Below are positions 1 through 64,000 of a stretch of DNA of 64,000 nucleotides, piece by piece. The translations under genes were made by a program, and so were the position numbers. The stretch lies in IMG/VR virus record IMGVR_UViG_3300043811_000032, positions 34,692 through 98,691 of that record, one strand, 5' to 3'. The notes below the pieces were generated by a model. It was not told the DNA's origin, searched no databases, and saw nothing but the letters and a program-made list of their open reading frames with translations. Numbering within the stretch: the first letter of the stretch is position 1; the number at the start of each line of letters is the position of its first letter. The stretch is from a virus.

Positions 1-9
1 GTGCTTTGG

Positions 10-825
10 TCACTTCACCCTCCTCGCCCACTGCTGCGGCTTGTCGGCATCGGGGCTGATCGGTAACACAGCTTGCCTCGGTTCTCGCCACAGGTGCTTG
101 TACCGCTTCTCGTCTTCCTCGTAGGCACCTTGCAACGGCCCTCTCTCGGCCTTGGGTTCGTAGCCGAGGGCCTGCACGATGTGCTGCCAGACCATGAACT
201 TGGTCCCGTTAGCCTGGAGCCGTAGCCCGAGGTCGATCTGTGCCTGCGCCGCCGTCTCGTACCCTTCGTCGAAACCACCCACGCTCAGCACCAAGTCCCG
301 CTTGAGGATGCCAAGGAGGAGCAGATTCGCGTTGGGAGTCACACCGGAGACCCGAGCACCCTTGTGGTAGCCGATGGTCCAGAAGTCATCCGACGCCACC
401 ATGTCTGGGTTCAGACCGACGTCACCCCGAGCAAACGCGATGACGTCCATCCGCGTGACCGGATCGACACCCTGCCATCGCTGGTCACGCAGGTCCGGTC
501 TGCCCTCCATGTACTTGCACAGGATCGCGTCGTCGTCCCAGTCGCGGTCGAGGCTACCGGGGAGCCACACCCCGTCGTCCGCCGCCCAGGTGACGTACTC
601 GCCTCGACAGTGGAGCAGTGCCCGCTGCTGGCAGTGGCACGGGCTGCCATCGTCGGCGATGAATCGCCATCGGCCTCCCACCCACTCTGCCCCGCTCTCG
701 ACGTCTCGTGGACCTATCGCCGCCATCTCCCACGGGTAGCGGCCGTTGACTGCCTTCTCAGTGCTGGTCCACAGTTCGCGCAGGTTGTGGGGGCGGATGG
801 TCGGTACGATGATGCTGAGCTTCAC
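10..825 (-). CDS. Glycosyltransferase family 2-like protein
   Basis: A 271-residue protein that would transfer a sugar from an activated donor in the cytoplasm. The N-terminus (MKLSIIVPT) is the first beta strand typical of GT-A family 2 enzymes. An acidic ADDG motif lies near residue 58, a second ADDG near residue 82, and a GGFDE motif, common near the acceptor site of this family, near residue 183. The GTG start overlaps the stop of the upstream gene as GTGA. Its own stop overlaps another GTG at position 13, which may start a further gene running off the left edge. The acceptor is unknown; being the last gene of a sugar operon suggests a surface or DNA-linked glycan. Confidence 0.7.
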   Translation of the reverse strand: MKLSIIVPTIRPHNLRELWTSTEKAVNGRYPWEMAAIGPRDVESGAEWVGGRWRFIADDGSPCHCQQRALLHCRGEYVTWAADDGVWLPGSLDRDWDDDAILCKYMEGRPDLRDQRWQGVDPVTRMDVIAFARGDVGLNPDMVASDDFWTIGYHKGARVSGVTPNANLLLLGILKRDLVLSVGGFDEGYETAAQAQIDLGLRLQANGTKFMVWQHIVQALGYEPKAERGPLQGAYEEDEKRYKHLWREPRQAVLPISPDADKPQQWARRVK

Positions 826-1130
826 GATGGATCGAATCTCCGGTATGGCGCCATCAACTGCTCGTATGCCGCTCGGTCGCTAGCACGTAAAAAAGCGTAG
901 ATAGAACTTTCCGAGGCACCTACCAACTCCTTCGGGATCCCGAACGCCTTTAGAATCATGTTCCGCATTCGCCGCACAAAAGCATCAGGCGTATCGTCTA
1001 CAAGCAACGGCACCCGGTACAGTTCCGCCAACTCCGTCTCGCCGTCCTCCATCAAGGCGTCGACCAGAGCGAACCGACAATCGGCACCGGCGTCGAGGGC
1101 GTCACGGAGAGCGGTGCAAGTCGCGTTCAT
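822..1130 (-). CDS. Small protein with TIGR02996-like segment
   Basis: A 102-residue protein. Residues 20-42 (FALVDALMEDGETELAELYR) resemble the core of the TIGR02996 domain found in many copies in Gemmata and relatives, whose usual form is a VYADWL-E-x-G-D-x-x-RAE-x-IR pattern. The C-terminal half is unrecognised. The start overlaps the previous stop as ATGA and the stop overlaps the next start as GTGA, so it is embedded in the sugar operon. The family has no settled function, and the match is by eye and weak. Confidence 0.5.
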   Translation of the reverse strand: MNATCTALRDALDAGADCRFALVDALMEDGETELAELYRVPLLVDDTPDAFVRRMRNMILKAFGIPKELVGASESSIYAFLRASDRAAYEQLMAPYRRFDPS

Positions 1131-2005
1131 TCGCCCATCACCGTTGCCCAGAACTTCTGAGGCGGGTACTTGTCCCTGACCTTCTGCAGCATCCGCTTGG
1201 CGTACAGCGTACAGATGTCGTGGTAGCCACGGGACTGCACCACGTCAAGGATGTCCCGTGGCCGCTCCTCGTCGAACTCGAAGTAGTCCACGTTCGGCTC
1301 AAACCAGTGGGCCAGCGGGCTGCCCTTCGCCTCGAACAGGGCACTGCCGCCGAGCGCCGCCTCGATGCACCGGCCCTTCACGTGTCTAGCCATCGCCCGT
1401 CGCGGGTCGCCGATCCAGGCCGAGTTGAGCGTGGCCCAGCACCGCTTGACGAACCGAACGTACTCGGCGTCCGGTCCCGGTGGATTGCCTTTGTCACGCA
1501 CGGTCACGAAGTCGGCTAGCTGCCGGAAGAGCCTCGCACGCGGATGGTCGTCGCTGATGCCGCCGCCGAAGCCCAGCTCGATATTCTTAGCTTCCGATGG
1601 ACCTACCCACCTGTCCGGGTCATTAGGGCTCGGGAACACGAAGTCCACGTCCACTCCAGGTGTACCATCCACCGCCGTCGTCAGGTCGAACACCTGCTGC
1701 TCACGGTACGCTTTCAGGTGCGACCACCAATCGGGGCAGGCCGCGTCCCAGCAGATGAACACCGAGCGACACTGGGTGCGTACCCACTTGAGCGAGTTGA
1801 GCAGTGGCTGTCCCACTCCCAACGAACCGCTGAACACCGCCACGTCCGGCTTGTGCTTGGTTACCGCTTGGTGGATGCGTAGATCAGAGCAACCGGGCAG
1901 GAAGCCGTAGTGCTCGACGATGGCTCCTAGATGCCGCTCCGCCCAGCGCAGACACACGTCCCTTATCTGTGAGTCTTCTTGGATCAGCAGGAGCAGTTTC
2001 TTCAT
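1127..2005 (-). CDS. Glycosyltransferase, GT-B/CgeB-like
   Basis: A 292-residue protein beginning MKKLLLLIQED, with an alternating strand/helix N-terminal half. The C-terminal half has the layout of the nucleotide-sugar-binding domain of CgeB/YkvP-type group 1 glycosyltransferases: GRCIEAALGGSALFEAKG near residue 210, followed by YFEFDEERPRDILDVV, which resembles the usual segment that reports the monitored fraction of a spore-coat-type transferase (glutamate, then 'y.d.eEl...l'). It would act on a soluble or lipid-linked glycan. It is coupled by 4-base overlaps on both sides. Donor and acceptor cannot be read from the sequence. Confidence 0.6.
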   Translation of the reverse strand: MKKLLLLIQEDSQIRDVCLRWAERHLGAIVEHYGFLPGCSDLRIHQAVTKHKPDVAVFSGSLGVGQPLLNSLKWVRTQCRSVFICWDAACPDWWSHLKAYREQQVFDLTTAVDGTPGVDVDFVFPSPNDPDRWVGPSEAKNIELGFGGGISDDHPRARLFRQLADFVTVRDKGNPPGPDAEYVRFVKRCWATLNSAWIGDPRRAMARHVKGRCIEAALGGSALFEAKGSPLAHWFEPNVDYFEFDEERPRDILDVVQSRGYHDICTLYAKRMLQKVRDKYPPQKFWATVMGE

Positions 2006-2871
2006 CGCGGTGTATGCTCAGGGCAACGCCAACCATTCGCAAACTGGGGATACTCACAGTGCCCAACCATCCAAGGTTCGGGTCTGCCTCCCTCTTGCCA
2101 CGGCTTCATTTCTCGCGGGCATACTCGACAATTACGACCGCCCACACCAACGAAGTTTCCTTTCACCTGGCAGCTCCAAGGCAACGCTTCTTGCCCTACC
2201 TTGAGACCGACCCCAAACCACGACTTGTCTTGATCATACTGCTCAACGAACTCCAACCACTCCTGATCCTTTGCAGTGATTTCGTTCCAGTGCCGGCCTA
2301 CGTCTGGATCAAGACACGAGCAAATATCATGGAACGCCACGTGCTTGCAATGTGGAGATACCAGCCGATGGTCTCGTCGCACGCTCGCGAGGTCGTGGCT
2401 GGCATCGATGAAGCACAGGTCCCATTTGGTATCCCGCAACTCGGCTCGCACTTCGTCGCTATCCGTATCGGCTTCGATGTAACTAAACCGTCGCATCGAG
2501 CCATACTCCTTCACGTTAGGATATGGCGGTCGGCGGTCGACCCCGCAGGCTCGCTTCACCTCCCAGAACTTGCCGAGGAACTCCACCGTCGCCACGAAGC
2601 TGCCGCCCGGCCCAACGCCCAGCTCCATGTAACTCTCGATGGGTCCGAGGTCCAGCAAGGCGAGCAAGTAGCGGGCAAACTGGTTCGGGTACTGGCACAG
2701 GTGCAGTCCACAGTCGGTCGGCATCCAGCGCGGGTAGACCCGGTCACTGTAGCCCTTGACCCACGTCCGCACGCCGCAGTGGCATAGCAACCCGTGCAGG
2801 TAGTCGTAGCAACGTAGTTCCCGCTGACTGCTGGCACGGAACAGCGACACGCACTCGGAGAAGCTGATCAC
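2002..2871 (-). CDS. SAM-dependent methyltransferase, class I
   Basis: A 289-residue Rossmann-fold methyltransferase. The SAM-binding motif I is YMELGVGPGGSF near residue 90, followed by an acidic strand end (ACGVDRRPP). Motif IV-like WDLCFIDASHD and a terminal HDICSC segment are arranged as in the CmcI/MT24 type that modify sugars or small molecules. The N-terminal 70 residues carry a few Cys residues. The GTG start overlaps the upstream stop. Within a sugar operon it most likely methylates a sugar hydroxyl or amine, but this is inference. Confidence 0.65.
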   Translation of the reverse strand: MISFSECVSLFRASSQRELRCYDYLHGLLCHCGVRTWVKGYSDRVYPRWMPTDCGLHLCQYPNQFARYLLALLDLGPIESYMELGVGPGGSFVATVEFLGKFWEVKRACGVDRRPPYPNVKEYGSMRRFSYIEADTDSDEVRAELRDTKWDLCFIDASHDLASVRRDHRLVSPHCKHVAFHDICSCLDPDVGRHWNEITAKDQEWLEFVEQYDQDKSWFGVGLKVGQEALPWSCQVKGNFVGVGGRNCRVCPREMKPWQEGGRPEPWMVGHCEYPQFANGWRCPEHTPR

Positions 2872-3803
2872 AGCAGCTGCACCGCCTTCGCCACTTCTTT
2901 GATCCCGTCCTCCAACGACCGCTTGGCCTCGAAGCCGGTGGCACGGAGCCGAGCACTGCTCACCTCGTAGTCACGCTTATCGGGGTCATTACTGTGTATC
3001 GCTTCGTGAATGACGAACGGCTCGCCAACTATGTGGTACACTTTCCTAGCCATCTCCAGCTTCGTGCAATTCGCTGAGTCATTGCCGAGGTTCCACGGCT
3101 TGCCGACCATCTTCATGGTCACATCACACCAATTCATCTCACTGCTCCGAACCGCCCACGCAAAGCAGTCCGCCACGTCCTGCACGTGGACGTAGTTGCG
3201 GCGGGCGTGGCCCTCGAACAGCACTATGGCTCGGTCCTGGACGGCCCGACGGGTGAAGTCGTTCACCAGCAGGTCCCAGCGCATCGCCGGGCTGACGCCG
3301 AACACCGTGGCGAGCCGGAAGCTGACCGTGTTGGGTGAGTCGAGCACCATCTCCTCGGCCATCTTCTTGCTCTTGCCGTAGACGCTCACCGGTTCCAGTG
3401 GCGTGTCCTCGTCACAGACCTTACCCGGCGCCGTCCTACCGTAACCCGAGTTGGTCATCGGGAACAAGAGCAACTGACCCGTGCGGCGACGTGCCAGCAG
3501 CATGCGGATCGCCTGGCTGTTGACCTTCCAAGCGTTGTCAGGGTCACGGTCGCAGGCGGTCAGGCCAACCACACCGGCCAGCGGGATCACCGCATCAGCC
3601 TTGTCGAGCAACGGCTGCAAGACATCCTCATCGAAGCACTGGCCGCGAACGAACTCGAAGTTGGGATGCCCGCATACCGGCAGCAGACCGGCACCGCCCC
3701 GACTCAGGTTGTCGAGCACCGTCACCTCGTGCCCATCGGCCAGCAGCCGCGGCACCATGACGCTCCCGAGGAATCCGCAACCCCCGGTAATGAGGATCTT
3801 CAC
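2868..3803 (-). CDS. NAD-dependent sugar epimerase/dehydratase (extended SDR)
   Basis: A 311-residue extended short-chain dehydrogenase. It begins MKILITGGCGFLGS, with the glycine-rich NAD-binding motif, and has the catalytic YxxxK as YGKSK near residue 145, preceded by a TNSGYG segment. It should oxidise, epimerise or dehydrate a nucleotide sugar. I chose the GTG at 3803 over a TTG two codons upstream, because it overlaps the preceding small gene's stop as GTGA and gives the classical MKILITGG start. Substrate cannot be assigned beyond nucleotide sugar. Confidence 0.8.
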   Translation of the reverse strand: MKILITGGCGFLGSVMVPRLLADGHEVTVLDNLSRGGAGLLPVCGHPNFEFVRGQCFDEDVLQPLLDKADAVIPLAGVVGLTACDRDPDNAWKVNSQAIRMLLARRRTGQLLLFPMTNSGYGRTAPGKVCDEDTPLEPVSVYGKSKKMAEEMVLDSPNTVSFRLATVFGVSPAMRWDLLVNDFTRRAVQDRAIVLFEGHARRNYVHVQDVADCFAWAVRSSEMNWCDVTMKMVGKPWNLGNDSANCTKLEMARKVYHIVGEPFVIHEAIHSNDPDKRDYEVSSARLRATGFEAKRSLEDGIKEVAKAVQLL

Positions 3804-3970
3804 TTGCAAGCCCTCGCAAGAAGGACTTGCAAAGCCGTCATGATGATTACTTGATTTGACATCACAAAGCTAAAGCATTCACCCGAGTTAGTATACTTAT
3901 CAGAGTTCGCGAACTTCTCCGTTAGTTTAATGGCCTCAGCTAGGATTCTGATCGCTTCTTCAATCTCCAT
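3800..3970 (-). CDS. Hypothetical 56-residue protein
   Basis: A small ORF (MEIEEAIRILAEAIKL..., ending ...LLARACK). It has an AGGAG ribosome site about 9 bases before the ATG, which overlaps the stop of the GHMP kinase gene, and its own stop overlaps the GTG of the epimerase gene. The perfect fit between two neighbours argues for a real gene. The predicted product is helical with a hydrophobic C-terminal third. Function unknown. Confidence 0.6.
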   Translation of the reverse strand: MEIEEAIRILAEAIKLTEKFANSDKYTNSGECFSFVMSNQVIIMTALQVLLARACK

Positions 3971-3983
3971 GTTTCATGCTCTC

Positions 3984-4907
3984 CTACAGTTGCTGCTCCA
4001 CCGTTGCACCTTCGTCGTCGAACTCTACCGCCTCGGGCCTGCAGTCCAGTCTCTCCATCGCCAGCATCACGTCCAGCCGCCGCTCCTCGGGAACGCACAG
4101 CAGCAGGTAGCCGCCGAGTCCCGCCCCGCACAGCTTGCCGCCCCAAGCACCAGTATCCATCGCGGCGGCGTACAGTATGTCCGCTCGCTCCGTCGTGCAG
4201 TTGCTAGAGCGCTTCTTCGCGTTCCAAGCATAGTGCAGATGCCTGCCGAACTTCTCAAGGTCGTCGTTGAGCAGTGCCGAAGTCATCACGAACGCTTGCC
4301 CCTTGAGGATCATCATCGTCTCGAACTGACTGCCAACGTTCTCCGCCAACCGCTTCTGTATCCCAGCATGCGTGCGGGCGGCACCGGTGTGGACCAGCAC
4401 CAGGCTACGTTGTAACGCCTCCCTGGTCTGGTCCGGCAGCACCACCGGCGAGACTTGGATCACCTCCTTAGTAAGAGAAGAGTCAGCTGCATTTGCATGC
4501 GGTGCCTCCTTCTTGCTAGGGAACTCGATCAGGTTCAGGCCGCCGAACGCCGCTGCATACTGGTCCTGCTTGCCGCCCGCTATCCGCAAGTGCTTCCGTT
4601 CCATCACATACGCGGCCTCAGCAAGATCGTGCTTGCTCCGCTCGATGCCGAGGCGGGCATCCATCGCCCTTATGATCGCCACGCACACACTGGAGCTGCC
4701 GCCAAGACCGCTGCCGGGAGGGGCGTCACACTTGACGTTGACGCTCAGCTCGCCGTTGTACGTCAGCTCGCAATGAGCATAGCGTTTGATGGTTGCGCTC
4801 AGCACCGCGCCGCCGTGGACGTCGCTGAACTCTGGCAGGTCCGTACCACCGCCGGCGAAGCTGACCCGCAACGGGGCTCGGGTACGGACGGTCGAGTGGT
4901 GAATCAC
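3984..4907 (-). CDS. GHMP sugar kinase, HddA/fucokinase-like
   Basis: A 307-residue GHMP-family kinase. The N-terminus TRAPLRVSFAGGGTDLPEF (residues 8-26) is the signature of D-glycero-D-manno-heptose-7-phosphate kinase (HddA) and related sugar kinases. The ATP-binding motif is PPGSGLGGSSSVCVA near residue 63, and the third motif is near residue 235 (GAWGGKLCGAGLGGYLL). It would phosphorylate a sugar at C1 to feed nucleotide-sugar synthesis. The GTG start overlaps the previous stop. With the GDP-fucose-synthase-like enzyme next door it suggests a GDP-linked heptose or deoxyhexose route; heptose versus fucose cannot be decided by eye. Confidence 0.75.
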   Translation of the reverse strand: MIHHSTVRTRAPLRVSFAGGGTDLPEFSDVHGGAVLSATIKRYAHCELTYNGELSVNVKCDAPPGSGLGGSSSVCVAIIRAMDARLGIERSKHDLAEAAYVMERKHLRIAGGKQDQYAAAFGGLNLIEFPSKKEAPHANAADSSLTKEVIQVSPVVLPDQTREALQRSLVLVHTGAARTHAGIQKRLAENVGSQFETMMILKGQAFVMTSALLNDDLEKFGRHLHYAWNAKKRSSNCTTERADILYAAAMDTGAWGGKLCGAGLGGYLLLCVPEERRLDVMLAMERLDCRPEAVEFDDEGATVEQQL

Positions 4908-5128
4908 TTCTTCCGCACCCTCGTAACCTTGTACTTTTTACCGATATCTACGCCTGCTTCCAAGTCGTCCGCAAACTGTCGCAACCGACTGGCTATCTTC
5001 TCTACCACGGATGGCTTTGCCTTCTCTAAGCAGTCGCAGGGCATCATGTCAGCGAACCTGTTGCAGCATCCAATCGTGGCGTGGCTCCTCGCTTCCATCA
5101 CTTCTGCCCGCGTTCGTTGCTTCGCCAT
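4904..5128 (-). CDS. Hypothetical 74-residue protein
   Basis: A basic small protein (MAKQRTRAEVMEARSHATIG...). It contains a CC pair and a CDC cluster in the first half and a helix of alternating charge in the second, ending in a Lys/Arg-rich tail. It starts one base after the stop of the 5130 gene and overlaps the kinase start as GTGA. Not recognised. Confidence 0.6.
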   Translation of the reverse strand: MAKQRTRAEVMEARSHATIGCCNRFADMMPCDCLEKAKPSVVEKIASRLRQFADDLEAGVDIGKKYKVTRVRKK

Positions 5129-5129
5129 G

Positions 5130-6095
5130 CTATATCCTCACGTTGGGGTACTCGGATGCGAACCAATCGTACGCACGATTGAGCGCCTCGCCCAGCGGCT
5201 CGAACCGGAAGTCGGGCAGCAGGGACCGCAGCAGGCTCGTGTCGGTCGGGCGGCGGCGCTGGCCGTTGGGCTTGTCGGTCTCGTACGTTGGAAACGGCTC
5301 GCGTCGTCCAACCGCCTTGTGGAGCTGGTCCACCAACTCACGGATCGTCACCGATTCACCGCTGCTCACGATCAGCCGCGGTGGTAGCTCGGGTAGGTCG
5401 ACCAGCCGCATCACGATCCTCGCCACGTCATCACTGCTCAAGAACTCTCGCTCGCTGCTGCCGTCGCCCCACACCCGCAGGGGCTCGCCGTTCTTGCGTG
5501 CCTGGTAGAGCTTATGGATCAAGGCGGGTACCACGTGGCAGGTGCCGAGGCGGTAGTTGTCGTGCGTACCGAAGATGTTGGCCGGGATGAGCGTGCATCC
5601 CTGGAGCCCGTGCTGCTTAGCCGCTCCGTCGATCAGCACGTCAATCATCCGCTTGGCGTGACCGTAGTGCCAGTTCTGGACCGGAGGCATTCCTCGGTGC
5701 AGATCGCCTTCCTCCAAGCCTCGTATGTTTGCACGTTCTGCGTCCAGAGCGACATAAGCAGGCATCGCACACACGCTGCTGAACGCGATCAACCGTGCCT
5801 TGTGACGGACGCAGGCATCGACCACGTTGCAGGCCATCAACAGGTTCTTGTGGCACAGGTCGTAGGGCGCCTCCGTCTGCTGGCCGATGCCGCCCACGAA
5901 GGCCGCGGCGTGGATGACAACGTCGGGCTTGACTGCATCAAAGGCTTCATCAATATGTGACGGATAGCACAGGTCACCGAACTTGCCAGCATAAGCACCC
6001 TTGACACGAACCGAGAACACCATCTCGTGCTTCGTCTCGACCCGCCGCAGGGCCTGTCCTACAAGTCCGTCGCTGCCCGTACAAAGTATCCTCAT
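5130..6095 (-). CDS. GDP-L-fucose synthase-like NAD-dependent epimerase/reductase
   Basis: A 321-residue extended SDR beginning MRILCTGSDGLVGQAL. The HAAAFVGGIGQQ segment, the SSVCAMPAY segment and the YGHAKR catalytic motif follow the order seen in GDP-L-fucose synthase (Fcl), as does the later GDGSSEREFLSSDDVA segment. Fcl epimerises C3/C5 and reduces C4 of GDP-4-keto-6-deoxymannose. The usual partner, a GDP-mannose dehydratase, is not in this window. It could instead be a related 4-keto reductase working with the DegT-fold enzyme at 8.6 kb. Confidence 0.75.
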   Translation of the reverse strand: MRILCTGSDGLVGQALRRVETKHEMVFSVRVKGAYAGKFGDLCYPSHIDEAFDAVKPDVVIHAAAFVGGIGQQTEAPYDLCHKNLLMACNVVDACVRHKARLIAFSSVCAMPAYVALDAERANIRGLEEGDLHRGMPPVQNWHYGHAKRMIDVLIDGAAKQHGLQGCTLIPANIFGTHDNYRLGTCHVVPALIHKLYQARKNGEPLRVWGDGSSEREFLSSDDVARIVMRLVDLPELPPRLIVSSGESVTIRELVDQLHKAVGRREPFPTYETDKPNGQRRRPTDTSLLRSLLPDFRFEPLGEALNRAYDWFASEYPNVRI

Positions 6096-6268
6096 GGCTG
6101 CTCTTCCGTAGAGATGGCGAACACTGTTCCAGACAACTTGGCCGTCTTGAAGTTCTCGATGAGCACTTGCTTCACTGCCTCTGTCTGCTTCAAGTCGCTG
6201 ATCTTAAACGGCCCCACCGACTGCAGACCGTGTTCCTGTGTCAGGATGCAGTACGTCACTAGTACCAT
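6092..6268 (-). CDS. Hypothetical 58-residue protein
   Basis: A small ORF starting ATG at 6268 with GGAGG about 9 bases upstream. Its stop overlaps the start of the GDP-fucose-synthase-like gene as ATGA. The first 65 bases overlap the end of the radical SAM gene in another frame. The product (MVLVTYCILTQEHGLQSVG...) contains a run of mixed-charge helix. Its placement supports translation; function unknown. Confidence 0.5.
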   Translation of the reverse strand: MVLVTYCILTQEHGLQSVGPFKISDLKQTEAVKQVLIENFKTAKLSGTVFAISTEEQP

Positions 6269-7892
6269 CACCGTTGCCCTCCAGCAGGTTGCGTTGCAGT
6301 CGCTTGCCGTTCATCGCCTCGACCTGTGCCTTCGCGTCGGTGCCGAACTCCCGCTCGACGAGTGCCAGGTACTCGGGACGGGAGAAGTAGAAATTGTGAG
6401 CGTAGTCCCGGAATCGCAGCACTTGTCCGCTGGTTAGATGCTTCGTGGCCATCGGAGTGCAGTCGCGGCTGTGCTGGCTGAACGCGCTCCACTCCAGACC
6501 ATGGTGGCTGGGTGTCTGCTTCCACAGGGCACTGCCTGGATATGGCATAGCGCTGTAGAAGTTGGCCCACGGCGTGTTCAACATCGTCGCCAACTTCAAC
6601 GTCTGATCCATCGACGTGTGGTCGTCCTCGGGTAGACCAAAGATGTAGTTGGCGAGCACGTGAATGCCAGCCGCTTGGATGCGGTCAACGCACTGACGGA
6701 TCTGATCATCGCCACCCTTGTAGTCTTTGTCCACGCCTGCTCGCACGTTGGTCGCTGCCGACTCGATGCCCAGCGCCAGCCAGCGGAAGCCGGCACGACG
6801 CATCCGTTCCAGCAGCCCACGGTCGTTGGCCGTATCCACCCGTGCGTACGCCCATACATTCAAAACTTCAGCTGGATCCTTGATCCGCTGCATGATGGCG
6901 TCGCACACGCCCTCGACGTGGCGCTTGTTCAGGACGAACATCTCGTCGGCGATCTTGATGTTGCCGACACCGTGATCGTAGTGGAGCTTGGCGATCTGCT
7001 GGCCAACGTGCTCGGGGCTCCAGGTGCGGTAGCTGTTGGGCACCTCAGCACCCGGCTTGAACTTGCCGGCCAGCTTCAGTGCGACCTTCTCGCCCTCCTT
7101 GAACGGCGATTGTATACAGCAGAAGCTGCAGGCGAACGGACAACCAAGACTGGTGTAGATGGCGGCGTAGGGCGAGCGGGTTCTTGTTGCCTTGTTGCCT
7201 TTGTACGTTATCCCACCAGCATCTTGAGCAAAGTACTCCAATCTATGAGCGACATCCCAAGTAGGTGAGGTCCAGCCGTGCCAATTGTGACAGCGATACT
7301 TACCGTAGCTCTCGATGCCGTGCATCGCCGGCATGTCCGCGTTCACGTCCGTCACGTTCGGGGCGCTGGTCGTCTCGAAGTAGGTCCGTGCGGCGAACGG
7401 GCTGGGACCGTAGAAGCCGATGCCACGGACGTCGTGATGGTTACGCCCTTGGAGCAACTCCGCGATGCTGGTGCAGCCCTCGCCCGTGCACACGTAGTCA
7501 GCACCTGACTCCCGCAGCGTGCGGTCGGGCAACGCGGCGACGTGTCCGCCTACCATCACCACCTTGGTCGCCTCGTCCCACGCCTTGGCTGAGTAGCTGA
7601 TCCGGTACGCCTCGGGCATCGTCTGCGTGCTGGCCGATGGGTTCTGGCCGTAGCACACAACGGCTGTGAGTCGGGGCTTGCGGTCCGCCGCCACCTTGCC
7701 GGCGTCACCAGCGTCCAGCCCCTCGGCGTTGGCATCGAGGATCTCCACGCTGAAGCCCTTGCGACGGACGTACTCGGCGATCAGACCGGCCCACACAGGC
7801 GGCTCTATCGCGGTCAGGTCTTCGGCGAGGTCTTGATAAACTTCTCGCCTGCCTCCCGGTGAGACTAACAACAAGTCGATTTGCTTGGTCAT
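6204..7892 (-). CDS. B12-binding-type radical SAM protein
   Basis: A 562-residue protein with the layout of class B cobalamin-dependent radical SAM enzymes. The N-terminal Rossmann domain (residues 1-150) has VVMVGGHVAALPDRTL and TGEGCTSIAELL segments. The radical SAM core carries the 4Fe-4S triad CPFACSFC near residue 250, and a C-terminal extension follows. Such enzymes often methylate unactivated carbons or rearrange sugar and antibiotic carbons. A DxHxxG cobalamin motif is not obvious, so cobalamin use is uncertain. I chose ATG 7892 because it overlaps the upstream stop as ATGA. In a sugar operon it may carry out C-methylation or epimerisation. Confidence 0.7.
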   Translation of the reverse strand: MTKQIDLLLVSPGGRREVYQDLAEDLTAIEPPVWAGLIAEYVRRKGFSVEILDANAEGLDAGDAGKVAADRKPRLTAVVCYGQNPSASTQTMPEAYRISYSAKAWDEATKVVMVGGHVAALPDRTLRESGADYVCTGEGCTSIAELLQGRNHHDVRGIGFYGPSPFAARTYFETTSAPNVTDVNADMPAMHGIESYGKYRCHNWHGWTSPTWDVAHRLEYFAQDAGGITYKGNKATRTRSPYAAIYTSLGCPFACSFCCIQSPFKEGEKVALKLAGKFKPGAEVPNSYRTWSPEHVGQQIAKLHYDHGVGNIKIADEMFVLNKRHVEGVCDAIMQRIKDPAEVLNVWAYARVDTANDRGLLERMRRAGFRWLALGIESAATNVRAGVDKDYKGGDDQIRQCVDRIQAAGIHVLANYIFGLPEDDHTSMDQTLKLATMLNTPWANFYSAMPYPGSALWKQTPSHHGLEWSAFSQHSRDCTPMATKHLTSGQVLRFRDYAHNFYFSRPEYLALVEREFGTDAKAQVEAMNGKRLQRNLLEGNGDGTSDVLHPDTGTRSAVGGAV

Positions 7893-8137
7893 TCTGATGC
7901 TGGCCCGCCGCAAGAGTAGCGATGCACTTCTACGTCAACACCCAAAGCCTTCAACTCATCGGCTTGTTCCGTCGCCTGTTTCTCGTCGGTATAGGCATAA
8001 TCTTCCATCTTGATCGGGTTCTTCACCGTTGGCTGCATTGGTAGAAAAGCCAGTGCCTCACGACTCCACACCAAACTACCATAGCCGATGACGTAGATAT
8101 CTGGAGGTAGTTCCTCGCCAATCTTCTCCTCGCTCAC
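7889..8137 (-). CDS. Hypothetical 82-residue protein
   Basis: A soluble small protein (MSEEKIGEELPPDIYVIGYG...) with GTG start overlapping the upstream stop and stop overlapping the radical SAM start. Residues 45-70 form an alternating charged helix (DEKQATEQADELKALG). No known family recognised. Confidence 0.6.
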   Translation of the reverse strand: MSEEKIGEELPPDIYVIGYGSLVWSREALAFLPMQPTVKNPIKMEDYAYTDEKQATEQADELKALGVDVEVHRYSCGGPASE

Positions 8138-8625
8138 GTTACTACCCTCATAGACTTCTCGCCGGCCACCAGTTGCTCCGCCAGTCTGCGGGTCTCCTCC
8201 TTCACCTCTTCGGCGGTCCAGTAGTATTGCTGTCGACCGAACAGCCCACCTAGCCTCAATGAGTAAGACGGAGACATGTCATCGCAGTGGGCGCAGTCAA
8301 AACCGAACCACCAGACGTCGTCCGGCTCCCCTGGATTCGGCACATGACAAACGCAACCGGCACACTGGTGAGCGTAGGTGATACCACCGTGTGCTTCTAG
8401 GTGCTCAGTCTCCGGCTCGCTATATCCTTTGCCGTGTAGCGGATGCTCTGGCGGTATCCCAACGTAACCGCACCACGAACCTCCACCACCGCGATGGATG
8501 ATGCACGGGAAACCGGCGTGCTCGAACTGTTGTCGGTCCGGTCCCTCGTCCTGCCAAGGCCCGGGACCCCAGCTCGTCTTATCCGCATACTGTTCGCAAG
8601 AAGGACAAGAATGCTGCTCGCTCAT
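8134..8625 (-). CDS. Cys-rich hypothetical protein
   Basis: A 163-residue protein with CPSCEQY at the N-terminus, a central PCIIHRGGGGSWCGYVGI segment followed by PPEHPLHGKGY, then CAGCVCH and CAHCDD pairs. The central block is a pattern I associate with short uncharacterised phage and bacterial proteins, and the paired Cys residues suggest zinc or iron binding. ATG 8625 was chosen over upstream in-frame starts because it overlaps the previous stop as ATGA. Function unknown. Confidence 0.6.
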   Translation of the reverse strand: MSEQHSCPSCEQYADKTSWGPGPWQDEGPDRQQFEHAGFPCIIHRGGGGSWCGYVGIPPEHPLHGKGYSEPETEHLEAHGGITYAHQCAGCVCHVPNPGEPDDVWWFGFDCAHCDDMSPSYSLRLGGLFGRQQYYWTAEEVKEETRRLAEQLVAGEKSMRVVT

Positions 8626-9851
8626 GATGCTACCCTCGCTGGTGCTAGTTCGTTCAACTCCTCGCACAGTCGCAATATCGCCTCTCGTTCCAGCCCCGGA
8701 TGATTGCCGACGTACCATCCGTAGTGGTGGATGTGCTCGGCGACCGGGAACCGCTCGTGGTAGTGCTCGCCGTAGATCCGCTTCAGGTACGGCTGCCTAA
8801 GTTGATTGCCACCACCGGCAACACCTCGCCTAAACTCAACACCGTGACGTCGCAGTAGTCCCTCCACCGCATCCCGCAGGGTTGTATCAGGGCGCTGGAG
8901 GACGAGGGTGAAGGCGTAACTAGAGCACCCTTCGATGGCAAAGTCCGTTTGGTAGACTTCCGGGTCGAGGTGCTGCAGGAACGTCTTGAGATTCTCGTTG
9001 CGTTTCGCATTGTTCTCGTCCAGTCGCTTGAGCTGCTCGATGCCCAGCACCGCGCCGATCTCAGTGTTGCGGCAGTTGAAGCCAGGCAGGGCGAACACAA
9101 ACTCGGGGTTGAGGTCGGGATGCTTGTGGTGCACGTGCCGCTTGTAGCCATCGCCGCCGCACTCGCGGGTCATGCCGTGGCCCCGCAGCATCCGCACCGT
9201 GCGGGCAAACTCGTCGTCGTCAGTCGCTACGATCCCACCCTCTATCGTCGTCATGTGATGGGCGTAGTACGTCGAGAAGTTCGATGCGAGTCCGAACGAG
9301 CCAACCTTCTTGCCCCAATATAGGGTCTCGGTGTTGATTGCACCGACAGCCTCACAGCAATCCTCAATGACCACCGGCCCCCAATCTTCCGGCGACTTGT
9401 TACAGACCACGTCCAGCGCCGCGTTGTTGAAGGCATTGTATCCCATGCAATGCGTTGGGAAAATTGCGAGCGGTCGCTCATCCTTGAGCGACTTCGCTAC
9501 CGACGATCCATCCATCCCCAGCGTCCGTCTGTCCACGTCCACGAACACCGGCTCCAGCCCGGCGTGCAACACGCTCGTGATGTCGCTACTCCACGTCAGC
9601 GTTGGCACCACCACCTTGCCCGGTCCGCGTAGCTCCTTGAGGGCGTGCATAGTCAGGAGGTTAGCGCTGCTGCCCGAGTTGACGAACACCGAGTGCTTGA
9701 CTCCCAGCCACTCGCTGAACTTGGCCTCGAACTCGCGGACCTTCGTGCCCTGCGTCAATCGCGGATCGTCCTGCGAGAGCAGCGCCTTCACCGCGTCGAG
9801 GTCCGAGCGGTGGAAGTTCTGTTGCATCAGGGGCCAGTTGAACTTGGTCAC
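8622..9851 (-). CDS. DegT/DnrJ-fold PLP enzyme, sugar 3-dehydratase (ColD/RfbH) type
   Basis: A 409-residue PLP-fold enzyme of the DegT/DnrJ/EryC1 superfamily, with NSGSSANLLTMHAL near residue 58, VVIEDCCEAVGA near residue 160 and a C-terminal aminotransferase-like domain. At the position where aminotransferases have their Schiff-base lysine, this protein has YAHHMTTIEGG, with His198 in place of Lys. That substitution is the known mark of ColD and E1/RfbH, which remove the 3-hydroxyl of NDP-4-keto-6-deoxysugars. The predicted role is therefore 3-deoxygenation rather than transamination. The GTG start at 9851 overlaps the upstream stop. Confidence 0.8.
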   Translation of the reverse strand: MTKFNWPLMQQNFHRSDLDAVKALLSQDDPRLTQGTKVREFEAKFSEWLGVKHSVFVNSGSSANLLTMHALKELRGPGKVVVPTLTWSSDITSVLHAGLEPVFVDVDRRTLGMDGSSVAKSLKDERPLAIFPTHCMGYNAFNNAALDVVCNKSPEDWGPVVIEDCCEAVGAINTETLYWGKKVGSFGLASNFSTYYAHHMTTIEGGIVATDDDEFARTVRMLRGHGMTRECGGDGYKRHVHHKHPDLNPEFVFALPGFNCRNTEIGAVLGIEQLKRLDENNAKRNENLKTFLQHLDPEVYQTDFAIEGCSSYAFTLVLQRPDTTLRDAVEGLLRRHGVEFRRGVAGGGNQLRQPYLKRIYGEHYHERFPVAEHIHHYGWYVGNHPGLEREAILRLCEELNELAPARVAS

Positions 9852-10114
9852 TTGCTCAGCTTTCTCTTGAGTCGAGTGTCTGGTCCACCAGTTGGATAGC
9901 AACGATACCCACCGCCACACGCCTCCCGTCCCTGTTCCGGCTTGTCGATGCGGTTGTCACGTCGCACAGTAGCATTCTTCGGCAACCGAAAGTGCTTCTT
10001 CCTCACAGTGGTATCTCCGTTCAGCCAGTCGGGATCGTTGCGTGCATAGTAAGCATCCAACGACGACCACCGCTTCCAGGTCCCATCCTGCCAAACCGTG
10101 ATGCACTCATCCAT
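9848..10114 (-). CDS. Hypothetical 88-residue protein
   Basis: A basic small protein (MDECITVWQDGTWKRWSSLD...) rich in Trp and Arg, ending RLKRKLSK. ATG 10114 overlaps the end of the upstream gene by 8 bases and the stop overlaps the PLP-enzyme GTG. Unrecognised. Confidence 0.6.
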   Translation of the reverse strand: MDECITVWQDGTWKRWSSLDAYYARNDPDWLNGDTTVRKKHFRLPKNATVRRDNRIDKPEQGREACGGGYRCYPTGGPDTRLKRKLSK

Positions 10115-10445
10115 AAGTGATCGGACTCCTGATCTCACCCTTGCGCTTGGCGTCGCGGTGCCAGTCTTCGAGGATCACGTTCTCGCCGCTGCTGATGTCG
10201 GCCGTCGCCAGCCAGGCGCTGAACGCCTTGAGCTTGGCCTTGTTCGCAGGGTCACTGCTCTGCAGCACCTTGGCCACCGCCTCCTGCAACAGCCGCTTAT
10301 TCTCCTGCTCCTCGTCCGTTAGCTGCCGCTTCTGCTCCACTCGGAACCATCGGTGCAGAGCGATCAGGTTGCGGAAGGTCTGACTCATCAGCTCTCCGAA
10401 GAGCTTCTGGACGTGTGCCTTCTCGGCCCGTTGCTCCTGGTTCAC
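10107..10445 (-). CDS. Hypothetical 112-residue helical protein
   Basis: Almost entirely alpha-helical with heptad-like charge in residues 38-75, suggesting a coiled coil. The GTG start overlaps the stop of the TPP-enzyme beta gene as GTGA. No family recognised; position between the 3-dehydratase-like gene and the TPP pair suggests an accessory role, which is only inference. Confidence 0.6.
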   Translation of the reverse strand: MNQEQRAEKAHVQKLFGELMSQTFRNLIALHRWFRVEQKRQLTDEEQENKRLLQEAVAKVLQSSDPANKAKLKAFSAWLATADISSGENVILEDWHRDAKRKGEIRSPITYG

Positions 10446-11074
10446 AACAGATCCCCCTGCTGCACCAGCACGGTCGAGCCATCGGACTCCACTGCGTCCA
10501 CAAACTCCTCGTAGACGGCGCCGTCACGACCCGGGCCACCGCACAAGTCGACGACCGGAATGTTGGTAAGCATCTGGTCCAAGGCATGACAGTAGTTGCC
10601 GCTGTGCTGCGGTCCCGGATCGAGCGGCTCGGTAGCACCGGTCTGCGTGACGATGATGACCTTGATCGGCTTGCCCGTCATCTGCTCGTACTTGTCGAGA
10701 TGGTTGACGAGCTGGTCGGTCGCACAGAGCAGGAAGTTGATCCGCGGCACCACGCAGATCGGCAGCATCCCCGCCATCGCCATGCCCATCGCCATGCCGA
10801 GCTGCGTGTTCTCGAACACCGGCAGCTCTAACTTGCGGTCGTCGGGCAGGCCCAGCTCCGCGATCTGCTTGCTGATGGCATGAGCAGGATAGCGAACGCC
10901 TTGGCCAAGAAAGATTGCGTTGGACTGCTCGGCCAGCAGCTTCATCCCGCGCATGATCTCGGTGCGGTAGTTCATCTTTGGTAGCTGAACTAGAGTCTCC
11001 CCGTGGGACATAGCCTCTTGCAGCCGCTTGATGCGACCGGCATCTTTCGACCGAGGGTCAGTACAGTCGTGCAT
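10442..11074 (-). CDS. TPP-dependent E1 beta-like subunit (pyrimidine-binding domain)
   Basis: A 210-residue protein matching the pyrimidine-binding domain of transketolase-like / pyruvate dehydrogenase E1 beta subunits. It has IFLGQGVRYP near residue 54 and LPVFENTQLGMAMGMAMAG near residue 85, where the Glu is the residue that activates thiamine. The final transketolase C-terminal domain seen in full E1 beta (about 320 residues) is missing. GAGGAG precedes the ATG. It should pair with the alpha-like protein at 11.4 kb to transfer a two-carbon unit. Similar alpha/beta pairs attach C2 branches to keto-sugars in some antibiotic pathways. Confidence 0.75.
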   Translation of the reverse strand: MHDCTDPRSKDAGRIKRLQEAMSHGETLVQLPKMNYRTEIMRGMKLLAEQSNAIFLGQGVRYPAHAISKQIAELGLPDDRKLELPVFENTQLGMAMGMAMAGMLPICVVPRINFLLCATDQLVNHLDKYEQMTGKPIKVIIVTQTGATEPLDPGPQHSGNYCHALDQMLTNIPVVDLCGGPGRDGAVYEEFVDAVESDGSTVLVQQGDLL

Positions 11075-11083
11075 CGTTGCTCC

Positions 11084-11350
11084 TCACTGTTGCTCTTCTC
11101 GCTGTATGAGTTGGTCCAGCGGGCTCAGCTCCTCGCTCGCCAGCCAGTGCATCGTCATCCGTCGGAAGTTCCGCTGTCGCAACGTCGGTCGTCGCTCTGG
11201 CTCGTGCGGCCCCTCGTAAGTATCCCGCCTCAGTACCACCGGCTTGCCCATCACAAAGTTGGGCGGTCCTAGCAGATCATCGATTTCCCTGAGCGTCAGG
11301 CCCTGCATCCGCAACTGGAACCGGCTGCGGTCGCGTGCGTAGGCTGGCAT
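11084..11350 (-). CDS. Hypothetical 88-residue basic protein
   Basis: An Arg-rich protein (MPAYARDRSRFQLRMQGLTL...) with a helix-turn-helix-like LTLREIDDLLGPPN segment at residues 18-31. It sits between the two TPP-enzyme subunit genes. No clear family; DNA binding is possible but unproven. Confidence 0.55.
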   Translation of the reverse strand: MPAYARDRSRFQLRMQGLTLREIDDLLGPPNFVMGKPVVLRRDTYEGPHEPERRPTLRQRNFRRMTMHWLASEELSPLDQLIQREEQQ

Positions 11351-11368
11351 TCCGTTGCCCTCGTTAGT

Positions 11369-12052
11369 TTACATCCCGCCTGTAGGTTGAAGTTGCTTGG
11401 CGCCAAAGTCGATAAAGCGACCAGCACCCATGTGCGGCCAGCCGAGTTCGTAGCGGTAGCGCACGCTAGTCAGTCTTCTGCTGCCGTACATCGCCTCGAT
11501 GCCGGGGTCAGAAGACCTGGTCTTACCCCATACCTCCGCCGTCGGCGTGTTCACGCACTTGCCGTTATCCTCGACCACGTAGGTGATCGGCAGATCGTGG
11601 TTGGCGGCATAACGGGTGCACTCGGCGAACGCTCCCATCTCCGCGGCCATGTCGCCGACGAAACACCAAACGTGTCCTAGCTTGTAGACTCCGTCATTAT
11701 CTCGGCTCAGCAACTTCTCGTGTTTGATCGACCACGCCACACCTAGTGCGATGGGCAGGTTGCCGCCGCAGATGGCACTGCTGTAGAACCGCCGCTCGGG
11801 CACGCAGATCGTGATGGACTCGCCCTTGAGGATCTTCGCCATCAGCTCGTCGCGGGGGATGCCGTGGAGTAACGCATGGTAGTGACTTCTCCACGTTGAA
11901 AATACGTAGTCATGCGGCTTGACTCGCTTGAAGACCTCGATGAGCTGATCTTCGTTGCCAGCGCTCAGGTGCACTGGTGCGCGGATCTTACCGGCGTTGT
12001 AGGCCGTGGCGACCTCTTGCTCGAAGTCGATCAGTTCCTGCTTGGTGACCAC
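11369..12052 (-). CDS. TPP-dependent dehydrogenase E1 alpha-like subunit
   Basis: A 227-residue protein similar to the TPP-binding core of E1 alpha subunits. FSTWRSHYHALLHGIP (residues 51-66) matches the usual active-site loop. The TPP/Mg motif is present as GDM at residues 133-135 followed 26 residues later by DN (162-163), a variant of GDG...NN. It is shorter than typical E1 alpha (about 330 residues), lacking the C-terminal phosphorylation-loop part. The GTG start follows GAGGA. With the beta-like protein it forms a split TPP enzyme; no lipoyl (E2) partner is seen, which favours a sugar-modifying rather than a dehydrogenase role. Confidence 0.75.
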   Translation of the reverse strand: MVTKQELIDFEQEVATAYNAGKIRAPVHLSAGNEDQLIEVFKRVKPHDYVFSTWRSHYHALLHGIPRDELMAKILKGESITICVPERRFYSSAICGGNLPIALGVAWSIKHEKLLSRDNDGVYKLGHVWCFVGDMAAEMGAFAECTRYAANHDLPITYVVEDNGKCVNTPTAEVWGKTRSSDPGIEAMYGSRRLTSVRYRYELGWPHMGAGRFIDFGAKQLQPTGGM

Positions 12053-12057
12053 TGGTG

Positions 12058-12429
12058 CTAGTCCTCTTCGGGGATGCTGCGAAGCCTCGACATATCCATC
12101 ACGGGCACTGGTGCATGGGGCACAGCCAAGTCTGCTCGCTTGCGGGCTTCCCGTTCCCGCGTCTCGCGAGTCAACCGCTCCTCCGCCAGCTCCTGCAACA
12201 ACTCAGGGGGACCCGACAGCGTGCCGGTGTCGTCGAACTCCGCCACCCGGTCACCGATCTGCACCGAAATACTGCTGGTACCGCCGACGTGAATGCCTTG
12301 GCTACGACGGTCGAGTGGACGTGCCTGGCAAGCCATAATACCTTGCAGCAAGTCGCACTCCAAACCGGCGAACGCCTCGTTGAAGCCCTTGATGAAGTTG
12401 CGGACCCAACGCTCGGTAATCTGGCTCAT
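12058..12429 (-). CDS. Hypothetical 123-residue protein
   Basis: Starts MSQITERWVRNFIKGFNEAF and ends with an Arg/Glu-rich helix. ATG 12429 overlaps the upstream stop as ATGA. The central part (ISVQIGDRVAEFDDTGTLSG) has beta-strand character. Not recognised; it lies between the packaging and sugar modules. Confidence 0.55.
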   Translation of the reverse strand: MSQITERWVRNFIKGFNEAFAGLECDLLQGIMACQARPLDRRSQGIHVGGTSSISVQIGDRVAEFDDTGTLSGPPELLQELAEERLTRETREREARKRADLAVPHAPVPVMDMSRLRSIPEED

Positions 12430-12614
12430 CGATGCCTCCTCCGCTGTTGCTGCCGCCACTTGGTAACGGCGCAGGCGTTCTGGTGCTGGTCGTCGTCGAG
12501 TCCTTGCAGGCGGAACGTGCAAGTGCAGGCCGGCTCTTTGCCTAGATAGCGAGAACAGTCTTTGTCATGCTCTCCTCGCAGATCTCGTTCGCACTCGCTG
12601 CACTCAACACTCAT
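12426..12614 (-). CDS. Small Cys-rich zinc-binding-like protein
   Basis: A 62-residue protein starting MSVECSECERDLRGEHDKDC with further Cys at CTC and NAC. CxxC pairs suggest one zinc site. The ATG overlaps the terminase nuclease stop as TGATG. Tail is Arg/Gln-rich. Confidence 0.6.
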   Translation of the reverse strand: MSVECSECERDLRGEHDKDCSRYLGKEPACTCTFRLQGLDDDQHQNACAVTKWRQQQRRRHR

Positions 12615-13696
12615 CACTTGCCTCCCACGTGCATCACCAGTCGCCTGTTGCCGATGCCAACATCGTACAGGGCGTTGGCACACGCCATCGTCAGGTCGCC
12701 GTGGTGCCGCACCCCACCGGCCGTGCCGCGGTGCTCCAAGTGAGTGTTGACCGCGTCGACCCCGCCCTTACGGATGTCCTGGAAGCTCTTCAGCTCCGCC
12801 ATGAAGTGCTGGTACTCGCCCTTGAAGTACCGCTGCTCATATTCGTCGTCTCCCTCGTAGCGGAACCGCAGCTTGCGGCAGGCGGTACAACCGAAAGCAT
12901 GCTGGCCGCTGACTCGGGTTAGCTCCGCTGCATCGTACTCCAGCCCCTCACCGTCGCTGAACTGCACACCCACACCATCGCTGCCAACGTAGACTACCGT
13001 GCCCGTCTCGCCCTCACGCTCGCCCTTCCACACCTTGGCCAGGTCCTTGATCTTCCAGTCCCGCAGGCCGACAGGGAAGTCGCAGTTGCGGCATGGGCTG
13101 GCGATGCGTGCCTGCTGGTACAGGTTGAGGATGTTAACCAGCTCCAGCTTCGGCACCGTCCTGCGCTGACGTCCCTTGCGGTCCGTGTGCATCATCGGGT
13201 TGGCGTTGCTCGTGATGCTGGTGATGGGGCTGACCCTACCGTGGAACCCCATCTGCTGGAGGAGCAGCCTGAGTTCGGCGCACCAACTCACCCCGCTGCC
13301 GTCGGGGACAACCGACACGTCGCCCGTGTTCTGCAATCCGACAGCGAGTGCCGCCACGTCGTTCTTGATATCGAGGTAGAAGTCCGGGTCACCGGTCGGC
13401 CAGCGCTGCAGCCAGATCACGTCCACGTGCGGATCGCGCGGCCCCATGAACCGCTCGTCGTAGATCCGGGTCCGCACCACCGCCATCGCCGCCGGATCGA
13501 CCATCGCCCCCAGGTCGACACCGATCACGAACAGCTGCCGCACTAGGTCGCCGCTGTCCTCGGCCCGCAGCCGCAGCTCGTGGCGATGCTGCCCGAGCCG
13601 GTAGTCACCATCGATAGGCCGGTCGCGCTGCTGCTGACCGGAGCGACCAAGTACTCCGGGGCGGCGCTGCGGCATCATGTGGCTGGGGAAGATCAT
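12614..13696 (-). CDS. Terminase large subunit, nuclease domain polypeptide
   Basis: A 360-residue protein with the RNase H-fold nuclease domain of phage large terminases, which cuts concatemeric DNA at the capsid portal. FVIGVDLGAMVDPAAMAVV near residue 57 is the first catalytic Asp motif. VVPDGSGVSW follows as the second strand, and HHGDLTMACANALY near the C-terminus supplies the last acidic residue. There is no Walker motif, because the ATPase half is encoded separately at 13.8-14.6 kb. The ATG at 13696 overlaps the 36-codon ORF stop. A CRNC and a CTAC pair lie in an inserted middle region. Confidence 0.8.
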   Translation of the reverse strand: MIFPSHMMPQRRPGVLGRSGQQQRDRPIDGDYRLGQHRHELRLRAEDSGDLVRQLFVIGVDLGAMVDPAAMAVVRTRIYDERFMGPRDPHVDVIWLQRWPTGDPDFYLDIKNDVAALAVGLQNTGDVSVVPDGSGVSWCAELRLLLQQMGFHGRVSPITSITSNANPMMHTDRKGRQRRTVPKLELVNILNLYQQARIASPCRNCDFPVGLRDWKIKDLAKVWKGEREGETGTVVYVGSDGVGVQFSDGEGLEYDAAELTRVSGQHAFGCTACRKLRFRYEGDDEYEQRYFKGEYQHFMAELKSFQDIRKGGVDAVNTHLEHRGTAGGVRHHGDLTMACANALYDVGIGNRRLVMHVGGK

Positions 13697-13803
13697 CGAT
13701 CCAACCCATAGAACCAACGACCAAGCGGGGACCACGATGGATCAAACAAAATACCCCATACAACCAACCCCATCGCTGCCCAGAAGAACCAAGGAGCATC
13801 CAT
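13693..13803 (-). CDS. 36-residue membrane peptide between terminase halves
   Basis: Starts one base after the ATPase gene stop and overlaps the nuclease gene start as ATGA. The product has one hydrophobic span (PWFFWAAMGLVVWGILF) followed by a Trp-rich tail. The exact spacing suggests translation coupled to the terminase genes. It could alternatively be a remnant of the linker that once joined the two domains. Confidence 0.5.
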   Translation of the reverse strand: MDAPWFFWAAMGLVVWGILFDPSWSPLGRWFYGLDR

Positions 13804-13804
13804 C

Positions 13805-14620
13805 TCAGTTGCTCTCGTACAGTCCACCCCAGCCGCGGTCCACGTCGCCGAAGAAGCTGTGGACCTCTGCCAGGAACTCGGTCTCGTACTCTTGCTTGAT
13901 CCACCAGTCACCATGCGACTGCCGCTCCGTCTCGATGAACTGCGGTGTGATACGTGGGCAGTCGCGCCACGTATACCTGTGCCGCATCCAGTCCTTGCGG
14001 CGATTACCTTGCCACTCCTCGTAGAAGAACCCCCGCTGCCCATATGGTGTGGATAGCAGTGCCAGCCTCGACTTGATGCCTGTAGTAGCCTCGCTCACTG
14101 CCAGCATGGGCGTCACCACCGCGTAGAACTCGTCCTTGATGCGGGCTGCCTCGTCGATGCCCAGCAGCGTCACGCCGTGCTCGCCGATGATCGTATCGCC
14201 CGAGCAGGGCAGCGCTACCATCCTGCCACCGTTGGCTAGCTCCAACTCGTGCATCGTGTCCCGTGCGATATCTACCAAGTTAAGCCGCTGTGCGTACCCC
14301 TTAGCTCGAGCGATCAACCGCATCGCTTGTCGATCCGAGCGGCTCAGAATCATGGCGAAGCCGCCCAGTGCCGCTTCCAAGTACGCCGCACACGCAAACG
14401 TCTCTGTCTTGCCTCCTCCACGAGTAGTGCACATAAGTACGTTGTCTTGGCGCGTGACCAGTTCAACCAGAGCCTTCCGCTGCCACGGGTCTGGAGTCGG
14501 CATCGCCCGCCACGGTTGCAACCACAACCGAGCGGCGGAATCTCCTCGCAACGCCCGGCTCAACAGTTGCTGCTGCCGGCTGCTCAAACGGGACAGTTGG
14601 CTTGTCCAATCCGCTGACAC
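13805..14620 (-). CDS. Terminase large subunit, ATPase domain polypeptide
   Basis: A 271-residue protein covering only the packaging ATPase domain. The adenine-binding region is DPWQRKAL near residue 44, Walker A is TTRGGGKT (residues 65-72), and Walker B is TLLGIDEAAR (151-160) with the catalytic Glu. ALLSTPYGQRGFFYEEW is the coupling-motif region. It ends after EYETEFLAEVHSFFG, where full-length TerL proteins continue into the nuclease. The GTG start at 14620, with AGAGGTG upstream, gives a 158-base overlap with the upstream gene. A start at MPTPDPW (14503) is possible. Confidence 0.85.
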   Translation of the reverse strand: MSADWTSQLSRLSSRQQQLLSRALRGDSAARLWLQPWRAMPTPDPWQRKALVELVTRQDNVLMCTTRGGGKTETFACAAYLEAALGGFAMILSRSDRQAMRLIARAKGYAQRLNLVDIARDTMHELELANGGRMVALPCSGDTIIGEHGVTLLGIDEAARIKDEFYAVVTPMLAVSEATTGIKSRLALLSTPYGQRGFFYEEWQGNRRKDWMRHRYTWRDCPRITPQFIETERQSHGDWWIKQEYETEFLAEVHSFFGDVDRGWGGLYESN

Positions 14621-15149
14621 CGTTCACCTCTGGAGGAAGGGAGCCGAGCAAGCCGGCGACTGCCGTGGCCAAGTCCGCTCGGTCATCCTCGGCCTCAACC
14701 TTCTGTTCCGACCCCGATCCCAGTTGCACCGCCACCGCCGCTTTGAGGAAGTTCGCCTTGCGGTCCGACGCCCGCTTGTCCCACTCGCCCAGTGCCATCC
14801 GAGATAACCCACACAGCGGGCTCTCTGGGTCTAGCGCGTCTTCCAGCTCAGCCTCGATGATCGCTCGGCGTTCACTGGGAGTCAACCCATCATCAGGGTC
14901 GCTCAGCGTTACCAGCGTCTGCCGCAACCGCTCCTGCAAGTCTACCTGTGCCAGCGGGATAGCCTCAGCCAACAACCTCTCCGTCGTCGCTGCCCGTCGC
15001 TTACGTCGAGCTGCGTTCTTCTTGCTCCTCTTGGCCTGCTGCTCGGCCTTGGTGTGGGTCTTGAGAGGCTTCATCTGTGATCGGGTCCGTTTAGTCCCGT
15101 TACTACCCCGCCCGCTCGTTTTTCTGGTCCGTTTCTTACCTAAGCCCAT
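14463..15149 (-). CDS. Hypothetical protein upstream of TerL, candidate small terminase
   Basis: A 228-residue protein. The first 45 residues are extremely Lys/Arg-rich, the middle (residues 50-130) is helical and charged, and the C-terminus is Ala/Val-rich. Its position directly before the TerL ATPase gene, and its basic helical nature, fit a small terminase subunit, but no TerS motif is visible. ATG 15149 was chosen because the upstream in-frame stretch runs antisense across the divergent gene. The last 158 bases overlap the ATPase gene. Confidence 0.5.
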   Translation of the reverse strand: MGLGKKRTRKTSGRGSNGTKRTRSQMKPLKTHTKAEQQAKRSKKNAARRKRRAATTERLLAEAIPLAQVDLQERLRQTLVTLSDPDDGLTPSERRAIIEAELEDALDPESPLCGLSRMALGEWDKRASDRKANFLKAAVAVQLGSGSEQKVEAEDDRADLATAVAGLLGSLPPEVNGVSGLDKPTVPFEQPAAATVEPGVARRFRRSVVVATVAGDADSRPVAAEGSG

Positions 15150-15160
15150 GCGATGTATAG

Positions 15161-15166
15161 TATAAT
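15161..15166 (+). promoter_or_regulatory. TATAAT -10 box upstream of the sigma-like gene
   Basis: A perfect TATAAT lies 23 bases before the ATG at 15189. It sits in a short AT-rich stretch between two divergent genes, and would start transcription near 15173, giving a leader of about 16 bases. No good -35 match is visible at 16-18 bases spacing. The same AT-rich stretch could serve the leftward gene at 15149. Confidence 0.45.
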
Positions 15167-15188
15167 AGCCGAAAACAAGGGGCCGCTC

Positions 15189-15674
15189 ATGACCACCGCA
15201 TACGCCGCCGATGCCGCCCACCTCATCCGCGTAGCCCGCAAGGTATGCCGCCGTGCCGGCTTCCCCGTAGACGCCGACCCCGAGTACGATAGCGCCATCA
15301 ACTACGCCGTATGCCTCGCTGTGGCCAAGTACAAGCCAGGCAAGAAGTCCCTGTGCACCACTGCCTGCGACTACGCCATCCACAAGTGCATCCAGGCGAG
15401 GAAGACCATAGCCCGTTGGCGTCGTCAGGACGCTGCTGGGGCTAGCCGTCCGCAAGCCCTGGACCGTGGCCGTGCCCTGCTACCCGACCCCTTCCCCATC
15501 GCCATCCCGCTCCTCGACCGGCAAGTGCTGGACTTCGTTGCCGCCCAGATCGGCACCGGCTGTCCCAACCGCGGGCGGAGCCGTGCTGCTCGGCTGCTCC
15601 AAATGACCCGCCCCTCCCTCGACCGGTTGCTGGACGACATCTTCCTGCGCAACCCGAGCCTGCTCAGCCTTTGA
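15189..15674 (+). CDS. Sigma-70-like / HTH regulatory protein
   Basis: A 161-residue rightward gene isolated among leftward genes. Residues 35-85 (AINYAVCLAVAKYKPGKK, then CDYAIHKCIQARKTIARWRR) follow the spacing of sigma-70 region 2, where an acidic helix is followed by Y-x-P-x-K and a basic helix. Residues 130-155 (RSRAARLLQMTRPSLDRLLDD) look like a region-4-type helix-turn-helix. It may redirect host RNA polymerase to phage promoters. AAGGGG precedes the ATG. The 3' third is overlapped antisense by the leftward gene ending at 15480. Confidence 0.5.
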   Translation: MTTAYAADAAHLIRVARKVCRRAGFPVDADPEYDSAINYAVCLAVAKYKPGKKSLCTTACDYAIHKCIQARKTIARWRRQDAAGASRPQALDRGRALLPDPFPIAIPLLDRQVLDFVAAQIGTGCPNRGRSRAARLLQMTRPSLDRLLDDIFLRNPSLLSL

Positions 15675-16181
15675 CCTGTTTCGCCCGCTGCCCGATGGCG
15701 TGGTCGGCTTCACCACCACCCCTACGCCGTGCCCGTTCTTCTCCGCCTCGATCTTCGCCGCTCGGCCATTGCGGTACTCCTCGATCTGTGCCGCCCGCAG
15801 CTCCGCCGCCTTCGCCTTCGCCGCCTTGCGCAGCTCACGCCGGATCTCTTTCGCCTCCAGCTTGGCTCGTGCCTCGTCCTGCCGAGCCCGCCGCTTCTCC
15901 GCGATGCTGCGCAGGCGCTTGTCCTGCAGGTTCTGCGGCTCCTCCCAGTAGGCTGTCGCCGAGACCTGCGCGACGATCTCCCGCACCCGCAGGGCATCGT
16001 CGTTGAAGTACTCCACCACCTTGTCGCAGTGGGCGATCAGCCGATGCCCCGGTTGGTAGCAGCCGAGCAGGTAAGCCAGCAGCTCCGCCTCGTCCTCGGT
16101 CACCTGCAGCGGGCGCCACTGTGGCTGGAGGACGTAGCCCGTGGTCTGCTTCTTCTGGTGCTTGCGCTTCTTGCGTGGCAT
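15480..16181 (-). CDS. Hypothetical coiled-coil protein
   Basis: A 233-residue protein with a very basic N-terminus (MPRKKRKHQKKQTTG), a folded section to about residue 85, then a long Arg/Lys/Glu/Ala helix (residues 85-145) and a low-complexity tail. ATG 16181 overlaps the methyltransferase stop as TGATG. The last 65 codons lie antisense to the sigma-like gene, so the true functional end is uncertain. Function unknown. Confidence 0.5.
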   Translation of the reverse strand: MPRKKRKHQKKQTTGYVLQPQWRPLQVTEDEAELLAYLLGCYQPGHRLIAHCDKVVEYFNDDALRVREIVAQVSATAYWEEPQNLQDKRLRSIAEKRRARQDEARAKLEAKEIRRELRKAAKAKAAELRAAQIEEYRNGRAAKIEAEKNGHGVGVVVKPTTPSGSGRNRSKAEQARVAQEDVVQQPVEGGAGHLEQPSSTAPPAVGTAGADLGGNEVQHLPVEERDGDGEGVG

Positions 16182-18421
16182 CACTTCCTCTTGGGTATGA
16201 GGTGGCGATACGCAGGATACTTGTACAGGGCTCCCTCTATCCGTGGCACAGCGTTACAGCGCAGATATCGCTCCGATAGGTCGATCCCTACCGAATGTCG
16301 GCCGTGGTCGATACTGACCTCGCACGTAGTACCGCTCCCACAGAAGGGGTCCATAACTACGCACGGCACCACGTCGTAGTCGTAGCCGCAATGGCAACCC
16401 GGCTTCCAGCCCACCGTCTTCACCTCGACGCCGGCCACCGAGTTGGCGCAGCTGTTGCCCGTGCCCTCCTCGCCGGTCCGCTTGACGTAGTCGTTGGGTC
16501 GCTCCCGCTTCAGCTTCTTCTCCTCTGTCACCCGCTGCCACGGTGTGCCGCAGAAGCCGCAGGCGCCCTTCGCACTAGTGCCGGCGAGGATGCACGGCTC
16601 GATCAGTTTAGGTGGAAACGTGGCGAAGTGGGCACCAGGGTATCCGCCTGCACTAATAAGCCATACTGACCTCTTGTTCCGATTTGGTACACGGCCTAAT
16701 ACCGCTGAGGCGTGGTCTTCGTTGTGCGACACCTTCCCGTCGAACTCAGTGGACGCTTGCTTCGGAGCAAGCGTTCGAGGAGGTAAGTTAGCTGTGTCTG
16801 CCGGCTCCTTGATCGCCTCCGCGTCATAGAAGTAGTCCATCCCCTTCGTCAGCAGGAACACGTACTCATGCGCCTTGGTGCAACGGTTCCGCACGCTCTC
16901 GGGCATCGGCGACGGCTTGCTGTTATGGGTCAACACACCCGAAGCCAGTGCGAGCAGGTGTGGCTCGTCCTCAACGCCCAGTTCGTACACGTATCGCGAC
17001 TTCGCCTTGCGGACCTCCACAACCTCCAGCCGGTCCTTCTCGTTCCAGTGCCCGCTTCGTGCCTTCCTGATCTCCCCCTTGTATCCTTTCCGCGGTTTGC
17101 CTTTGTATATCCCGACACACGGATTCAATGTCAAGCAGTAGCCAAGCCGAGCGCAGACTGTCCGCAGATCCCTTTCCAAGTTAGCGTTCCTTGTGAACCC
17201 GAGTCGCCAGCGAACACCACCGTCGCTACCGTCTCCACTCAGGTAGCCGTCCAGCATCGCCTCCAAAAAGTCGTTGCCATACCGCCACACTACCGGCGAG
17301 AAGCCCTTGTCGTAAGCATCGACACCACTTACCAACTCCCTGATGACAGCACAGATTAACTTGCCATATACTCGGATGGTCTGATTGTTGCCGTCTACAG
17401 TCAACGTGGCAGAACCGCCGTAGTCCTCAGCAATCTTCTTTACAAACTCCCACCTGCTTACTTCGTTGACATGGCCCGACAGGCTGAACTTGTCCTTCCT
17501 ATCTCGCGTAACACCGCTGCCTTCGGCGATGTAGAGCCCTGCCAACCATGCCGCATCAAGCCCTACGTGTGACGGATCTCTTGGTTCCTTTGGTGCCGGC
17601 AGGCGACAGCCTTCCAGTACATCGCCAACCCTAATGTCTTTGGATTCAACAAGACCACGATCCTTTACTGGGAACCTATGCGTTGGCGTGCAAGAAATGC
17701 GCTCACCACTTCTAAGCACTAGCGTCCTCTCATCTCCGCACCGTGGCGACTTGCTCATCCCCTTGAGCTGTGTCCACTTATTGCCGTTCCATAGTTTGAC
17801 CGTGCTCGGTTTGAGCCGGTACAGATCCTTGAGTGTCATTGGCATGTCGCCCTTCTGCGTGCGAGCGTAGACCCACGTGCCACCACTCAGGCACCAAATT
17901 ATGTCCTGTCGCAGCACCCATCCATCAGCTTGCAACGCGAGGGCGACGCGCCACGGGACGCCGACGAGGTTGCCTGATCTTAAGCCGCTGGTGCCTCCGT
18001 CTTTTGGCCACGAGCCGGCCGATTCCGACTGCTTATCGTTCTCGAACTTCTTGCCAAAGTAGCGTTCGTTGAACCCGCTTTTCACGTCTCCACCACCTCC
18101 CGCTCCGCCGTAACTGTCACCTAAATTAAGCCATAGCACCCCGTCGTCCCGCAGCACCCGCCGCACCTCGCGAAACACCTCGACCATCGTGGCGACAAAC
18201 TCCTGCGGTGTCTTCTCACTGCCGATTTCCTGATGCTTGCTATCGTGCCCGTCCTCTAAGTACGAGCGGAGGCCCCAATAAGGCGGACTAGTCACGACAC
18301 AGTGAACGCTCTGGGTCTTGAGCCCGCGCAGGACGTCTGTGACGTTGCCGTGATATATCTTCACGGTCTCTTGGTCCGAGGTCATCCAGTAGGGCGGCAC
18401 TGCCCTGACGTGTATCGGCAT
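16181..18421 (-). CDS. DNA N4-cytosine/N6-adenine methyltransferase containing an intein
   Basis: A 746-residue precursor whose extein is a 422-residue type II DNA methyltransferase. The catalytic motif IV is TSPPYWGLR near residue 45. A DIIW...SKPSPMPESV target-recognition segment is split by the intein, and the SAM-binding motif I is DPFCGSGTT near the C-terminus. This permuted order (motif IV first) is typical of beta-class enzymes. The SPPYW form favours N4-cytosine, but N6-adenine is possible. No cognate restriction gene is nearby, so it may protect phage DNA. The ATG overlaps the primase stop as TAATG. Confidence 0.85.
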   Translation of the reverse strand: MPIHVRAVPPYWMTSDQETVKIYHGNVTDVLRGLKTQSVHCVVTSPPYWGLRSYLEDGHDSKHQEIGSEKTPQEFVATMVEVFREVRRVLRDDGVLWLNLGDSYGGAGGGGDVKSGFNERYFGKKFENDKQSESAGSWPKDGGTSGLRSGNLVGVPWRVALALQADGWVLRQDIIWCLSGGTWVYARTQKGDMPMTLKDLYRLKPSTVKLWNGNKWTQLKGMSKSPRCGDERTLVLRSGERISCTPTHRFPVKDRGLVESKDIRVGDVLEGCRLPAPKEPRDPSHVGLDAAWLAGLYIAEGSGVTRDRKDKFSLSGHVNEVSRWEFVKKIAEDYGGSATLTVDGNNQTIRVYGKLICAVIRELVSGVDAYDKGFSPVVWRYGNDFLEAMLDGYLSGDGSDGGVRWRLGFTRNANLERDLRTVCARLGYCLTLNPCVGIYKGKPRKGYKGEIRKARSGHWNEKDRLEVVEVRKAKSRYVYELGVEDEPHLLALASGVLTHNSKPSPMPESVRNRCTKAHEYVFLLTKGMDYFYDAEAIKEPADTANLPPRTLAPKQASTEFDGKVSHNEDHASAVLGRVPNRNKRSVWLISAGGYPGAHFATFPPKLIEPCILAGTSAKGACGFCGTPWQRVTEEKKLKRERPNDYVKRTGEEGTGNSCANSVAGVEVKTVGWKPGCHCGYDYDVVPCVVMDPFCGSGTTCEVSIDHGRHSVGIDLSERYLRCNAVPRIEGALYKYPAYRHLIPKRK
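16922..17893 (-). mobile_element. Intein with LAGLIDADG-type domain in the DNA methyltransferase
   Basis: A 324-residue insertion at DIIW/SKPSP. It starts with Cys1 (CLSGGTWVYAR, block A) and has RISCTPTHRFPV as block B with the TxxH. Two LAGLIDADG-like helices follow (AAWLAGLYIAEGS and EAMLDGYLSGDGS), then VYELGVEDEPHLLA as block F, and it ends LTHN before Ser+1. All splicing residues (Cys1, block B His, penultimate His, terminal Asn, Ser+1) are present, so it should splice. The homing endonuclease looks intact. Confidence 0.9.
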
Positions 18422-21400
18422 TAGCCTTCTCCCATTACTTCGCGGTACAACCCCGCCATCCTTCGGGTAAGTCTCCACCGAGTCCTCAGATTGACTCCGT
18501 TCTTCAGCGGCTGATGCGGCTCGCAGGCACCGATCCGCTTGAGGAACTTGAGCAGCCCGCGTTCCTTGTCCTCTCCTTCGTGAGTTAGGTGGATGAGTGC
18601 AGCCACCTCCAGTCCCATGTCCCCCGCCGCTGCCAAATGCCGGATGATCTCGTACGTGCGGCCCCGAGCCGTATCCATCGCCACCCGTCGCACGCGGACC
18701 ATCACCTCGCCGTCAATGGCGGTGCGGTTGAGTACGATGGCGAGGCAGTACGCCAGCTTGCCGATCTGGGACGTGAGCCGAGCACTCATCTCTCGGCTTG
18801 TCTCCTCGTCCTGCTTCTTGCTAGGGCGGGCACGCAGGTACGCCACGAACTTGGCGTAGGCCATGCAGAGCCTTGCCGCCTCGTCGGTCATCGTGATGTG
18901 GGGTAGTAACCTACCCACGTTCTGCCGCAGCCACTCGACGTAGCCGCCGGTGATGCGCTTGGCGGCGATCATTTCCGGCGTGTCGGTGGTCTCGACCTTG
19001 CCATCCACCTCGTATAGGTTCATGCGCACCTGGTTGATCTTCCGCCAGCTGATCTCGTCCTCCAGCGAGTCGTCGATCACGTCCATGATGCGGCAGCACA
19101 GGAACCGCTCGCCCAGCTCACTGGTGTCCAGCGCACGCAGCGCCCCCGTACCGCAGAGTATCCAGGCGAAGCGGATACCCTCGTAGTCGCGGGACATCTT
19201 GTTGTTGAAAGCCGACCTACCCACCGTGTCGTACAGGTCGCGGGCCTGCCCCAGCACCTGATCGCGGTTAGGTAATGTCAACACCGTGTCGCCATCTTTG
19301 ACAACGAACGCCTTGTCGCGGAGCTTGTTCACCAATCCGAGGTCCTCCGTGCCCTCCTTGTCCGTCTGGTAGCCGCTGTAGAAGCCGCGGAACGTGCTCT
19401 GGGCCTTGACGTACTCGCGAGCCACGCTAATCGCCTCGCACAGGATACTCTTGCCGGTAGACGGAGGCGACACCGCCATGATCCAGATCTGGTCCCCCAC
19501 CACCTTCACCGAGGCGACCGCCGCCATGATGATGCTGAAGCCGTAGTCCAGCCCGTCCGTCCACTTCATCGCCTTGCGCCACGCCTGCACGCAGTCCCGC
19601 CAGTTGTCGCAGGGCTGGGTCGTGAGTAGGTCGCGGTGTGGCCCGGCCTCGCTCTTGACCAGCCACTCGGCAGGCACCGGCTCGATCCGGTCGTTGAGCC
19701 TCTCCTGTAGTTCGATGCGCTCCTCCGCCGTCGAGCCCTGCGTGAGCCAGTCCCGCACGTCGTAGCCGCTCGGCAGCTCGGGGTCGTAGCCGTCCGCGCC
19801 CCAGCGAATGTACCTGATCTCCTTGGGTGGTGCCTCCTGGCTCGCCAACAGCCGGGCGACGCGCTCCATGCCGTCTAGTCCGGCCTTGGTGACTCGTCCC
19901 TGATGCTCGCGAGGATGGTCGTTGTCGAACAGTAGTACCACCGTCTTGCCTGCCAGCAGCGAGGCCCAGCTCGGGTTGAACACGCTACAGCCCGGCACCG
20001 CCAGCACGTTCGCCCGCTGGCCGAGTCCCGCACTGCGAGCCGCCTGTAGCGTCTCCCACCACGCCATCCCGTCCCACGGCCCTTCACAATTTCCAGACAC
20101 CACCGCCTTGCCGTTCCGGCGGACCACCACAAACCCAGTGGAGACAGTCACGCAGTAGACCTTACCTTTGTAGTGCTCTCTAGTCGGTTTATTGACAATC
20201 ACTCTCCAAGGTTTCTTGATCATACAGAGGACGTACTGGTCGTTGCAGTTCTCCTCCTCGGACGGTATGCGGTTGGTACCGCTGGAATAGCCGGAGATCA
20301 CAGCCATCCTTGAGATGACGTCTGCGTTGGCAGCGTTGGAGGTAAAATACCGGATACAGTTCTGGCCCTTGTCGCCGTCCCAATGAGGAATCTCCTCAAT
20401 GATAGTCTGGCGGGTCTTGAGCGGCCAAGCTAGCTCCTTGCCTGTCCATATCTTCTTAGGGCAGCATTCCAATAAGAATTGAGCCTCCGGCTGTCGCTTG
20501 TCTATGAGGATAGACTCAGACTCGTCCACGCTCCCCCAGTGGTGAGTCTTGAACTTTATGCCAAGTTCGTTGAGCAGGCTCTTTAGCCGCTCTTTCTTGC
20601 GATCCTTGTAGAAGCTGAACTCGATCTGGAATCCGCCTCGGATACAACCGTCGGCTACGAAAGCCGTCAACAACTTGGCTTGCGTTTCTGATGGACCTGC
20701 TTCTTCCCCCACCATAGTACCGCTGACTGGCAACTGGAAGCCGGCACCAACGTCTTGGGCCTTTCTGACTTGGCTCTTGGTAGCCTGCTGCCTTTTGCAC
20801 AGCATCCTGTGGTCTGGCGTAACCAACAGGTCACACCAGCGGCTGGCGAAGTTGACCATCTCTCCGTGGAAATCTAGGACCTGCTTGGCTCTAGGCCGCT
20901 CGAACCTTATGCTCTCGTTCTCTGGTTTGTAGGAGGCCACTCTGTCCTCCTCTCCCAATTCCTTGAACAACATCCATCCACGGTTAGTAAGGATCTCTGT
21001 GTCGTCCGAGTAGCAGACGTAACACATCTCCTTGCTCGCGTCGAACAGCGGCACGCCATGAAGCCCGTGTCCAACGTGCTCTCCGCCTGATAGAGTCGTA
21101 GGAAGCAACTTCATTCTCTTACTTGTATAGTCTCGCACGTAGCGGTACAGCTGGACGAGGTTGCCCTCGCGGTTGTACCCCGGCAGCGCGTAGTCAAGAG
21201 TGAGCGGATGCCGAATAGCTCCCCACTTGACGAGCGTGTCGACACTGAGCAGCTTGCGATCCTCGGCCAGCTCCTCCAGATCCGTCGGCGGTTGTGCCGC
21301 AGCCCACAGCTCGCGTAGGAACGTAACCTGGTTACCAGCACGTCCGCAGACCTTACAGTCCCAGAGCCCGCTCGCTGTTGCCACTCGCCATTTGAGCTTA

Positions 21401-21510
21401 CCGCAGAACGGACACTCTGCCTCCGACTGGTCCTGCCCCTCCCACGACAGGTCCATCCCGTGTTGGACGTATGCTTTCAATACCGCAGGAACGGTCTTGA
21501 CGACAGGCAT
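18421..21510 (-). CDS. TOPRIM primase-helicase containing an intein
   Basis: A 1029-residue precursor. The N-terminus has a CHC2-like zinc ribbon (CPFCGK at 33-38 and CKVCG at 52-56), followed by the TOPRIM domain (CEGPWDG, and FDNDHP near residues 528-533, giving the metal-binding acids). A C-terminal ATPase has Walker A SPPSTGKS (681-688). It should prime and unwind phage DNA. The intein splits TOPRIM between YV and CEGPWDG. The extein is about 720 residues. The ATPase resembles the helicase part of phage primase-helicases, but its exact superfamily cannot be fixed by eye. ATG 21510 overlaps the upstream stop. Confidence 0.8.
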   Translation of the reverse strand: MPVVKTVPAVLKAYVQHGMDLSWEGQDQSEAECPFCGKLKWRVATASGLWDCKVCGRAGNQVTFLRELWAAAQPPTDLEELAEDRKLLSVDTLVKWGAIRHPLTLDYALPGYNREGNLVQLYRYVRDYTSKRMKLLPTTLSGGEHVGHGLHGVPLFDASKEMCYVCYSDDTEILTNRGWMLFKELGEEDRVASYKPENESIRFERPRAKQVLDFHGEMVNFASRWCDLLVTPDHRMLCKRQQATKSQVRKAQDVGAGFQLPVSGTMVGEEAGPSETQAKLLTAFVADGCIRGGFQIEFSFYKDRKKERLKSLLNELGIKFKTHHWGSVDESESILIDKRQPEAQFLLECCPKKIWTGKELAWPLKTRQTIIEEIPHWDGDKGQNCIRYFTSNAANADVISRMAVISGYSSGTNRIPSEEENCNDQYVLCMIKKPWRVIVNKPTREHYKGKVYCVTVSTGFVVVRRNGKAVVSGNCEGPWDGMAWWETLQAARSAGLGQRANVLAVPGCSVFNPSWASLLAGKTVVLLFDNDHPREHQGRVTKAGLDGMERVARLLASQEAPPKEIRYIRWGADGYDPELPSGYDVRDWLTQGSTAEERIELQERLNDRIEPVPAEWLVKSEAGPHRDLLTTQPCDNWRDCVQAWRKAMKWTDGLDYGFSIIMAAVASVKVVGDQIWIMAVSPPSTGKSILCEAISVAREYVKAQSTFRGFYSGYQTDKEGTEDLGLVNKLRDKAFVVKDGDTVLTLPNRDQVLGQARDLYDTVGRSAFNNKMSRDYEGIRFAWILCGTGALRALDTSELGERFLCCRIMDVIDDSLEDEISWRKINQVRMNLYEVDGKVETTDTPEMIAAKRITGGYVEWLRQNVGRLLPHITMTDEAARLCMAYAKFVAYLRARPSKKQDEETSREMSARLTSQIGKLAYCLAIVLNRTAIDGEVMVRVRRVAMDTARGRTYEIIRHLAAAGDMGLEVAALIHLTHEGEDKERGLLKFLKRIGACEPHQPLKNGVNLRTRWRLTRRMAGLYREVMGEG
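20089..21015 (-). mobile_element. Intein in the primase TOPRIM motif
   Basis: A 309-residue insertion. It starts with Cys1 (CYSDDTEILTNRGW, block A), has LLVTPDHRMLC as block B, and ends VVRRNGKAVVSGN before Cys+1 of CEGPWDG. The penultimate residue is Gly instead of the usual His, which some inteins tolerate. A degenerate LAGLIDADG-like segment (LLTAFVADGCIRGG) appears once, so homing activity may be reduced. It interrupts the most conserved Glu-containing TOPRIM loop, so priming would depend on splicing. Confidence 0.85.
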
Positions 21511-22058
21511 CAATAGCTCCTTACTTCCCACACGATCATCCGACGTTGGAGTACGCCACAGTGCACGCGATAGTGCGAGAACTCGACCACGTGGTCCTCG
21601 TAGGTATCCAGCAGCTCCATCAGCCAGTCGTAGTCGCCGGGGTCGAGCGTTGTCCGCAGTAACGAGGTAGCAATTATACCGTAAACCTCGGCCGAGCGGG
21701 TGGCTAAAGCGGGCCGCATCGGCATCGGCAACGTGCTGTAGAGCAAATAGAGCCCGCGATTGCTCTGCATCACCTCCCCTTGCAGCACCGTCGTCGCCGT
21801 GGGCGCCATCTCGCTGCAGTACCAGTCCTGCGGATCACTCATCCGTAGCCACAGTCCTCGCACCGCGGAGTAGCTCTGGTCATAGTACGTCGCCCCAGCC
21901 GCCACCCGATTGCGCAGGTGGTAGCTGCCCATCTGGTTAGCCCCACTCTCAAACGCAACGCGGTCGTGCCACGTGTTGGTGCGGTTGCCGAACTCCAGCG
22001 CTTGGTATCGCTGGGTGAAGTCCGTTTTACTTAGCACCGGCGGTCTGCTTGGCCACAT
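21510..22058 (-). CDS. Hypothetical 182-residue protein
   Basis: Located between the thymidylate synthase and primase genes, overlapping both (32 bases at its start, TGATG at its end). Aromatic-rich central region (GATYYDQSYSAVRGLWLRM) and a helical C-terminal half. The start could instead be GTG 22037. Not recognised. Confidence 0.6.
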   Translation of the reverse strand: MWPSRPPVLSKTDFTQRYQALEFGNRTNTWHDRVAFESGANQMGSYHLRNRVAAGATYYDQSYSAVRGLWLRMSDPQDWYCSEMAPTATTVLQGEVMQSNRGLYLLYSTLPMPMRPALATRSAEVYGIIATSLLRTTLDPGDYDWLMELLDTYEDHVVEFSHYRVHCGVLQRRMIVWEVRSY

Positions 22059-23130
22059 AGTTCGCCTCCCGTCTACAGAGCCACTCTACCGCCGCCAGAC
22101 GCCAGTCATCTCCCCAACACATCTGCGCCGCCTTGAGTGCGTGGGTGTAGTTCCTGCTCTTGCGGTGATGGAACGCCATCATCAGCGGCTGGGCGACGTT
22201 CCGCAGGAAGCTGCAGTGGTACGAGCCTGCCAGTGCGTCCTTGCTGTGCCGCTCGACAAATTCACTACACTCCTTGTCGAAGATTTCCAGCTCGTTGGGC
22301 GAGAGCAGCGGCCACTTGAGGTCGCGGTCGGTGTAGAAGTCGTCGTGCTTGGTGTCGGCGAGCCAGACCTCCGGTTTCCAATTGCTTTCGTACACGTGGC
22401 CATTCGTCGTGATCTGGTGGTACTGCCCTACGGCGACGCCGAGGTGCGCGGCGACGTATTCAAGCAAGACGCTGAAGTGTACCGCATTCGCTCCCAGCAG
22501 CCCCCAAATCAAATCGTTAGAGCGATTGAACACCGTAAGGTTCAGCTGCCGCGGCTCGCCGTGCGTCCAACCCCCCGACATCTGGAACGTCGCGGCGAGG
22601 TTGCAGCAGACATCGCGGCTACGGTCGATAGCCAATAGGTCCTGATCCACCGTCCACATCTGGAGCACTGCCCGCCGGCTCTCCGGCTTCTCCTTCAAGT
22701 GTCGTATGATCTGGGCTATCTGGTCCCAAGGCTCTAGGGCGTACCTATCGCCGGCGCTGTCGATCTGGTCATCGGTCAAGGCGTAGCTCTTGCTGTGCCG
22801 CCATCGCTTTCCGTAGCCGCCATTGAACGTCTCGCCGTCGTCCGTGTACTCCTTGAACTGCTTAGCGTAGTAGACGAGCGGGCTTACATCGTTCCGCCCC
22901 GCCAACATGTATAACGCTTCGTAGAGCATCATGAATGGATTCGCGTCCCGAGCCCCATTCATCAAGACTCTTTCACATGGCCGCTCGTACGTCACCGTCA
23001 ACGGCTCCTCGATGACCAACACCGACCCGTTGCGGCTAGGGCTGGGTGTAGTTGGAATCGATCCGTCGTGTATGCCCTGCACTATCGTCCTGAAGGCGGT
23101 TCCGACGTTGCGTGTCTTGATCTGTGGCAC
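22027..23130 (-). CDS. Thymidylate synthase family protein (ThyA-type or dUMP hydroxymethylase)
   Basis: A 367-residue member of the ThyA / deoxynucleotide hydroxymethylase fold, larger than ThyA (about 265). RRAVLQMW carries the phosphate-binding Arg pair. The catalytic Cys region is DVCCNLAATFQM (usually PCH), the RSND motif is followed by WGLLGANAVHFS, and GHVYESN supplies the His-x-Tyr. The Asn in GANAV aligns roughly with the residue that selects dUMP over dCMP. It may make dTMP or 5-hydroxymethyl-dUMP; the nearby hypermodification genes make the second possibility serious. The GTG start follows AAAGGAG. Confidence 0.75.
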   Translation of the reverse strand: MPQIKTRNVGTAFRTIVQGIHDGSIPTTPSPSRNGSVLVIEEPLTVTYERPCERVLMNGARDANPFMMLYEALYMLAGRNDVSPLVYYAKQFKEYTDDGETFNGGYGKRWRHSKSYALTDDQIDSAGDRYALEPWDQIAQIIRHLKEKPESRRAVLQMWTVDQDLLAIDRSRDVCCNLAATFQMSGGWTHGEPRQLNLTVFNRSNDLIWGLLGANAVHFSVLLEYVAAHLGVAVGQYHQITTNGHVYESNWKPEVWLADTKHDDFYTDRDLKWPLLSPNELEIFDKECSEFVERHSKDALAGSYHCSFLRNVAQPLMMAFHHRKSRNYTHALKAAQMCWGDDWRLAAVEWLCRREANYVAKQTAGAK

Positions 23131-23701
23131 GGTGCTCTCCTTTGTAAAGTTGCTCGAACGCGGCCAAGAACTCTACCTCGCTCTTCTGCCACGTCCACGG
23201 TATCCAATACTTGACGCTGGCGATCTCCTCTGCCGTCAGCGGCGGGTAGTTCCGCTCCTGGTCTGGCTGCATCAGGGCGACGGTGCAGCCCGGTAGTAAC
23301 TTGCTCATCTCGTAGCGGACCAGCACCCGGTCGGCGCGTTCCACTACCTCCGCCGTCTCCTCCGCGCAACCATACTTGCGGTAGATCGTCCTCTGCAGCC
23401 GGTCCTCCGCCGCTCGGTAGCCAGCCATCTCGGGCGTCTTCTTCAGCCACTTCGTCACATCCCCGAGATAGGTCTCACTGGCGTCGTGGAGCAGAGCTTG
23501 GAGCGCGTGGGGCGTGTCCCAGCAGATCCGAGCCGCGTAGACGCTGTGCTGGGCGACGCTGAGCGGCACCTTGGTTGCGCCTGCGAAGCGGTTGCATAGG
23601 GCAAGATGGTGGGCGATGTCCTCGATGACGATGTCCGCCGGCTGGACGTCGAGGGGGTTGATCTTGCGGCCGGTGAACGAGTACATAAAGGGCTGAGTCA
23701 T
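23036..23701 (-). CDS. HD-domain 5'-deoxynucleotidase-like protein
   Basis: A 221-residue HD hydrolase resembling the YfbR/dCMP-phosphohydrolase type. It has LSVAQHSVYAAR near residue 54, LLHDASETYLGD (the HD pair) near residue 78 and a distal Asp in ERADRVLVRYE. It likely dephosphorylates deoxynucleotides or related phosphates to adjust the dNTP pool. AAGGAG lies 9 bases before ATG 23701. Its last 95 bases overlap the thymidylate synthase gene. Acting next to that enzyme, it could remove competing canonical nucleotides. Confidence 0.75.
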   Translation of the reverse strand: MTQPFMYSFTGRKINPLDVQPADIVIEDIAHHLALCNRFAGATKVPLSVAQHSVYAARICWDTPHALQALLHDASETYLGDVTKWLKKTPEMAGYRAAEDRLQRTIYRKYGCAEETAEVVERADRVLVRYEMSKLLPGCTVALMQPDQERNYPPLTAEEIASVKYWIPWTWQKSEVEFLAAFEQLYKGEHRATDQDTQRRNRLQDDSAGHTRRIDSNYTQP

Positions 23702-23760
23702 CCTGAACTCCTTATGGATCAACGGGATCGGAAAACTTGGTTCAATCTAGATATTTCGCC

Positions 23761-23788
23761 TTGCTTCAGGCTACAGTCGGCGTATACT
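23761..23788 (+). promoter_or_regulatory. Sigma-70-like promoter for the 23.8 kb wHTH gene
   Basis: TTGCTT at 23761-23766 and TATACT at 23783-23788 with a 16-base spacer, on the rightward strand, 55 bases before the ATG at 23843. It lies in a gap between oppositely oriented genes. This is the best -35/-10 pair seen in the left half of the window. Confidence 0.55.
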
Positions 23789-23842
23789 TTACCAAGGCGA
23801 CAGGGGGCACACCGCCACCCGGCCACCATCTGGAGAACCGCA

Positions 23843-24253
23843 ATGACCGCTACCATGACCGAAGCCCCCGTCAGCACCAATGGCCACACCAGCAGCACCA
23901 AGCCGGTTGCCAAGAAGACTCGCAAGGCCAAGCCTGCCGCCACCAAGACCGAGGCCCAGTACGGCATCGACCGCAGCCACGACCTGCCGTGGCACGACAA
24001 GAAGGTTGCCATCTTCAAGGCACTGAAGGCGCTGGGTGCCACCAAGAGCGGTGACGCCGTGTCGGCCGTGCAGGTTGCTGCCAAGGCCAAGGTGACCGCC
24101 CGCGACGTCCGCCACTACTGCTACCACGCCAAGGCGGCTGGGCTGGTTGACTTGGCCACCATCGAGGACGTTCGCGGCCACGCCTTCTACCTGACCGCCA
24201 AGGGCCGCAACATCGACCCCGTGCAGGCACAGAAGGCTGAACAGGCCGAGTAA
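23843..24253 (+). CDS. Winged-helix-like DNA-binding protein with Lys/Ala-rich tail
   Basis: A 136-residue protein on the strand opposite to its neighbours. Residues 1-45 are Lys/Ala/Thr-rich, like histone-H1-type tails. Residues 55-130 form a winged-helix pattern: DDVRHYC-type recognition helix (ARDVRHYCYHAKAAGLVD) followed by a wing and HAFYLTAKGRNI. GGAGAA precedes the ATG. It may be a transcriptional regulator or nucleoid-binding protein. Its own promoter and a terminator bracket it, so it is an independently expressed single-gene unit. Confidence 0.6.
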   Translation: MTATMTEAPVSTNGHTSSTKPVAKKTRKAKPAATKTEAQYGIDRSHDLPWHDKKVAIFKALKALGATKSGDAVSAVQVAAKAKVTARDVRHYCYHAKAAGLVDLATIEDVRGHAFYLTAKGRNIDPVQAQKAEQAE

Positions 24254-24280
24254 CGCTGCCACCATTACCAACCCCCTTAC

Positions 24281-24313
24281 AGGCCCGTACAATGGTGTGC
24301 GGGCCTTTATTGT
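24281..24313 (+). terminator. Rho-independent terminator
   Basis: AGGCCCG (24281-24287) pairs with CGGGCCT (24300-24306) around a 12-base loop, followed by TTATTGTT. It lies 28 bases after the stop of the wHTH gene and just ahead of the next small gene. Confidence 0.7.
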
Positions 24314-24324
24314 TGGAGCCACTT

Positions 24325-24558
24325 ATGGAACTCAACCGCGCTCAGCTCTGCCTGCTCCGCAGTATCAAGTCCACCGGCTTCCCTGCCGAGTTACTGCAGA
24401 TCTTCCTCGGTCGCTGCGGTGCCACCGTTGCCGAGTGGCAAGCCCTGCTGGATGCCGACTTGGTTACTGCCGGCAAACGTGCCGAACGTGGTCGCTACGT
24501 GATTACCAAGGCTGGCACCACCGCTTACAACCACCGCCCGAAGCACATCTACTTCTAG
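24325..24558 (+). CDS. Small winged-helix-like protein
   Basis: A 77-residue protein (MELNRAQLCLLRSIKSTGFP...) with a helix-turn-helix-like VAEWQALLDADLVTAG and a wing (RGRYVITKAGTTAY). The general layout repeats the C-terminal half of the preceding gene, so the two may be related regulators. GGAG precedes the ATG. It lies just beyond a terminator, so expression may depend on read-through. It meets the leftward radical SAM gene tail to tail with a 4-base overlap. Confidence 0.55.
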   Translation: MELNRAQLCLLRSIKSTGFPAELLQIFLGRCGATVAEWQALLDADLVTAGKRAERGRYVITKAGTTAYNHRPKHIYF

Positions 24559-25520
24559 CCCATCTCCCACGGCTGCAGTACCGGCAAAGTATAACAACCT
24601 TTGCCGAGTGCTGTGGCTATCGCCCGCTCATCCTCTGCTGTTGGCAGCGGCAGGCTCTTCTTACCCTTCTTGTCCGGTAGCAGCCCCGGTCGATAGCTCA
24701 GTGCATCGCAGCCGGCACACGGACCGAAGTCACGCAGCCCGTGGTACAGCTTGCGCCGTGCCGCTCGCATTGCCGGCCCCTGCCAGATCTGCTCTAGTGT
24801 CTGTTGCACCACGTTGCCACACTGGTACTCACCGCGCCAGTCGTTGCAGCATACTGCCACGCTACCATCCCAGCGTATGCTCAGCTCCCTGAACGGTTTG
24901 GCACACCGCTTGCCCATCGCGTTGTCGTTCTTGGGGCTGCCGCAGCCCGCGTGGTTGTTCAGACTGGCGTGGGTGCCCTTGGTCGCCTCGGCGATGTCCT
25001 GCACGATGACCAGGTCGTGCTCGTCTGGCTTGCGGCGCCGGTGCGGGTTGCCCGACTTGTCTGCTGGGTACATCGTCGGCTCGTGCTTGCCGCTGTACCG
25101 CTGCAGGATCTTGGGCACGATTTGCACCCCTTCGTAGGCATCCAAGGCCAGCACGTTCAGGCTCTGCAGGGCAGTGTCGATTGTCTCCGTCGGTGTCCTC
25201 AGGAACCCCGCCCCGTTGCTGGTCATCATCAGGTGAGCACGCTTGGGCAGTCGTCGCCGGAACGTGCCAAGTATCTCCAGCATCTGTGGGTTAGCACTAG
25301 GCTCACCGTGCATAGCAAACTCGATGCGTGGCAGCCAATTGTCCTGCTTGAGCAAGTACACAATCCGCTCCGCTAGCAACACAGTCATGAACTTGTAGTC
25401 GTTGTCCTTACCGCGGATGCCGTTTAACCCACAGAACTGACAGCGTAGCTGACACCCTTCAGTGAGTTCTACTTGTAGGGCGAACGGCGGTTCCTGTCGC
25501 TCAGGATTGTGAAGAGGCAT
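24555..25520 (-). CDS. Radical SAM enzyme with SPASM-like domain
   Basis: A 321-residue radical SAM protein. The 4Fe-4S triad is CQLRCQFC near residue 24, and a GEP motif appears in HGEPSANPQ. A SPASM-like C-terminal region binds further clusters (CAKPFRELSIRWDG, CCNDW, CGNV, CAGC). Such enzymes epimerise sugars or residues or form carbon bonds. It is the last gene of the operon DNA polymerase - two hypermodification proteins - glycosyltransferase - radical SAM, with a 20-base overlap with the glycosyltransferase. Related enzymes are reported beside phage base-glycosylation genes, so it may isomerise a sugar attached to DNA. Confidence 0.75.
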   Translation of the reverse strand: MPLHNPERQEPPFALQVELTEGCQLRCQFCGLNGIRGKDNDYKFMTVLLAERIVYLLKQDNWLPRIEFAMHGEPSANPQMLEILGTFRRRLPKRAHLMMTSNGAGFLRTPTETIDTALQSLNVLALDAYEGVQIVPKILQRYSGKHEPTMYPADKSGNPHRRRKPDEHDLVIVQDIAEATKGTHASLNNHAGCGSPKNDNAMGKRCAKPFRELSIRWDGSVAVCCNDWRGEYQCGNVVQQTLEQIWQGPAMRAARRKLYHGLRDFGPCAGCDALSYRPGLLPDKKGKKSLPLPTAEDERAIATALGKGCYTLPVLQPWEMG

Positions 25521-26292
25521 ATGCTTTGCTCCAGTAGACAACCACGTCGGTACGCTCCTCCATCCCCTGCCAGTTCTTCGTCTGCTTCTTGACCACCTTG
25601 ACGAACCCGGGATGTAGCTCGGCCAGCCGCTCGGCTGCTTGGCTCTGCATCGCTGTTGTCCGGTACTGACTGCATCCGCCTGGCAGATTGCTGCCGCCTT
25701 GGTTCCAGCACCATCGGTAGATCATCGCGTTGGGCAAGCCCTTGCGCAGCATCTGCAGGGTCAGATCGAAGTCCTCCATAACCGGCAACCGCCCTGCCTC
25801 CACACCGGCTTGCCGCACCTGCTCCAAGTCATACATGTAGGTATTGAACATGCGACGACACTCGGCCACGTCTTCGGTCTCTCGGTTGTTCCCCTGCCGT
25901 GCCGACAGTCCCACATGAGCGTACTTGTCTAGCAACAATCGCCAGTACTCAAACAGCTCGGTGATCATCTTGCTCTGCGGTTCCAGACTTACCAGCTTGG
26001 GAGACGCCATATCCGGTCGGTACGCGAACGTCATGTCGTCGTCGATCATCGCTAGGTAGCGAGTCTGACACGTCTCCATCAAGTACTTCCTAGTGCCGCT
26101 GATGCCCTTGACGGTGCTTGGGACATACCACAACGGTGCCAGCGCTCCCCATGACCTGTACGACGGCGTCTCGTTGTTGGGAATAGCCAGCTTGGTGACC
26201 CTGAGCAGCTCATTGGGCAACTGCTCCAAGGTTGTCTGCTTGGACGATCTGCCCGAGCTGGGGATCACAATGGTAACGTCTTCAAGCCCCAT
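25501..26292 (-). CDS. TET-associated-type glycosyltransferase (predicted DNA base glycosyltransferase)
   Basis: A 263-residue protein. VTIVIPSSGRSSKQTTLEQL begins a GT-A fold, and VKGISGTRKYLMET is followed by YLAMIDDDMTF, the DDD metal site. YAHVGLSARQGNN, EDFDLTLQMLRKGLPNAMIYR and GGSNLPGGCSQYRT complete a pattern that I recognise from the TAGT family of phage base-modification loci. It would transfer a sugar to a hydroxylated or otherwise modified pyrimidine. Classic partners (TET/JBP dioxygenase) are not in the window, so the acceptor base may be made another way. Confidence 0.75.
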   Translation of the reverse strand: MGLEDVTIVIPSSGRSSKQTTLEQLPNELLRVTKLAIPNNETPSYRSWGALAPLWYVPSTVKGISGTRKYLMETCQTRYLAMIDDDMTFAYRPDMASPKLVSLEPQSKMITELFEYWRLLLDKYAHVGLSARQGNNRETEDVAECRRMFNTYMYDLEQVRQAGVEAGRLPVMEDFDLTLQMLRKGLPNAMIYRWCWNQGGSNLPGGCSQYRTTAMQSQAAERLAELHPGFVKVVKKQTKNWQGMEERTDVVVYWSKAYASSQS

Positions 26293-27145
26293 TGTACTTC
26301 CTCTTCAGGTGCCCATCCCTACTTAGTGCCCGCTCCATCTTATCGTACTCACATAATGAATGTTCAACCTCGCGGGCCTCGAACGGCGGCATCTTGGGCA
26401 GTTGCTTGGTCAACACGCGCAGCAACCGCTGGCTCTCCTCTTGCCACAGATCACGGGACACCGGTTCATTCAGCCCACGCCCTAGCAATCGGTTCAGCCC
26501 ACGCTTGGCACCTGGCCCTGGATTGGACCACGTCAGCTTGTCTGTGGCGTGCTCCAGCAGTGTCGTGTACCGCAGGTCGCACACCACTTCGTACGCCATG
26601 AAGCCGCTGCCGCCCAGCCCTAGATACTGTTTGAGTCGGCTGTGTGCCTGCTGCATCGTCCGCCACTTGGCAGCATCCGCCAGCAGGCTTGGCAGGTCAT
26701 CCCACACTGGCTGGATGTAGTCGTCACACACACGGTCGATCTTGGGCTTGGTGCTGCCGCTGTTGCTGATGTTGAACGCCCCCGTGAACACACGGTCCAA
26801 CTTGCGCAGGTGTTGCTTGGCGTAGCCGAGCCGCCAATTGGTCAGCAGATCGTGCTCCAGCAGCAGCTCGCCGGTCGGTATCCAGTTAAACCACCGGAAG
26901 CACACGGTAGCGAACAGCACCGCAGGGTCGTCCCGCATCGGCTCACGCACATGCTCTCTGAACCATGCCGTCACCTTGTCGTTCTCGCGGTATGGATTGG
27001 TGAAGAATGTCAAACGCAACACGGCATCATCTGTCCACGGCTTGGGCTTGCCGGCTCGCCGCTTAAGATAGATCTGGTGGCGTTCACGCACCCAGTAGAT
27101 GAACCGGTCGAGCGGGCTCAGCTTGATTACTTCTGACGTTATCAT
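26282..27145 (-). CDS. DNA base hypermodification protein, copy B
   Basis: A 287-residue protein of the family linked to thymine hypermodification (HMUdK helical domain / alpha-glutamyl-putrescinyl-thymine pyrophosphorylase group). Diagnostic segments are ERHQIYLKRRAGKPKPWTDD, FFTNPYRENDKVTAWF, FMAYEVVCDLRYT, NPGPGAKRGLNRLLG and EVEHSLCEYDKMER. Members are thought to act on activated 5-hydroxymethyl pyrimidines in DNA. It is a paralogue of the next gene upstream, sharing all these blocks. The ATG overlaps copy A's stop as ATGA. Confidence 0.75.
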   Translation of the reverse strand: MITSEVIKLSPLDRFIYWVRERHQIYLKRRAGKPKPWTDDAVLRLTFFTNPYRENDKVTAWFREHVREPMRDDPAVLFATVCFRWFNWIPTGELLLEHDLLTNWRLGYAKQHLRKLDRVFTGAFNISNSGSTKPKIDRVCDDYIQPVWDDLPSLLADAAKWRTMQQAHSRLKQYLGLGGSGFMAYEVVCDLRYTTLLEHATDKLTWSNPGPGAKRGLNRLLGRGLNEPVSRDLWQEESQRLLRVLTKQLPKMPPFEAREVEHSLCEYDKMERALSRDGHLKRKYNGA

Positions 27146-28014
27146 CTTTTGCCGCCATACTTCTTAGTAGTGCCTTGCTCCAAGCTGGCTCGTTCGTATT
27201 TGTCGAACTCACAGAGGCTGTGTTCTATGTCTCGCATCTCAAACCGCATCCGTAGCCGTTTGGTAGCTACACTGAGCAGACCCTCTATCTTGTCCAATGC
27301 ATTTGGAACGTCGTCTTGCTTTGCGTACATCCAACCGACCTTTCCAGTGCGATGGTCTACGCCTGCCACTACCGGCATACCAAGCACTCTGCGCAGCCCG
27401 CGAAGACATCCTGGTCCTACGTTGCACCATGTCATGGTGTCGTGTGCCTTATCTAGCAACGACGTGTGTCTGAGGTCACTCACAACTTCATAAGCCATGA
27501 AGTCCCCCAAGTATTTCTGCTGTCGTAGCTCCTTCCAAGCTCCTTGCAGGCTGTTAGATCTCAGAGTGACTGTCTTGAGCCATTCAATAGCTGTACATAC
27601 GCCCTCTATCTTAGACATCCCTGTCGGTGCTGCTATGACGAAGGCGCCAGTAAATACCGGACCATTTACAGTAGACAGCACGTGGATGGCCTTATTCTTG
27701 TCCCACGCATGTAGCAGCCCATTATCAAGTAGTATCTGTCCAGTGTCGATACGGTTGAACCAACGGAAAACTATAGTTCCTAAGAGCACCCGCACATCAC
27801 TCCTCATCGGCTCCCTGAACTGCGTTCTGAACCATGCTGTGGTTTTATCGTTCTCCCTATACGGGTTGGTAAACCAGAACTTTTGCATGACCGTATCGTC
27901 AGTCCAAGGTGGTAGCTTGCCTACCTTGCGCCTGCGGTATATCTGGTCTCTCTCTCTAATCCAGTAGAGAAACCTATCAACAGGGGATAGATTTCGCACG
28001 TCCTCGATCAGCAC
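27142..28014 (-). CDS. DNA base hypermodification protein, copy A
   Basis: A 290-residue paralogue of copy B. It shares PWTDD, FTNPYRENDKTTAWF, FMAYEVVSDLRHTSLLDK, VGPGCLRGLRRVLG and IEHSLCEFDKYER, but differs in the middle: residues 110-165 diverge, and it has a longer insert after RRVLG. Its third-codon-position and general base use look more AT-rich than copy B's, suggesting a different history. The GTG start lies inside the last codons of the DNA polymerase gene, so the two are translationally coupled. Confidence 0.75.
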   Translation of the reverse strand: MLIEDVRNLSPVDRFLYWIRERDQIYRRRKVGKLPPWTDDTVMQKFWFTNPYRENDKTTAWFRTQFREPMRSDVRVLLGTIVFRWFNRIDTGQILLDNGLLHAWDKNKAIHVLSTVNGPVFTGAFVIAAPTGMSKIEGVCTAIEWLKTVTLRSNSLQGAWKELRQQKYLGDFMAYEVVSDLRHTSLLDKAHDTMTWCNVGPGCLRGLRRVLGMPVVAGVDHRTGKVGWMYAKQDDVPNALDKIEGLLSVATKRLRMRFEMRDIEHSLCEFDKYERASLEQGTTKKYGGKR

Positions 28015-30140
28015 GCCTCCGCCTCCCCCCAGTTGCTCGGATGATAGTTAATCGCCACGCGGAGGGGCACGCCAATATCCACCCCCGACTCCTCCATCAG
28101 CTTTGCCAGCTTGCGCACCTTGGGCAGGTTCCGCTTGCCGCCGGCTGGGAAGTCGAAGTCGATCTCGTCGTGTACTTGCAGCACCATCCGCCCGTCGAAG
28201 CCGTCCTCGCGGCGCCACTTGTCCAGTTGCTCTCGGCAGCGGATCATAGCCTTGAGTGTGCACCACATCGCCCCGCCCTGCGTCCGGTAGTTCAGCGGGA
28301 TCGTCGGACTGATCTTACCCCACTCGGTCCGAGTGCACATCAGCGGATAACCGTGGTGCGGGTCCACCGTCTTGTCGGGCGGTGTCTCAATGTAGCCGTG
28401 CTTGTTGGCGAAGTCTATGCAGTGCTGGTTCCATCGCGTCAGTTCTTTGAGCTTGTCGCTTACCGCCTTGCGGGCACCCTGCTTGTGGGCAGCTCGGTCC
28501 GCCGTCTCGTCGCCGGCCCCGTATTCATAACTGAACCCGAAGTTCTTGCACCACTGGTACCAGGTCGTGCTATACTTCTTCTTGAACGCCCCCTTGGTAT
28601 CGGCTAGCGGCCAGAACAGGTCAGGGTAGATGATACTGGCATTCATCAAGTGGTAGCTGCCATAATACGGCGGCTCGTCTGGCTTCTCGAACAGGTCTAT
28701 CATTAGCCGCTCGCCAGATTCCCAGGCCGGGATTCTGAGTTCTATGTTTTCATAGTCCAGTGCCCACCATTCGCGCCCTTCGGCTGGACCGAACGCATAC
28801 CGCAGGCTCTGCGTCTCCAAGCCAGTTCCACAACACGCTGAGCAGCCTTCGCCCTCGCACTCGCTGCATTCAGCCTCCTGCTTCGACACGTTCTGGCTGT
28901 TAGGGTTGGATGACGACCAGCGGAGCGTATCCGTGCCAGTCGGTGAGAGCGATGGGTGGATATGATACCAGTCCTCCTTGATTGGTATCCAGAACCGGCG
29001 ATACGCCTCCATGTACGCGACCGACGTATCCCGCTTGCGCTTGCGTTGTATCGCCTTGACGAAGTCTAGTTGCTTACCTTCCAAGGTTAGTTCGTACTTA
29101 TCCATCGCCACCTTGTTCAGCGACGGGTTGCCAGTGTCCGTCCACTCCACCACCGGTAGCTTGAGGTATTGCTGCTTGGGACTACCCTCCTGCGGCTTAC
29201 CGAAGCAGAAGTTCAGCAGCGAGTTGTTGTTCCCGCTCTTGGGCAGTTTCAGGTCGTAGTCCAGCCCTTTGGCTATCGCCACGCACTTGGCCCCTGCCTC
29301 GGCACTCTCCGCCTTGTAGCGCGTCGTCAGCTCCTCCAGCCTCATGCGGTTCAGCGTCACCCCCCGCTGCTCCATCTCGTACGCTATCGGCATCGCCTTC
29401 AAGCGACACTGGTAGATGGCCCACAGCCCGCGCCGCCGTAGCTCCGCCTCCATCACCCGCCACAGGGCTACCGTGGTTGCACTATCGGCGTTGGCGTACT
29501 CGGTGGTGACTGTCCACCACTTGTGGTCCTCCGGTAACTTACGGTACTTAGCCATACACCGCGGCAACCACGTATCGTACTTCCACGTCTTAGCGCCAGC
29601 ACTCGGCATCATCTGGTTGCCGGCGTCGTCGAGCAGGTCCTCCTCGGCGATCCGCCACTTGGCCAGCTCCGAGGCCGGCTTGCCCCGCTTGACCTTGAGC
29701 CGTTCCTGTTGGACGATCCGCCGGCACTCCTTCACCGCGTCCTCCATCCGGTCCTCGTAGGGTTGGATGTCGATGCCGAGGTAGTGCAGCGCGAGGCTTG
29801 TCAAGTCGTGCGGTTGGTTCGATGCGAGCACGTGGGCAGCGATCAAGGTATCGTGCGTGTCCTCCCACCGCCAGTAGTCGCCAAACTGGCGGATTGTGCC
29901 CAGTGCCGACACATCGAATTTTCCGTTCTGCATTACCAAGCCGCCCGTCTCGTTAGGGCTCAGTAACTCCGCCAGCTCGTCTACGTCCTCCTCCGGTATC
30001 TGCGGCTTACGGGTCAGTGGATCTACCATCCATTCCCACCAGCGCTGCTCGCCGTCCTCATCACACGTAGTGATGAAGTAAGGCATCGCGCCATGTCTGA
30101 AATCCACGCCCGTCGTTTCCGAGTCAAGAGCACGTATCAT
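28008..30140 (-). CDS. Family A DNA polymerase with Cys-rich insert
   Basis: A 710-residue PolA-type polymerase. The 3'-5' exonuclease domain has DSETTG (residues 6-11) and VMQNGKFDVSAL (69-80). The palm has TLRWSSSNPNSQNV, motif A LDYENIELR (461-469) and motif C QVHDEIDFD (655-663). The O-helix fits K532-x3-F536-x3-Y540-G, so the residue selecting against dideoxynucleotides is Phe; the usual Arg four residues before the Lys is Tyr. A short CSECEGEGCSACCG segment (425-438) is inserted just before motif A. The ATG overlaps the HNH gene stop. Confidence 0.9.
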   Translation of the reverse strand: MIRALDSETTGVDFRHGAMPYFITTCDEDGEQRWWEWMVDPLTRKPQIPEEDVDELAELLSPNETGGLVMQNGKFDVSALGTIRQFGDYWRWEDTHDTLIAAHVLASNQPHDLTSLALHYLGIDIQPYEDRMEDAVKECRRIVQQERLKVKRGKPASELAKWRIAEEDLLDDAGNQMMPSAGAKTWKYDTWLPRCMAKYRKLPEDHKWWTVTTEYANADSATTVALWRVMEAELRRRGLWAIYQCRLKAMPIAYEMEQRGVTLNRMRLEELTTRYKAESAEAGAKCVAIAKGLDYDLKLPKSGNNNSLLNFCFGKPQEGSPKQQYLKLPVVEWTDTGNPSLNKVAMDKYELTLEGKQLDFVKAIQRKRKRDTSVAYMEAYRRFWIPIKEDWYHIHPSLSPTGTDTLRWSSSNPNSQNVSKQEAECSECEGEGCSACCGTGLETQSLRYAFGPAEGREWWALDYENIELRIPAWESGERLMIDLFEKPDEPPYYGSYHLMNASIIYPDLFWPLADTKGAFKKKYSTTWYQWCKNFGFSYEYGAGDETADRAAHKQGARKAVSDKLKELTRWNQHCIDFANKHGYIETPPDKTVDPHHGYPLMCTRTEWGKISPTIPLNYRTQGGAMWCTLKAMIRCREQLDKWRREDGFDGRMVLQVHDEIDFDFPAGGKRNLPKVRKLAKLMEESGVDIGVPLRVAINYHPSNWGEAEAC

Positions 30141-30733
30141 GGATGTCTCCTTTGTTTGCCGGAGACAATCCTGTTTATAGAATGGTGCCCTACGCCGTAT
30201 TTCTCGGCCAACTCCTTGGCGTTGCTTTCAAGGTAACTCCATCTACGGTAGTCCCTACGGATCTCAGCTATCTGCTCGTTGGTTAACTTAAATCCCCCGT
30301 TCCCAGATTTTCTCTTTCTATCCCAATACGCTTTGCCTTTGGCGGATATAGTCGCACGGGTTTCAGACGAATGCACCATTCCTAGAGCGTGCTGGTTTCC
30401 TGGAAACCCAGGCTTCCTCCCTTTGGCCACTGCGTCCCGCACGTTATCTGAGATGGTGCCTAAAAATAGATGCTTAGGTCTAACACATGCCGGATTGTCA
30501 CACTTGTGTAGAACTTGCAGACCGTCGGGGATTTCTCCGCACTGAACTTGGTATGCAATCCTAGAATATCTACCTGTGCTTATGCCAGGTCCTCGCGCTG
30601 AATTCATAACCCAACATTTCCCGTGTACAGGATGAACAGGTCCGTCTATTCTATTCACCCTGTTATAGAACCTTACCGCCACCGGCGTAGGCTTACTACC
30701 TATATTGCTGTTTGGATGTCTTCGTCTAGCCAT
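30137..30733 (-). CDS. HNH homing endonuclease
   Basis: A 198-residue free-standing HNH nuclease of the HNH_3 type. The active site is VLHKCDNPACVRPKHLFLG (residues 74-92), followed by TISDNVRDAVAKGR. The C-terminal helix-turn-helix (ELAEKYGVGHHSINRIVSGK) is the usual DNA-recognition part. It sits directly upstream of the DNA polymerase gene with ATGA overlap, a common homing location. No intron is evident, because the polymerase reads through intact. AT-richer than the genes around it, consistent with recent arrival. Confidence 0.85.
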   Translation of the reverse strand: MARRRHPNSNIGSKPTPVAVRFYNRVNRIDGPVHPVHGKCWVMNSARGPGISTGRYSRIAYQVQCGEIPDGLQVLHKCDNPACVRPKHLFLGTISDNVRDAVAKGRKPGFPGNQHALGMVHSSETRATISAKGKAYWDRKRKSGNGGFKLTNEQIAEIRRDYRRWSYLESNAKELAEKYGVGHHSINRIVSGKQRRHP

Positions 30734-30820
30734 CGTATCACCTCTCCATACACCCTAGAAATAGAGCGGCAGGCCAGTAGGGTTGCACCGGCTTTTCGGT
30801 AGCGAGCCTAGCCGCTCTTT

Positions 30821-30842
30821 AAGAAAGAGGGCATCCCTGCCC
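30821..30842 (-). terminator. Weak rho-independent terminator after the SSB-like gene
   Basis: On the leftward strand GGGCA and TGCCC form a 5-bp stem with a 4-base loop, followed by TCTTTCTT. A second short hairpin (CGAGG/CCTCG, 30845-30861) lies between it and the gene stop. Together they would reduce read-through into the HNH gene. Confidence 0.45.
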
Positions 30843-30866
30843 CCCGAGGCGTCCTACCTCGTCCCG

Positions 30867-31919
30867 TTACTTGAGCAAGTCCCAGCTGATGCCGGCGTAC
30901 TTGGTCTTCTTGTCCTCGACCGACAGTAGATCCACGGTTTTGTTTTTCTGGAAGACCTTCTGCACCTCGACGTCGATTTTCTTCATCTTCTTGGACTTGG
31001 GATCGCGGACTTCATAGGTGTAGATTTCCTCCACCTTCGGAACCCACGGCGCCCCCTCCTTCGCCGCTGGGGCTGGCTCGCTGGCACCGCCCTGCGCCGC
31101 CTCGATCAGCCCCGCCACCTCCGTCCAGCTGCTGGCGCCGTCGACGTCCTTCAGGTCGACGCCTGCCTCTTGGGCCAGTGCCTTGAGCCGGTCGATGGCT
31201 GTGTCATCCGGTGGGGTCGCGTCCGCCGCCTCGGCCAGGGCGTTGACGTCGTCGCTGCTGCCCTCGTCGTGGGCGGCACCGTTGGCGCTGGGATCGGTCG
31301 CCGTACCCGTCTTGTCATCCACCGCGTTGGCAGCACCGTCGCCGGTGAACTCGCAACGGCCCTTGAAGCTGGTGAACACCATCTCAGTCGGGTTGGGCTT
31401 CTCCTTCGATGCCGGTGGCGTCCAGCCGCGCGTGTCGAACTTGGTGTGTGGCTTGTCCTCGTTCAGCGCTGCCACGATGGCGTCGGCGTCGGTTGCGTCG
31501 GGCAGCTCGGTGGTGCCCAGCAGCTTCTTGAACTCGTTGAGCAGCTCCTGCGTCCAGCCCTCGGTAGTGCCCTCCAGCTTCAGCTCGTAGGTCTTGCGCG
31601 TCTCCCAGCCCTTCGCCTGGTTGGTATCGCAGATGGGGATCATCAGGTTCACCTGCGTCCCCTCGACCGTGACGCCGTTGTGCGTGGCCGGGGCCTTGGC
31701 GACGAACTGGAAGCGGACGAATGGCTTGCCCTTGAGCGGTCCCTCCTTGTACTCGCCGAGCACCACCGCCGTCAGCTGGGCCACGCCGCCGCTGATGCCA
31801 GCCGGCAGGTTGGTGAAGCCCACGTTGACGTCGTCGGTCTTGTGCTCTTGCCAAGCCTTGCGGCCCTTGTCGCCGAGCACCTTGCTCAGCAGTAGACTCG
31901 TACCCTTACTTGCAGGCAT
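30867..31919 (-). CDS. Putative single-strand DNA binding / recombination accessory protein
   Basis: A 350-residue protein. The N-terminal half has strand-rich sequence (AQLTAVVLGEYKEGPLKGKP, then VRFQFVAKAPATHNGVTVEG) like an OB-fold. A long acidic, Ala-rich linker spans residues 205-290, and the protein ends in a basic KVFQKNKTVDLLSVEDKKT segment. ATG 31919 follows AAGGAG. It precedes a RecA-like ATPase gene in the same transcript, in an arrangement often seen for phage SSB with Sak4-type annealing proteins. No conserved SSB motif is certain. Confidence 0.5.
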   Translation of the reverse strand: MPASKGTSLLLSKVLGDKGRKAWQEHKTDDVNVGFTNLPAGISGGVAQLTAVVLGEYKEGPLKGKPFVRFQFVAKAPATHNGVTVEGTQVNLMIPICDTNQAKGWETRKTYELKLEGTTEGWTQELLNEFKKLLGTTELPDATDADAIVAALNEDKPHTKFDTRGWTPPASKEKPNPTEMVFTSFKGRCEFTGDGAANAVDDKTGTATDPSANGAAHDEGSSDDVNALAEAADATPPDDTAIDRLKALAQEAGVDLKDVDGASSWTEVAGLIEAAQGGASEPAPAAKEGAPWVPKVEEIYTYEVRDPKSKKMKKIDVEVQKVFQKNKTVDLLSVEDKKTKYAGISWDLLK

Positions 31920-31944
31920 TGCAGTCTCCTTCTGGTTGAAATAG

Positions 31945-32790
31945 TTAACCCTTGTACGTTCCAGCAATCACTTCGATCATCTTGTGATAATCCGGGTCCA
32001 CGATGCACTCCGGGATCTTGTACCCCTTCGGCACGCGGAATTTCGTCATGAAAGTATCGTGGGGCTCGCAGCGGGCACAGTACTCCACGCCCTTGCCGCG
32101 TGCCGTCGTCTCGATCTCCTGGTTGCCCAGCTTGGTCTTCTTCGTCACCATCACCGGCCGCTTGTACATTTGGAGCGTGTAGTCCACCGCTGGACAGAGC
32201 CATCCGCAGAGCGAGGGCGTCACCGCGGGTCCCACCGTAGGTCGGATCAGGTCAGGGTCGCCGCCGTCGTCTTTGCCACCGAACGTCCGCTCCTGACCGA
32301 TGATGACGATGTTGCCCGGCAGGTTGAGCAGTGCCCGCAGGTACTCCTTGCACTGGAGCGTACACTGTCCGTACTGCTGCTGGCTGGCGAGGCCCCACCC
32401 CTTCTGCGCCGGGATCTCCTCGATACCGAGGATCTCCTTGAGCACGAGGTCTTGGAAGCCGCTGATGTGGTCTAGTACCTTGTTGTCGTACTTAGCGCCG
32501 TCGTCCAGTGCCCGCCTCAGCTCGTCGGTGCTGTTGAGGATCACCGGCGTTATCCGCTTGCGGTTCTCCGGCGTGTTGATACTCCGCAGCTCGCCGGGTT
32601 TGGCACCGCCGCTGCAGAGTAGCCACAAGCACGTGCCAGGGAATGTAGCGGCGAATGTGGTCTTTCCAGATCCGCTCGCCCCGTACACGCAGGCACGGAT
32701 CGAGTCAATCAAGTCCCACGCCGAGGTCGCCGAGCCGTTGCTTGCCGGCTTGGGCGATGGCTTGGGGGTCTGTCGCTGTACTACTGGCAT
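31945..32790 (-). CDS. RecA-like ATPase, Sak4/AAA_24 type
   Basis: A 281-residue P-loop ATPase: Walker A YGASGSGKTTF near residue 38 and a Walker B-like NIVIIGQERTF near residue 158. Short phage ATPases of this shape (AAA_24, Sak4) help single-strand annealing recombination. It overlaps the following nuclease gene by 10 bases and lies with an SSB-like gene and a RecB-like nuclease, consistent with a recombination module. Confidence 0.7.
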   Translation of the reverse strand: MPVVQRQTPKPSPKPASNGSATSAWDLIDSIRACVYGASGSGKTTFAATFPGTCLWLLCSGGAKPGELRSINTPENRKRITPVILNSTDELRRALDDGAKYDNKVLDHISGFQDLVLKEILGIEEIPAQKGWGLASQQQYGQCTLQCKEYLRALLNLPGNIVIIGQERTFGGKDDGGDPDLIRPTVGPAVTPSLCGWLCPAVDYTLQMYKRPVMVTKKTKLGNQEIETTARGKGVEYCARCEPHDTFMTKFRVPKGYKIPECIVDPDYHKMIEVIAGTYKG

Positions 32791-33857
32791 TCCAACTCCT
32801 TGAAGAGAGAGGTTGCACGAGACAAACCGGCCATCGAGCCGGATAGGATGAACTCGTCGAGGTCACTCACGCCGCCCTCGGCCGTGATGTTGTATATTCC
32901 GAACGGCAGCAGGAAGTGGCGGTGTCGGTGTTCCGCGTAGGTCTGTTCACGCATCTGGTAGTCGAACGGGCTGTTACCGGTGCTCTTGCAGAACGCCCAC
33001 CACTCGTAGTCGTCGCACAGGTTCTCCAAGATCGGGTGCAGGCACTCGGTCTTGAACCGTTGCACGTCAGTGTTGGTGATCTCCACCAGCCAGCGAGCGA
33101 AGAACTCCTCCGGCTTCTCGGCCAACGCCTCCTGCAGGTTTTTGAGGATCTTGTGGCTGGGACGCTTCACCACGTTGTAGCGGACGCCGCGTACCTTGCC
33201 CGCGTATTTCTGCCACTTGGGCTCCAGCTTGGCAAAGTCCTCCCGCAGGGTGATAACGTAGATCATCGTCTGCAGGTCTCGTGTCAACTGGCGGGCGATG
33301 CGAGCGTCGTCCACTCTAGATTTGCTCTTGTTCTCCCCGACGTAGACACCTCCGTTGATCAGATCCACTGCGTCGCGCTTGCCTCGGATCCGTACCACCC
33401 GCTCGCTCGGCAATGTGTACTTGGTGTCGAACTGGTGCTCCTGGAACATCGGCACGCGATCCTTGACGTCTGGGTGCTGCTCCCAGTGCTTGATATAGAC
33501 TGGGAACTGTACCTTGGCCTTTTCGTACCAATCACTGATCTCGGCCTGCTGGAGCGGATAGGAGGCGCAGGCTTGCTTGGCACTCTGTAGCAACGCTCGC
33601 TGCCAGTTATCGTCCGAGCCCTTCGTGCGGGCGAACTCCTCCTCCGCCGCGTGCCACATGTCGCCGTAGCCGGTTGGGGCATTCCACCGCTCCTGACCGG
33701 TCAGCCCCTCGATGACCAGCAACCGGAATCGCTCCAAGTCGGCGAGGTATCGTCCCAGTAGGCTCTGCGTCACGCCGTCCTCGGTCGGTCCCTTCCACAG
33801 CGGCTCGGCAGATCGCTTGGGCTTGGGGGGCATCTTCAGGATCTTTACCAGTCTCAT
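32781..33857 (-). CDS. PD-(D/E)XK nuclease, RecB/Cas4-like
   Basis: A 358-residue nuclease. The active site is VRIRGKRDAVDLINGG followed by VYVGENKSKS near residue 180, giving the Asp and the ExK motif, then ARQLTRDLQTMIYVI as the conserved Q-x-x-x-Y helix. It probably resects phage DNA ends for recombination with the adjacent ATPase. ATG 33857 follows GGAGATGG and overlaps the upstream stop as ATGA. There is no Cys cluster, so it lacks the iron-sulfur site of Cas4. Confidence 0.75.
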   Translation of the reverse strand: MRLVKILKMPPKPKRSAEPLWKGPTEDGVTQSLLGRYLADLERFRLLVIEGLTGQERWNAPTGYGDMWHAAEEEFARTKGSDDNWQRALLQSAKQACASYPLQQAEISDWYEKAKVQFPVYIKHWEQHPDVKDRVPMFQEHQFDTKYTLPSERVVRIRGKRDAVDLINGGVYVGENKSKSRVDDARIARQLTRDLQTMIYVITLREDFAKLEPKWQKYAGKVRGVRYNVVKRPSHKILKNLQEALAEKPEEFFARWLVEITNTDVQRFKTECLHPILENLCDDYEWWAFCKSTGNSPFDYQMREQTYAEHRHRHFLLPFGIYNITAEGGVSDLDEFILSGSMAGLSRATSLFKELECQ

Positions 33858-34165
33858 ATTCCATCTCCTAACCAGTCCTGTGGTCTGCTCGATGCGAGGC
33901 GGAAGTCCTCGAACAAGCGAGCTACTTCCCTTCGTACGTTGTATGGTGGCCGCTGCTTGGGGAACCGTATCTGTTTGCCACTCGCGTTCTCGAACACCCA
34001 CGCGTCGTCCGAGGAGCCGCCTAGGCTAACCAGTAGCCAAATCTCGGCCGTCTCCTTGTGTCTTACGCGAGTGTGTCCGATTCTAAATCCTCTCGGTAAT
34101 CCATCGCTCAGGACTACGTCCTTCTCTTGTTCCCAGCAGGACGGAGATCGTCTAGTCGGTATCAT
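33854..34165 (-). CDS. Hypothetical 103-residue protein
   Basis: Basic small protein (MIPTRRSPSCWEQEKDVVLS...) with beta-rich centre (AEIWLLVSLGGSSDDAWVFE) and an amphipathic C-terminal helix. Overlaps both neighbours by 4 bases. Not recognised. Confidence 0.55.
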   Translation of the reverse strand: MIPTRRSPSCWEQEKDVVLSDGLPRGFRIGHTRVRHKETAEIWLLVSLGGSSDDAWVFENASGKQIRFPKQRPPYNVRREVARLFEDFRLASSRPQDWLGDGI

Positions 34166-34341
34166 GCTTCACCTCCTACGTCCGCGTGCTTCTCCTGGGC
34201 GCCGTGGTACTCCAACTCCTCCACCGCGTGCCGGCAGCACGTCAGGCAGAAGTTGGCTTGGTCCAGGGCCTCGCCGAGGCCGAACCGCTTGGTCATGGTC
34301 AGGGTGCCGCACTGCTCGCAGCGTATCGCGTGATCAACCAT
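34162..34341 (-). CDS. Small zinc-ribbon-like protein
   Basis: A 59-residue protein with CEQCGTLTM and CLTCCRHAVEEL, two Cys pairs spaced 22 residues, as in a single zinc ribbon. ATG 34341 overlaps the upstream small gene stop as TGATG. Function unknown; may regulate or bind nucleic acid. Confidence 0.6.
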   Translation of the reverse strand: MVDHAIRCEQCGTLTMTKRFGLGEALDQANFCLTCCRHAVEELEYHGAQEKHADVGGEA

Positions 34342-34517
34342 CACTTTCGCTCCTTCGATTTGCAGTACGCTCGTTCGATCCGCTCCGCGATACGGTGGTT
34401 GTCGCGGTCGCCAAGGAACCCGTGGACAGCTAGCATGATCCTGCACCGCTGGAGCCGCTCGTAGAACGGTTCGGCCTTCCAAGCGTTATCTGGCTTCCGC
34501 TTCTTCATCGTCTTCAT
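34341..34517 (-). CDS. Hypothetical 58-residue protein
   Basis: Starts MKTMKKRKPDNAWKAEPFYE with GGAGG seven bases upstream. Basic N-terminus and C-terminus, helical middle. It overlaps the end of the upstream 54-residue ORF by 32 bases in another frame and the next start as TGATG. Unrecognised. Confidence 0.5.
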   Translation of the reverse strand: MKTMKKRKPDNAWKAEPFYERLQRCRIMLAVHGFLGDRDNHRIAERIERAYCKSKERK

Positions 34518-34650
34518 CGTAGTCCTCCACGCTGACGTCTTTGCAGCCGAGGTCGGCCACCCACTCCGCGAAGTCGAACGCCCGCTCCAGCGTTGCGTAC
34601 CACGGACTAACGCGGAGTCGGCCGCGATTTAGCCACCGGACTCGGAACAT
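34486..34650 (-). CDS. Hypothetical 54-residue protein
   Basis: ATG 34650 with AGGAG upstream, lying partly inside the end of the uracil-DNA glycosylase gene. Product runs from a basic start to a very acidic end (EDYDEDDEEAEAR). The strong ribosome site and fit in the gap support it. Confidence 0.45.
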   Translation of the reverse strand: MFRVRWLNRGRLRVSPWYATLERAFDFAEWVADLGCKDVSVEDYDEDDEEAEAR

Positions 34651-35206
34651 TGAGCATCTCCTCTACCGCGTTGGCAACGGTCACTACGGCCCGTTGTATG
34701 AGCAGACCACGTTGAGCTAGGTTGGCACGGATAATCGCCGCAGGGTGCATGATCTCTACCGTCTTGGCGTCGTAGGTCAGGGTCGGCAGCCACTTGGCTG
34801 CGAGTGCTCCCACGGCGACTACCAGCTTGGGCTTGCACAGGTTGATGAACTGCTGAAGTCGGCTGCTGCACGCCTTGATATCAGCCGTCTCGGGCTCACC
34901 GATCTTCATCCCGTCCTCGCTGGTCGGCAAGCACGCCACGAGGTTCGTCAGGGCGTATGTCGGCTTGGGCTCGGGCAACCCTTCCCAGATGCGGTCGATT
35001 ACTGACACTTGAAGTAGCCTACCCGCCGGCCCGACGAATGGCTTGCCTACGGCGTCCTCGCTGGCTCCGGGAGCTTCGCCCGCGAACACTACGTCCGCCG
35101 GCACCGAGCCCCGAGCTAGGACTACGTGTTGCCGCCCCAGCGAGAGCGGGCACTTGGTACAGGCATGCCAGAGGTTCACGTGTTGCATCCACGGGCTAGT
35201 TGGCAT
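34607..35206 (-). CDS. Uracil-DNA glycosylase, family 4/SPO1-like
   Basis: A 199-residue protein with the UDG superfamily layout. Motif 1 is FAGEAPGASEDAVGKPFVGP near residue 41. NLVACLPT follows, then a C-terminal IMHPAAI as motif 2, and CTKCPLS plus later Cys residues could hold the 4Fe-4S cluster of families 4 and 5. It would remove uracil (or a uracil-like base) from DNA. In a phage with a possible 5-hydroxymethyluracil pathway, this enzyme would need to discriminate against the modified base or act on host DNA. Confidence 0.75.
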   Translation of the reverse strand: MPTSPWMQHVNLWHACTKCPLSLGRQHVVLARGSVPADVVFAGEAPGASEDAVGKPFVGPAGRLLQVSVIDRIWEGLPEPKPTYALTNLVACLPTSEDGMKIGEPETADIKACSSRLQQFINLCKPKLVVAVGALAAKWLPTLTYDAKTVEIMHPAAIIRANLAQRGLLIQRAVVTVANAVEEMLNVPSPVAKSRPTPR

Positions 35207-35462
35207 AGGTCGCGTCCTCTGGGTGCCACAGCTCCTCGCGGTTCTCCAGCCGCTCGGCCAACACCGCCATCTTCTCAGGGCTACCGGGCAGGGCTCGCGT
35301 CGGCCTACTTGCAGGCTTCACCCGCCGAGTGACCCAGCCCTCGCGCCACGCCGGGCCGACCACGTACCGCGACTTGTAGCGGCTCCGTATGGCCGGTGAG
35401 CGGTAGCACCGCCAGCAGAGCCCCTTCCGGTAGTCCTGAGACGATGGGCAGTGTCGGCACAC
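35196..35462 (-). CDS. Small CxxC protein
   Basis: An 88-residue protein starting MCRHCPSSQDYRKGLCWRCY, i.e. two Cys pairs 11 residues apart, followed by a very basic segment and a helical C-terminus. GTG 35462 is two bases after the upstream stop with GGGAG upstream. Likely a zinc-binding nucleic acid protein; family unknown. Confidence 0.6.
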   Translation of the reverse strand: MCRHCPSSQDYRKGLCWRCYRSPAIRSRYKSRYVVGPAWREGWVTRRVKPASRPTRALPGSPEKMAVLAERLENREELWHPEDATYAN

Positions 35463-35464
35463 GA

Positions 35465-35662
35465 CTAGCTCCCGCAGCAGGTCTCGTTCTCCTGGTACGC
35501 CCCTTTGCCGTTGGGCATCATGGTCAGTCCACCATTCAAGTAGTGAACCCGCTGCGCTGCCTCTGCCTGGTTGCAGTAGTCGCCGTCTGGATGCCACGCC
35601 CCTTTTGGGTCATAGTAGCCCACGGTGAACAATCTCGGCTCAGACTGTAAGTACACCCACAT
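35465..35662 (-). CDS. Conserved-looking 65-residue phage protein
   Basis: Starts MWVYLQSEPRLFTVGYYDPK with AGGAGG just upstream. The pattern W-V-Y-L-Q-x-E-P ... T-V-G-[FY]-Y-D-P-x-G-x-W-x-P ... AAxRVHYLNGG is one I have seen in many short uncharacterised phage proteins. An upstream in-frame GTG (35788) with CGGAGAG would add 42 residues and is an alternative. The 214 bases between 35663 and 35876 hold no other supported gene. Confidence 0.65.
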   Translation of the reverse strand: MWVYLQSEPRLFTVGYYDPKGAWHPDGDYCNQAEAAQRVHYLNGGLTMMPNGKGAYQENETCCGS

Positions 35663-35876
35663 CGCTGTACCTCCTCGATGGATTTTGGGACGGTCCTTTT
35701 CCTTTGCCTCGTCTCGGTCCCACCACTGTCGCGGGTGGAAGCTCTGGGCGAGCATGCTGCTCCATAGTTCCAACTGGTGCTGTGTCACTGGTGCTCTCCG
35801 GGTAAGTGTTACCGACCCAGAGCGTTCGACTGCCCTCACGCCCCTCCGTTGGTTCGCTAACGGTCTTCGTCCGCTC

Positions 35877-36347
35877 TTACAACTTGCCTTCTCGTTTCCG
35901 TCGGGCATACTCAGCTATCATCAATGCATCGCAGGTGCTGAGCGTCACCTTCTCGGCTGGAAAGATCGCCTGACACCGAGATTTCAGCCGGTTCTTGAAC
36001 GCCGTCTTGCTCTCAGTGCGCTTGCGTGGGGTCACGCCCATAGCCTTCTGCCAGACACGGGGCATGACTTCCTCGAAAGGGATCTGGGCGGCTATCAACG
36101 CCATGCGCAGTCCGCCGTAGCCGGCCCCAAACTTGAACATCGCACTACCGATGTTCCCAGCCGAGCCTGGCATGAACCCACCAACCTTCTCTATCACCGC
36201 GAACTTGGTGTCCACGGTCAGGAACCCCTCGACCCACTCCCACACGTCCGCCTCCGTCTTGGGCATGGCGACGGCAGTCACCTTGACCTCGCCGTAGCCG
36301 AGGGCAGCGAGCCCACCACTGGCCCCCGGATCAATTCCTAGATACAT
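35877..36347 (-). CDS. RuvC-like Holliday junction resolvase
   Basis: A 156-residue RNase H-fold resolvase. MYLGIDPGASGGLAAL supplies the first catalytic Asp, AVIEKVGGF the Glu, GLRMALIAAQIPFEEVMPRV the core helix, and TLSTCDALMIAEYARR the final Asp. It would resolve branched replication intermediates before packaging. ATG 36347 has AAAGGA upstream. The decayed HNH gene lies immediately upstream and its remnants run into this start. Confidence 0.8.
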   Translation of the reverse strand: MYLGIDPGASGGLAALGYGEVKVTAVAMPKTEADVWEWVEGFLTVDTKFAVIEKVGGFMPGSAGNIGSAMFKFGAGYGGLRMALIAAQIPFEEVMPRVWQKAMGVTPRKRTESKTAFKNRLKSRCQAIFPAEKVTLSTCDALMIAEYARRKREGKL

Positions 36348-36828
36348 AGTAGTATCCTTTACAGATGCCCGACATCTGCGGCTGGCTAACACCAAACCAC
36401 GCCTGATTTTCCTGGATGCCTCCGTCTAATCTCTCTGCAAGCTGCCGCTTGTTTGTCAGTTAGTAGAGCTGCGTAATGCTTCTCACCACCGTTGTCAGTG
36501 CCGTGGATCTTTTTATCTGCTTCGTTCTCTTTCCTAGTGCCCCACAGCAAGTTTCCAAGGACGTTGTTAGTTCTGTTGTTGTCTAGATGCCGGCATTGCT
36601 GTCCTGGAGCCGGCAGACCTTTCCAAGCAAGCAATACAAAAATATGCACTCCAACCGATTTACTGCCGCCGCCTCCAACATAGAGATATCCGTCGCTGCC
36701 TTTCCAAGCAGCTTTTGGAATCCACACGTCCCATAACCTCTTGTGATCACCTTACCGCAGGCAGATACAGCCCACTTGGGACGGTTAGGCACGGGCCTGA
36801 ATACTATGCCGTTGTGGACTACTGGCAT
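36331..36828 (-). pseudogene. Frameshifted HNH (NUMOD4-like) homing endonuclease
   Basis: Three reading-frame segments line up as one HNH protein. Segment 1 (36828 to about 36730, MPVVHNGIVFRPVPNRPKWA...) is a NUMOD4-like start. Segment 2 (36727 to about 36420) has DGYLYV, CRHLDNNRTNNVLGNLLWGT (the HNH core) and GGEKHYAALLTDKQ. Segment 3, in a third frame to the TGA at 36331, has ENQAWFGVSQPQMSGICKG, a typical terminal helix-turn-helix. Joins need a -1 shift near 36728 and a +1 shift near 36420. No slippery heptamer is present, so decay or sequencing indels are likelier than programmed shifts. Confidence 0.7.
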
Positions 36829-36872
36829 TGATTGCTCCCGATACCTATGAACATGCCGCCCCCGTGGTTTAA

Positions 36873-36959
36873 CACCCGCACCGCTCGGCTTCGTTGCCCG
36901 GCAAGGAGAAGACGCGCGAGCGGCTGCGGGTGAGTTTATTTTGGTTGCCTTGCCGGGCA
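36873..36959. other. Interleaved inverted repeats (possible pseudoknot RNA or DNA structure)
   Basis: Two long pairings interlock. Arm A CACCCGCACCGCTCG (36873-36887) pairs with A' 36917-36932 (15 bp with one bulged C). Arm B TGCCCGGCAAGG (36895-36906) pairs with B' CCTTGCCGGGCA (36948-36959), 12 bp perfect. Order is A-B-A'-B', with linkers of 7, 10 and 15 bases, which is H-type pseudoknot topology on either strand. It lies in a 193-base gap without any ORF, between the RNase H gene stop and the HNH start. It could be an RNA 3' element, a regulatory RNA or a protein-binding cruciform site. Confidence 0.6.
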
Positions 36960-37021
36960 GCGAGATACCTTATACCTAATCGCAAAACAAAAAGGGGGCA
37001 AACGGAGGCGAAATCGTAAAT

Positions 37022-37435
37022 TTATTTTGCGTATGACTTGCTGAGCCGGTCGGCCTCGGCGTTACGCTCGCGGGGCACCCACTCCAGCGTCCAGCCCGCG
37101 TTCAGCTCGGCGAGTAGTTTGCGGATGTGATTGCGCATCCGAGCGAGGTGTGGCTTCTTGCACTTCCAGCGCATGCAGACCTGCTCGACCACGAGCCGGC
37201 TGTCGCCACGGCAGATGAGCGGGGCGGAGATGCCTAGCCCGAGGAAGTAGCGTAATGCCTCCCCCAGTGCCGCGTACTCGGCCACGTTGCAGGTCGCCTC
37301 GGGACCGCGGCAGTACTCGCCGTGATCCGATGCCACCTCGTAGCCGTTGCCGTTCAGCAACCGCCACCCGAAGCTAGCGATGCCGCCAGGGTTGAAGCTG
37401 CATGCCCCGTCAAAGTAGATTACCCAAGGTTCCAC
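37022..37435 (-). CDS. Ribonuclease HI-like protein
   Basis: A 137-residue RNase HI fold. VIYFDGACSFNPGG holds the first Asp, CNVAEYAALGEALRYF the Glu, CRGDSRLVVEQV the second Asp and RERNAEADRLS the last Asp. It would remove RNA primers. GTG 37435, two bases after the upstream stop with GAGGGCG before it, gives the classical start; an ATG at 37462 is an alternative that overlaps the small upstream gene. Confidence 0.8.
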   Translation of the reverse strand: MEPWVIYFDGACSFNPGGIASFGWRLLNGNGYEVASDHGEYCRGPEATCNVAEYAALGEALRYFLGLGISAPLICRGDSRLVVEQVCMRWKCKKPHLARMRNHIRKLLAELNAGWTLEWVPRERNAEADRLSKSYAK

Positions 37436-37437
37436 GA

Positions 37438-37560
37438 CTATCGCCCTCTCTTGTCTTGCCATTTGCGTTTGTGATGTAGACCTACCCACGGCTTACTCTT
37501 GCTCCGCTTGGTCCTGTTACCCTTACGCTTCTCTACCGGCTTGTCTACTCCCTTAGTCAT
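37438..37560 (-). CDS. 40-residue Lys/Arg-rich peptide
   Basis: MTKGVDKPVEKRKGNRTKRS..., about 40 percent Lys plus Arg, with AGGAGACG upstream. It is the first gene of the leftward replication region. Could bind nucleic acid; unrecognised. Confidence 0.5.
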   Translation of the reverse strand: MTKGVDKPVEKRKGNRTKRSKSKPWVGLHHKRKWQDKRGR

Positions 37561-38388
37561 TATACGTCTCCTATAAGCGCACCCTCCGCCGCCCCGTTTC
37601 CCTTCTCCCCTTACCAGTGCCGTCTCCGCTCGGGGTCGAGCTGCTCTCACCCATATCGGCCTCTCTTGGACTCGCTGGTCTACCGGAGCAGCCTAGCAGA
37701 ACCAGCCACACAGAGAGATCCGAGCGTCTGACGTATACCGTATAAGTACGAGTTTAGGTTTCCGGTCGCCTGTCGAAAAGGAGCGGTTTCCACACGCTGG
37801 CCGTGGCCAGAAGGATCAACGGTCGGTCAAGCCCTTGCCTTCCCGCCGTCCTACGTTACCCTCGGGTGCGTCGCCCGGCTCGCCGGGTCGCACATTTTCT
37901 GGATACGCTTTTGATTCCCCGCGGCACCATACACCTTGTTATCGGTGTCCAGACCTCAGTCGGGTTCCTGTGCCGCCTCCCAGACCCTCGGGAACTGCCT
38001 CCCGACGGTACGCCCTATCTCACCACGTTCGGCCCGAGGTGGTTTGCCAAATACAGGCTAGTGAGCGAGTTACGTGGACCATCGCCCGCCTCGGTTGCAG
38101 CTGCTCGCTGCGCTAACAGTCGCCTACTATAAACTAGCTCGCCGAAAAAAGGGCGGGGAACACGACAAAAATCGAGGTAAAATTTCGTATTACTTGCGTT
38201 TCGTTAGTAATGGAACGTAACAAACTATTCGGCAAAATCCGACGCCCGCCCCGCGTTTGCTATTTACTTAGCCGCCACCGCCGCATTAAAATTGCCCGCT
38301 CGGACCCGGCAAGGTCAACCCGTTAACCACCGAACAGAGCAGCGGTACGTTTTCACCAACCCGTAACCTACTTGTAAGGAGACGTAAG
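37561..38388. other. Divergent intergenic region (828 bp)
   Basis: No ORF here is convincing on either strand, and leftward and rightward transcription diverge from it. It contains a GTGCG/CGCAC plus GCCGGG/CCCGGC hairpin (37866-37893) followed by ATTTTCT, an ATTACT...AGTAAT inverted repeat (38189-38211), and a markedly AT-richer stretch at 38120-38290 (AAAAAAGGG, CAAAAATCGAGGTAAAATTTCG) in an otherwise GC-rich genome. CCCGGCAAGG, also present in the structure at 36.9 kb, recurs near 38307. It probably holds early promoters, and is the best candidate in the window for a replication origin. Confidence 0.5.
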
Positions 38389-40029
38389 ATGCCTACCCCG
38401 CGTAAGCCGAAGACCGAGCCCGAGGTCAAGTACCCCAACCTGCAGCTGGTCGCCTGCGTCCACGACTCGACGCCGACCGCCCCCGGCGTGGAGCGCTGGC
38501 CGGCGATGACGGCGGAGCGGATGAAGGAGCTGCTGGGCTGGGAGGCCGAGACCAGCGGTGAGGGCAGCGACAAGGTCACGTTCAAGGACTCGCTGTTCAC
38601 CGACTACGAGGGCCACGGCGTGCGGCTGCTCAATAACGCCCACAACCGCGACTTCGACGAGCCGCTGGCCAAGCGATACGCTCACGAGCACCTCAATAAG
38701 CACTGGAAGATGAACGGCGAGACGATCATCTTCTCCCGTTACGGTAACGTGGTAAGCGGTCAGCACCGCGGTGTAAGCATCATTCTCGCCGAGCAGCTCC
38801 GCACCAGCGACGCCCTCGAAGGTATGCCCAACAAGGCCAAGAGCCAGAAGCACCACTGGGAGGACGAGGGCTGGACCGGGCCGGTGACGATGGAGTGCCT
38901 GCTGGTATTCGGTGTTGACGAGGCGTCGGAGACCCTGCAGACCCTCGACAACGGGAAGCCGCGGTCGGTCTACGACGTGCTTTGTACGCTAGGGCACTTC
39001 CCGACCCTCAAGCCCAAGCCGCGCAAGGTAGCGGTGAAGGCCCTGGACTTCGCGTTGAAGCTGTTGTGGGAGCGAGCCGGCTACGACGACGCGGCTTGGA
39101 ATCTCTACCACCACGACCGCACCCACGCCGAGACGCTTGACCTGTTCAAGCGGCACAAGCGGATCGAGGCGGCGGTCAAGCACATAGTCAATACCGAGGG
39201 CGATGATGGCCGGCTGATATCCACCTACATCCCGCTGGGCACCGCCGCAGGAGTTATGTACTTGATGGCCGCTAGCGGGACCGCCGACGCCGAGACCAAG
39301 TACCGCCACGGTGACCCGCCCAACGAGCGGATGATCAACTTCGACCACTGGGATAAGGCCGAGCAGTTCTGGACCGACCTCGCGAGCAAGGGTGGCGAGG
39401 CACTGAAGGCGTTGCGGCAGTACATCACGGAGCTGCAGAAGGAGCGGGGCGAGGCGGGCATCACTCGCAAGGAGCGTATCGCCATCTTCGCCAAGGCATG
39501 GGTCGCATACTTGGGCGGCTCGGTGTCCAAGAAGGACTTGCACCTGGAGTACGGCACCAACGAGGCGGGCGAGCCGGTACTGACCGAGCACCCGACGTTC
39601 GGTGGCATCGACTGCGAGGAGGACGCCGACGTACCGAAGCTCAGCCCCGAGGAGCAGGCAGCGGCCAAGGAGCAGCAGAAGCAGGAGCGCATCCAGCGGC
39701 TCAAGGATGCCAACGACAAGAAGAAGGCGGAGAAGGCCACTGCCAAGGAGCAGGCTAACGATGCGGAGAAGGCCAAGCCCCAGACGCGCAAGGAGCTGGA
39801 GGAGTGGAACCGCAAGCAAGCGGAGATGGCTGACCAACAGGCAGCGAACATGATCGAGCAGGCCAATAAGACCGTCCCCACCAACGGCACCAGCGCCCCG
39901 CCGATCCCCCGCGTCAAGGGTGAAGTGCCTGCCCCTGAGCCGGTTCAGTACGACGCGGACGGGAAACCCCCTACACCAGCCAAGAAGCCGCCCGTGCCGC
40001 GGCGGAAGGCGGAGGCGGTGAAGTCGTAG
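38389..40029 (+). CDS. ParB-like domain protein with long coiled-coil tail
   Basis: A 546-residue protein. Residues 105-135 (NGETIIFSRYGNVVSGQHRG) follow the ParB/Srx-like pattern found in phage proteins where a xGQHR loop binds nucleotide or DNA. Residues 410-495 are a Lys/Glu/Ala/Gln-rich coiled coil, and the C-terminus is Pro-rich. AAGGAG precedes the ATG. ParB-type domains occur next to base-modification systems in other phages, so a role in modifying or nicking DNA is possible, as is regulation. First gene of the rightward unit, followed by a terminator. Confidence 0.6.
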   Translation: MPTPRKPKTEPEVKYPNLQLVACVHDSTPTAPGVERWPAMTAERMKELLGWEAETSGEGSDKVTFKDSLFTDYEGHGVRLLNNAHNRDFDEPLAKRYAHEHLNKHWKMNGETIIFSRYGNVVSGQHRGVSIILAEQLRTSDALEGMPNKAKSQKHHWEDEGWTGPVTMECLLVFGVDEASETLQTLDNGKPRSVYDVLCTLGHFPTLKPKPRKVAVKALDFALKLLWERAGYDDAAWNLYHHDRTHAETLDLFKRHKRIEAAVKHIVNTEGDDGRLISTYIPLGTAAGVMYLMAASGTADAETKYRHGDPPNERMINFDHWDKAEQFWTDLASKGGEALKALRQYITELQKERGEAGITRKERIAIFAKAWVAYLGGSVSKKDLHLEYGTNEAGEPVLTEHPTFGGIDCEEDADVPKLSPEEQAAAKEQQKQERIQRLKDANDKKKAEKATAKEQANDAEKAKPQTRKELEEWNRKQAEMADQQAANMIEQANKTVPTNGTSAPPIPRVKGEVPAPEPVQYDADGKPPTPAKKPPVPRRKAEAVKS

Positions 40030-40086
40030 GATTGCCCGCAAACCGCTCTAGGGCTTTTCCTATCGTCGCGGCGCCCATAAATACGG

Positions 40087-40116
40087 CCCCTGCCCTAGCC
40101 CAGCAGGGGTCGTTTT
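40087..40116 (+). terminator. Rho-independent terminator
   Basis: CCCCTGC (40087-40093) and GCAGGGG (40103-40109) form a 7-bp stem with a 9-base loop followed by TCGTTTT. It ends the ParB-like transcript 58 bases after its stop. Confidence 0.75.
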
Positions 40117-40127
40117 GCGTAACTACC

Positions 40128-40149
40128 TTACCTAATTGGGGTTAGGTAA
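40128..40149. promoter_or_regulatory. Operator-like inverted repeat
   Basis: Perfect 8-bp arms TTACCTAA (40128-40135) and TTAGGTAA (40142-40149) with a 6-base spacer. It sits 14 bases upstream of the -35 of the next promoter, as expected for a regulator binding site. The regulator is unknown; the two winged-helix proteins at 24 kb are candidates. Confidence 0.55.
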
Positions 40150-40162
40150 ATCGGATTAGTGC

Positions 40163-40192
40163 TTTACTTTCGGTAGCCGCCGCGACTATAAT
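40163..40192 (+). promoter_or_regulatory. Sigma-70-like promoter, leaderless arrangement
   Basis: TTTACT (40163-40168), an 18-base spacer and a perfect TATAAT (40187-40192). The expected start point, about seven bases after the -10 box, falls on the A of the ATG at 40199, so the first mRNA would be leaderless. Confidence 0.6.
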
Positions 40193-40198
40193 AACGCC

Positions 40199-40426
40199 AT
40201 GAGATGCGAACACAAAGGCTGCGGCAACGAAGTACCCAAGCGGCGCCGCGGGCGTCCTCGCAAGTACTGCGACACCTGCCAAGCCCTGATGCTCAGGGAG
40301 AAGTCAGAGTCGCAGGCCGCTACCAGACGCGAGCTACGCCGCAAGCGTTGGAAGCAAGAAGGCAGGCAGACCTGCCCCACGTGCGAACAGTTACTACCCA
40401 AGTCCCGGCAAGGAGTACAGCGATGA
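40199..40426 (+). CDS. Small zinc-ribbon protein with AT-hook
   Basis: A 75-residue protein: CEHKGCGNEV, then RRRGRPRKYC with the RGRP core of an AT-hook, CDTCQAL and CPTCEQL. It should bind DNA, with zinc holding the Cys pairs. It has no upstream ribosome site and appears leaderless. Its stop overlaps the helicase start as ATGA, so it is coupled to that gene. Confidence 0.65.
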   Translation: MRCEHKGCGNEVPKRRRGRPRKYCDTCQALMLREKSESQAATRRELRRKRWKQEGRQTCPTCEQLLPKSRQGVQR

Positions 40427-42588
40427 AGAAGGCAGACGTAAAGGTTGGCGGTTTGTACCGAGCCAAAGTCAACGACCGGCTCACTACCGTCCGCGTAGAC
40501 AGCCTCAGCAACAGCGGCGGCTATAACGTCACGAACCTAACCACCGGCAAGCGGATTTTCTTCCGCTCAGCGATGAGGTTCCGCGAGGAGGCCAAGCAGT
40601 GCCTCAAGGGCGGGGTAGTGGTCGGGTTGGAGGAGCAGACCAAAGCCAACCTCGCTCGTGCCGACTCTCACAAGTACAGCAAGCCAGTTGAGGAGGTCGC
40701 CGTCGAGCAGCCCCCTTTCGAGCAGACCCTTGGTGGCTCGCAACTGCAGTCGCCCACGGCCGCTTCCGCCGCCACGGCAACCACCCCCGCACCGGCGAAC
40801 TCCCAACCGGATACGAGCCCAACCTGCTCACCGGACGCTGCCGCTGCAAAGCCTGCGTCGCCGCCCGCCTCGCCCTCTGGCAAGGCTGCTGAGCACGAGT
40901 GCTGCAGCCTGCCTACGAAGCGGACCTACATCGGCGGACGTCCGGCGACTCGGTGCTCCAAGTGCGGTACGCACTGGTACACCGACATCGCGGTCAAGGA
41001 CGGCGACACCCTGCTCAAGACGCCCCGTCCCGGCTTGGCCGCGATGCTCAAGGGCAGTATCCAGCAGGCGACCAACGGCAAGCACCCGCCCCACGTAATC
41101 GTTGAGGCACGTGCTGGCACCGGCAAGACTACCACGCTGGTCGAGGGGTTGAAGAAGGTCAAGGGCTTGCCCGTCTCCATCACGCCCTCGCCCCAGCAGG
41201 CGGCGGTATGGGAGGCGATGGAGCAGAGCAAGGACGCCAAGAGCATCGCCTTCGTGGCGTTCAACAAGTCCATCGCTACCGAGCTGCAGCGCCGCGTGCC
41301 GCAGGGCTGCGACGCCAGCACGATGCACTCGATGGGCTTCAAGGCGGTTCAGCGGGCGTTCGGTCGCTGTCAGGTGGAGAGCTACCGCGTCAGCAACATC
41401 ATCAGCGAGCTGCTGGAGCGGGACATTCGCGAGCTGCGCAAGTACGAGCCCGACCTCGTCAAGGCGACGGAGCAGCTGGTGGGTCTCTGCAAGATGAACC
41501 TGCTCGGCGGTAATCCCGAGGAGCTGGACGAGCTGGCCCGCTACTACGACGTGGAGATGAACGGTTCGCGGGCGAAGGTCTTCGACCTGGTGCCCCGCGT
41601 GCTGGAGCGGTGCAAGGACGTGGCTAAGGACGGCTGCGTGGACTTCGACGACATGATCTGGGCTCCCGTCGCCCTCGACCTGCCGGTATTCAAGTACGAC
41701 CTGCTACTGGTCGACGAGGCACAGGACCTCAACAGGTGCCAGCAGGCCCTCGCCAAGAAGGCGGGCAAGCGGCTGATCTTCGTCGGTGACCCGAAGCAGG
41801 CCATCTACGGCTTCGCTGGGGCCGACGCCAAGAGCATGCACCGCCTCCACGAGGAGCTGAGCCAGCAACCCACCGGCTGCATCAAGCTGCCACTGACCGT
41901 CACCCGCCGCTGCGGCAAGGCCATCGTCGCCGAGGCCCAACGGTTCGTACCGGACTTCGAGGCGCACGAGAGCAACGGTGCCGGCAAGATTAGCCAGGCC
42001 CAGTACCCGAAGGAAGGCCAGACGGCCCCAGACTACACCGGTAGTGTGCTGGACGGCGACATGATCCTGTGCCGCGTCAACGCACCGCTCGTCAGCCAGT
42101 GCTTCCGGTTCCTCAAGGTCGGTCTCAAGGCTAACATCCAGGGACGGGACATCGGGCAGGGACTCATCAGTACGGTCAAGAAGCTCAAGGCCCAGAGCAT
42201 ACCCGACCTGACCGGCAAGGTGGACGACTGGCTGTACAAGGAGCAGAGCAAGGAGCGGGCCAAGCGGAACCCGAACGACGCCCGCCTGATCGCCCTGCAG
42301 GACCGAGCCGACTGCCTGCACTGCTTCACCAAGGGTTGCGAGACGGTGGACGACGTGATCCGCAAGATCGAGAGCGTGTTCACCGACAACAAGGACATCA
42401 CCGGCATCCGCCTGAGCAGCTGTCACAAGGCGAAGGGTCTCGAAGCCAAGCGGGTGTTCTTCATCAACACCAAGGACGCCCCGTGCCCGCATCCTATGGC
42501 CAAGCAGGCGTGGGAGCGGGAGCAGGAACACAACATCCTGTACGTGGGCATCACGCGGGCCATCGAAGAGTTGATCTGGGTTTCTTAA
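40423..42588 (+). CDS. UvrD/Rep-like superfamily 1 DNA helicase
   Basis: A 721-residue helicase. The N-terminal 55 residues (KVGGLYRAKVNDRLTTVRVD...) look like a small SH3-type barrel. A Pro/Ala-rich linker and a Cys pair segment (CSKCGTHW) follow. The motor has motif I EARAGTGKTTTL, Ia FVAFNKSIATEL, II LLLVDEAQDLN, III GDPKQAIYGFAGAD, V HKAKGLEAKRVFF and VI LYVGITRA. It unwinds DNA 3' to 5' during replication or repair. AAGGAG precedes ATG 40423. Confidence 0.85.
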   Translation: MKKADVKVGGLYRAKVNDRLTTVRVDSLSNSGGYNVTNLTTGKRIFFRSAMRFREEAKQCLKGGVVVGLEEQTKANLARADSHKYSKPVEEVAVEQPPFEQTLGGSQLQSPTAASAATATTPAPANSQPDTSPTCSPDAAAAKPASPPASPSGKAAEHECCSLPTKRTYIGGRPATRCSKCGTHWYTDIAVKDGDTLLKTPRPGLAAMLKGSIQQATNGKHPPHVIVEARAGTGKTTTLVEGLKKVKGLPVSITPSPQQAAVWEAMEQSKDAKSIAFVAFNKSIATELQRRVPQGCDASTMHSMGFKAVQRAFGRCQVESYRVSNIISELLERDIRELRKYEPDLVKATEQLVGLCKMNLLGGNPEELDELARYYDVEMNGSRAKVFDLVPRVLERCKDVAKDGCVDFDDMIWAPVALDLPVFKYDLLLVDEAQDLNRCQQALAKKAGKRLIFVGDPKQAIYGFAGADAKSMHRLHEELSQQPTGCIKLPLTVTRRCGKAIVAEAQRFVPDFEAHESNGAGKISQAQYPKEGQTAPDYTGSVLDGDMILCRVNAPLVSQCFRFLKVGLKANIQGRDIGQGLISTVKKLKAQSIPDLTGKVDDWLYKEQSKERAKRNPNDARLIALQDRADCLHCFTKGCETVDDVIRKIESVFTDNKDITGIRLSSCHKAKGLEAKRVFFINTKDAPCPHPMAKQAWEREQEHNILYVGITRAIEELIWVS

Positions 42589-42607
42589 CCAACGAAAGGA
42601 GTCTGAG

Positions 42608-42910
42608 GTGCTTGTTTTATCGAGACGTAAGGGTGAACGCATCGTCATCGGCACTGCTGATAACCCCATCACCGTCGAGGTGGTGGAAATCCGCGGCGAC
42701 CGCGTCAGGCTCGGAGTTGTTGCCAGCAAGCAGGTGCCGGTACACCGCGAGGAGGTCTGGACCGCGATCCACGGTCCTCGTCTCCGCCGCGTCTGCAGCT
42801 GGTGCGAGACCGTGATGGACGAGGGCACCGAGGGCGCCGGAACCACCCACGGCATCTGCGGCGGCTGCAAGGACCGGGAGCTAGCGGCGATGCCGAGGGC
42901 GAACGAGTAA
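42608..42910 (+). CDS. csrA: CsrA-type RNA-binding regulator fused to a zinc ribbon
   Basis: A 100-residue protein. Residues 1-55 are a full CsrA (GTG start read as MLVLSRRKGERIVIG; EIRGDRVRLGV and VPVHREEVW at the RNA-binding face). Residues 60-90 add CSWCETVMDEG...HGICGGC, a zinc-ribbon-like pair. CsrA dimers bind GGA motifs in mRNA leaders and change translation. The AAAGGAG site is strong. Phage CsrA proteins may reprogram host translation; the zinc extension is unusual. The downstream leader (42914-43010) has GGA motifs and structure, so it could be a target. Confidence 0.85.
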   Translation: MLVLSRRKGERIVIGTADNPITVEVVEIRGDRVRLGVVASKQVPVHREEVWTAIHGPRLRRVCSWCETVMDEGTEGAGTTHGICGGCKDRELAAMPRANE

Positions 42911-42913
42911 CTG

Positions 42914-43010
42914 GGGTTGGCGGGGATCGTAGCCTGGAAGCCGCGAAACGGTCTAAAAGTGGTTCGACGTAAGGGGCCATAAAGGCGCTTAGAACCTGCC
43001 CCACCAACCC
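42914..43010 (+). other. Long-range inverted repeat in the csrA-43.0 kb gene leader
   Basis: GGGTTGG-C-GGGG (42914-42925) can pair with CCCC-A-CCAACCC (42999-43010), 11 of 12 positions, closing a 73-base internal region. The pairing ends a few bases before the GGAGG site of the 43024 gene, and the leader has several GGA triplets. It may be a translation control element; the CsrA encoded just upstream is a plausible ligand. Confidence 0.4.
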
Positions 43011-43023
43011 GAGGAGGACAACC

Positions 43024-43380
43024 ATGACCGCCGCACGTATCGACGACGTGTTCTATCCGAAGGGTCACGACCTCACCGCGTATCAGGCACTCCGCGCCTT
43101 GGGAGAGAGCGTGCAGGCCCTGCGCAAGATAGGCGACGCTATCGACGAGGGTGGCAAGCGGCGGGAGCGGATGGCGGTGGCTAGCTGGGCGTTCGAGGAG
43201 GCTGGCTGCCCCTATGAACGGTTCGACGTCGCCGCGTGGGGCTACATCCGCGAGGGGGACGTCTACCTCGACTCCCTCCGCGACTTGGCCAGGGAGTTCG
43301 GCGTCAAGTTCTCGATCCGTCGCGGCACCGCCAGCGCCGAGGCGGAAGCGTGGCTCGTGCTGGCGATGACGGGGGGTTGA
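43024..43380 (+). CDS. Hypothetical 118-residue protein
   Basis: MTAARIDDVFYPKGHDLTAY..., soluble and mostly helical, with SIRRGTASAEAEAWLVLAM at the C-terminus. GGAGG lies just before the ATG. Not recognised. First of a row of small rightward accessory genes. Confidence 0.6.
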   Translation: MTAARIDDVFYPKGHDLTAYQALRALGESVQALRKIGDAIDEGGKRRERMAVASWAFEEAGCPYERFDVAAWGYIREGDVYLDSLRDLAREFGVKFSIRRGTASAEAEAWLVLAMTGG

Positions 43381-43381
43381 G

Positions 43382-43564
43382 ATGAAAGCGATGACACCGA
43401 AGGAGTTCAAGGAGGAAATGCGGAAGATATTCCCCGTCAATGAATCGGAGGACACCGAGAGTGCCCACGGCTCTGGGGACGCCTTGCTCTGCGAAGTGTT
43501 ACGGAGCCTCGGCTACGGCGACGGGGTCAAGATATTCGAGGAGGCCGACAAGTGGTACGGGTGA
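43382..43564 (+). CDS. Hypothetical 60-residue protein
   Basis: MKAMTPKEFKEEMRKIFPVN..., starting one base after the previous stop and overlapping the next GTG start as GTGA. Acidic; no family recognised. Confidence 0.5.
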   Translation: MKAMTPKEFKEEMRKIFPVNESEDTESAHGSGDALLCEVLRSLGYGDGVKIFEEADKWYG

Positions 43565-43950
43565 CCGACTGCCCGATGCTGGAGGCCGTTCGCCAGTGCG
43601 ACGGCGACCTGACCACACTGCTGGTGGCCTGCGACTGGCTCGACGAGCATGGCAACCCGTCGCTGGCGGAGGAGTGCCGCGACGCGCTGACGAATAAGGA
43701 GCCCAACGTCTGGGAAGAGGTCAAGGACGCTCAGGACTGTCAGTGGTGGAGGGGAGGCCTCGCTGGAGAAAGGGAAGATAGCAACCTAGCGGATTACCTG
43801 TTCTCGCTGCTGGATGGCAAAGACAGGGAAGATTACTACGTCCGCTTTGGCACACGCGATGGTCTCAATAGAGAACGGGCACGCGACGCCGCCCTCCACG
43901 CTCTGCGACGGGCGGTGGCCAGACTAATGGAGGCACGATGGACGAGTTGA
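43561..43950 (+). CDS. TIGR02996-like protein
   Basis: A 129-residue protein whose first 40 residues (MLEAVRQCDGDLTTLLVACD, then WLDEHGNPSLAEECRD) match the TIGR02996 pattern of Gemmata-type planctomycetes, where a short helix pair with a WLxExG core recurs. The C-terminal part is helical and basic. GTG start overlaps the upstream stop. It supports a planctomycete host; the domain's biochemical role is not known. Confidence 0.65.
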   Translation: MTDCPMLEAVRQCDGDLTTLLVACDWLDEHGNPSLAEECRDALTNKEPNVWEEVKDAQDCQWWRGGLAGEREDSNLADYLFSLLDGKDREDYYVRFGTRDGLNRERARDAALHALRRAVARLMEARWTS

Positions 43951-43997
43951 TGATCTTGTGGCTGGTAGCGATCTACCTGTTACTGAGGAGGGCATGA
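43938..43997 (+). CDS. 19-residue membrane micropeptide
   Basis: ATG GGAGG-spaced ORF (MDELMILWLVAIYLLLRRA) with one hydrophobic span and a basic end. It overlaps the previous gene by 13 bases and ends one base before the next start, whose ribosome site lies inside it. It may be a real micropeptide or only a coupling device. Confidence 0.35.
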   Translation: MDELMILWLVAIYLLLRRA

Positions 43998-43998
43998 G

Positions 43999-44187
43999 AT
44001 GAGCAAGCGAGTGAGCTTTGTCGTGAGCGTCGAGCAACCCGATGACGTGTCCGTGCCGGAGCTGCGGGAGTACATCAGGGAAGCCGTCGGTGCCTGGTGC
44101 AAGGGAACCTGCCCTGACGACCCGATCTTCGACTTGGATGCCGACAAGGTGAGGGTCCGTAGGCAGCGGAAGGTGGTGCAGAAGTGA
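43999..44187 (+). CDS. Hypothetical 62-residue protein
   Basis: MSKRVSFVVSVEQPDDVSVP..., a small beta-rich protein with a CxxxC (CKGTC) in the middle and basic C-terminus. GAGGAGG precedes the ATG and the stop overlaps the next start as GTGA. Confidence 0.55.
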   Translation: MSKRVSFVVSVEQPDDVSVPELREYIREAVGAWCKGTCPDDPIFDLDADKVRVRRQRKVVQK

Positions 44188-44564
44188 CGTTCGATCCGAT
44201 GAAGTGGTTCGAGTCGTTCCAGAAGGAGCGGCCCGTGTACGGCACCATGGGTGGCGAGCCCACGCTGCCGGCTATTAAGCCCAGCGACACGCTAGACGCG
44301 GCCGAGTACATCAACGGACCGGTGGAGGCTCCGCCCCGTCCCCGCTACGAGGGGCCACTGTTCAGCGTGGTGGAGATGGCGGACGGCAGGGGCGGGTCGG
44401 CGTTCGGCATCCGCCGCAACGACGGGCTGGGCCGCTGGCACCCGACCCGCTACCTGCATCTGGAGGAGGCGGAGAGCTGGAAGGATTGGCTCGTGCTGGA
44501 ATGGCTAGAGGGGCGGGAGACGGTGCTGATAGAGGGGTTCAGATGCACCAAGCTGGAGGAGTGA
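44184..44564 (+). CDS. Hypothetical 126-residue protein
   Basis: MTFDPMKWFESFQKERPVYG..., with a Pro-rich hinge and a compact C-terminal section (SVVEMADGRGGSAFGIRRND, then WHPTRYLHLEEAESWKDWL). Not recognised. Confidence 0.55.
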   Translation: MTFDPMKWFESFQKERPVYGTMGGEPTLPAIKPSDTLDAAEYINGPVEAPPRPRYEGPLFSVVEMADGRGGSAFGIRRNDGLGRWHPTRYLHLEEAESWKDWLVLEWLEGRETVLIEGFRCTKLEE

Positions 44565-44569
44565 TCATC

Positions 44570-44776
44570 ATGTCGCCAGAAGACAACCCGGCAGACGATC
44601 AAGAAATGTCTCGGGAAGAGTACGAGGAATGGGAGCGACGGCGAGACGAGCCTACGCCTGTTCTTGGGCGTCAAGGATCGCGAGACCCCAACTCGAACAG
44701 AATGTCGCCGATGGGGAACGTGGGCGGTGGGGAGCCGACGCCGATCAGCCCCAGCGACGCCAGCCCGGCAATGTAG
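44570..44776 (+). CDS. Hypothetical 68-residue acidic protein
   Basis: MSPEDNPADDQEMSREEYEE..., acidic then low-complexity (Pro/Ser/Gly). AGGAG precedes the ATG. Its last 106 bases run antisense to the end of the leftward tail-protein gene, so the C-terminal half may be accidental. Confidence 0.4.
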   Translation: MSPEDNPADDQEMSREEYEEWERRRDEPTPVLGRQGSRDPNSNRMSPMGNVGGGEPTPISPSDASPAM

Positions 44777-45087
44777 GCGTTGCCGCCGTTGCTGGCGTCG
44801 GTCAGTGCCACGCCCACGACCGTGTTCCAGCTACCGGTGGGGGTCGGCCACTGCACGGCGGTATTGTTCCAGCTGACACCGCCCGACGCCCCAGCGTAGT
44901 TGATAGGGGACGGGTTCAGCTGGGCACGCTGGTAGCCGCCGCCACTGGGCTCGCTGATGGTGCTGCCAGTGGCGTCAGGGTCCGGCCACGCAGTCAGCAG
45001 CGCGAAGTAAATGTTGCTGGGGAACGTGAACGTCGTGCCCTGGAGCAGGTTGTTCAGGACCCCGTTGCGGAAGTAATCAAACAACAT
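44671..45087 (-). CDS. Virion/tail protein, hypothetical
   Basis: A 138-residue protein ([20 protein letters not shown]...) whose order - a start helix, [55 protein letters not shown] - matches small phage tail or fibre-like proteins that form beta-rich domains. No strong ribosome site precedes the ATG, and it is separated from the other structural genes by the prepilin. Likely part of the tail tip. Confidence 0.6.
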
Positions 45088-45124
45088 GGGAGTTCAGTTC
45101 TTCTCTTCTTATAAGGAGTTTGTC

Positions 45125-45871
45125 ATGCGTCGCAAGGGGTTCACTCTGATCGAGCTGCTGGTGGTGATTGCCATCATTGGCGTGCTGGTTGCCATGTTGA
45201 TGGTAGCCGTGCAGAAGGCGAGGGAGGCAGCGAATCGCATCAGCTGCGTCAACAATCTGAAGCAGATCGGTCTGGCCTGCCACGTCTACCACGACGCGGT
45301 GCTGACCATGCCGACGGAGCAACCGACTACGGGCACCGCGACATCGCTGTACACGACCTTGTTGCCTAATATTGAGCAGCAGAATCTGTACAACCAGATC
45401 GTCGGAGGCAGCGGCACTCCGGTCGGGCTGAAGATTTACACGTGCCCGAGCCGACGCACTCCCACCCAACCCTTCCGGGACTATGTCTACTACAACCCGA
45501 CCGGCTTGGGGCAATCGAGCGTCTTCGGTGCCAAGGGCGGCGTGTCGCTGGGCATCCTGACGAACGCTAACGGAGCGAGCAACACGGCCCTGCTGGCCCA
45601 CGTGTTCTTAGCACCGTCTTCCTATGGTCAACTGGACCCGAGCGGCGGGGGCTGGAACACTATGAACAACACAGCGTCCTCGGCCACGCAACAGCAGGAT
45701 AGTAACTCAAGCGGGTCAGCGGGTCTTGGCGGGCCACACCCCAACACCGATCCGATGCTTTTCGCGGACGGCCACGCGCAGAACATCGCCTTCCAGTGGT
45801 GCACCGCCAACCCGAACCCGGCACAGTATATGTGGAACTACCTCAACACCAACCCCTACGCGCTGCCATGA
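45125..45871 (+). CDS. DUF1559-type prepilin with H-X9-DG motif (planctomycete family)
   Basis: A 248-residue protein. It begins with a class III-like prepilin signal: [19 protein letters not shown], with Gly before the cleavage site and Phe/Glu at +1/+5. [16 protein letters not shown] is the DUF1559 start. The C-terminus holds H, nine residues, then DG ([14 protein letters not shown]), the H-X9-DG domain. These families are expanded in Planctomycetes. AAGGAG precedes the ATG. In phage it may insert into or mimic the host's pilus-like surface. It looks transferred from a host gene. Confidence 0.85.
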
Positions 45872-45993
45872 AGATGCTGGTCGTGCTGCTAATCGTCTTC
45901 CTGATTTGCATCGTCATCGGGACGCTGATGCCCTGCAACGAGCAGCTGGACAAGCTCGCTCAGGACATCGTCGACTCGGTAACTCCGAAGTAA
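45868..45993 (+). CDS. 41-residue membrane protein
   Basis: [20 protein letters not shown]..., one hydrophobic span followed by an acidic tail. ATGA overlap with the prepilin stop ties its translation to the prepilin. It could anchor or escort the prepilin. Convergent 34-base overlap with the glycosyltransferase gene. Confidence 0.5.
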
Positions 45994-46802
45994 GCCCGGT
46001 CCACCGACTCGCTGCCCCAGCAGGCGAGGCTCCCATCTGCGCCGCCGGTCACGTGGGGACGGAGCCCCACGTGGCTGGTCTTTACCTTCGTCGTGCCCAA
46101 CACCCGCAGCCCCATCTCCGCCGCCCAGTGCCCCAACAGCCAGTCCTCGGGCACGAACTCTGCTCGCACCTTGCCATCGACCACCCGCACCCTGCTAAGG
46201 ATCTGGAAGCCAGGGAACTCGCCGCACCACGGCCCGAGCTTGATCACCATGCAGCCGGTGTTCGGACACAGGCACTTGGGTCTTCCGTCGAAGCCGCGAT
46301 CCGGTTCCTGCCACGCCGACAGCAGTCCCTCCAGGTCGAACGTCGGCTCCTTCATCCAGCGTAGCTCGCTGAGCGTTGCCTTGCGGTGTAGTCCCCACGG
46401 GTCGCCCAGTGTACCTACCGAAGTGCTCAGCGTGCCGGCGTCGCTCTTGAGTACCACGCAAGCGTGGATTATATCGCCGCCGCTCTCCTCCAACTCGTCG
46501 ATCAGCACGTCTAGCCAGTGCTTCGTCAGCGGCACCACGTCGGCGTGCAGCATGCAGAAGTAACTGTAGTGCAGTCCCGGCGGTATCGCCCCCTCGTTGT
46601 TCAGGCAACGAGCCCACAGCTCGTTGAAGGCATGGGGCAGCACCGAACAGGGTACTGGGTCAAGCACGGCGCCGTGAGCCTGCCGTTGCGGGTCTACGCT
46701 GTACTGGTAGACTGACTGCACGGTCTGGTAGTGGATGTTCTGATCAAACGGGATGCCTAGGTAGACTACTTTGGGTGTCCTGTTTTGCTGCAGATTCTGC
46801 AC
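45960..46802 (-). CDS. Glycosyltransferase-like protein, paralogue 1
   Basis: A 280-residue GT-A-like protein. Shared blocks with the two paralogues at 52.2 and 57.5 kb are SYFCMLHADVVPL (possible metal-binding Asp), the LCPNTGCMVIKLG block and VPEDWLLGHW. It probably transfers a sugar to a virion protein or host glycan. The GTG start overlaps the upstream zinc-finger gene by 37 bases. Confidence 0.6.
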   Translation of the reverse strand: MQNLQQNRTPKVVYLGIPFDQNIHYQTVQSVYQYSVDPQRQAHGAVLDPVPCSVLPHAFNELWARCLNNEGAIPPGLHYSYFCMLHADVVPLTKHWLDVLIDELEESGGDIIHACVVLKSDAGTLSTSVGTLGDPWGLHRKATLSELRWMKEPTFDLEGLLSAWQEPDRGFDGRPKCLCPNTGCMVIKLGPWCGEFPGFQILSRVRVVDGKVRAEFVPEDWLLGHWAAEMGLRVLGTTKVKTSHVGLRPHVTGGADGSLACWGSESVDRAYFGVTESTMS

Positions 46803-47143
46803 GGTTGCACTCCGGGATAGAGGTGGGCTGCTTCAGGATGCGGACCCAGTTGCACGGGCAATCGCTCGATGATTCGGCCGTCTGGCAAGTTCTCCCACCA
46901 GAACGTGTGAATACGGCACAGCCAGATGCCCTGATCGACGATGTGGTGCATGCCATAGTTGCCACACCAGCATACACCGTCGTGGTGGATGTGCTGCCAG
47001 CCGTGGCCTGTGCCTTCGCAGTTCCAACCTTTGCACTTCTTACAATCGATGTCAGCGCCGCCGCACTTGGAGCACGGTAGACAACCGGCTCCCTTGCAGA
47101 ATGGGCACTCTGAGTTTGCGAAGTAGTAGCGGCGTGGGTTCAT
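46766..47143 (-). CDS. Cys-rich zinc-finger protein (DnaJ-like repeats)
   Basis: A 125-residue protein with CPFCKGAGCLPCSKCGG, CKKCKGWNCEGTGHG and two later Cys pairs. The CxxCxGxG-like spacing resembles the DnaJ zinc centre. Binding of unfolded or structural protein is possible, e.g. tail assembly. ATG overlaps the tail protein stop as TGATG. Confidence 0.6.
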   Translation of the reverse strand: MNPRRYYFANSECPFCKGAGCLPCSKCGGADIDCKKCKGWNCEGTGHGWQHIHHDGVCWCGNYGMHHIVDQGIWLCRIHTFWWENLPDGRIIERLPVQLGPHPEAAHLYPGVQPCRICSKTGHPK

Positions 47144-49302
47144 CAATGCACGTCGTTGAGGGTGTAAGTCTGGCTGACAACAGCATCGGCCGACTGTCCT
47201 TGGATGACTATGGTCGTGAACGGGGGCACGGCTACGGAGGCACCGATGTTGTTCGAGTTGCCATGCACAGCGGTCATGTAGTCGTAGCTGGCCTTGTCGG
47301 TCGAGTTCGGGAACGAGATGCCGTTGTTTGTCGGTCCCTGTCCGAACAAGTCACTGCATTGCCACTGTCCGTTCAGACCCGCGTTAGTTGCTCCGGTGTT
47401 CGTGTTCTCGATGGACATGCCGCCAATGATGCCACCGCCGTTCGAGACCGTGGTGATGGTCTGGAACCCGAAGGACGTGTTGAGCAGCGTGCCGGAGAAC
47501 TGGTGGTTAGTGAAGCCACTAGTACCTCCGCTTCCGCCGCTTGTCGTGTTGCTCAGGCACGTCGTCGTGTTCTGGCACATGAAGCACATCTGGCAGGTCT
47601 GCGAGTTGATGTAAACGCTGCCGTTGACCAGCCCCTGCGGTACCGTGTTCGAGTACTGGATGTAGGTATTGCTCTGCGAGCTGTTGCCCATCTTTTCCGG
47701 CACCCAGCCGCCGGTGTTGTTCAAGTTGCTCGCTTTATACTCCACCCACACGCTCTCCTGTGCCTGCAGGATCGTGTTCTGAGCGGCGGAGAATTGCGTG
47801 CCCGGCGAAGTGCCCGACGACTGGTTCGGCAGAGTGATGGTGATGCCGCTGCCGACGCCCGTGTCGTTCTTCATCAGGATGCGGCGACCATCCTGCGGGA
47901 TGTTGCCATCGTACTCGGTCATGCCGAGGATCTTGGAGTTGCCACCCGGCGTGATGTACCAACTGCTCGTCGGCGGGATAGCGACGGTGTTGTTGACCCC
48001 TGCCGTGTTGCTCAGCGCCTGCGAGCTAATATCCTTGCGGTGTTGCCGCAGAGTCTGGCCGGGGCACAGGCCCCAGTACCACGTCCACTTGGAGGTTGTA
48101 GTGTTGTATTTCCAGCTGACCGTATCTCCTGGGTTCAGGTAGACCGTTTTACCATCGATGGTGCTGAGCTGGTTCTGGGATGCCGACGTGCTTTGGTGTG
48201 GCATGGCCATGATCGCCGTGCCGACGTTAATCATCACGACCTGCGTGCCGTCGACTGCGTTTGTCGAGGATATGCCGGACATGACCATGTTGCTGGTCAC
48301 GTTCATCTTGTTGTAGAGCGCCGGTGTCGTGACCCCACCCGTGGTCTGATCGACGTTGTAATTGTTGACGTTACTGGATAGGTTCCGAGCAACGCCCTGC
48401 TGCACGAGAGAGCGGACGTAGAGCGGGGCGAAGAAGCTGGCGGTGTTGTAAGCCGGGCTCTGCGGTTTCATCCGCCCGACGCCGGACATGGTGACGCTAG
48501 AGAACTTCGGCCCCCACTGGAACCGGAACTCCATGTCCATGTTCGGGTCGATGTCATAATTACAGCGCAGACGAGGGTACATCCGCACCACGGCACCTAC
48601 TGGTACCCCGGTGTTGCCATTCTCCTCGTAGGCGGCGCGGAAGTTGACGTCGCCCGTGTTCCAGAAGCAGACGTTGCCGCCAAAAACGTACGGAGGTGGA
48701 GAGTCGCAGAGCACTATCTGGAACACCGAGCCACCGTTGACGTTCGGTAGCACTGCAGAGACCTTGAACAGTCCGTTGTAGCCATCACATGAGTAGCCCC
48801 CCTGTGGCCACACTCCGCCAGAGAAGGCGTAGGTCTGCCCAGTAGAGGGGTTGGTGCCGGTGGCGCCGCTGTAGTAGCCACCATACTCGGTAGGGTTGAT
48901 GCCGGCGATGACGACCGTTTGCCCCACCGCGATGAAGGAGGACAGATCCTCGATCAGGTAGATGGTGGCAGTGTTGCCGACGGCAGTAGCGTTGACTACG
49001 GTGCCTGTGGATTGGTTGGCGCAGTGGCCGATGAGCGGACCGTCCGCGTTCTCGCCAAACCACTCGCCTAGGTTGTCGGGCGTGAGCTTGGCGAAGCTAT
49101 ACGGTTGGTTGCCACCCATGATGATCCCGAGGAACTCGGGAGGGGGTGGCACGGCGCCGTACATGGATCCCTCGGCCTGCTGGACCTGGAGGGAGCCGTC
49201 GGTCCGCCAGTTGAGGGCGGTCTCGATGGCTTGTGCCAAGCGGTTGAGAGCTGGCCAGGCAGAAGGGTGGATGCCGGGCCAGTTGCGTGGGAATCTTGTC
49301 AT
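47143..49302 (-). CDS. Large virion (tail-associated) protein
   Basis: A 719-residue protein beginning MTRFPRNWPGIHPSAWPALN. Almost the whole length is rich in Gly, Asn, Ser, Thr and short beta strands, with aromatic-rich loops (GGYYSGATGTNPSTGQTYAF), as in phage fibres and tail-tip proteins. The C-terminal third has a CQMCFMC pair and a Gly/Asn-rich adhesion-like region. TGATG coupling to both neighbours. It is the best candidate for host recognition; no catalytic domain seen. Confidence 0.6.
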   Translation of the reverse strand: MTRFPRNWPGIHPSAWPALNRLAQAIETALNWRTDGSLQVQQAEGSMYGAVPPPPEFLGIIMGGNQPYSFAKLTPDNLGEWFGENADGPLIGHCANQSTGTVVNATAVGNTATIYLIEDLSSFIAVGQTVVIAGINPTEYGGYYSGATGTNPSTGQTYAFSGGVWPQGGYSCDGYNGLFKVSAVLPNVNGGSVFQIVLCDSPPPYVFGGNVCFWNTGDVNFRAAYEENGNTGVPVGAVVRMYPRLRCNYDIDPNMDMEFRFQWGPKFSSVTMSGVGRMKPQSPAYNTASFFAPLYVRSLVQQGVARNLSSNVNNYNVDQTTGGVTTPALYNKMNVTSNMVMSGISSTNAVDGTQVVMINVGTAIMAMPHQSTSASQNQLSTIDGKTVYLNPGDTVSWKYNTTTSKWTWYWGLCPGQTLRQHRKDISSQALSNTAGVNNTVAIPPTSSWYITPGGNSKILGMTEYDGNIPQDGRRILMKNDTGVGSGITITLPNQSSGTSPGTQFSAAQNTILQAQESVWVEYKASNLNNTGGWVPEKMGNSSQSNTYIQYSNTVPQGLVNGSVYINSQTCQMCFMCQNTTTCLSNTTSGGSGGTSGFTNHQFSGTLLNTSFGFQTITTVSNGGGIIGGMSIENTNTGATNAGLNGQWQCSDLFGQGPTNNGISFPNSTDKASYDYMTAVHGNSNNIGASVAVPPFTTIVIQGQSADAVVSQTYTLNDVH

Positions 49303-50477
49303 CAGTTGAAAATGCTGTTCTTTGCGGGTTGCAAGACCGGGGTCAGGGCGTTGCAGTAGTAGCTCTGCACCTTGCTGGGCTGCTTGAAGATGAAGCTGTG
49401 ATCTTGCTCGTTGTAACGCCAGAACTGGCTGGAGTCGTTGGCGTGGTTCTTGGTGCCCAGCAGGGGCCGCCACCAGCGTTGCGTCGGGATGCTGAACACG
49501 AGGTTATGTCCGTAGCGGAAACCGCCGTCGTTCGCTTGCACGGCACCGACGGGGCACGGGTTGAAGTAGAGCCACTGCAGGTGGATGTCCCAACAGCGTG
49601 GTACCGTGCCGCTGTTGCTCTGGTTGCCGGTTCGTATCCGCACCGGCATGGTCCGCGGCGTGGCTCGGTAGCCCTCGAATAACATCGTGCCAGGTGGCAT
49701 GCTCATGAACTCGTTCTGGTTCACGGTGCCGATACACAGGTCGATGTACGGGAAGCTGACCGAACCGTTTCGCACCCAGTCGTCGCACACCTGCAACCAG
49801 TCGCAACTGACCCGGAATTTGGCCAGTAACAGAGCAAGGCCCTTACTGCCCTGCACTTGCTGCCCTGCACTCGGAGTAGGTCCGTAGGGCTTGTCCTGCC
49901 AGCGGAAGGCGTCTTGCTCTTGCTGTACAAATTCGTTTGCGGGCTCTCGACCCCATACACAATAGCGTTGCGCTTCGGCGGGGAAGTAAACACTGTCAGC
50001 ACCTGCGACAGCCGCATCGGTCAGGATGTCGTAGGGTGGGGTTTCGTACTCGACCGAGAACCGCAGCTGCCGCCACTTGTTGACAGTGCCACCGGCCGCT
50101 CCGTTGCCACCGCCGATGGGCAGCTGACCGCGGGAGCCGACTCCCTGCGGGTTGGAGACACTGACGCCCCACAGCCACGGAAAGAACGGATGCTGAACCG
50201 GCAGGGTGCGGTGCATCACGGCGTTGCCGATGCCCGCTGCTGTCGCTGGCCCACCCGCCTCGGAGTAGCCGATGATGCCGCTGATGACCTTGTCGCTGGC
50301 ATCGTCGAATGGGATCTGCCACTCCTCGGACCACGTGCTGACCCCGTAAGCGAACCGTCCGCCGAGCTGACCGAAGCCCTTGCCGATGTACTGCTGCGAT
50401 GGCTTGACGCCGGATATCTGCGGGTAGATCGTCCCCGGCAGCGGACCACCTGCGACGATGTTCGGCTGGTTAGCCAT
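49302..50477 (-). CDS. Virion structural protein (tail region)
   Basis: A 391-residue protein with a beta-rich, Gly/Pro/Trp-rich sequence and no recognised domain. It lies between the tape-measure-like gene and the large fibre-like protein, the usual location of distal tail or baseplate proteins. The ATG overlaps the tape-measure stop by 8 bases. Confidence 0.55.
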   Translation of the reverse strand: MANQPNIVAGGPLPGTIYPQISGVKPSQQYIGKGFGQLGGRFAYGVSTWSEEWQIPFDDASDKVISGIIGYSEAGGPATAAGIGNAVMHRTLPVQHPFFPWLWGVSVSNPQGVGSRGQLPIGGGNGAAGGTVNKWRQLRFSVEYETPPYDILTDAAVAGADSVYFPAEAQRYCVWGREPANEFVQQEQDAFRWQDKPYGPTPSAGQQVQGSKGLALLLAKFRVSCDWLQVCDDWVRNGSVSFPYIDLCIGTVNQNEFMSMPPGTMLFEGYRATPRTMPVRIRTGNQSNSGTVPRCWDIHLQWLYFNPCPVGAVQANDGGFRYGHNLVFSIPTQRWWRPLLGTKNHANDSSQFWRYNEQDHSFIFKQPSKVQSYYCNALTPVLQPAKNSIFN

Positions 50478-51378
50478 TGGCCGGGTTCCTCGGCTGGTCG
50501 TCGTTCTTACGCTTGGTGTTGTTGGCCGTGGCGCCGGTGTTCTCGGCGATCATCTTCAGGTAATGCTCTTGGCTGAACCCGCGGTTAAGTCCTGCGGTCT
50601 GGAATGACTTGCCCAGCTCCTCGATGCCAACGAGCCCGGTGCCTTGATGAGACTTGCCACGGGCCGATTCACCACCGCCCAGCCACTTGATGATGCCAAA
50701 CAGCAGGCGAGGGAAGAAGTTCATGATCTTGTAGAGGATGACGAACACTTGGGCCAGCAACTTGATGATCGGTGACAGCGCCTGTATGGCATCGCCGAAC
50801 TCCTGAACGACCGGGATCATCGCCTCCAGGATCGGTTGCAGTGCCTCGCCCAGCACCGCCATGATGTCCGACCATGCTCGGTTGAGCTGTTCGACCAGCG
50901 CTGGGTTGAACGCCCCCACGAAGCGCACGGCCATGTCAATGATCATGCCGATAGGGCCGAGGATCTTCGACAGTGCTCCGGCTGCTGCGGAAGCAGCTCC
51001 GCCCAGCTTGGCGATGCCACCGATGCCAGGTAATGCTCCCAGCACTCTACCGCCAGCAGCACCTACGCCCGCCCCAGCTCGGCTGACCATCGCCTGCCCG
51101 GCCTCGAACGACTTCGCCACCGGCGACATGCCCATGCTGCGACGCTGAGCCGACAACGCTTGGTTCATGGCATTGTTGGTGGCGTCCTGTATGATCTTCT
51201 CGAAGTTGGCCACAGCTGACGGCGACATCTTCGGGGCTAGCGTCTGCAGCGACTTCTTCATCGCCTCGATGGGTGCCATGTTCGGCACGATCATCACGTC
51301 GCCAAGCATCTTCTTCATCTGCTTGGTAGCTTCGCTCTGCGCCTTCGGGAATATTTCGATCTCGACCAGTTCTGCCAT
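50470..51378 (-). CDS. Tape-measure-like protein (short)
   Basis: A 302-residue protein directly after the tail chaperone pair, where tape measure genes sit. It has a helical, Met/Lys/Ala-rich start, a Gly/Ala-rich hydrophobic centre (GALPGIGGIAKLGGAASAAA, then ALSKILGPIGMIIDMAVRFV), a second hydrophobic stretch (LLAQVFVILYKIMNFFPRLL) and a polar tail. If tail length scales at about 1.5 angstroms per residue, it would set a tail of about 45 nm. AGGTG precedes the ATG. Confidence 0.65.
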   Translation of the reverse strand: MAELVEIEIFPKAQSEATKQMKKMLGDVMIVPNMAPIEAMKKSLQTLAPKMSPSAVANFEKIIQDATNNAMNQALSAQRRSMGMSPVAKSFEAGQAMVSRAGAGVGAAGGRVLGALPGIGGIAKLGGAASAAAGALSKILGPIGMIIDMAVRFVGAFNPALVEQLNRAWSDIMAVLGEALQPILEAMIPVVQEFGDAIQALSPIIKLLAQVFVILYKIMNFFPRLLFGIIKWLGGGESARGKSHQGTGLVGIEELGKSFQTAGLNRGFSQEHYLKMIAENTGATANNTKRKNDDQPRNPANG

Positions 51379-51381
51379 TGG

Positions 51382-51720
51382 TCACCTGTTGTAGCCTCGG
51401 AACCACTGAGCGAACGCTGCGTCCATCTCGTCTTGACTGGAGCCGAGCGTCTTCATCGCCTTGGCGTTGGCGCCCATCTCCCACAGTTGCCGGTAGCTCA
51501 GCGGGCCGGTCTCAGGGTTGTCGGGGTCGTTGTGCGGCTTGGGCCAGTAGGGCTTGGTCGGGTCGTCATGCATGCTGGGCCGGGCGTACACGTTGACGAT
51601 CAACCCGTCATGAAAGTTCTCCCAGTAGTCACTGAAGCTGACGTTGAACGGCTCGCGCACCAGTAGAGACAGGACCCGGTCCGGTTCTAGTCCCCCGCTC
51701 CCGTCATCGGGGGAGCTAGA
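51382..51720 (-). CDS. Tail assembly chaperone, frameshift extension (gpT-like)
   Basis: In the -1 frame relative to the 51687-52193 gene, this 112-codon stretch reads without stops from the slippery site to TGA 51382 (SSSPDDGSGGLEPDRVLSLL, then VREPFNVSFSDYWENF...). Fused after the slippery site it adds 112 residues to 158 of the first gene, giving 270 residues. An internal GTG at 51660 could also start a 92-residue version, but the frameshift model better fits known tail modules. Confidence 0.75.
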   Translation of the reverse strand, partial: SSSPDDGSGGLEPDRVLSLLVREPFNVSFSDYWENFHDGLIVNVYARPSMHDDPTKPYWPKPHNDPDNPETGPLSYRQLWEMGANAKAMKTLGSSQDEMDAAFAQWFRGYNR

Positions 51721-51726
51721 AAATTT
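51687..51726 (-). promoter_or_regulatory. Programmed -1 ribosomal frameshift site
   Basis: The coding-strand heptamer A-AAT-TTT (51726-51720) is an X-XXY-YYZ slippery site in the chaperone's zero frame. It is followed at once by a hairpin: TCCCCCG (51714-51708) pairs with CGGGGGA (51697-51691), extended by CTAG/CTAG outside a bulged C. The zero-frame TAG (51689-51687) lies in the 3' arm. The -1 frame is then open for 112 codons. Confidence 0.8.
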
Positions 51727-52193
51727 GGCGTGCTGTCGAAGACGCCCTTCAACACCTCGCAGACCATCAACCAGACCGGACCGCCCTTCTCCTGCGATGA
51801 GTCGATCCAGCTGAGCACCTTCTCCTCATTCAGCTTCTGGTCGATCTTCATCACGCGATCAGCACTGCGGGACAGCAGCACGGTCAACTTGGTGAGGGCT
51901 GGCACCTGGTTGATCGATTGCAGGAAGGCGTCTCCGCCCCAGCGGAACGTGCCAGCACCGACTGCCTCGGTCACAGCCCGCATCGACTCTTTGTACTCGT
52001 CTGGCTGTAGCTGTTCCTCCTCCAGCGCCTGCCCACCGGGGCGAAGGTAGAATACCTTCCGGCGGGCTGTGCTCTCCATCCATGTCTCAAACTCAGCCTT
52101 GACCCTTGGCGGGATATGTCCGCGCAGGTACACGTTCCCTTCCGGCAGCGGCAGCTCCACGCAGCTGTCCAGTTTGTTGTAATTCGCTGACAT
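51687..52193 (-). CDS. Tail assembly chaperone (gpG-like)
   Basis: A 168-residue protein immediately before the frameshift partner and the tape-measure-like gene, the classical gpG position. It starts MSANYNKLDSCVELPLPEGN. Most of the sequence is helical, and it ends DSTPNFLAPPMTGAGD after the slippery site. gpG-type proteins coat the tape measure during tail assembly. The identity rests on position and frameshift rather than on sequence similarity. Confidence 0.7.
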   Translation of the reverse strand: MSANYNKLDSCVELPLPEGNVYLRGHIPPRVKAEFETWMESTARRKVFYLRPGGQALEEEQLQPDEYKESMRAVTEAVGAGTFRWGGDAFLQSINQVPALTKLTVLLSRSADRVMKIDQKLNEEKVLSWIDSSQEKGGPVWLMVCEVLKGVFDSTPNFLAPPMTGAGD

Positions 52194-52194
52194 C

Positions 52195-53031
52195 TTAGAT
52201 GCACCCCTTCAGTTGAAAGTAACTCTCGTCTCGTTCCTGTCCCCACGCTGTTGCCGACTGCCAGCATCCCACACCCCAGTGGTTCGTCGCCACCTTCTTC
52301 GTACCGCCCACCCGCACTCCGTGCCTGGCACACCACAGCCCAAAGTTCCAGTCCTCGGGCACGGTCAACGGCACGATGTCGCCGGGGATGTCGTCGGGCA
52401 GCAGACAATCAACTCGGTTCTTCTCGTCAAACTCTGCTAGTATGTGTCGCCCGTCTTCGGTACGGATTGCCAACCGGTCCACCTGTGAGAAGCCTGGAAA
52501 CGTTCGCCACCGCATGTCCCAGCGTAGCGCCATGCAACCGGTGTTGGGGAGAAGGCAAGGATTTCCACAGTGACCGCCGAAAGCTGTGAGCGCGTCTTGT
52601 GCCTCGAACGTGTCCGGCAGTCCTTGCATCTCCTTGGTCGTTATCTTCCGCACCCACTGATGCTGAACGTCTGCATCGCCGATAGCCGTGCTCGTGTGGC
52701 CCTTCTCATCTTTGATCGCCGTAACCGCGTGCATCACGTCGTAGCCGGAATCCAGCTCGTCGAGGAGTACATCGAGCCAGCTGCCCGTCTGAACCGTCGG
52801 CTGCACGTCCGCGTGGAGCATGCAGAAGTAGTCGAACTTCCCCGGCTGGTTGATCCACTGCGACCAGCAACAGTTGAAGTTGTACGCCAAGCAGCCGCTG
52901 GCCAGGTCGTACTCGAAGACGTCAGTGCGGTTGCTGGGTGCCAGCACCAGCGCCGCCTTGATCGTCTCGTGGCGAATCCCTGAATGGTTCGGGATCGCTA
53001 GGAAGCAGACTCTTTTCTTTGTATCGTTCAT
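52195..53031 (-). CDS. Glycosyltransferase-like protein, paralogue 2
   Basis: A 278-residue paralogue of the genes at 45.9 and 57.5 kb: DYFCMLHADVQPT, CLLPNTGCMALRW, TVPEDWNFGLWCARHGVRVG and a terminal HWGVGCW segment. GGAGG precedes ATG 53031, which lies inside the end of the coiled-coil gene upstream. It sits inside the tail module, between minor tail genes and the tail chaperone. It may glycosylate tail proteins. Confidence 0.6.
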   Translation of the reverse strand: MNDTKKRVCFLAIPNHSGIRHETIKAALVLAPSNRTDVFEYDLASGCLAYNFNCCWSQWINQPGKFDYFCMLHADVQPTVQTGSWLDVLLDELDSGYDVMHAVTAIKDEKGHTSTAIGDADVQHQWVRKITTKEMQGLPDTFEAQDALTAFGGHCGNPCLLPNTGCMALRWDMRWRTFPGFSQVDRLAIRTEDGRHILAEFDEKNRVDCLLPDDIPGDIVPLTVPEDWNFGLWCARHGVRVGGTKKVATNHWGVGCWQSATAWGQERDESYFQLKGCI

Positions 53032-53272
53032 AGCTGTCCTCCATCTTGGTGGTGAAAACGTTCAGTCGGTTCAGGATGTGGTCGATGCGGTCGTGCAGCT
53101 TCTCCAGGCAGGGTAGGCAGTGCTTGCACGGGTTGCGGATCACGTCGCTCCGCAGATCGTTGGCCCTCCTCTGCAGCTCGTGCAGCTTGTCCCGCAGTTC
53201 AGCCTCCCTCGGGGTCAACGGCGAACTAGGAGGCGGCGGCTGGATCGGTACTTGGCCCGGGCAGCAGCCCAT
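52922..53272 (-). CDS. Coiled-coil protein with N-terminal Cys cluster
   Basis: A 116-residue protein. It begins MGCCPGQVPIQPPPPSSPLT, so Cys3 and Cys4 follow Met-Gly, then has a long helical section (LRDKLHELQRRANDLRSDVI) and a CKHCLPCLEKLHD cluster. The last 110 bases overlap the glycosyltransferase gene. TGATG coupling upstream. Possibly a tail or connector component. Confidence 0.5.
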   Translation of the reverse strand: MGCCPGQVPIQPPPPSSPLTPREAELRDKLHELQRRANDLRSDVIRNPCKHCLPCLEKLHDRIDHILNRLNVFTTKMEDSYERYKEKSLLPSDPEPFRDSPRDDQGGAGAGTQQPH

Positions 53273-53745
53273 CAGACAGCCCCTCCCGTTGGCACGCTCC
53301 GACGACGCAGCACTAGTGAGTCGAGGAAGGGAGTGTTTCGCAGGTACGCCAGCCACTTCTCGTTGACGGTCTTCTTGTCCACCTTGCGGATGTCCTGCCA
53401 CACGGTGATGTACACGTCCTTGTAGAGTTCGAGCCCGGCCACCTTCTCGTCCTTGCTGAGCGGTTGCACGGTCTGGTGGACCTTCTTTGGAGGCACCTTG
53501 AACTGGCCGAGGTTGGCAGCTTGGTCGAGCGGGATCAGCTCCAGCTTGCCCACGGCGCTGCCGCGGCGGATGATGGGCTGGGCGAACTCGTCCATCAGCA
53601 CGTCATGACCGTTCGGTGCCGGCACGTGGCACTCGTAGTCGCCAGTGGTGACGTCGAACCAGATGACCTTCGGCACACGCTTGCCGGTGCCGGTATCGAT
53701 CACCACGCCGGACGTGTCCTTCTGCTTGCGGCTATCGAGGATCAT
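53272..53745 (-). CDS. Hypothetical 157-residue protein of the tail region
   Basis: MILDSRKQKDTSGVVIDTGT... with a beta-rich N-terminal half and a basic helical end. CGGAGAG precedes the ATG, which overlaps the upstream stop as ATGA. Function unknown; lies between the major tail protein and the tail chaperone. Confidence 0.55.
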   Translation of the reverse strand: MILDSRKQKDTSGVVIDTGTGKRVPKVIWFDVTTGDYECHVPAPNGHDVLMDEFAQPIIRRGSAVGKLELIPLDQAANLGQFKVPPKKVHQTVQPLSKDEKVAGLELYKDVYITVWQDIRKVDKKTVNEKWLAYLRNTPFLDSLVLRRRSVPTGGAV

Positions 53746-54065
53746 TGTTGCTCTCCGTTCTTGACATGCGGCATGAAGTTCTCGATGGCCTCTCCCCTTG
53801 CTTGCTTCATGAAGGCTGCTGTAGCACCGTAGAACGTCTGCCTTTCCTCCGGTGCCTTCTGCTCCACGTGAGCTTCCTGCACGTCCATCGCAGCGTCTTC
53901 GATGGCTTCCAGCTGGGACTCGTCGACGGTCACAGTGATGGTGGCGGTGACGGCCCCGTTCTTGGGGAAGTGAAAATGCAGGTCGTGTACGGTCCTCGGG
54001 TCGATGCCGAACGAGCTGATGACCTGCTGCAGGCGCAGCGAGTATCCTCGCGGTGCTTGAAACAT
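53742..54065 (-). CDS. Hypothetical 107-residue protein
   Basis: MFQAPRGYSLRLQQVISSFG... with a strand-rich ATITVTVDESQLEAI section and a polar helical end. AAGGAG precedes the ATG. Located just after the major tail protein gene. Not recognised. Confidence 0.55.
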   Translation of the reverse strand: MFQAPRGYSLRLQQVISSFGIDPRTVHDLHFHFPKNGAVTATITVTVDESQLEAIEDAAMDVQEAHVEQKAPEERQTFYGATAAFMKQARGEAIENFMPHVKNGEQQ

Positions 54066-54074
54066 CGGTGCTCC

Positions 54075-54569
54075 TTACGTGATGGCCGGTATCTTCTGGT
54101 TGCCGGACGGGTCGGTATACGGACCCTGACTCCAGCAATCTGCTTCGAAGTTGACTGTGCCCCGCGCCGTGCTGCTGACCTTGGCGGACGAGCAGCCCCA
54201 GAATGGGAATATGTAGAACGACTTCACGGCGTCGAGCTGACTGGTGTAGACCGTAGTAGCGTCGTTGTTCGTGCCGCCGTCGTCGCGAGGGAACAGGCCC
54301 GGCGGATCGTTGGCGTACGGATTATTAGCGGCGTCCCATACGCCCTTGAGGCTGTACTCCGCCTCGCGGATGCCGGAGATGGCCTCGCCGTAGCTGTTGT
54401 CCTCGAAGTTGGTCGTGTCGAGCTTCTCGCCCTTGTCGGTGACAGTGTACTCATTCTGAAAGAGCTTGTTGCCGCCGATCTGCACGCGGCTGGTGCGCCC
54501 TGCGCGAAACGTGCCGGTGATGACACCAAGGCAGCCACACCAGAGCAGCAGCGATAGCAAAGTGGTCAT
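54075..54569 (-). CDS. Major tail tube protein with hydrophobic N-terminus
   Basis: A 164-residue protein with the long-tailed-phage tube signature: EYTVTDKGEKLDTTNFEDNS, GIREAEYSLKGVWDAANNPY, and VNFEADCWSQGPYTDPSG. It should polymerise into the tail tube around the tape measure. The first 20 residues (MTTLLSLLLWCGCLGVITGT) form an added hydrophobic segment; the usual start would be near residue 19. AAGGAG lies directly before ATG 54569, so the extension appears to be translated. Confidence 0.7.
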   Translation of the reverse strand: MTTLLSLLLWCGCLGVITGTFRAGRTSRVQIGGNKLFQNEYTVTDKGEKLDTTNFEDNSYGEAISGIREAEYSLKGVWDAANNPYANDPPGLFPRDDGGTNNDATTVYTSQLDAVKSFYIFPFWGCSSAKVSSTARGTVNFEADCWSQGPYTDPSGNQKIPAIT

Positions 54570-54577
54570 GGTACTCC

Positions 54578-55072
54578 TTAGGCGTGCTGGACGCCGGTTG
54601 CTTGGATGCCACCGCTGGTGTTCTGGAGCTGAGTAGCGCTGATAGCCACGCCCAGCACGGTGACGTAGAGCCCGGTGGCGAGGTCGCTGACCGGTGCGAT
54701 GTTGCCGGCATTGGCCGAGATGACGTAGGTCTGACCCACGACCATAGCCGTGTTGCCGGTGAAGATCGTGCCGGACTTCCAACCTTGGAACGGTTGGCCA
54801 CCGCCGGGGCAACTGCTCAACGCGACGCAGGCTCCGGTCGTGCCGCTGTTCTGCTGGACACTGTTGCTCTGGGCTGGTGCCCATAGTCCGGTAGTGCTAC
54901 TCTGGTAGAGTGTCTGCCCGGCGGTGAAGGCTTGTGCCGACGTGCCACTGATGTACTGATTGCCACTGATGAGTCCGTTGACATTCGCCGCGTTGATGGT
55001 CAGGTCAGCCCGTAGCCAACTGAGCAGCCACAGGACCGCCGCTGCACCGAGCAGCAGTAGAATCACGGTCAT
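54578..55072 (-). CDS. Virion protein with N-terminal membrane segment
   Basis: A 164-residue protein starting MTVILLLLGAAAVLWLLSWL, a single membrane anchor or signal, then a Gly/Ser/Thr/Asn-rich beta domain with GQTLYQSSTTGLW and GLYVTVLGVAISATQLQ blocks reminiscent of capsid or tail decoration domains. AGGAGG precedes the ATG. It directly precedes the major tail protein gene. Its role is unclear. Confidence 0.55.
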   Translation of the reverse strand: MTVILLLLGAAAVLWLLSWLRADLTINAANVNGLISGNQYISGTSAQAFTAGQTLYQSSTTGLWAPAQSNSVQQNSGTTGACVALSSCPGGGQPFQGWKSGTIFTGNTAMVVGQTYVISANAGNIAPVSDLATGLYVTVLGVAISATQLQNTSGGIQATGVQHA

Positions 55073-55085
55073 TTCTCTATTCCTC

Positions 55086-55628
55086 CTATGGGGTGTTGAT
55101 TTGGTAGCCGACGCCCGCCGTGTACTTCGCCATGCCGACCCACACGCGCCCGCCGGTCGGATCGCGGATCTCCTCCTTGAGAATCTCGTAGCTCTCCCGC
55201 TGCCAATGGTGCATGTAAAACGTGCCCACGTCGCCATTGAGCCGGTCACACTGGATACTAAACGAGTCAAGATAAGCGATGATGCTGTTCTTCTTGAGCT
55301 GGTACGGACTGGTGACGAGCCCCACCATCGGCGGTGCGAACGGACTGTTCACGCTGCCACAGTAGACCTTGACCGTGACCTCGTAGACCTCGATGTCGCT
55401 GCCCTCGAAGTTGGGCTCGATCTTTGACTCAGCTACGTCGAATAGGACGTAGGGAAACACGGGTCCGCCCGAGTTAGGCGCTCCCGGCACCGGCTCGGGG
55501 ATCTCTCGATACCACGGGCTACCTGGTTGGGGCTGCGTGGGCGACGCCGAACCCCACTGGATCAGGCCGGCACCGCTGCCGCTGTTCTGCATCAAGACTA
55601 CCAGTCGGGCGTGCAGGGTGTCGATCAC
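55086..55628 (-). CDS. Tail terminator / connector-like protein
   Basis: A 180-residue protein with GTG start overlapping the upstream stop. The order (VIDTLHARLVVLMQNSG start, FPYVLFDVAESKIEPNFEGS, EVYEVTVKVYCG, and RESYEILKEE) is that of minor tail U/Gp-like proteins that cap the tail tube. Position between the HK97 gp10-like and tail tube genes fits. Confidence 0.6.
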   Translation of the reverse strand: MIDTLHARLVVLMQNSGSGAGLIQWGSASPTQPQPGSPWYREIPEPVPGAPNSGGPVFPYVLFDVAESKIEPNFEGSDIEVYEVTVKVYCGSVNSPFAPPMVGLVTSPYQLKKNSIIAYLDSFSIQCDRLNGDVGTFYMHHWQRESYEILKEEIRDPTGGRVWVGMAKYTAGVGYQINTP

Positions 55629-55930
55629 TTGAGCTTGATCCCCAGCTTCTTCGCGGCGATCTGTAGAGCAGGTCGAGCCTTCATGTTCTTGGTGCCGTAG
55701 ATCAAAAACTTACTGTGGGCAGCGTAGAACCGTACCAACGCACCATTGACCGTGCGGATCACGTGGACGCCACTGACGAACCGGCCACTGCGCCTGTGTG
55801 GAGGTCTGCCCGGTCTGCTGGCCGGTGGGTACGGCTCGCTGGAGATGCTCTTGATCTCCTTGGCGAGCTTGTCGGCCATCGTCACGCCACGCTTGCGGAC
55901 GTACTTCTCGAAGAACTGGTTCAGGTTCAC
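55625..55930 (-). CDS. HK97 gp10-like head-tail/tail completion protein
   Basis: A 101-residue basic protein. It begins with a helix, continues with RSGRFVSGVHVIRTVNGALV and ends with YGTKNMKARPALQIAAKKLG, where the M-K-A-R-P-A block is typical of HK97 gp10-like proteins. It helps complete the head-tail joint. ATG overlaps the upstream stop as ATGA. Confidence 0.75.
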   Translation of the reverse strand: MNLNQFFEKYVRKRGVTMADKLAKEIKSISSEPYPPASRPGRPPHRRSGRFVSGVHVIRTVNGALVRFYAAHSKFLIYGTKNMKARPALQIAAKKLGIKLK

Positions 55931-56592
55931 GCGCTTACCTCGTTCGACTTGGCTGTCCCATACTGGTTCTGAGCGTATACCACGTAGAAGTTCGGGCCGG
56001 GCAATGGTGCCACGATGTCGTTGTAAGTTCCAACCCCAGCTCCCACCGTTGCTAGGTACGCCTCAGCCCCGCTAGCCGTACCACGCCAAACGTTGTACCA
56101 AGCAACTCCAAACCGAGTGCCCCAAGTCAACGTCACGTTCGGGGTAGCACCGGACACGACCACTGACGGTGGGGATGGGGCGGACCCGAGTGGAGGCAGC
56201 AGCGGCTTGGAAGGCAACTGGTCAGTGAACGTGCTCGGGATGACCTGGCTCGTGTCCTCCTGCACTGGGTAGGCCCAGAACGTGCTGAGTCCACCGTCGC
56301 TATAGCTCTTGTTGCGTGGACCTATGACGCGGAACAACCGGTTGTCCTGATCGTTGAACAGGAACATGCCGTTGTCGATGTCGCCGTCGTAGGTGTAGCA
56401 GGCATACTCGCCGGAGATGCCCTGTGTGCCCCATGCCGCTTCCTGCTTGAACGACGGACGCGACAACCGAGCGGCAATCCAGCGCACGCCGGTCAGGTTG
56501 TGGACAGCCATGCCCATCGCATCAGCTTGGTACTGGAATTTCTGCGTCATCACGCAGAGCAGCGGTTGGGTGTCAGCATCGAGTAGCGGCAT
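55927..56592 (-). CDS. Connector-region protein with C-terminal fibronectin III-like domain
   Basis: A 221-residue protein. The N-terminal 120 residues are a beta-rich virion-type domain (CYTYDGDIDNGMFLFNDQDN). After a Pro-rich hinge, residues 140-220 have the FnIII pattern (PPSVVVSG, VTLTWG, WYNVWRG, and FYVVYAQNQYGTAKSNEVSA). FnIII modules on phage particles often bind carbohydrate or surface ligands. Start and stop overlap both neighbours. Confidence 0.65.
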   Translation of the reverse strand: MPLLDADTQPLLCVMTQKFQYQADAMGMAVHNLTGVRWIAARLSRPSFKQEAAWGTQGISGEYACYTYDGDIDNGMFLFNDQDNRLFRVIGPRNKSYSDGGLSTFWAYPVQEDTSQVIPSTFTDQLPSKPLLPPLGSAPSPPSVVVSGATPNVTLTWGTRFGVAWYNVWRGTASGAEAYLATVGAGVGTYNDIVAPLPGPNFYVVYAQNQYGTAKSNEVSA

Positions 56593-57530
56593 CAGAGTGC
56601 AATCCCTACTGCCAGATCACGGTAGCCGGCTAGCAGCTCGCGGATGCCTCCCCACTGGCGCTCGCGGAAGTTGAGCCCATACCCGTAGTCGCCCAAGTTC
56701 TCGTTCCCCACCTGCCCGCCGTAGGGCACCATCGTCCGCATCATGCCGCACGCCTCAGCGATGGCCAACTTGACGTCGTAGGGGATGCAATCGAACGTGC
56801 CGCCGGTGCTCGGGCCGTAGTTGGTCGCACTGTTGAACGTGATCGACTGGTTGTTGCTGCCGACGCTCACCACTGCCCAGTCGCCATTCCAGCCCACCGC
56901 GTCGTTCGTGATGGCGAAGGGCTCGGCCGGGAACACCACCACCGTACCGGGGAACGTCATCGTAGCCACGCCGTTAGCCCACGTGATGCTGCTGTAGAGC
57001 GTGGGGGGTTGGAAGCCGTAGTCGTACTGGACCTTGACGTTCCCGGCGCCGGCTGGCCACACCGGACCCTTGCTGTAGCTCAGTCCCTGGTTGCTAGACG
57101 GCGACATCCACTGGCTCGGCCATAGGAACAGGTTGTCCCTCATCCGTCGCAGGATGGCGCTCTTGCACAGCCCCGTCTGCTCCCACACCATCGAGTAGTC
57201 CACGCCGTTGGTCAGGAGCGTCTGCGGTCCGAACGGAGTGTAGTTGCTGTTGTTCTGCCCATAGGCGGCGAGCGGATCCCACCAGACGTTGATGACGTTG
57301 GTGATCCAGTTCTTCCGCAGGACGATGTCGCCGTAGTTCTTGCCGTCATAGTACTCAAAGAAGTTGCCCTGACCGAACCCCTCATTGGCAGTCAGGCCCC
57401 ACTTGAGCCAGCGCACCACCGCCCGCTCGACGAAGCTGCGCAGACGATCTATCTGCTGGTAAAGGGCACTACCGGGCTGGGCATTGCTCTTCATCGCAAT
57501 CAGGACATCTTGGGTCGTCATAAGACTCAT
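56592..57530 (-). CDS. Head-tail connector / DNA packaging protein
   Basis: A 312-residue protein beginning MSLMTTQDVLIAMKSNAQPG, with a helical N-terminus, an Asn/Thr-rich, beta-structured middle (NNQSITFNSATNYGPSTGGT) and a helical C-terminus (DVKLAIAEACGMMRTMV). The layout suits a head completion protein (gp6/HK97-like type), but is larger than usual (about 100-150), as if a beta domain had been inserted. TGATG and ATGA overlaps to neighbours. Confidence 0.5.
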   Translation of the reverse strand: MSLMTTQDVLIAMKSNAQPGSALYQQIDRLRSFVERAVVRWLKWGLTANEGFGQGNFFEYYDGKNYGDIVLRKNWITNVINVWWDPLAAYGQNNSNYTPFGPQTLLTNGVDYSMVWEQTGLCKSAILRRMRDNLFLWPSQWMSPSSNQGLSYSKGPVWPAGAGNVKVQYDYGFQPPTLYSSITWANGVATMTFPGTVVVFPAEPFAITNDAVGWNGDWAVVSVGSNNQSITFNSATNYGPSTGGTFDCIPYDVKLAIAEACGMMRTMVPYGGQVGNENLGDYGYGLNFRERQWGGIRELLAGYRDLAVGIAL

Positions 57531-58774
57531 AGCAACTTCCCGTTCTCGATTCGACCACACCAGCCGCAGCCGCCCTCGATGGCGATGGCCGGCGACAGCG
57601 TCAGGTCCTCGATCCCCGTTCCCCTCGGCTCCCAGCAGCCCGGTCGTACCTTGCCGTGGAGCCCGCCCACCCACTGGCCGTTCTGCCCCGGAATGAACCA
57701 GCAGATGATCGGATGCCGCAGGTCCCCCTTACACTTGGGGCAGTCGAACATCACACCTTCGGCTTTGGTCAGTGACTGATGTCCTTGGATCGCGTTGGCG
57801 GGCAGGCGGGTCACGAACCTGCCGTTAAGCTTGTCCAGCGGCAGTGGCTCCTGCCCGATGATGTCCCTCGACCCCGCCCAACCGTGGTCGAACTTCTCGC
57901 CGCCCCACGCGCTATCGTTGCCGAACTTCTGTACTCCGTAGTGGTAAGTACGAACCTTGCTGGTGGCACCGACCCGCAGTCCCATCCGCGCCATCCAGCG
58001 GCCGAAGTTCCAGTCCTCGGGTACGCAGCTGCACTTCCGCGGCGTCTTCGCCTTGCTCAGCTCCGTGTGGTCGGGGTAGTGCGGCTTCTCCATAAACATC
58101 GGCCGCGGCGGTAGCCACCGGTCGTCGTGCCACTCGTAGAACTGGTCGCGGATCTCGAAGCCGGGAAACTCCCAGCACCAGTCCGCCATCTTGATCAGCA
58201 GGCACCCCGTGTTCGGCAGCAGGCACAGGTCGCACTGCCACCTCGGCTCGGGATGGGCCAGCAGCTTCTCGAAGCAGTTGCCTTGCTTCCACTCCAGGAA
58301 CTGCAGGCACTCCTCGACGCCGAACGTAAGCGGCAGCTGGTCCACCTCGGTCATCGTTAGCTTCCGCGCCTCGGTCCAGCGGTTGGATATCTGACCGACC
58401 GCCGTGCTGGTCATGCCACGATTGTCCTTGATCGCCACCACGCAACCCAACGCCGCGTACTTGTGTAACTCCAGCTCCTCGACCATCAGGTGCATGAAAT
58501 TGTCATTCGGCTCAACGTCGCTGGCGATCAGCAGGAAGTAGTCGTAAGGCCCTCCGTTCGCCTCGTTCGGGTCGGCCGTCGCATTGACGAACCCCTGCCA
58601 GCCGAGGTTGAAGCTATTCGCCAGCAGCGACTGCCCGGTGCGGTGGTCGAAGTTGATGAAGTAGTCGGCCCAGTGCTCAGCGTCAGCTCGCTTGTACTGG
58701 ACCGCTGTCAGCATGTTATCATTGTGATGCGTGTACGCGGGCGAGTGGACGTAGATGCGCTTCTGCTTCTTCAT
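57527..58774 (-). CDS. Glycosyltransferase-like protein, paralogue 3, with C-terminal zinc ribbon
   Basis: A 415-residue protein. Residues 1-290 match the other two paralogues (YFLLIASDVEPND, LCLLPNTGCLLIKM, CVPEDWNFGRWMARMGLRVG). Residues 320-415 add a Cys-rich extension (FDCPKCKGDLRHP and GCGWCGRIE), probably one zinc-binding module. AGGAGAG precedes ATG 58774. It lies between the capsid decoration and connector genes. The extra domain suggests that this copy has a dedicated partner. Confidence 0.6.
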   Translation of the reverse strand: MKKQKRIYVHSPAYTHHNDNMLTAVQYKRADAEHWADYFINFDHRTGQSLLANSFNLGWQGFVNATADPNEANGGPYDYFLLIASDVEPNDNFMHLMVEELELHKYAALGCVVAIKDNRGMTSTAVGQISNRWTEARKLTMTEVDQLPLTFGVEECLQFLEWKQGNCFEKLLAHPEPRWQCDLCLLPNTGCLLIKMADWCWEFPGFEIRDQFYEWHDDRWLPPRPMFMEKPHYPDHTELSKAKTPRKCSCVPEDWNFGRWMARMGLRVGATSKVRTYHYGVQKFGNDSAWGGEKFDHGWAGSRDIIGQEPLPLDKLNGRFVTRLPANAIQGHQSLTKAEGVMFDCPKCKGDLRHPIICWFIPGQNGQWVGGLHGKVRPGCWEPRGTGIEDLTLSPAIAIEGGCGWCGRIENGKLL

Positions 58775-59118
58775 CGATGCTCTCCTATGGTGATGGTTTC
58801 GACTGGATAGAGTGGACCGAGACCGGCCCGACCTCTTGCCCACTGACAGCCAGTCTGCCCCGGCTCGTAGTCGGCACAGCACTTGGGCTTGTCCATCTGG
58901 ATGCTGCACTGTCCGAACTCGGTCAGCAATCTGCAGGCTCCACTGCCGTCTATCCCGTTCTCATGACCGTTCGGGTACAGATAATTGTCTTCAACTTCGT
59001 TCGGCAGCAGGATCAGGCTCAGTCGTCGCTTGTCCTCCTCGTTCAGGTTGACCCAGTAACCGGCACAGCAGCACGCACCGCACTGGTCGCATTCGTAGAC
59101 GTAGCGTTTGGTCGCCAT
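58771..59118 (-). CDS. YkgJ-family Cys-rich metal-binding protein
   Basis: A 115-residue protein with YECDQCGACCCAGYW near the N-terminus, the CxxCGxCC core of the YkgJ family (zinc or iron-sulfur chelating), plus GACRLL, CSIQMDKPKCCADY and GCQWARG. It may hold a metal cluster. It is coupled to the glycosyltransferase start as ATGA. Role in a phage head module is unknown. Confidence 0.7.
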   Translation of the reverse strand: MATKRYVYECDQCGACCCAGYWVNLNEEDKRRLSLILLPNEVEDNYLYPNGHENGIDGSGACRLLTEFGQCSIQMDKPKCCADYEPGQTGCQWARGRAGLGPLYPVETITIGEHR

Positions 59119-59199
59119 TGATGCTCTCCGTTTGATGGTAAAGAAAGTCCCGCTTCACCGACGGGATGCGATAGTCCGGTCGACCTGCATGAGTCGATG

Positions 59200-59790
59200 T
59201 CAAGCGTAGACGCGGTTGGTGGCTGGGATGCTATTGTCATCCCCACCGCTGTTGGACTGCGTGGTGCCGCCGGCCGGATGCTGGCGTGCCTCGGATGCCA
59301 TCGGCACGACCGAGAACGTGGCAGGACCGTTGCCGACCACCGCCGCCAGCTGGCAGTAGCGGAACGGCGAACCGGCCGGGTTGCCTGGGACTACCAGCTG
59401 GTCGGCGCGGGCCTCGATGGTCGCTCCCTGCGAGCTGTTGTTGATGGCCACGCTCGTGCCCGTGCCGCTGTTGGTCGCGGCGACGTTGGTGTTGCTGGCG
59501 CCGTTGGCATTGTTCGTCATCTGGAGCTGGAACAGCGTGTTGCCGCTTGCCCCCATGACGCCGCAGGCGATGGCGAACTGGATGCGATTGTACTTGCTCA
59601 TGTCAACCGTGCCGGTGTAGACCGTCGCGTTGGCCTGAGCAGCGGGGTAGATGGGCGTCCCGGCCCAAGTGTGATCTTCCTTGAGCAACTCCGTCTCGTA
59701 GCGAACCCGCGCGGCCCACGGGCGACGGAACCGGGCACGCCTGCCCTGATCCCACTCGACCATCAGCGGGTTGATGAAGTCGGACTTCAC
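59200..59790 (-). CDS. Putative capsid decoration protein
   Basis: A 196-residue Ala/Asn/Gly/Thr-rich protein immediately downstream of the major capsid gene (one small gene between). GTG 59790 has AAGGAG and overlaps the zinc-ribbon stop. NRIQFAIACGVMGASGNTLF and the surrounding segments suggest beta strands. Decoration or head-fibre function is inferred from position. Confidence 0.5.
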   Translation of the reverse strand: MKSDFINPLMVEWDQGRRARFRRPWAARVRYETELLKEDHTWAGTPIYPAAQANATVYTGTVDMSKYNRIQFAIACGVMGASGNTLFQLQMTNNANGASNTNVAATNSGTGTSVAINNSSQGATIEARADQLVVPGNPAGSPFRYCQLAAVVGNGPATFSVVPMASEARQHPAGGTTQSNSGGDDNSIPATNRVYA

Positions 59791-59945
59791 TTGCCATTCT
59801 CCTTCTTCTTGGATTCGAGTATCTTCCGGCCTGCGACGCTCGCGGCCGGGATCATCTGCTCGCTGCAATAGTTGCACGTCGCCGGCATACCCTTCGGTAT
59901 CGGTCGCTCATGCTTGCAGACTGGGCAGACGTGGGTTGTTGTCAC
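59787..59945 (-). CDS. 52-residue zinc-ribbon protein
   Basis: GTG 59945 follows the capsid stop (TAA) directly. The product begins MTTTHVCPVCKHERPIPKGM and has CNYC later, a two-pair zinc ribbon, then a Lys-rich tail. Its stop overlaps the following GTG as GTGA. The precise fit between genes supports it. Confidence 0.6.
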   Translation of the reverse strand: MTTTHVCPVCKHERPIPKGMPATCNYCSEQMIPAASVAGRKILESKKKENGK

Positions 59946-61343
59946 TTACTTGAGGATGACCATCGGGCTGACCTGCCAGCTCTGGTCCGCCAAGGTGATC
60001 GGGGCGTCCTGCCACGGCGTGCCGTCCCAGCGGACGATGACGCGCCACATCATCTGGTTCTGGGTGAACCGAACGTGCGGCGACACCTCGATCTGGATGG
60101 CGAGTCGATCGCCTAGCAGATACTTGCTGTAGTCGGCCAGCACCAGGTCGCCCTGTTGCCCGAGGAACGACGCTTTCTCCGACCAGAAGATCGGCAAGCC
60201 GGTGAGGATGGCCGGGAACTTCTGAGCCAGAGGGCCTTCGTTGCTCTGCTGGTTCGGCGTCGGATTCAACCACGCGAAGAAGTTGCCGCCGGTGCCGGTG
60301 GTCAGCGTCGCGATGGTCGGGATGGTCGACGGGTTGGCGATCCAGCAGGCGTTGTCCCAGCTCTGGGTGTACAGGTGAGCGAGCATCGTGATGATGTCCG
60401 TCACCGTGATCGAGCCGTTGTTCTGCCGCGGGTAGATGTACGAACCCGGAGCGTTGATGACGCCCTGTGGCTCGTTCGCCAGCTTGCCCTGCAGGATGTA
60501 ATAGTCGTAGCTCCAGGCGACCGCTTCCTGGAACAGCGTGGTGAGCAGCGTGTCGAGCGCCACAGCGTTGTCCTGTAGCAACTGGTTGCTCGCCACCGTG
60601 ACGAACGTCAGGTCGCGGGCCACGAGCTCCACTTCGCGGAACACCGGGTCGGACTCGTTGAGCACGACTTGCTCAGGAGTCCAGCTCATCACGATGCCGC
60701 CGAAGAACTGCGACTGACCGCGTGCGAACACGGTCGAGGACTGCTTCAGCGCCGGCACCAGCAGCGAGCGGGACTGCATGGGCAGGACGGTGCAGCGGTC
60801 CCGAACGAACGCCTTCTCGGCCATCAGCCGGAGCAGGTCGGCGTAGAACTGCGTCGGCACGGTGTAGCCACCGCTGAAGCCGGCGCCTTCCGCCAGACTC
60901 GCCTTCTGTTTGCCCCATGCCTTGTCTACGGGGAGAAACTCGGACTTCGGCCCGTACTGTGGCTTCATCAGCCATTCGCGCGGATCGCCATCTTTGCCTC
61001 GGTCCCACTGATGGCCGAACAGGCCCTTGGTTCGTTCATCGGCGGCCACCATCGCCCGCCAGCTCTTGTCAAGCCGGCTTCGACGACGACCGCTTCGCCC
61101 GGTGTCCAGGCTGGGCATGTCTAGCACGCCCAGAGTGTCGGCGCCGTCCACGCCGACGATGACATTGCGATTGCCTCGGCCGTCGCCGAAGACCTTCTCG
61201 ACGACGCCACCAGGCAGGAACTGCCCAGGACGCGTCTCCCCTCGCGGGTTCGAGATGACACCTTCCATCTTCGTGACACGGCTGACCATGTCGGAGATGG
61301 AGTTCGCCATCTGGCTCAGCAGAGCCTTTTCCTTCGTTTCCAA
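59946..61343 (-). CDS. Major capsid protein, HK97-fold
   Basis: A 465-residue protein with HK97-family layout. The N-terminal 100-130 residues are charged and helical, like a scaffolding delta domain. AEGAGFSGGYTVPTQFYADL, MSWTPEQVVLNESDPVF, VARDLTFVTVASNQLL and WSYDYYILQGKLANEPQGVI are the core blocks of this fold, followed by the ADYSKYLLGDRLAIQIE C-terminal region. The start is TTG 61343 with GGAGGAG upstream. Cleavage of the N-terminus by a prohead protease is likely but not visible. Confidence 0.85.
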   Translation of the reverse strand: METKEKALLSQMANSISDMVSRVTKMEGVISNPRGETRPGQFLPGGVVEKVFGDGRGNRNVIVGVDGADTLGVLDMPSLDTGRSGRRRSRLDKSWRAMVAADERTKGLFGHQWDRGKDGDPREWLMKPQYGPKSEFLPVDKAWGKQKASLAEGAGFSGGYTVPTQFYADLLRLMAEKAFVRDRCTVLPMQSRSLLVPALKQSSTVFARGQSQFFGGIVMSWTPEQVVLNESDPVFREVELVARDLTFVTVASNQLLQDNAVALDTLLTTLFQEAVAWSYDYYILQGKLANEPQGVINAPGSYIYPRQNNGSITVTDIITMLAHLYTQSWDNACWIANPSTIPTIATLTTGTGGNFFAWLNPTPNQQSNEGPLAQKFPAILTGLPIFWSEKASFLGQQGDLVLADYSKYLLGDRLAIQIEVSPHVRFTQNQMMWRVIVRWDGTPWQDAPITLADQSWQVSPMVILK

Positions 61344-61411
61344 CTGACACTCCTCCTAATAAGAGAACTGAACCGACACGGTCGCTGGTGCTGAGCCACT
61401 GATGGATTGAG

Positions 61412-62290
61412 TTACTTGATTGCGAGCTTGGCGGGGTATTTCCGGCAGACCGGGCATGCCTCGTAGTTCACTGTTTGCGTCTCGTTGCGTAGCCGCCGCT
61501 CGTCGGCGAAAATCTGCCGCGGCTTGCCTACACCGCCCGGCACGTCGTACGTCTTGGGGATGTTGGAGCCAACCCTCGGAGCGTTGTTGGCCTTCTCCGC
61601 TGCCGGCAGCATGTTTTGAATTTGCTCCTCGGTCCACTTGGGCTCCTCGCGTCGGATCACGGGCGTCGGACCGACTGACAGGTTCAGCTCATGCCGCACC
61701 GCCGTATGCTCATCGCAGCGCCCCTGCTCGCGGACCTTGACCAGCCCGCCCGCCTCCTTGATCGCCAGCAGACGGTCGAGTTCCTCCTCGGCCTTGCGCA
61801 GGTGCTCGACCGCCTCCGCCTGCGGATCGCGGTAGTCGCCGTCCCTGACCTTGGCCTGTCCACCACTGTCCTGGTGGCCGTCGTGGAGCAGTTCGTTCCC
61901 CTTCGGCATCCGCTTCAGGGTCTCGGAAGCGATCCACCGCCGCTCGGCCAGCACCTTCGCCTCGGCATCCTCGATCATGCCGGCGACACGGGCCATCGGC
62001 TCGGATGGGATCTCGTTGCCTGTCGGACCGCGGTAGTACTTCCACGACTGCCCCAGATGCACGCCCTCGGGGATCGGTCCCATGCACCGGCTGAGCGGCT
62101 CCAGCCACACGTTAGGCTCGGGCTGGGTCCAACCGCGATGCATCAGGAACAGCTCCGGCGCCTGCGGCCAGTCCTCCATCGGTCGTTGGCAGGCCCAGCA
62201 CTTTGGGTGCTCCGGTGCCACCAGCCCACAGTGACCGCACTGCTCCTTTGGTGCGAGCTTGGGGTGCTCGCTGCACTTGATCGTCGTCAT
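61412..62290 (-). CDS. Zinc-ribbon-containing protein of the head region
   Basis: A 292-residue protein: MTTIKCSEHPKLAPKEQCGH and CWAC form an N-terminal zinc centre, a middle helical region (residues 150-190) looks coiled, and CPVCRKYP closes the protein. ATG overlaps the upstream stop as ATGA. No family recognised; it lies between the partial upstream head gene and the capsid gene. Confidence 0.5.
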   Translation of the reverse strand: MTTIKCSEHPKLAPKEQCGHCGLVAPEHPKCWACQRPMEDWPQAPELFLMHRGWTQPEPNVWLEPLSRCMGPIPEGVHLGQSWKYYRGPTGNEIPSEPMARVAGMIEDAEAKVLAERRWIASETLKRMPKGNELLHDGHQDSGGQAKVRDGDYRDPQAEAVEHLRKAEEELDRLLAIKEAGGLVKVREQGRCDEHTAVRHELNLSVGPTPVIRREEPKWTEEQIQNMLPAAEKANNAPRVGSNIPKTYDVPGGVGKPRQIFADERRLRNETQTVNYEACPVCRKYPAKLAIK

Positions 62291-62604
62291 TGCTTTCTCT
62301 CCTTGAAGTCCTTGGCAAGTAACATCTTCGTCTTGCCAAACTCGATGTAACCCTTCCTGTGAACAACGGTGATCTCCTTGCCTTCTAGATCGCTGAGTTG
62401 CCTGAGTAAATCTTTGTAGAAGGGCTGCATATTGTCGAAGGCTAGCGACCACACAGTACCGTCCTTGTCGATCAAATCAAAGTTAGCCTCGTTCTTCTTG
62501 ACCTTACCCTTCGTCTCTACCCATATGACCTTCGGCTTCTCCTTCGGCGGCGGCAGTTGCTCAGGCTCTTGCATCGCTGCTGCTATTACAATTGCTAGAA
62601 ACAT
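62287..62604 (-). CDS. Small protein with N-terminal hydrophobic segment
   Basis: A 105-residue protein beginning MFLAIVIAAAMQEPEQLPPP, a short signal-like hydrophobic run followed by a polar, Lys-rich domain (GTVWSLAFDNMQPFYKDLLR). It could be secreted or membrane-tethered, unusual in a head module. Function unknown. Confidence 0.45.
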   Translation of the reverse strand: MFLAIVIAAAMQEPEQLPPPKEKPKVIWVETKGKVKKNEANFDLIDKDGTVWSLAFDNMQPFYKDLLRQLSDLEGKEITVVHRKGYIEFGKTKMLLAKDFKERKQ

Positions 62605-62606
62605 AG

Positions 62607-64000
62607 TTAGATCCTCATTGCTGTTTGTTGGTAAACCTTCTTGCCGAAGCCGTCGATAGCCTTGGCCGCAGCGTCGAGCTGCTTCTGCAAGTCTTTGAGC
62701 GCCTTGTCGTCGGCGTCATCGTCGTCCGCCTTGGTCAGCAGCTTGTTGCCACGCTTCTGGACCTTGTCGTCATCGTCGTCCGCCTTCAATTCCATCGTGC
62801 CGCCACCCGTAGGGCTGCCCTCCAGGTTGCTGATGGTGGACTGCGGCTTCAGGTCCATCGTGCCGGCGTCCTTCTGCAGCGACTTCGACAGCGCCTCGCT
62901 GGCCGCGTCGTAGCTCGGATACGGCCCGTCGACGCACTGCCCCGTGCTGGTGTTCCAGGTCTCGAACTGACCGTCAGGGGTCGCCCGCACCTGCACGCCC
63001 TGCGTGGTGCCGAGTGGCAGTGGGCTCTCGACCGCGGCGTTGGTCATCATGCTGCCATCGGCCTTCCGCACCAGCCGCTTGACACACTTCTTGCACAGCC
63101 AGCCCTTGCGGCACTTGGGACTCTTGCCGCAGCCACCAGGGAACTTCTTCGAAAGCTTCTTGTCGCCCCGCGCGCAGCAGGCACCGAGCATGCCCCGCTC
63201 GACCGAGGTCAGCTCGCCGTTGTCGTCCTTGAGCTTGGCACAGGCGGCGCCAGGGCTCATGTTCTCGGGAGCAGCCTTGCTGACCCACTTGACGATGAAC
63301 TTCGATGCTCGCTTGGCAATGGTTCGCTGCAGCTTCGGTGCGTGGCTCTTGGCGACCTTCGCGGCGACGTGCTTGGCGTATGCCTTAAGTTCCTTGCGTG
63401 GGAACGCTTTGCCGGGGTTGCTGTTCGGCAGCTTGCCCTGCGGCACGGTGCTCAGATCGTTGCCCGGCTTGTCGGGGCTGGCGTTGCTGCCGATGGCCAG
63501 CGACATGTCCGGCGAGTTGCTGCCTGGCACGTCATCCTGCGGCACGATGGAGTCGGAGGTCTTGTCCTTCTTGTCATCGTCGTCCGCCTTCCGTGCGGGA
63601 GCAGGTGGCGGCTGGGCCATGAAGCCCTTGAGGTCGAGGTCGTCCGCCGCTTTCATGAACGCTTCGTCGACCGCGTCCTCTACATCCTTCTGCTCCTCGC
63701 CTGTCAGGTCGGCGTTCTTGAGCGCGGGCAGGCCCTTGACCATGCCGACCAGGTTGCCGTACCAGTTGGTCAGCTTCGCCTGCATGTCGCCCCACGCGGT
63801 GATCTTCGACGGCAGGCCCCAGTCAGCCGACTTCTTGATCGTCTTCAGCTCCTTCGCCTTGACCTCCTCCTCGTCGCCGTTGACCTTGACCACGCGGGCG
63901 ATTTTGCCTTCGACCGACTTGACGACGCACAGGTTGCCCCGCTTGGTGCGGACGAGTTTGCCGGCGGCGACGGACTTCTTCTTGTCCTTGTCGTCATCGT
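62607..64000 (-). CDS. Large head-region protein, 5' end outside the window
   Basis: The frame is open to the right edge, so the start is missing; about 464 residues are visible. KLVRTKRGNLCVVKSVEGKI near the right edge looks like a small beta barrel. A Lys/Ala/Cys-rich middle has CCARGDKKLSKKFPGGCGKS and CRKGWLCKKC clusters. Acidic KADDDD blocks recur at least three times (RKADDDDKKD, LKADDDDDKV, TKADDDDADD), plus DDDDKDKKK at the edge. Position before the capsid gene suits a portal or protease C-terminus, but neither is evident. Confidence 0.5.
   Translation of the reverse strand, partial: DDDKDKKKSVAAGKLVRTKRGNLCVVKSVEGKIARVVKVNGDEEEVKAKELKTIKKSADWGLPSKITAWGDMQAKLTNWYGNLVGMVKGLPALKNADLTGEEQKDVEDAVDEAFMKAADDLDLKGFMAQPPPAPARKADDDDKKDKTSDSIVPQDDVPGSNSPDMSLAIGSNASPDKPGNDLSTVPQGKLPNSNPGKAFPRKELKAYAKHVAAKVAKSHAPKLQRTIAKRASKFIVKWVSKAAPENMSPGAACAKLKDDNGELTSVERGMLGACCARGDKKLSKKFPGGCGKSPKCRKGWLCKKCVKRLVRKADGSMMTNAAVESPLPLGTTQGVQVRATPDGQFETWNTSTGQCVDGPYPSYDAASEALSKSLQKDAGTMDLKPQSTISNLEGSPTGGGTMELKADDDDDKVQKRGNKLLTKADDDDADDKALKDLQKQLDAAAKAIDGFGKKVYQQTAMRI

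Follow-up and report, generated by a model that had tools for sequence, protein, structure and literature searches.

Two inverted repeats, one of 15 bp with a single bulge (stem A) and one of 12 bp without mismatches (stem B), were found to interlock in the order A-B-A'-B' inside one 193-bp intergenic gap of a viral DNA stretch of 64,000 nucleotides, here called the window (positions 34692 to 98691 of a virus record 98,691 bases long). The interlocked pair is non-random in sequence. The best explanation, which we hold tentatively, is that the element acts in cis as a folded part of the mRNA and belongs to the cassette of the HNH endonuclease gene that it precedes. The features are collected in Table 1.

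Table 1. Positions, in window coordinates, of the repeat arms, the adjoining genes, and a second structured RNA
Feature	Position	Strand	Remarks
Arm A, CACCCGCACCGCTCG	36873-36887		3' arm of second stem on minus (operon-sense) strand
Arm B, TGCCCGGCAAGG	36895-36906		Past one mismatch reaches 36891
Arm A', CGAGCGG-c-TGCGGGTG	36917-36932		Bulged base at 36924
Arm B', CCTTGCCGGGCA	36948-36959		Past one mismatch reaches 36963
Gene-free gap	36829-37021	Minus-strand operon	193 bp, 55% G+C, no credible genes (ORF lists)
RNase HI-type gene	37022-37489	-	PF13456 E 2e-16, PHROG 531; upstream of element
Decayed HNH endonuclease gene	36348-36828	-	PF13392, PHROG 1492; ATG start 36828
RuvC-like Holliday junction resolvase gene	35877-36353	-	PHROG 1770 E 3e-21; ATG within about 36345-36348
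int-alpA RNA (RF02996)	30751-30818	-	42.1 bits, above gathering score

The arms and coordinates, the single bulge, and the lack of credible genes in the gap were all as the preliminary description had given them, and the H-type topology that it gave for either strand holds as a statement about complementarity. On the plus strand, the loops measure 7 nt from A to B, 10 nt from B to A', and 15 nt from A' to B'. When one mismatch is allowed, stem B grows to 16 positions (36891-36906/36948-36963) that are 94% complementary. Each B arm also holds a near palindrome, TTGCCCGGCAA at 36894-36904 in arm B and TTGCCGGGCAG at 36950-36960 in arm B'.

To judge the pair against chance, we simulated 300 windows of 64 kb under order-3 and local order-1 composition models. 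None of the 300 contained an interlocked pair in which each stem reached 12 bp, and pairs of at least 10 bp appeared 0.01 to 0.07 times per window. In the real window, stem B is the longest perfect stem spanning up to 120 nt, and stem A is the sole bulge-tolerant stem of at least 15 bp. A wider comparison of 64 non-redundant phage loci (495 kb) gave seven interlocked pairs at 9 bp against a simulated mean of 3.2, two against 0.36 at 10 bp, two against 0.14 at 11 bp, and one against 0.01 at 12 bp. These results bear out the earlier claim that two long interleaved pairings are unlikely by chance, in that the pair lies beyond the composition null; since such a null omits the inverted repeats made by replication errors and understates real inverted repeats, "very unlikely by chance" does not mean "selected."

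The genes around the element run leftward, from the RNase HI-type gene through the element to the broken HNH gene, the RuvC-like resolvase gene, and what we take to be, by eye from its sequence, a uracil-DNA glycosylase-like gene. The element starts 62 nt past the RNase H stop and lies 45 nt from the HNH start codon, with the RNase H gene before it and the decayed HNH gene after it, as had been claimed. Two breaks interrupt the HNH gene: its homology to an intact HNH gene of the same record (L023:1216-1887) falls into three pieces, in frames 1, 3, and 1, and its N-terminus (MPVV...) matches that of the intact gene. A rightward gene starts at 38389, and the composition skew changes sign near 38 kb. 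Elsewhere in the window, an ORF at 45086-45871 (plus strand) resembles, by eye, the prepilin-like DUF1559 proteins typical of Planctomycetes, which is a hint at the host, and two long minus-strand ORFs (16181-18478 and 18421-21531) have apparent intein-like insertions (CLSGGTWVYA..., CYSDDTEILTNRGW...), also noted by eye.

Relatives were sought in viral contigs with RuvC as the anchor, which yielded 80 viral loci. Nine of them (L030, L031, L033, L035, L036, L037, and L042-L044) share a homologous small ORF upstream of RuvC, directly so in eight (the exception is L036), and the divergent gene on the other side was also found in four of the nine (L037 and L042-L044). This conserved ORF encodes about 65 to 98 amino acids, and the phage RuvC gene and then a uracil-DNA glycosylase-like gene follow it. 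Upstream of RuvC in these nine loci we found no RNase H gene, no HNH gene, and no interlocked stems, and a search of the window virus did not turn up the small ORF. Because all three are absent from the loci that have the small ORF instead, the RNase H gene, the element, and the HNH gene are, judged by gene order, an accessory block specific to the window virus; the presence of the small ORF in its place in relatives suggests that its three parts came or went together. In L041, an HNH gene lies just after RuvC, which suggests that HNH genes have visited the RuvC neighborhood more than once.

Searches for a second copy of the element gave nothing of the kind. The arm patterns had no match in the viral or bacterial contig collections, which may leave out near-identical records, and blastn searches with the region and with the gap against phages and plasmids returned short chance matches only. 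With RNase H as the bait, no close relative was found in viral and bacterial genomes, and eight related virus records had neither the RNase H gene nor the element. Among the 80 loci, no interlocked stems near RuvC were homologous to the element; a pair found after RuvC in L032 (9 and 11 bp, A+T-rich) is compatible with chance. The covariance models of Rfam 15 had no match in 36300-38400 at E-values up to 5.

Folding predictions treat the two stems differently. Stem A is strongly predicted to form on the operon-sense (minus) strand, where its pairing probability is near 1 in the nested ensemble. Stem B is absent from that ensemble only because such programs cannot draw pseudoknots. Summing the energies of the separate A and B hairpins, each with its loop cost, which is an approximation and not a pseudoknot calculation, gave -49.0 kcal/mol on the minus strand versus -40.1 kcal/mol for the best nested fold; on the plus strand the advantage was smaller (-52.3 versus -48.2 kcal/mol). 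Local hairpins inside the near-palindromic B arms compete with stem B on both strands. The pairing of stem B is plausible in these models but unproven, because each of its arms is nearly a palindrome. The z-scores of the folds were -2.75 for the plus strand, -1.53 for a 111-nt stretch of the minus strand, and -1.06 for the whole gap on the minus strand.

In the mechanism that we propose, the element would be a structured stretch of a leftward polycistronic mRNA, acquired with the accessory HNH gene and perhaps with the RNase H gene. Transcription would start from the divergent region near 38 kb and pass through the RNase H gene, the element, the HNH gene, the RuvC gene, and onwards. In this mRNA, stem A would be a stable hairpin, and stem B could close it into a pseudoknot some 45 nt before the HNH start codon, a structure that may set the expression of the endonuclease cassette by way of ribosome loading or of mRNA processing and decay. 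The sequence, its place, the broken state of the HNH gene, and the absence of the element from relatives are observed; the transcription, the folding of stem B, and any effect on expression are inferred. In favor of this mechanism are the two stems, which lie far beyond the composition null and are confined to the intergenic gap of a same-strand operon directly before the HNH frame. Several results count against a leader. The z-score of the whole gap on the sense strand is unremarkable, and a scan of the minus strand found no sigma-70-like promoter or terminator. The Shine-Dalgarno bases of the HNH gene have their predicted partners in early HNH codons (36790-36795) and not in the element. The element is single-copy and the adjoining HNH gene is decayed, so the element may be a relic. 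The idea that every HNH gene of the window virus has such a leader was rejected, the third one (L023) having no interlocked repeats upstream.

Stem A may act on its own. As the dominant structure of the nested ensemble, placed between two cistrons of one operon, it could, with minor inner pairs, serve to process the RNase H message or to stabilize its 3' end, as a substrate for an RNase III-like enzyme or a block to 3' exonucleases, with the B-B' pairing incidental. Intergenic processing hairpins are common in phages, as in the early mRNA of T7. However, this leaves a perfect 12-bp stem unexplained, and the distance from the RNase H stop and the lack of a terminator-like T run also speak against it; we regard it as rather unlikely. 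An intrinsic terminator was considered separately and rejected, as no G+C hairpin with a T run was seen at the element on either strand. We are similarly doubtful that the repeats have no present function, being quasi-palindromes made by template switching and drifting in the gap left by a decaying mobile gene. This would fit a single copy missing from all relatives beside an HNH gene broken twice, and near palindromes such as those of both B arms are what template-switching errors produce. Yet stems that had long been neutral should have gained mismatches, and they are intact whereas the HNH gene has gained frame changes.

The B arms could also be read at the DNA level. Their near palindromes, of the form TTGCCsGGCAA/G and 56 bp apart, might be bound by a phage regulator acting as a dimer or by some other DNA-binding protein, with A a separate inverted repeat. 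Both arms having this form speaks for such a site, as does the reappearance of a 10-base half of the near palindrome at 38305, in the divergent promoter region. The recurrence of CCCGGCAAGG near 38307, noted in the preliminary description, was confirmed at 38305-38314, and a further copy lies at 40404-40413, making four matches with the two B arms versus 0.18 expected; this adds little, because the copy at 40404 forms the Shine-Dalgarno region of a downstream gene (AAGGAG, followed by the ATG at 40423) and serves as its ribosome-binding site. Matches to the palindrome are not in excess in the window (3 versus 1.15 expected, one of the three inside a gene), and neither a site cluster nor a regulon is visible. 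We therefore consider an operator distinctly improbable. Two other DNA-level identities were rejected. An integron attC site is an imperfect palindrome that carries an RYYYAAC box at one end and a GTTRRRY box at the other; on the plus strand GTTTAAC comes immediately before arm A, but GAGTTTATTTTGG, which follows A', contains no GTTRRRY. As for iterons or an origin, the neighboring 37440-38390 has no iteron array, and the AT-skew switch at about 38 kb lies outside the element. Of the candidate functional site first described, the topology and the neighbors stood, but none of the roles listed for it (3' protection, cis regulator, landing site, or replication element) gained specific support. 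At present the element is a single-copy feature beside a decayed gene, of use chiefly as a clear, testable candidate.

An mRNA structure of the HNH cassette would have counterparts in other phages. Stable hairpins precede homing endonuclease genes of the T4 group (I-TevI, segB, Aeh1 mobE, and seg43(25)), and the seg43(25) hairpin of Aeromonas phage 25 leaves the ribosome-binding site uncovered (PMC2988022). The element resembles these leaders in being a predicted stable fold that immediately precedes an endonuclease gene on a putative long polycistronic transcript, and it resembles the seg43(25) hairpin in not masking the ribosome-binding site. Unlike them, it has two interlocked stems rather than one hairpin and lies 45 nt from the start codon; its endonuclease gene is broken, no late promoter was seen, and the virus and the sequence are unrelated. 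Since it fails the Shine-Dalgarno sequestration that defines the classical T4 leaders, we do not file it among them.

The closest topological likeness is to the leader pseudoknot of gene 32 (T4, T2, and RB69), a translational operator used autogenously by the single-strand binding protein and perhaps the only viral pseudoknot used in translational autoregulation (PMC3014915). Both have H-type topology upstream of a phage gene in mRNA, as far as the element is transcribed. UUAA(A) repeats follow the gene 32 structure, whereas one UUAAA follows the element, and the next gene here is the HNH gene. The stems of the element are far longer than those of the gene 32 pseudoknot.

Within the same virus, another HNH gene of the window, an intact one (30137-30733), is preceded at a distance of 18 nt by an int-alpA RNA; the family has a further match in a related virus (L010:973-1038, 37.5 bits) and a sub-threshold one in L029. 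Its name suggests an integrase/alpA context; in these viruses the RNA occurs inside phage operons. Like the element, this structured RNA immediately precedes an HNH gene, but its sequence differs and it is a closed multiloop with conserved CUAG/CGAAAAGC; the element gives no match to the family at relaxed E-values. Another RuvC-bearing phage has, between two genes (L071:5805-5858), an unrelated interlocked pair whose stems of 12 and 11 bp are both perfect. A few nucleotides separate its last arm from the Shine-Dalgarno sequence (AAGGAG) of the gene that follows, and the pair had no match in Rfam or by phage blastn. That the element stands for a new class of long-stemmed H-type pseudoknot leaders controlling accessory cassettes in phage operons seems to us very improbable. 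We would place the element in a known, wider group, that of the structured leaders and intergenic elements in phage operons; should the predicted structure fold and be functional, the hairpin leaders known from phage endonuclease cassettes would be joined by a pseudoknot.
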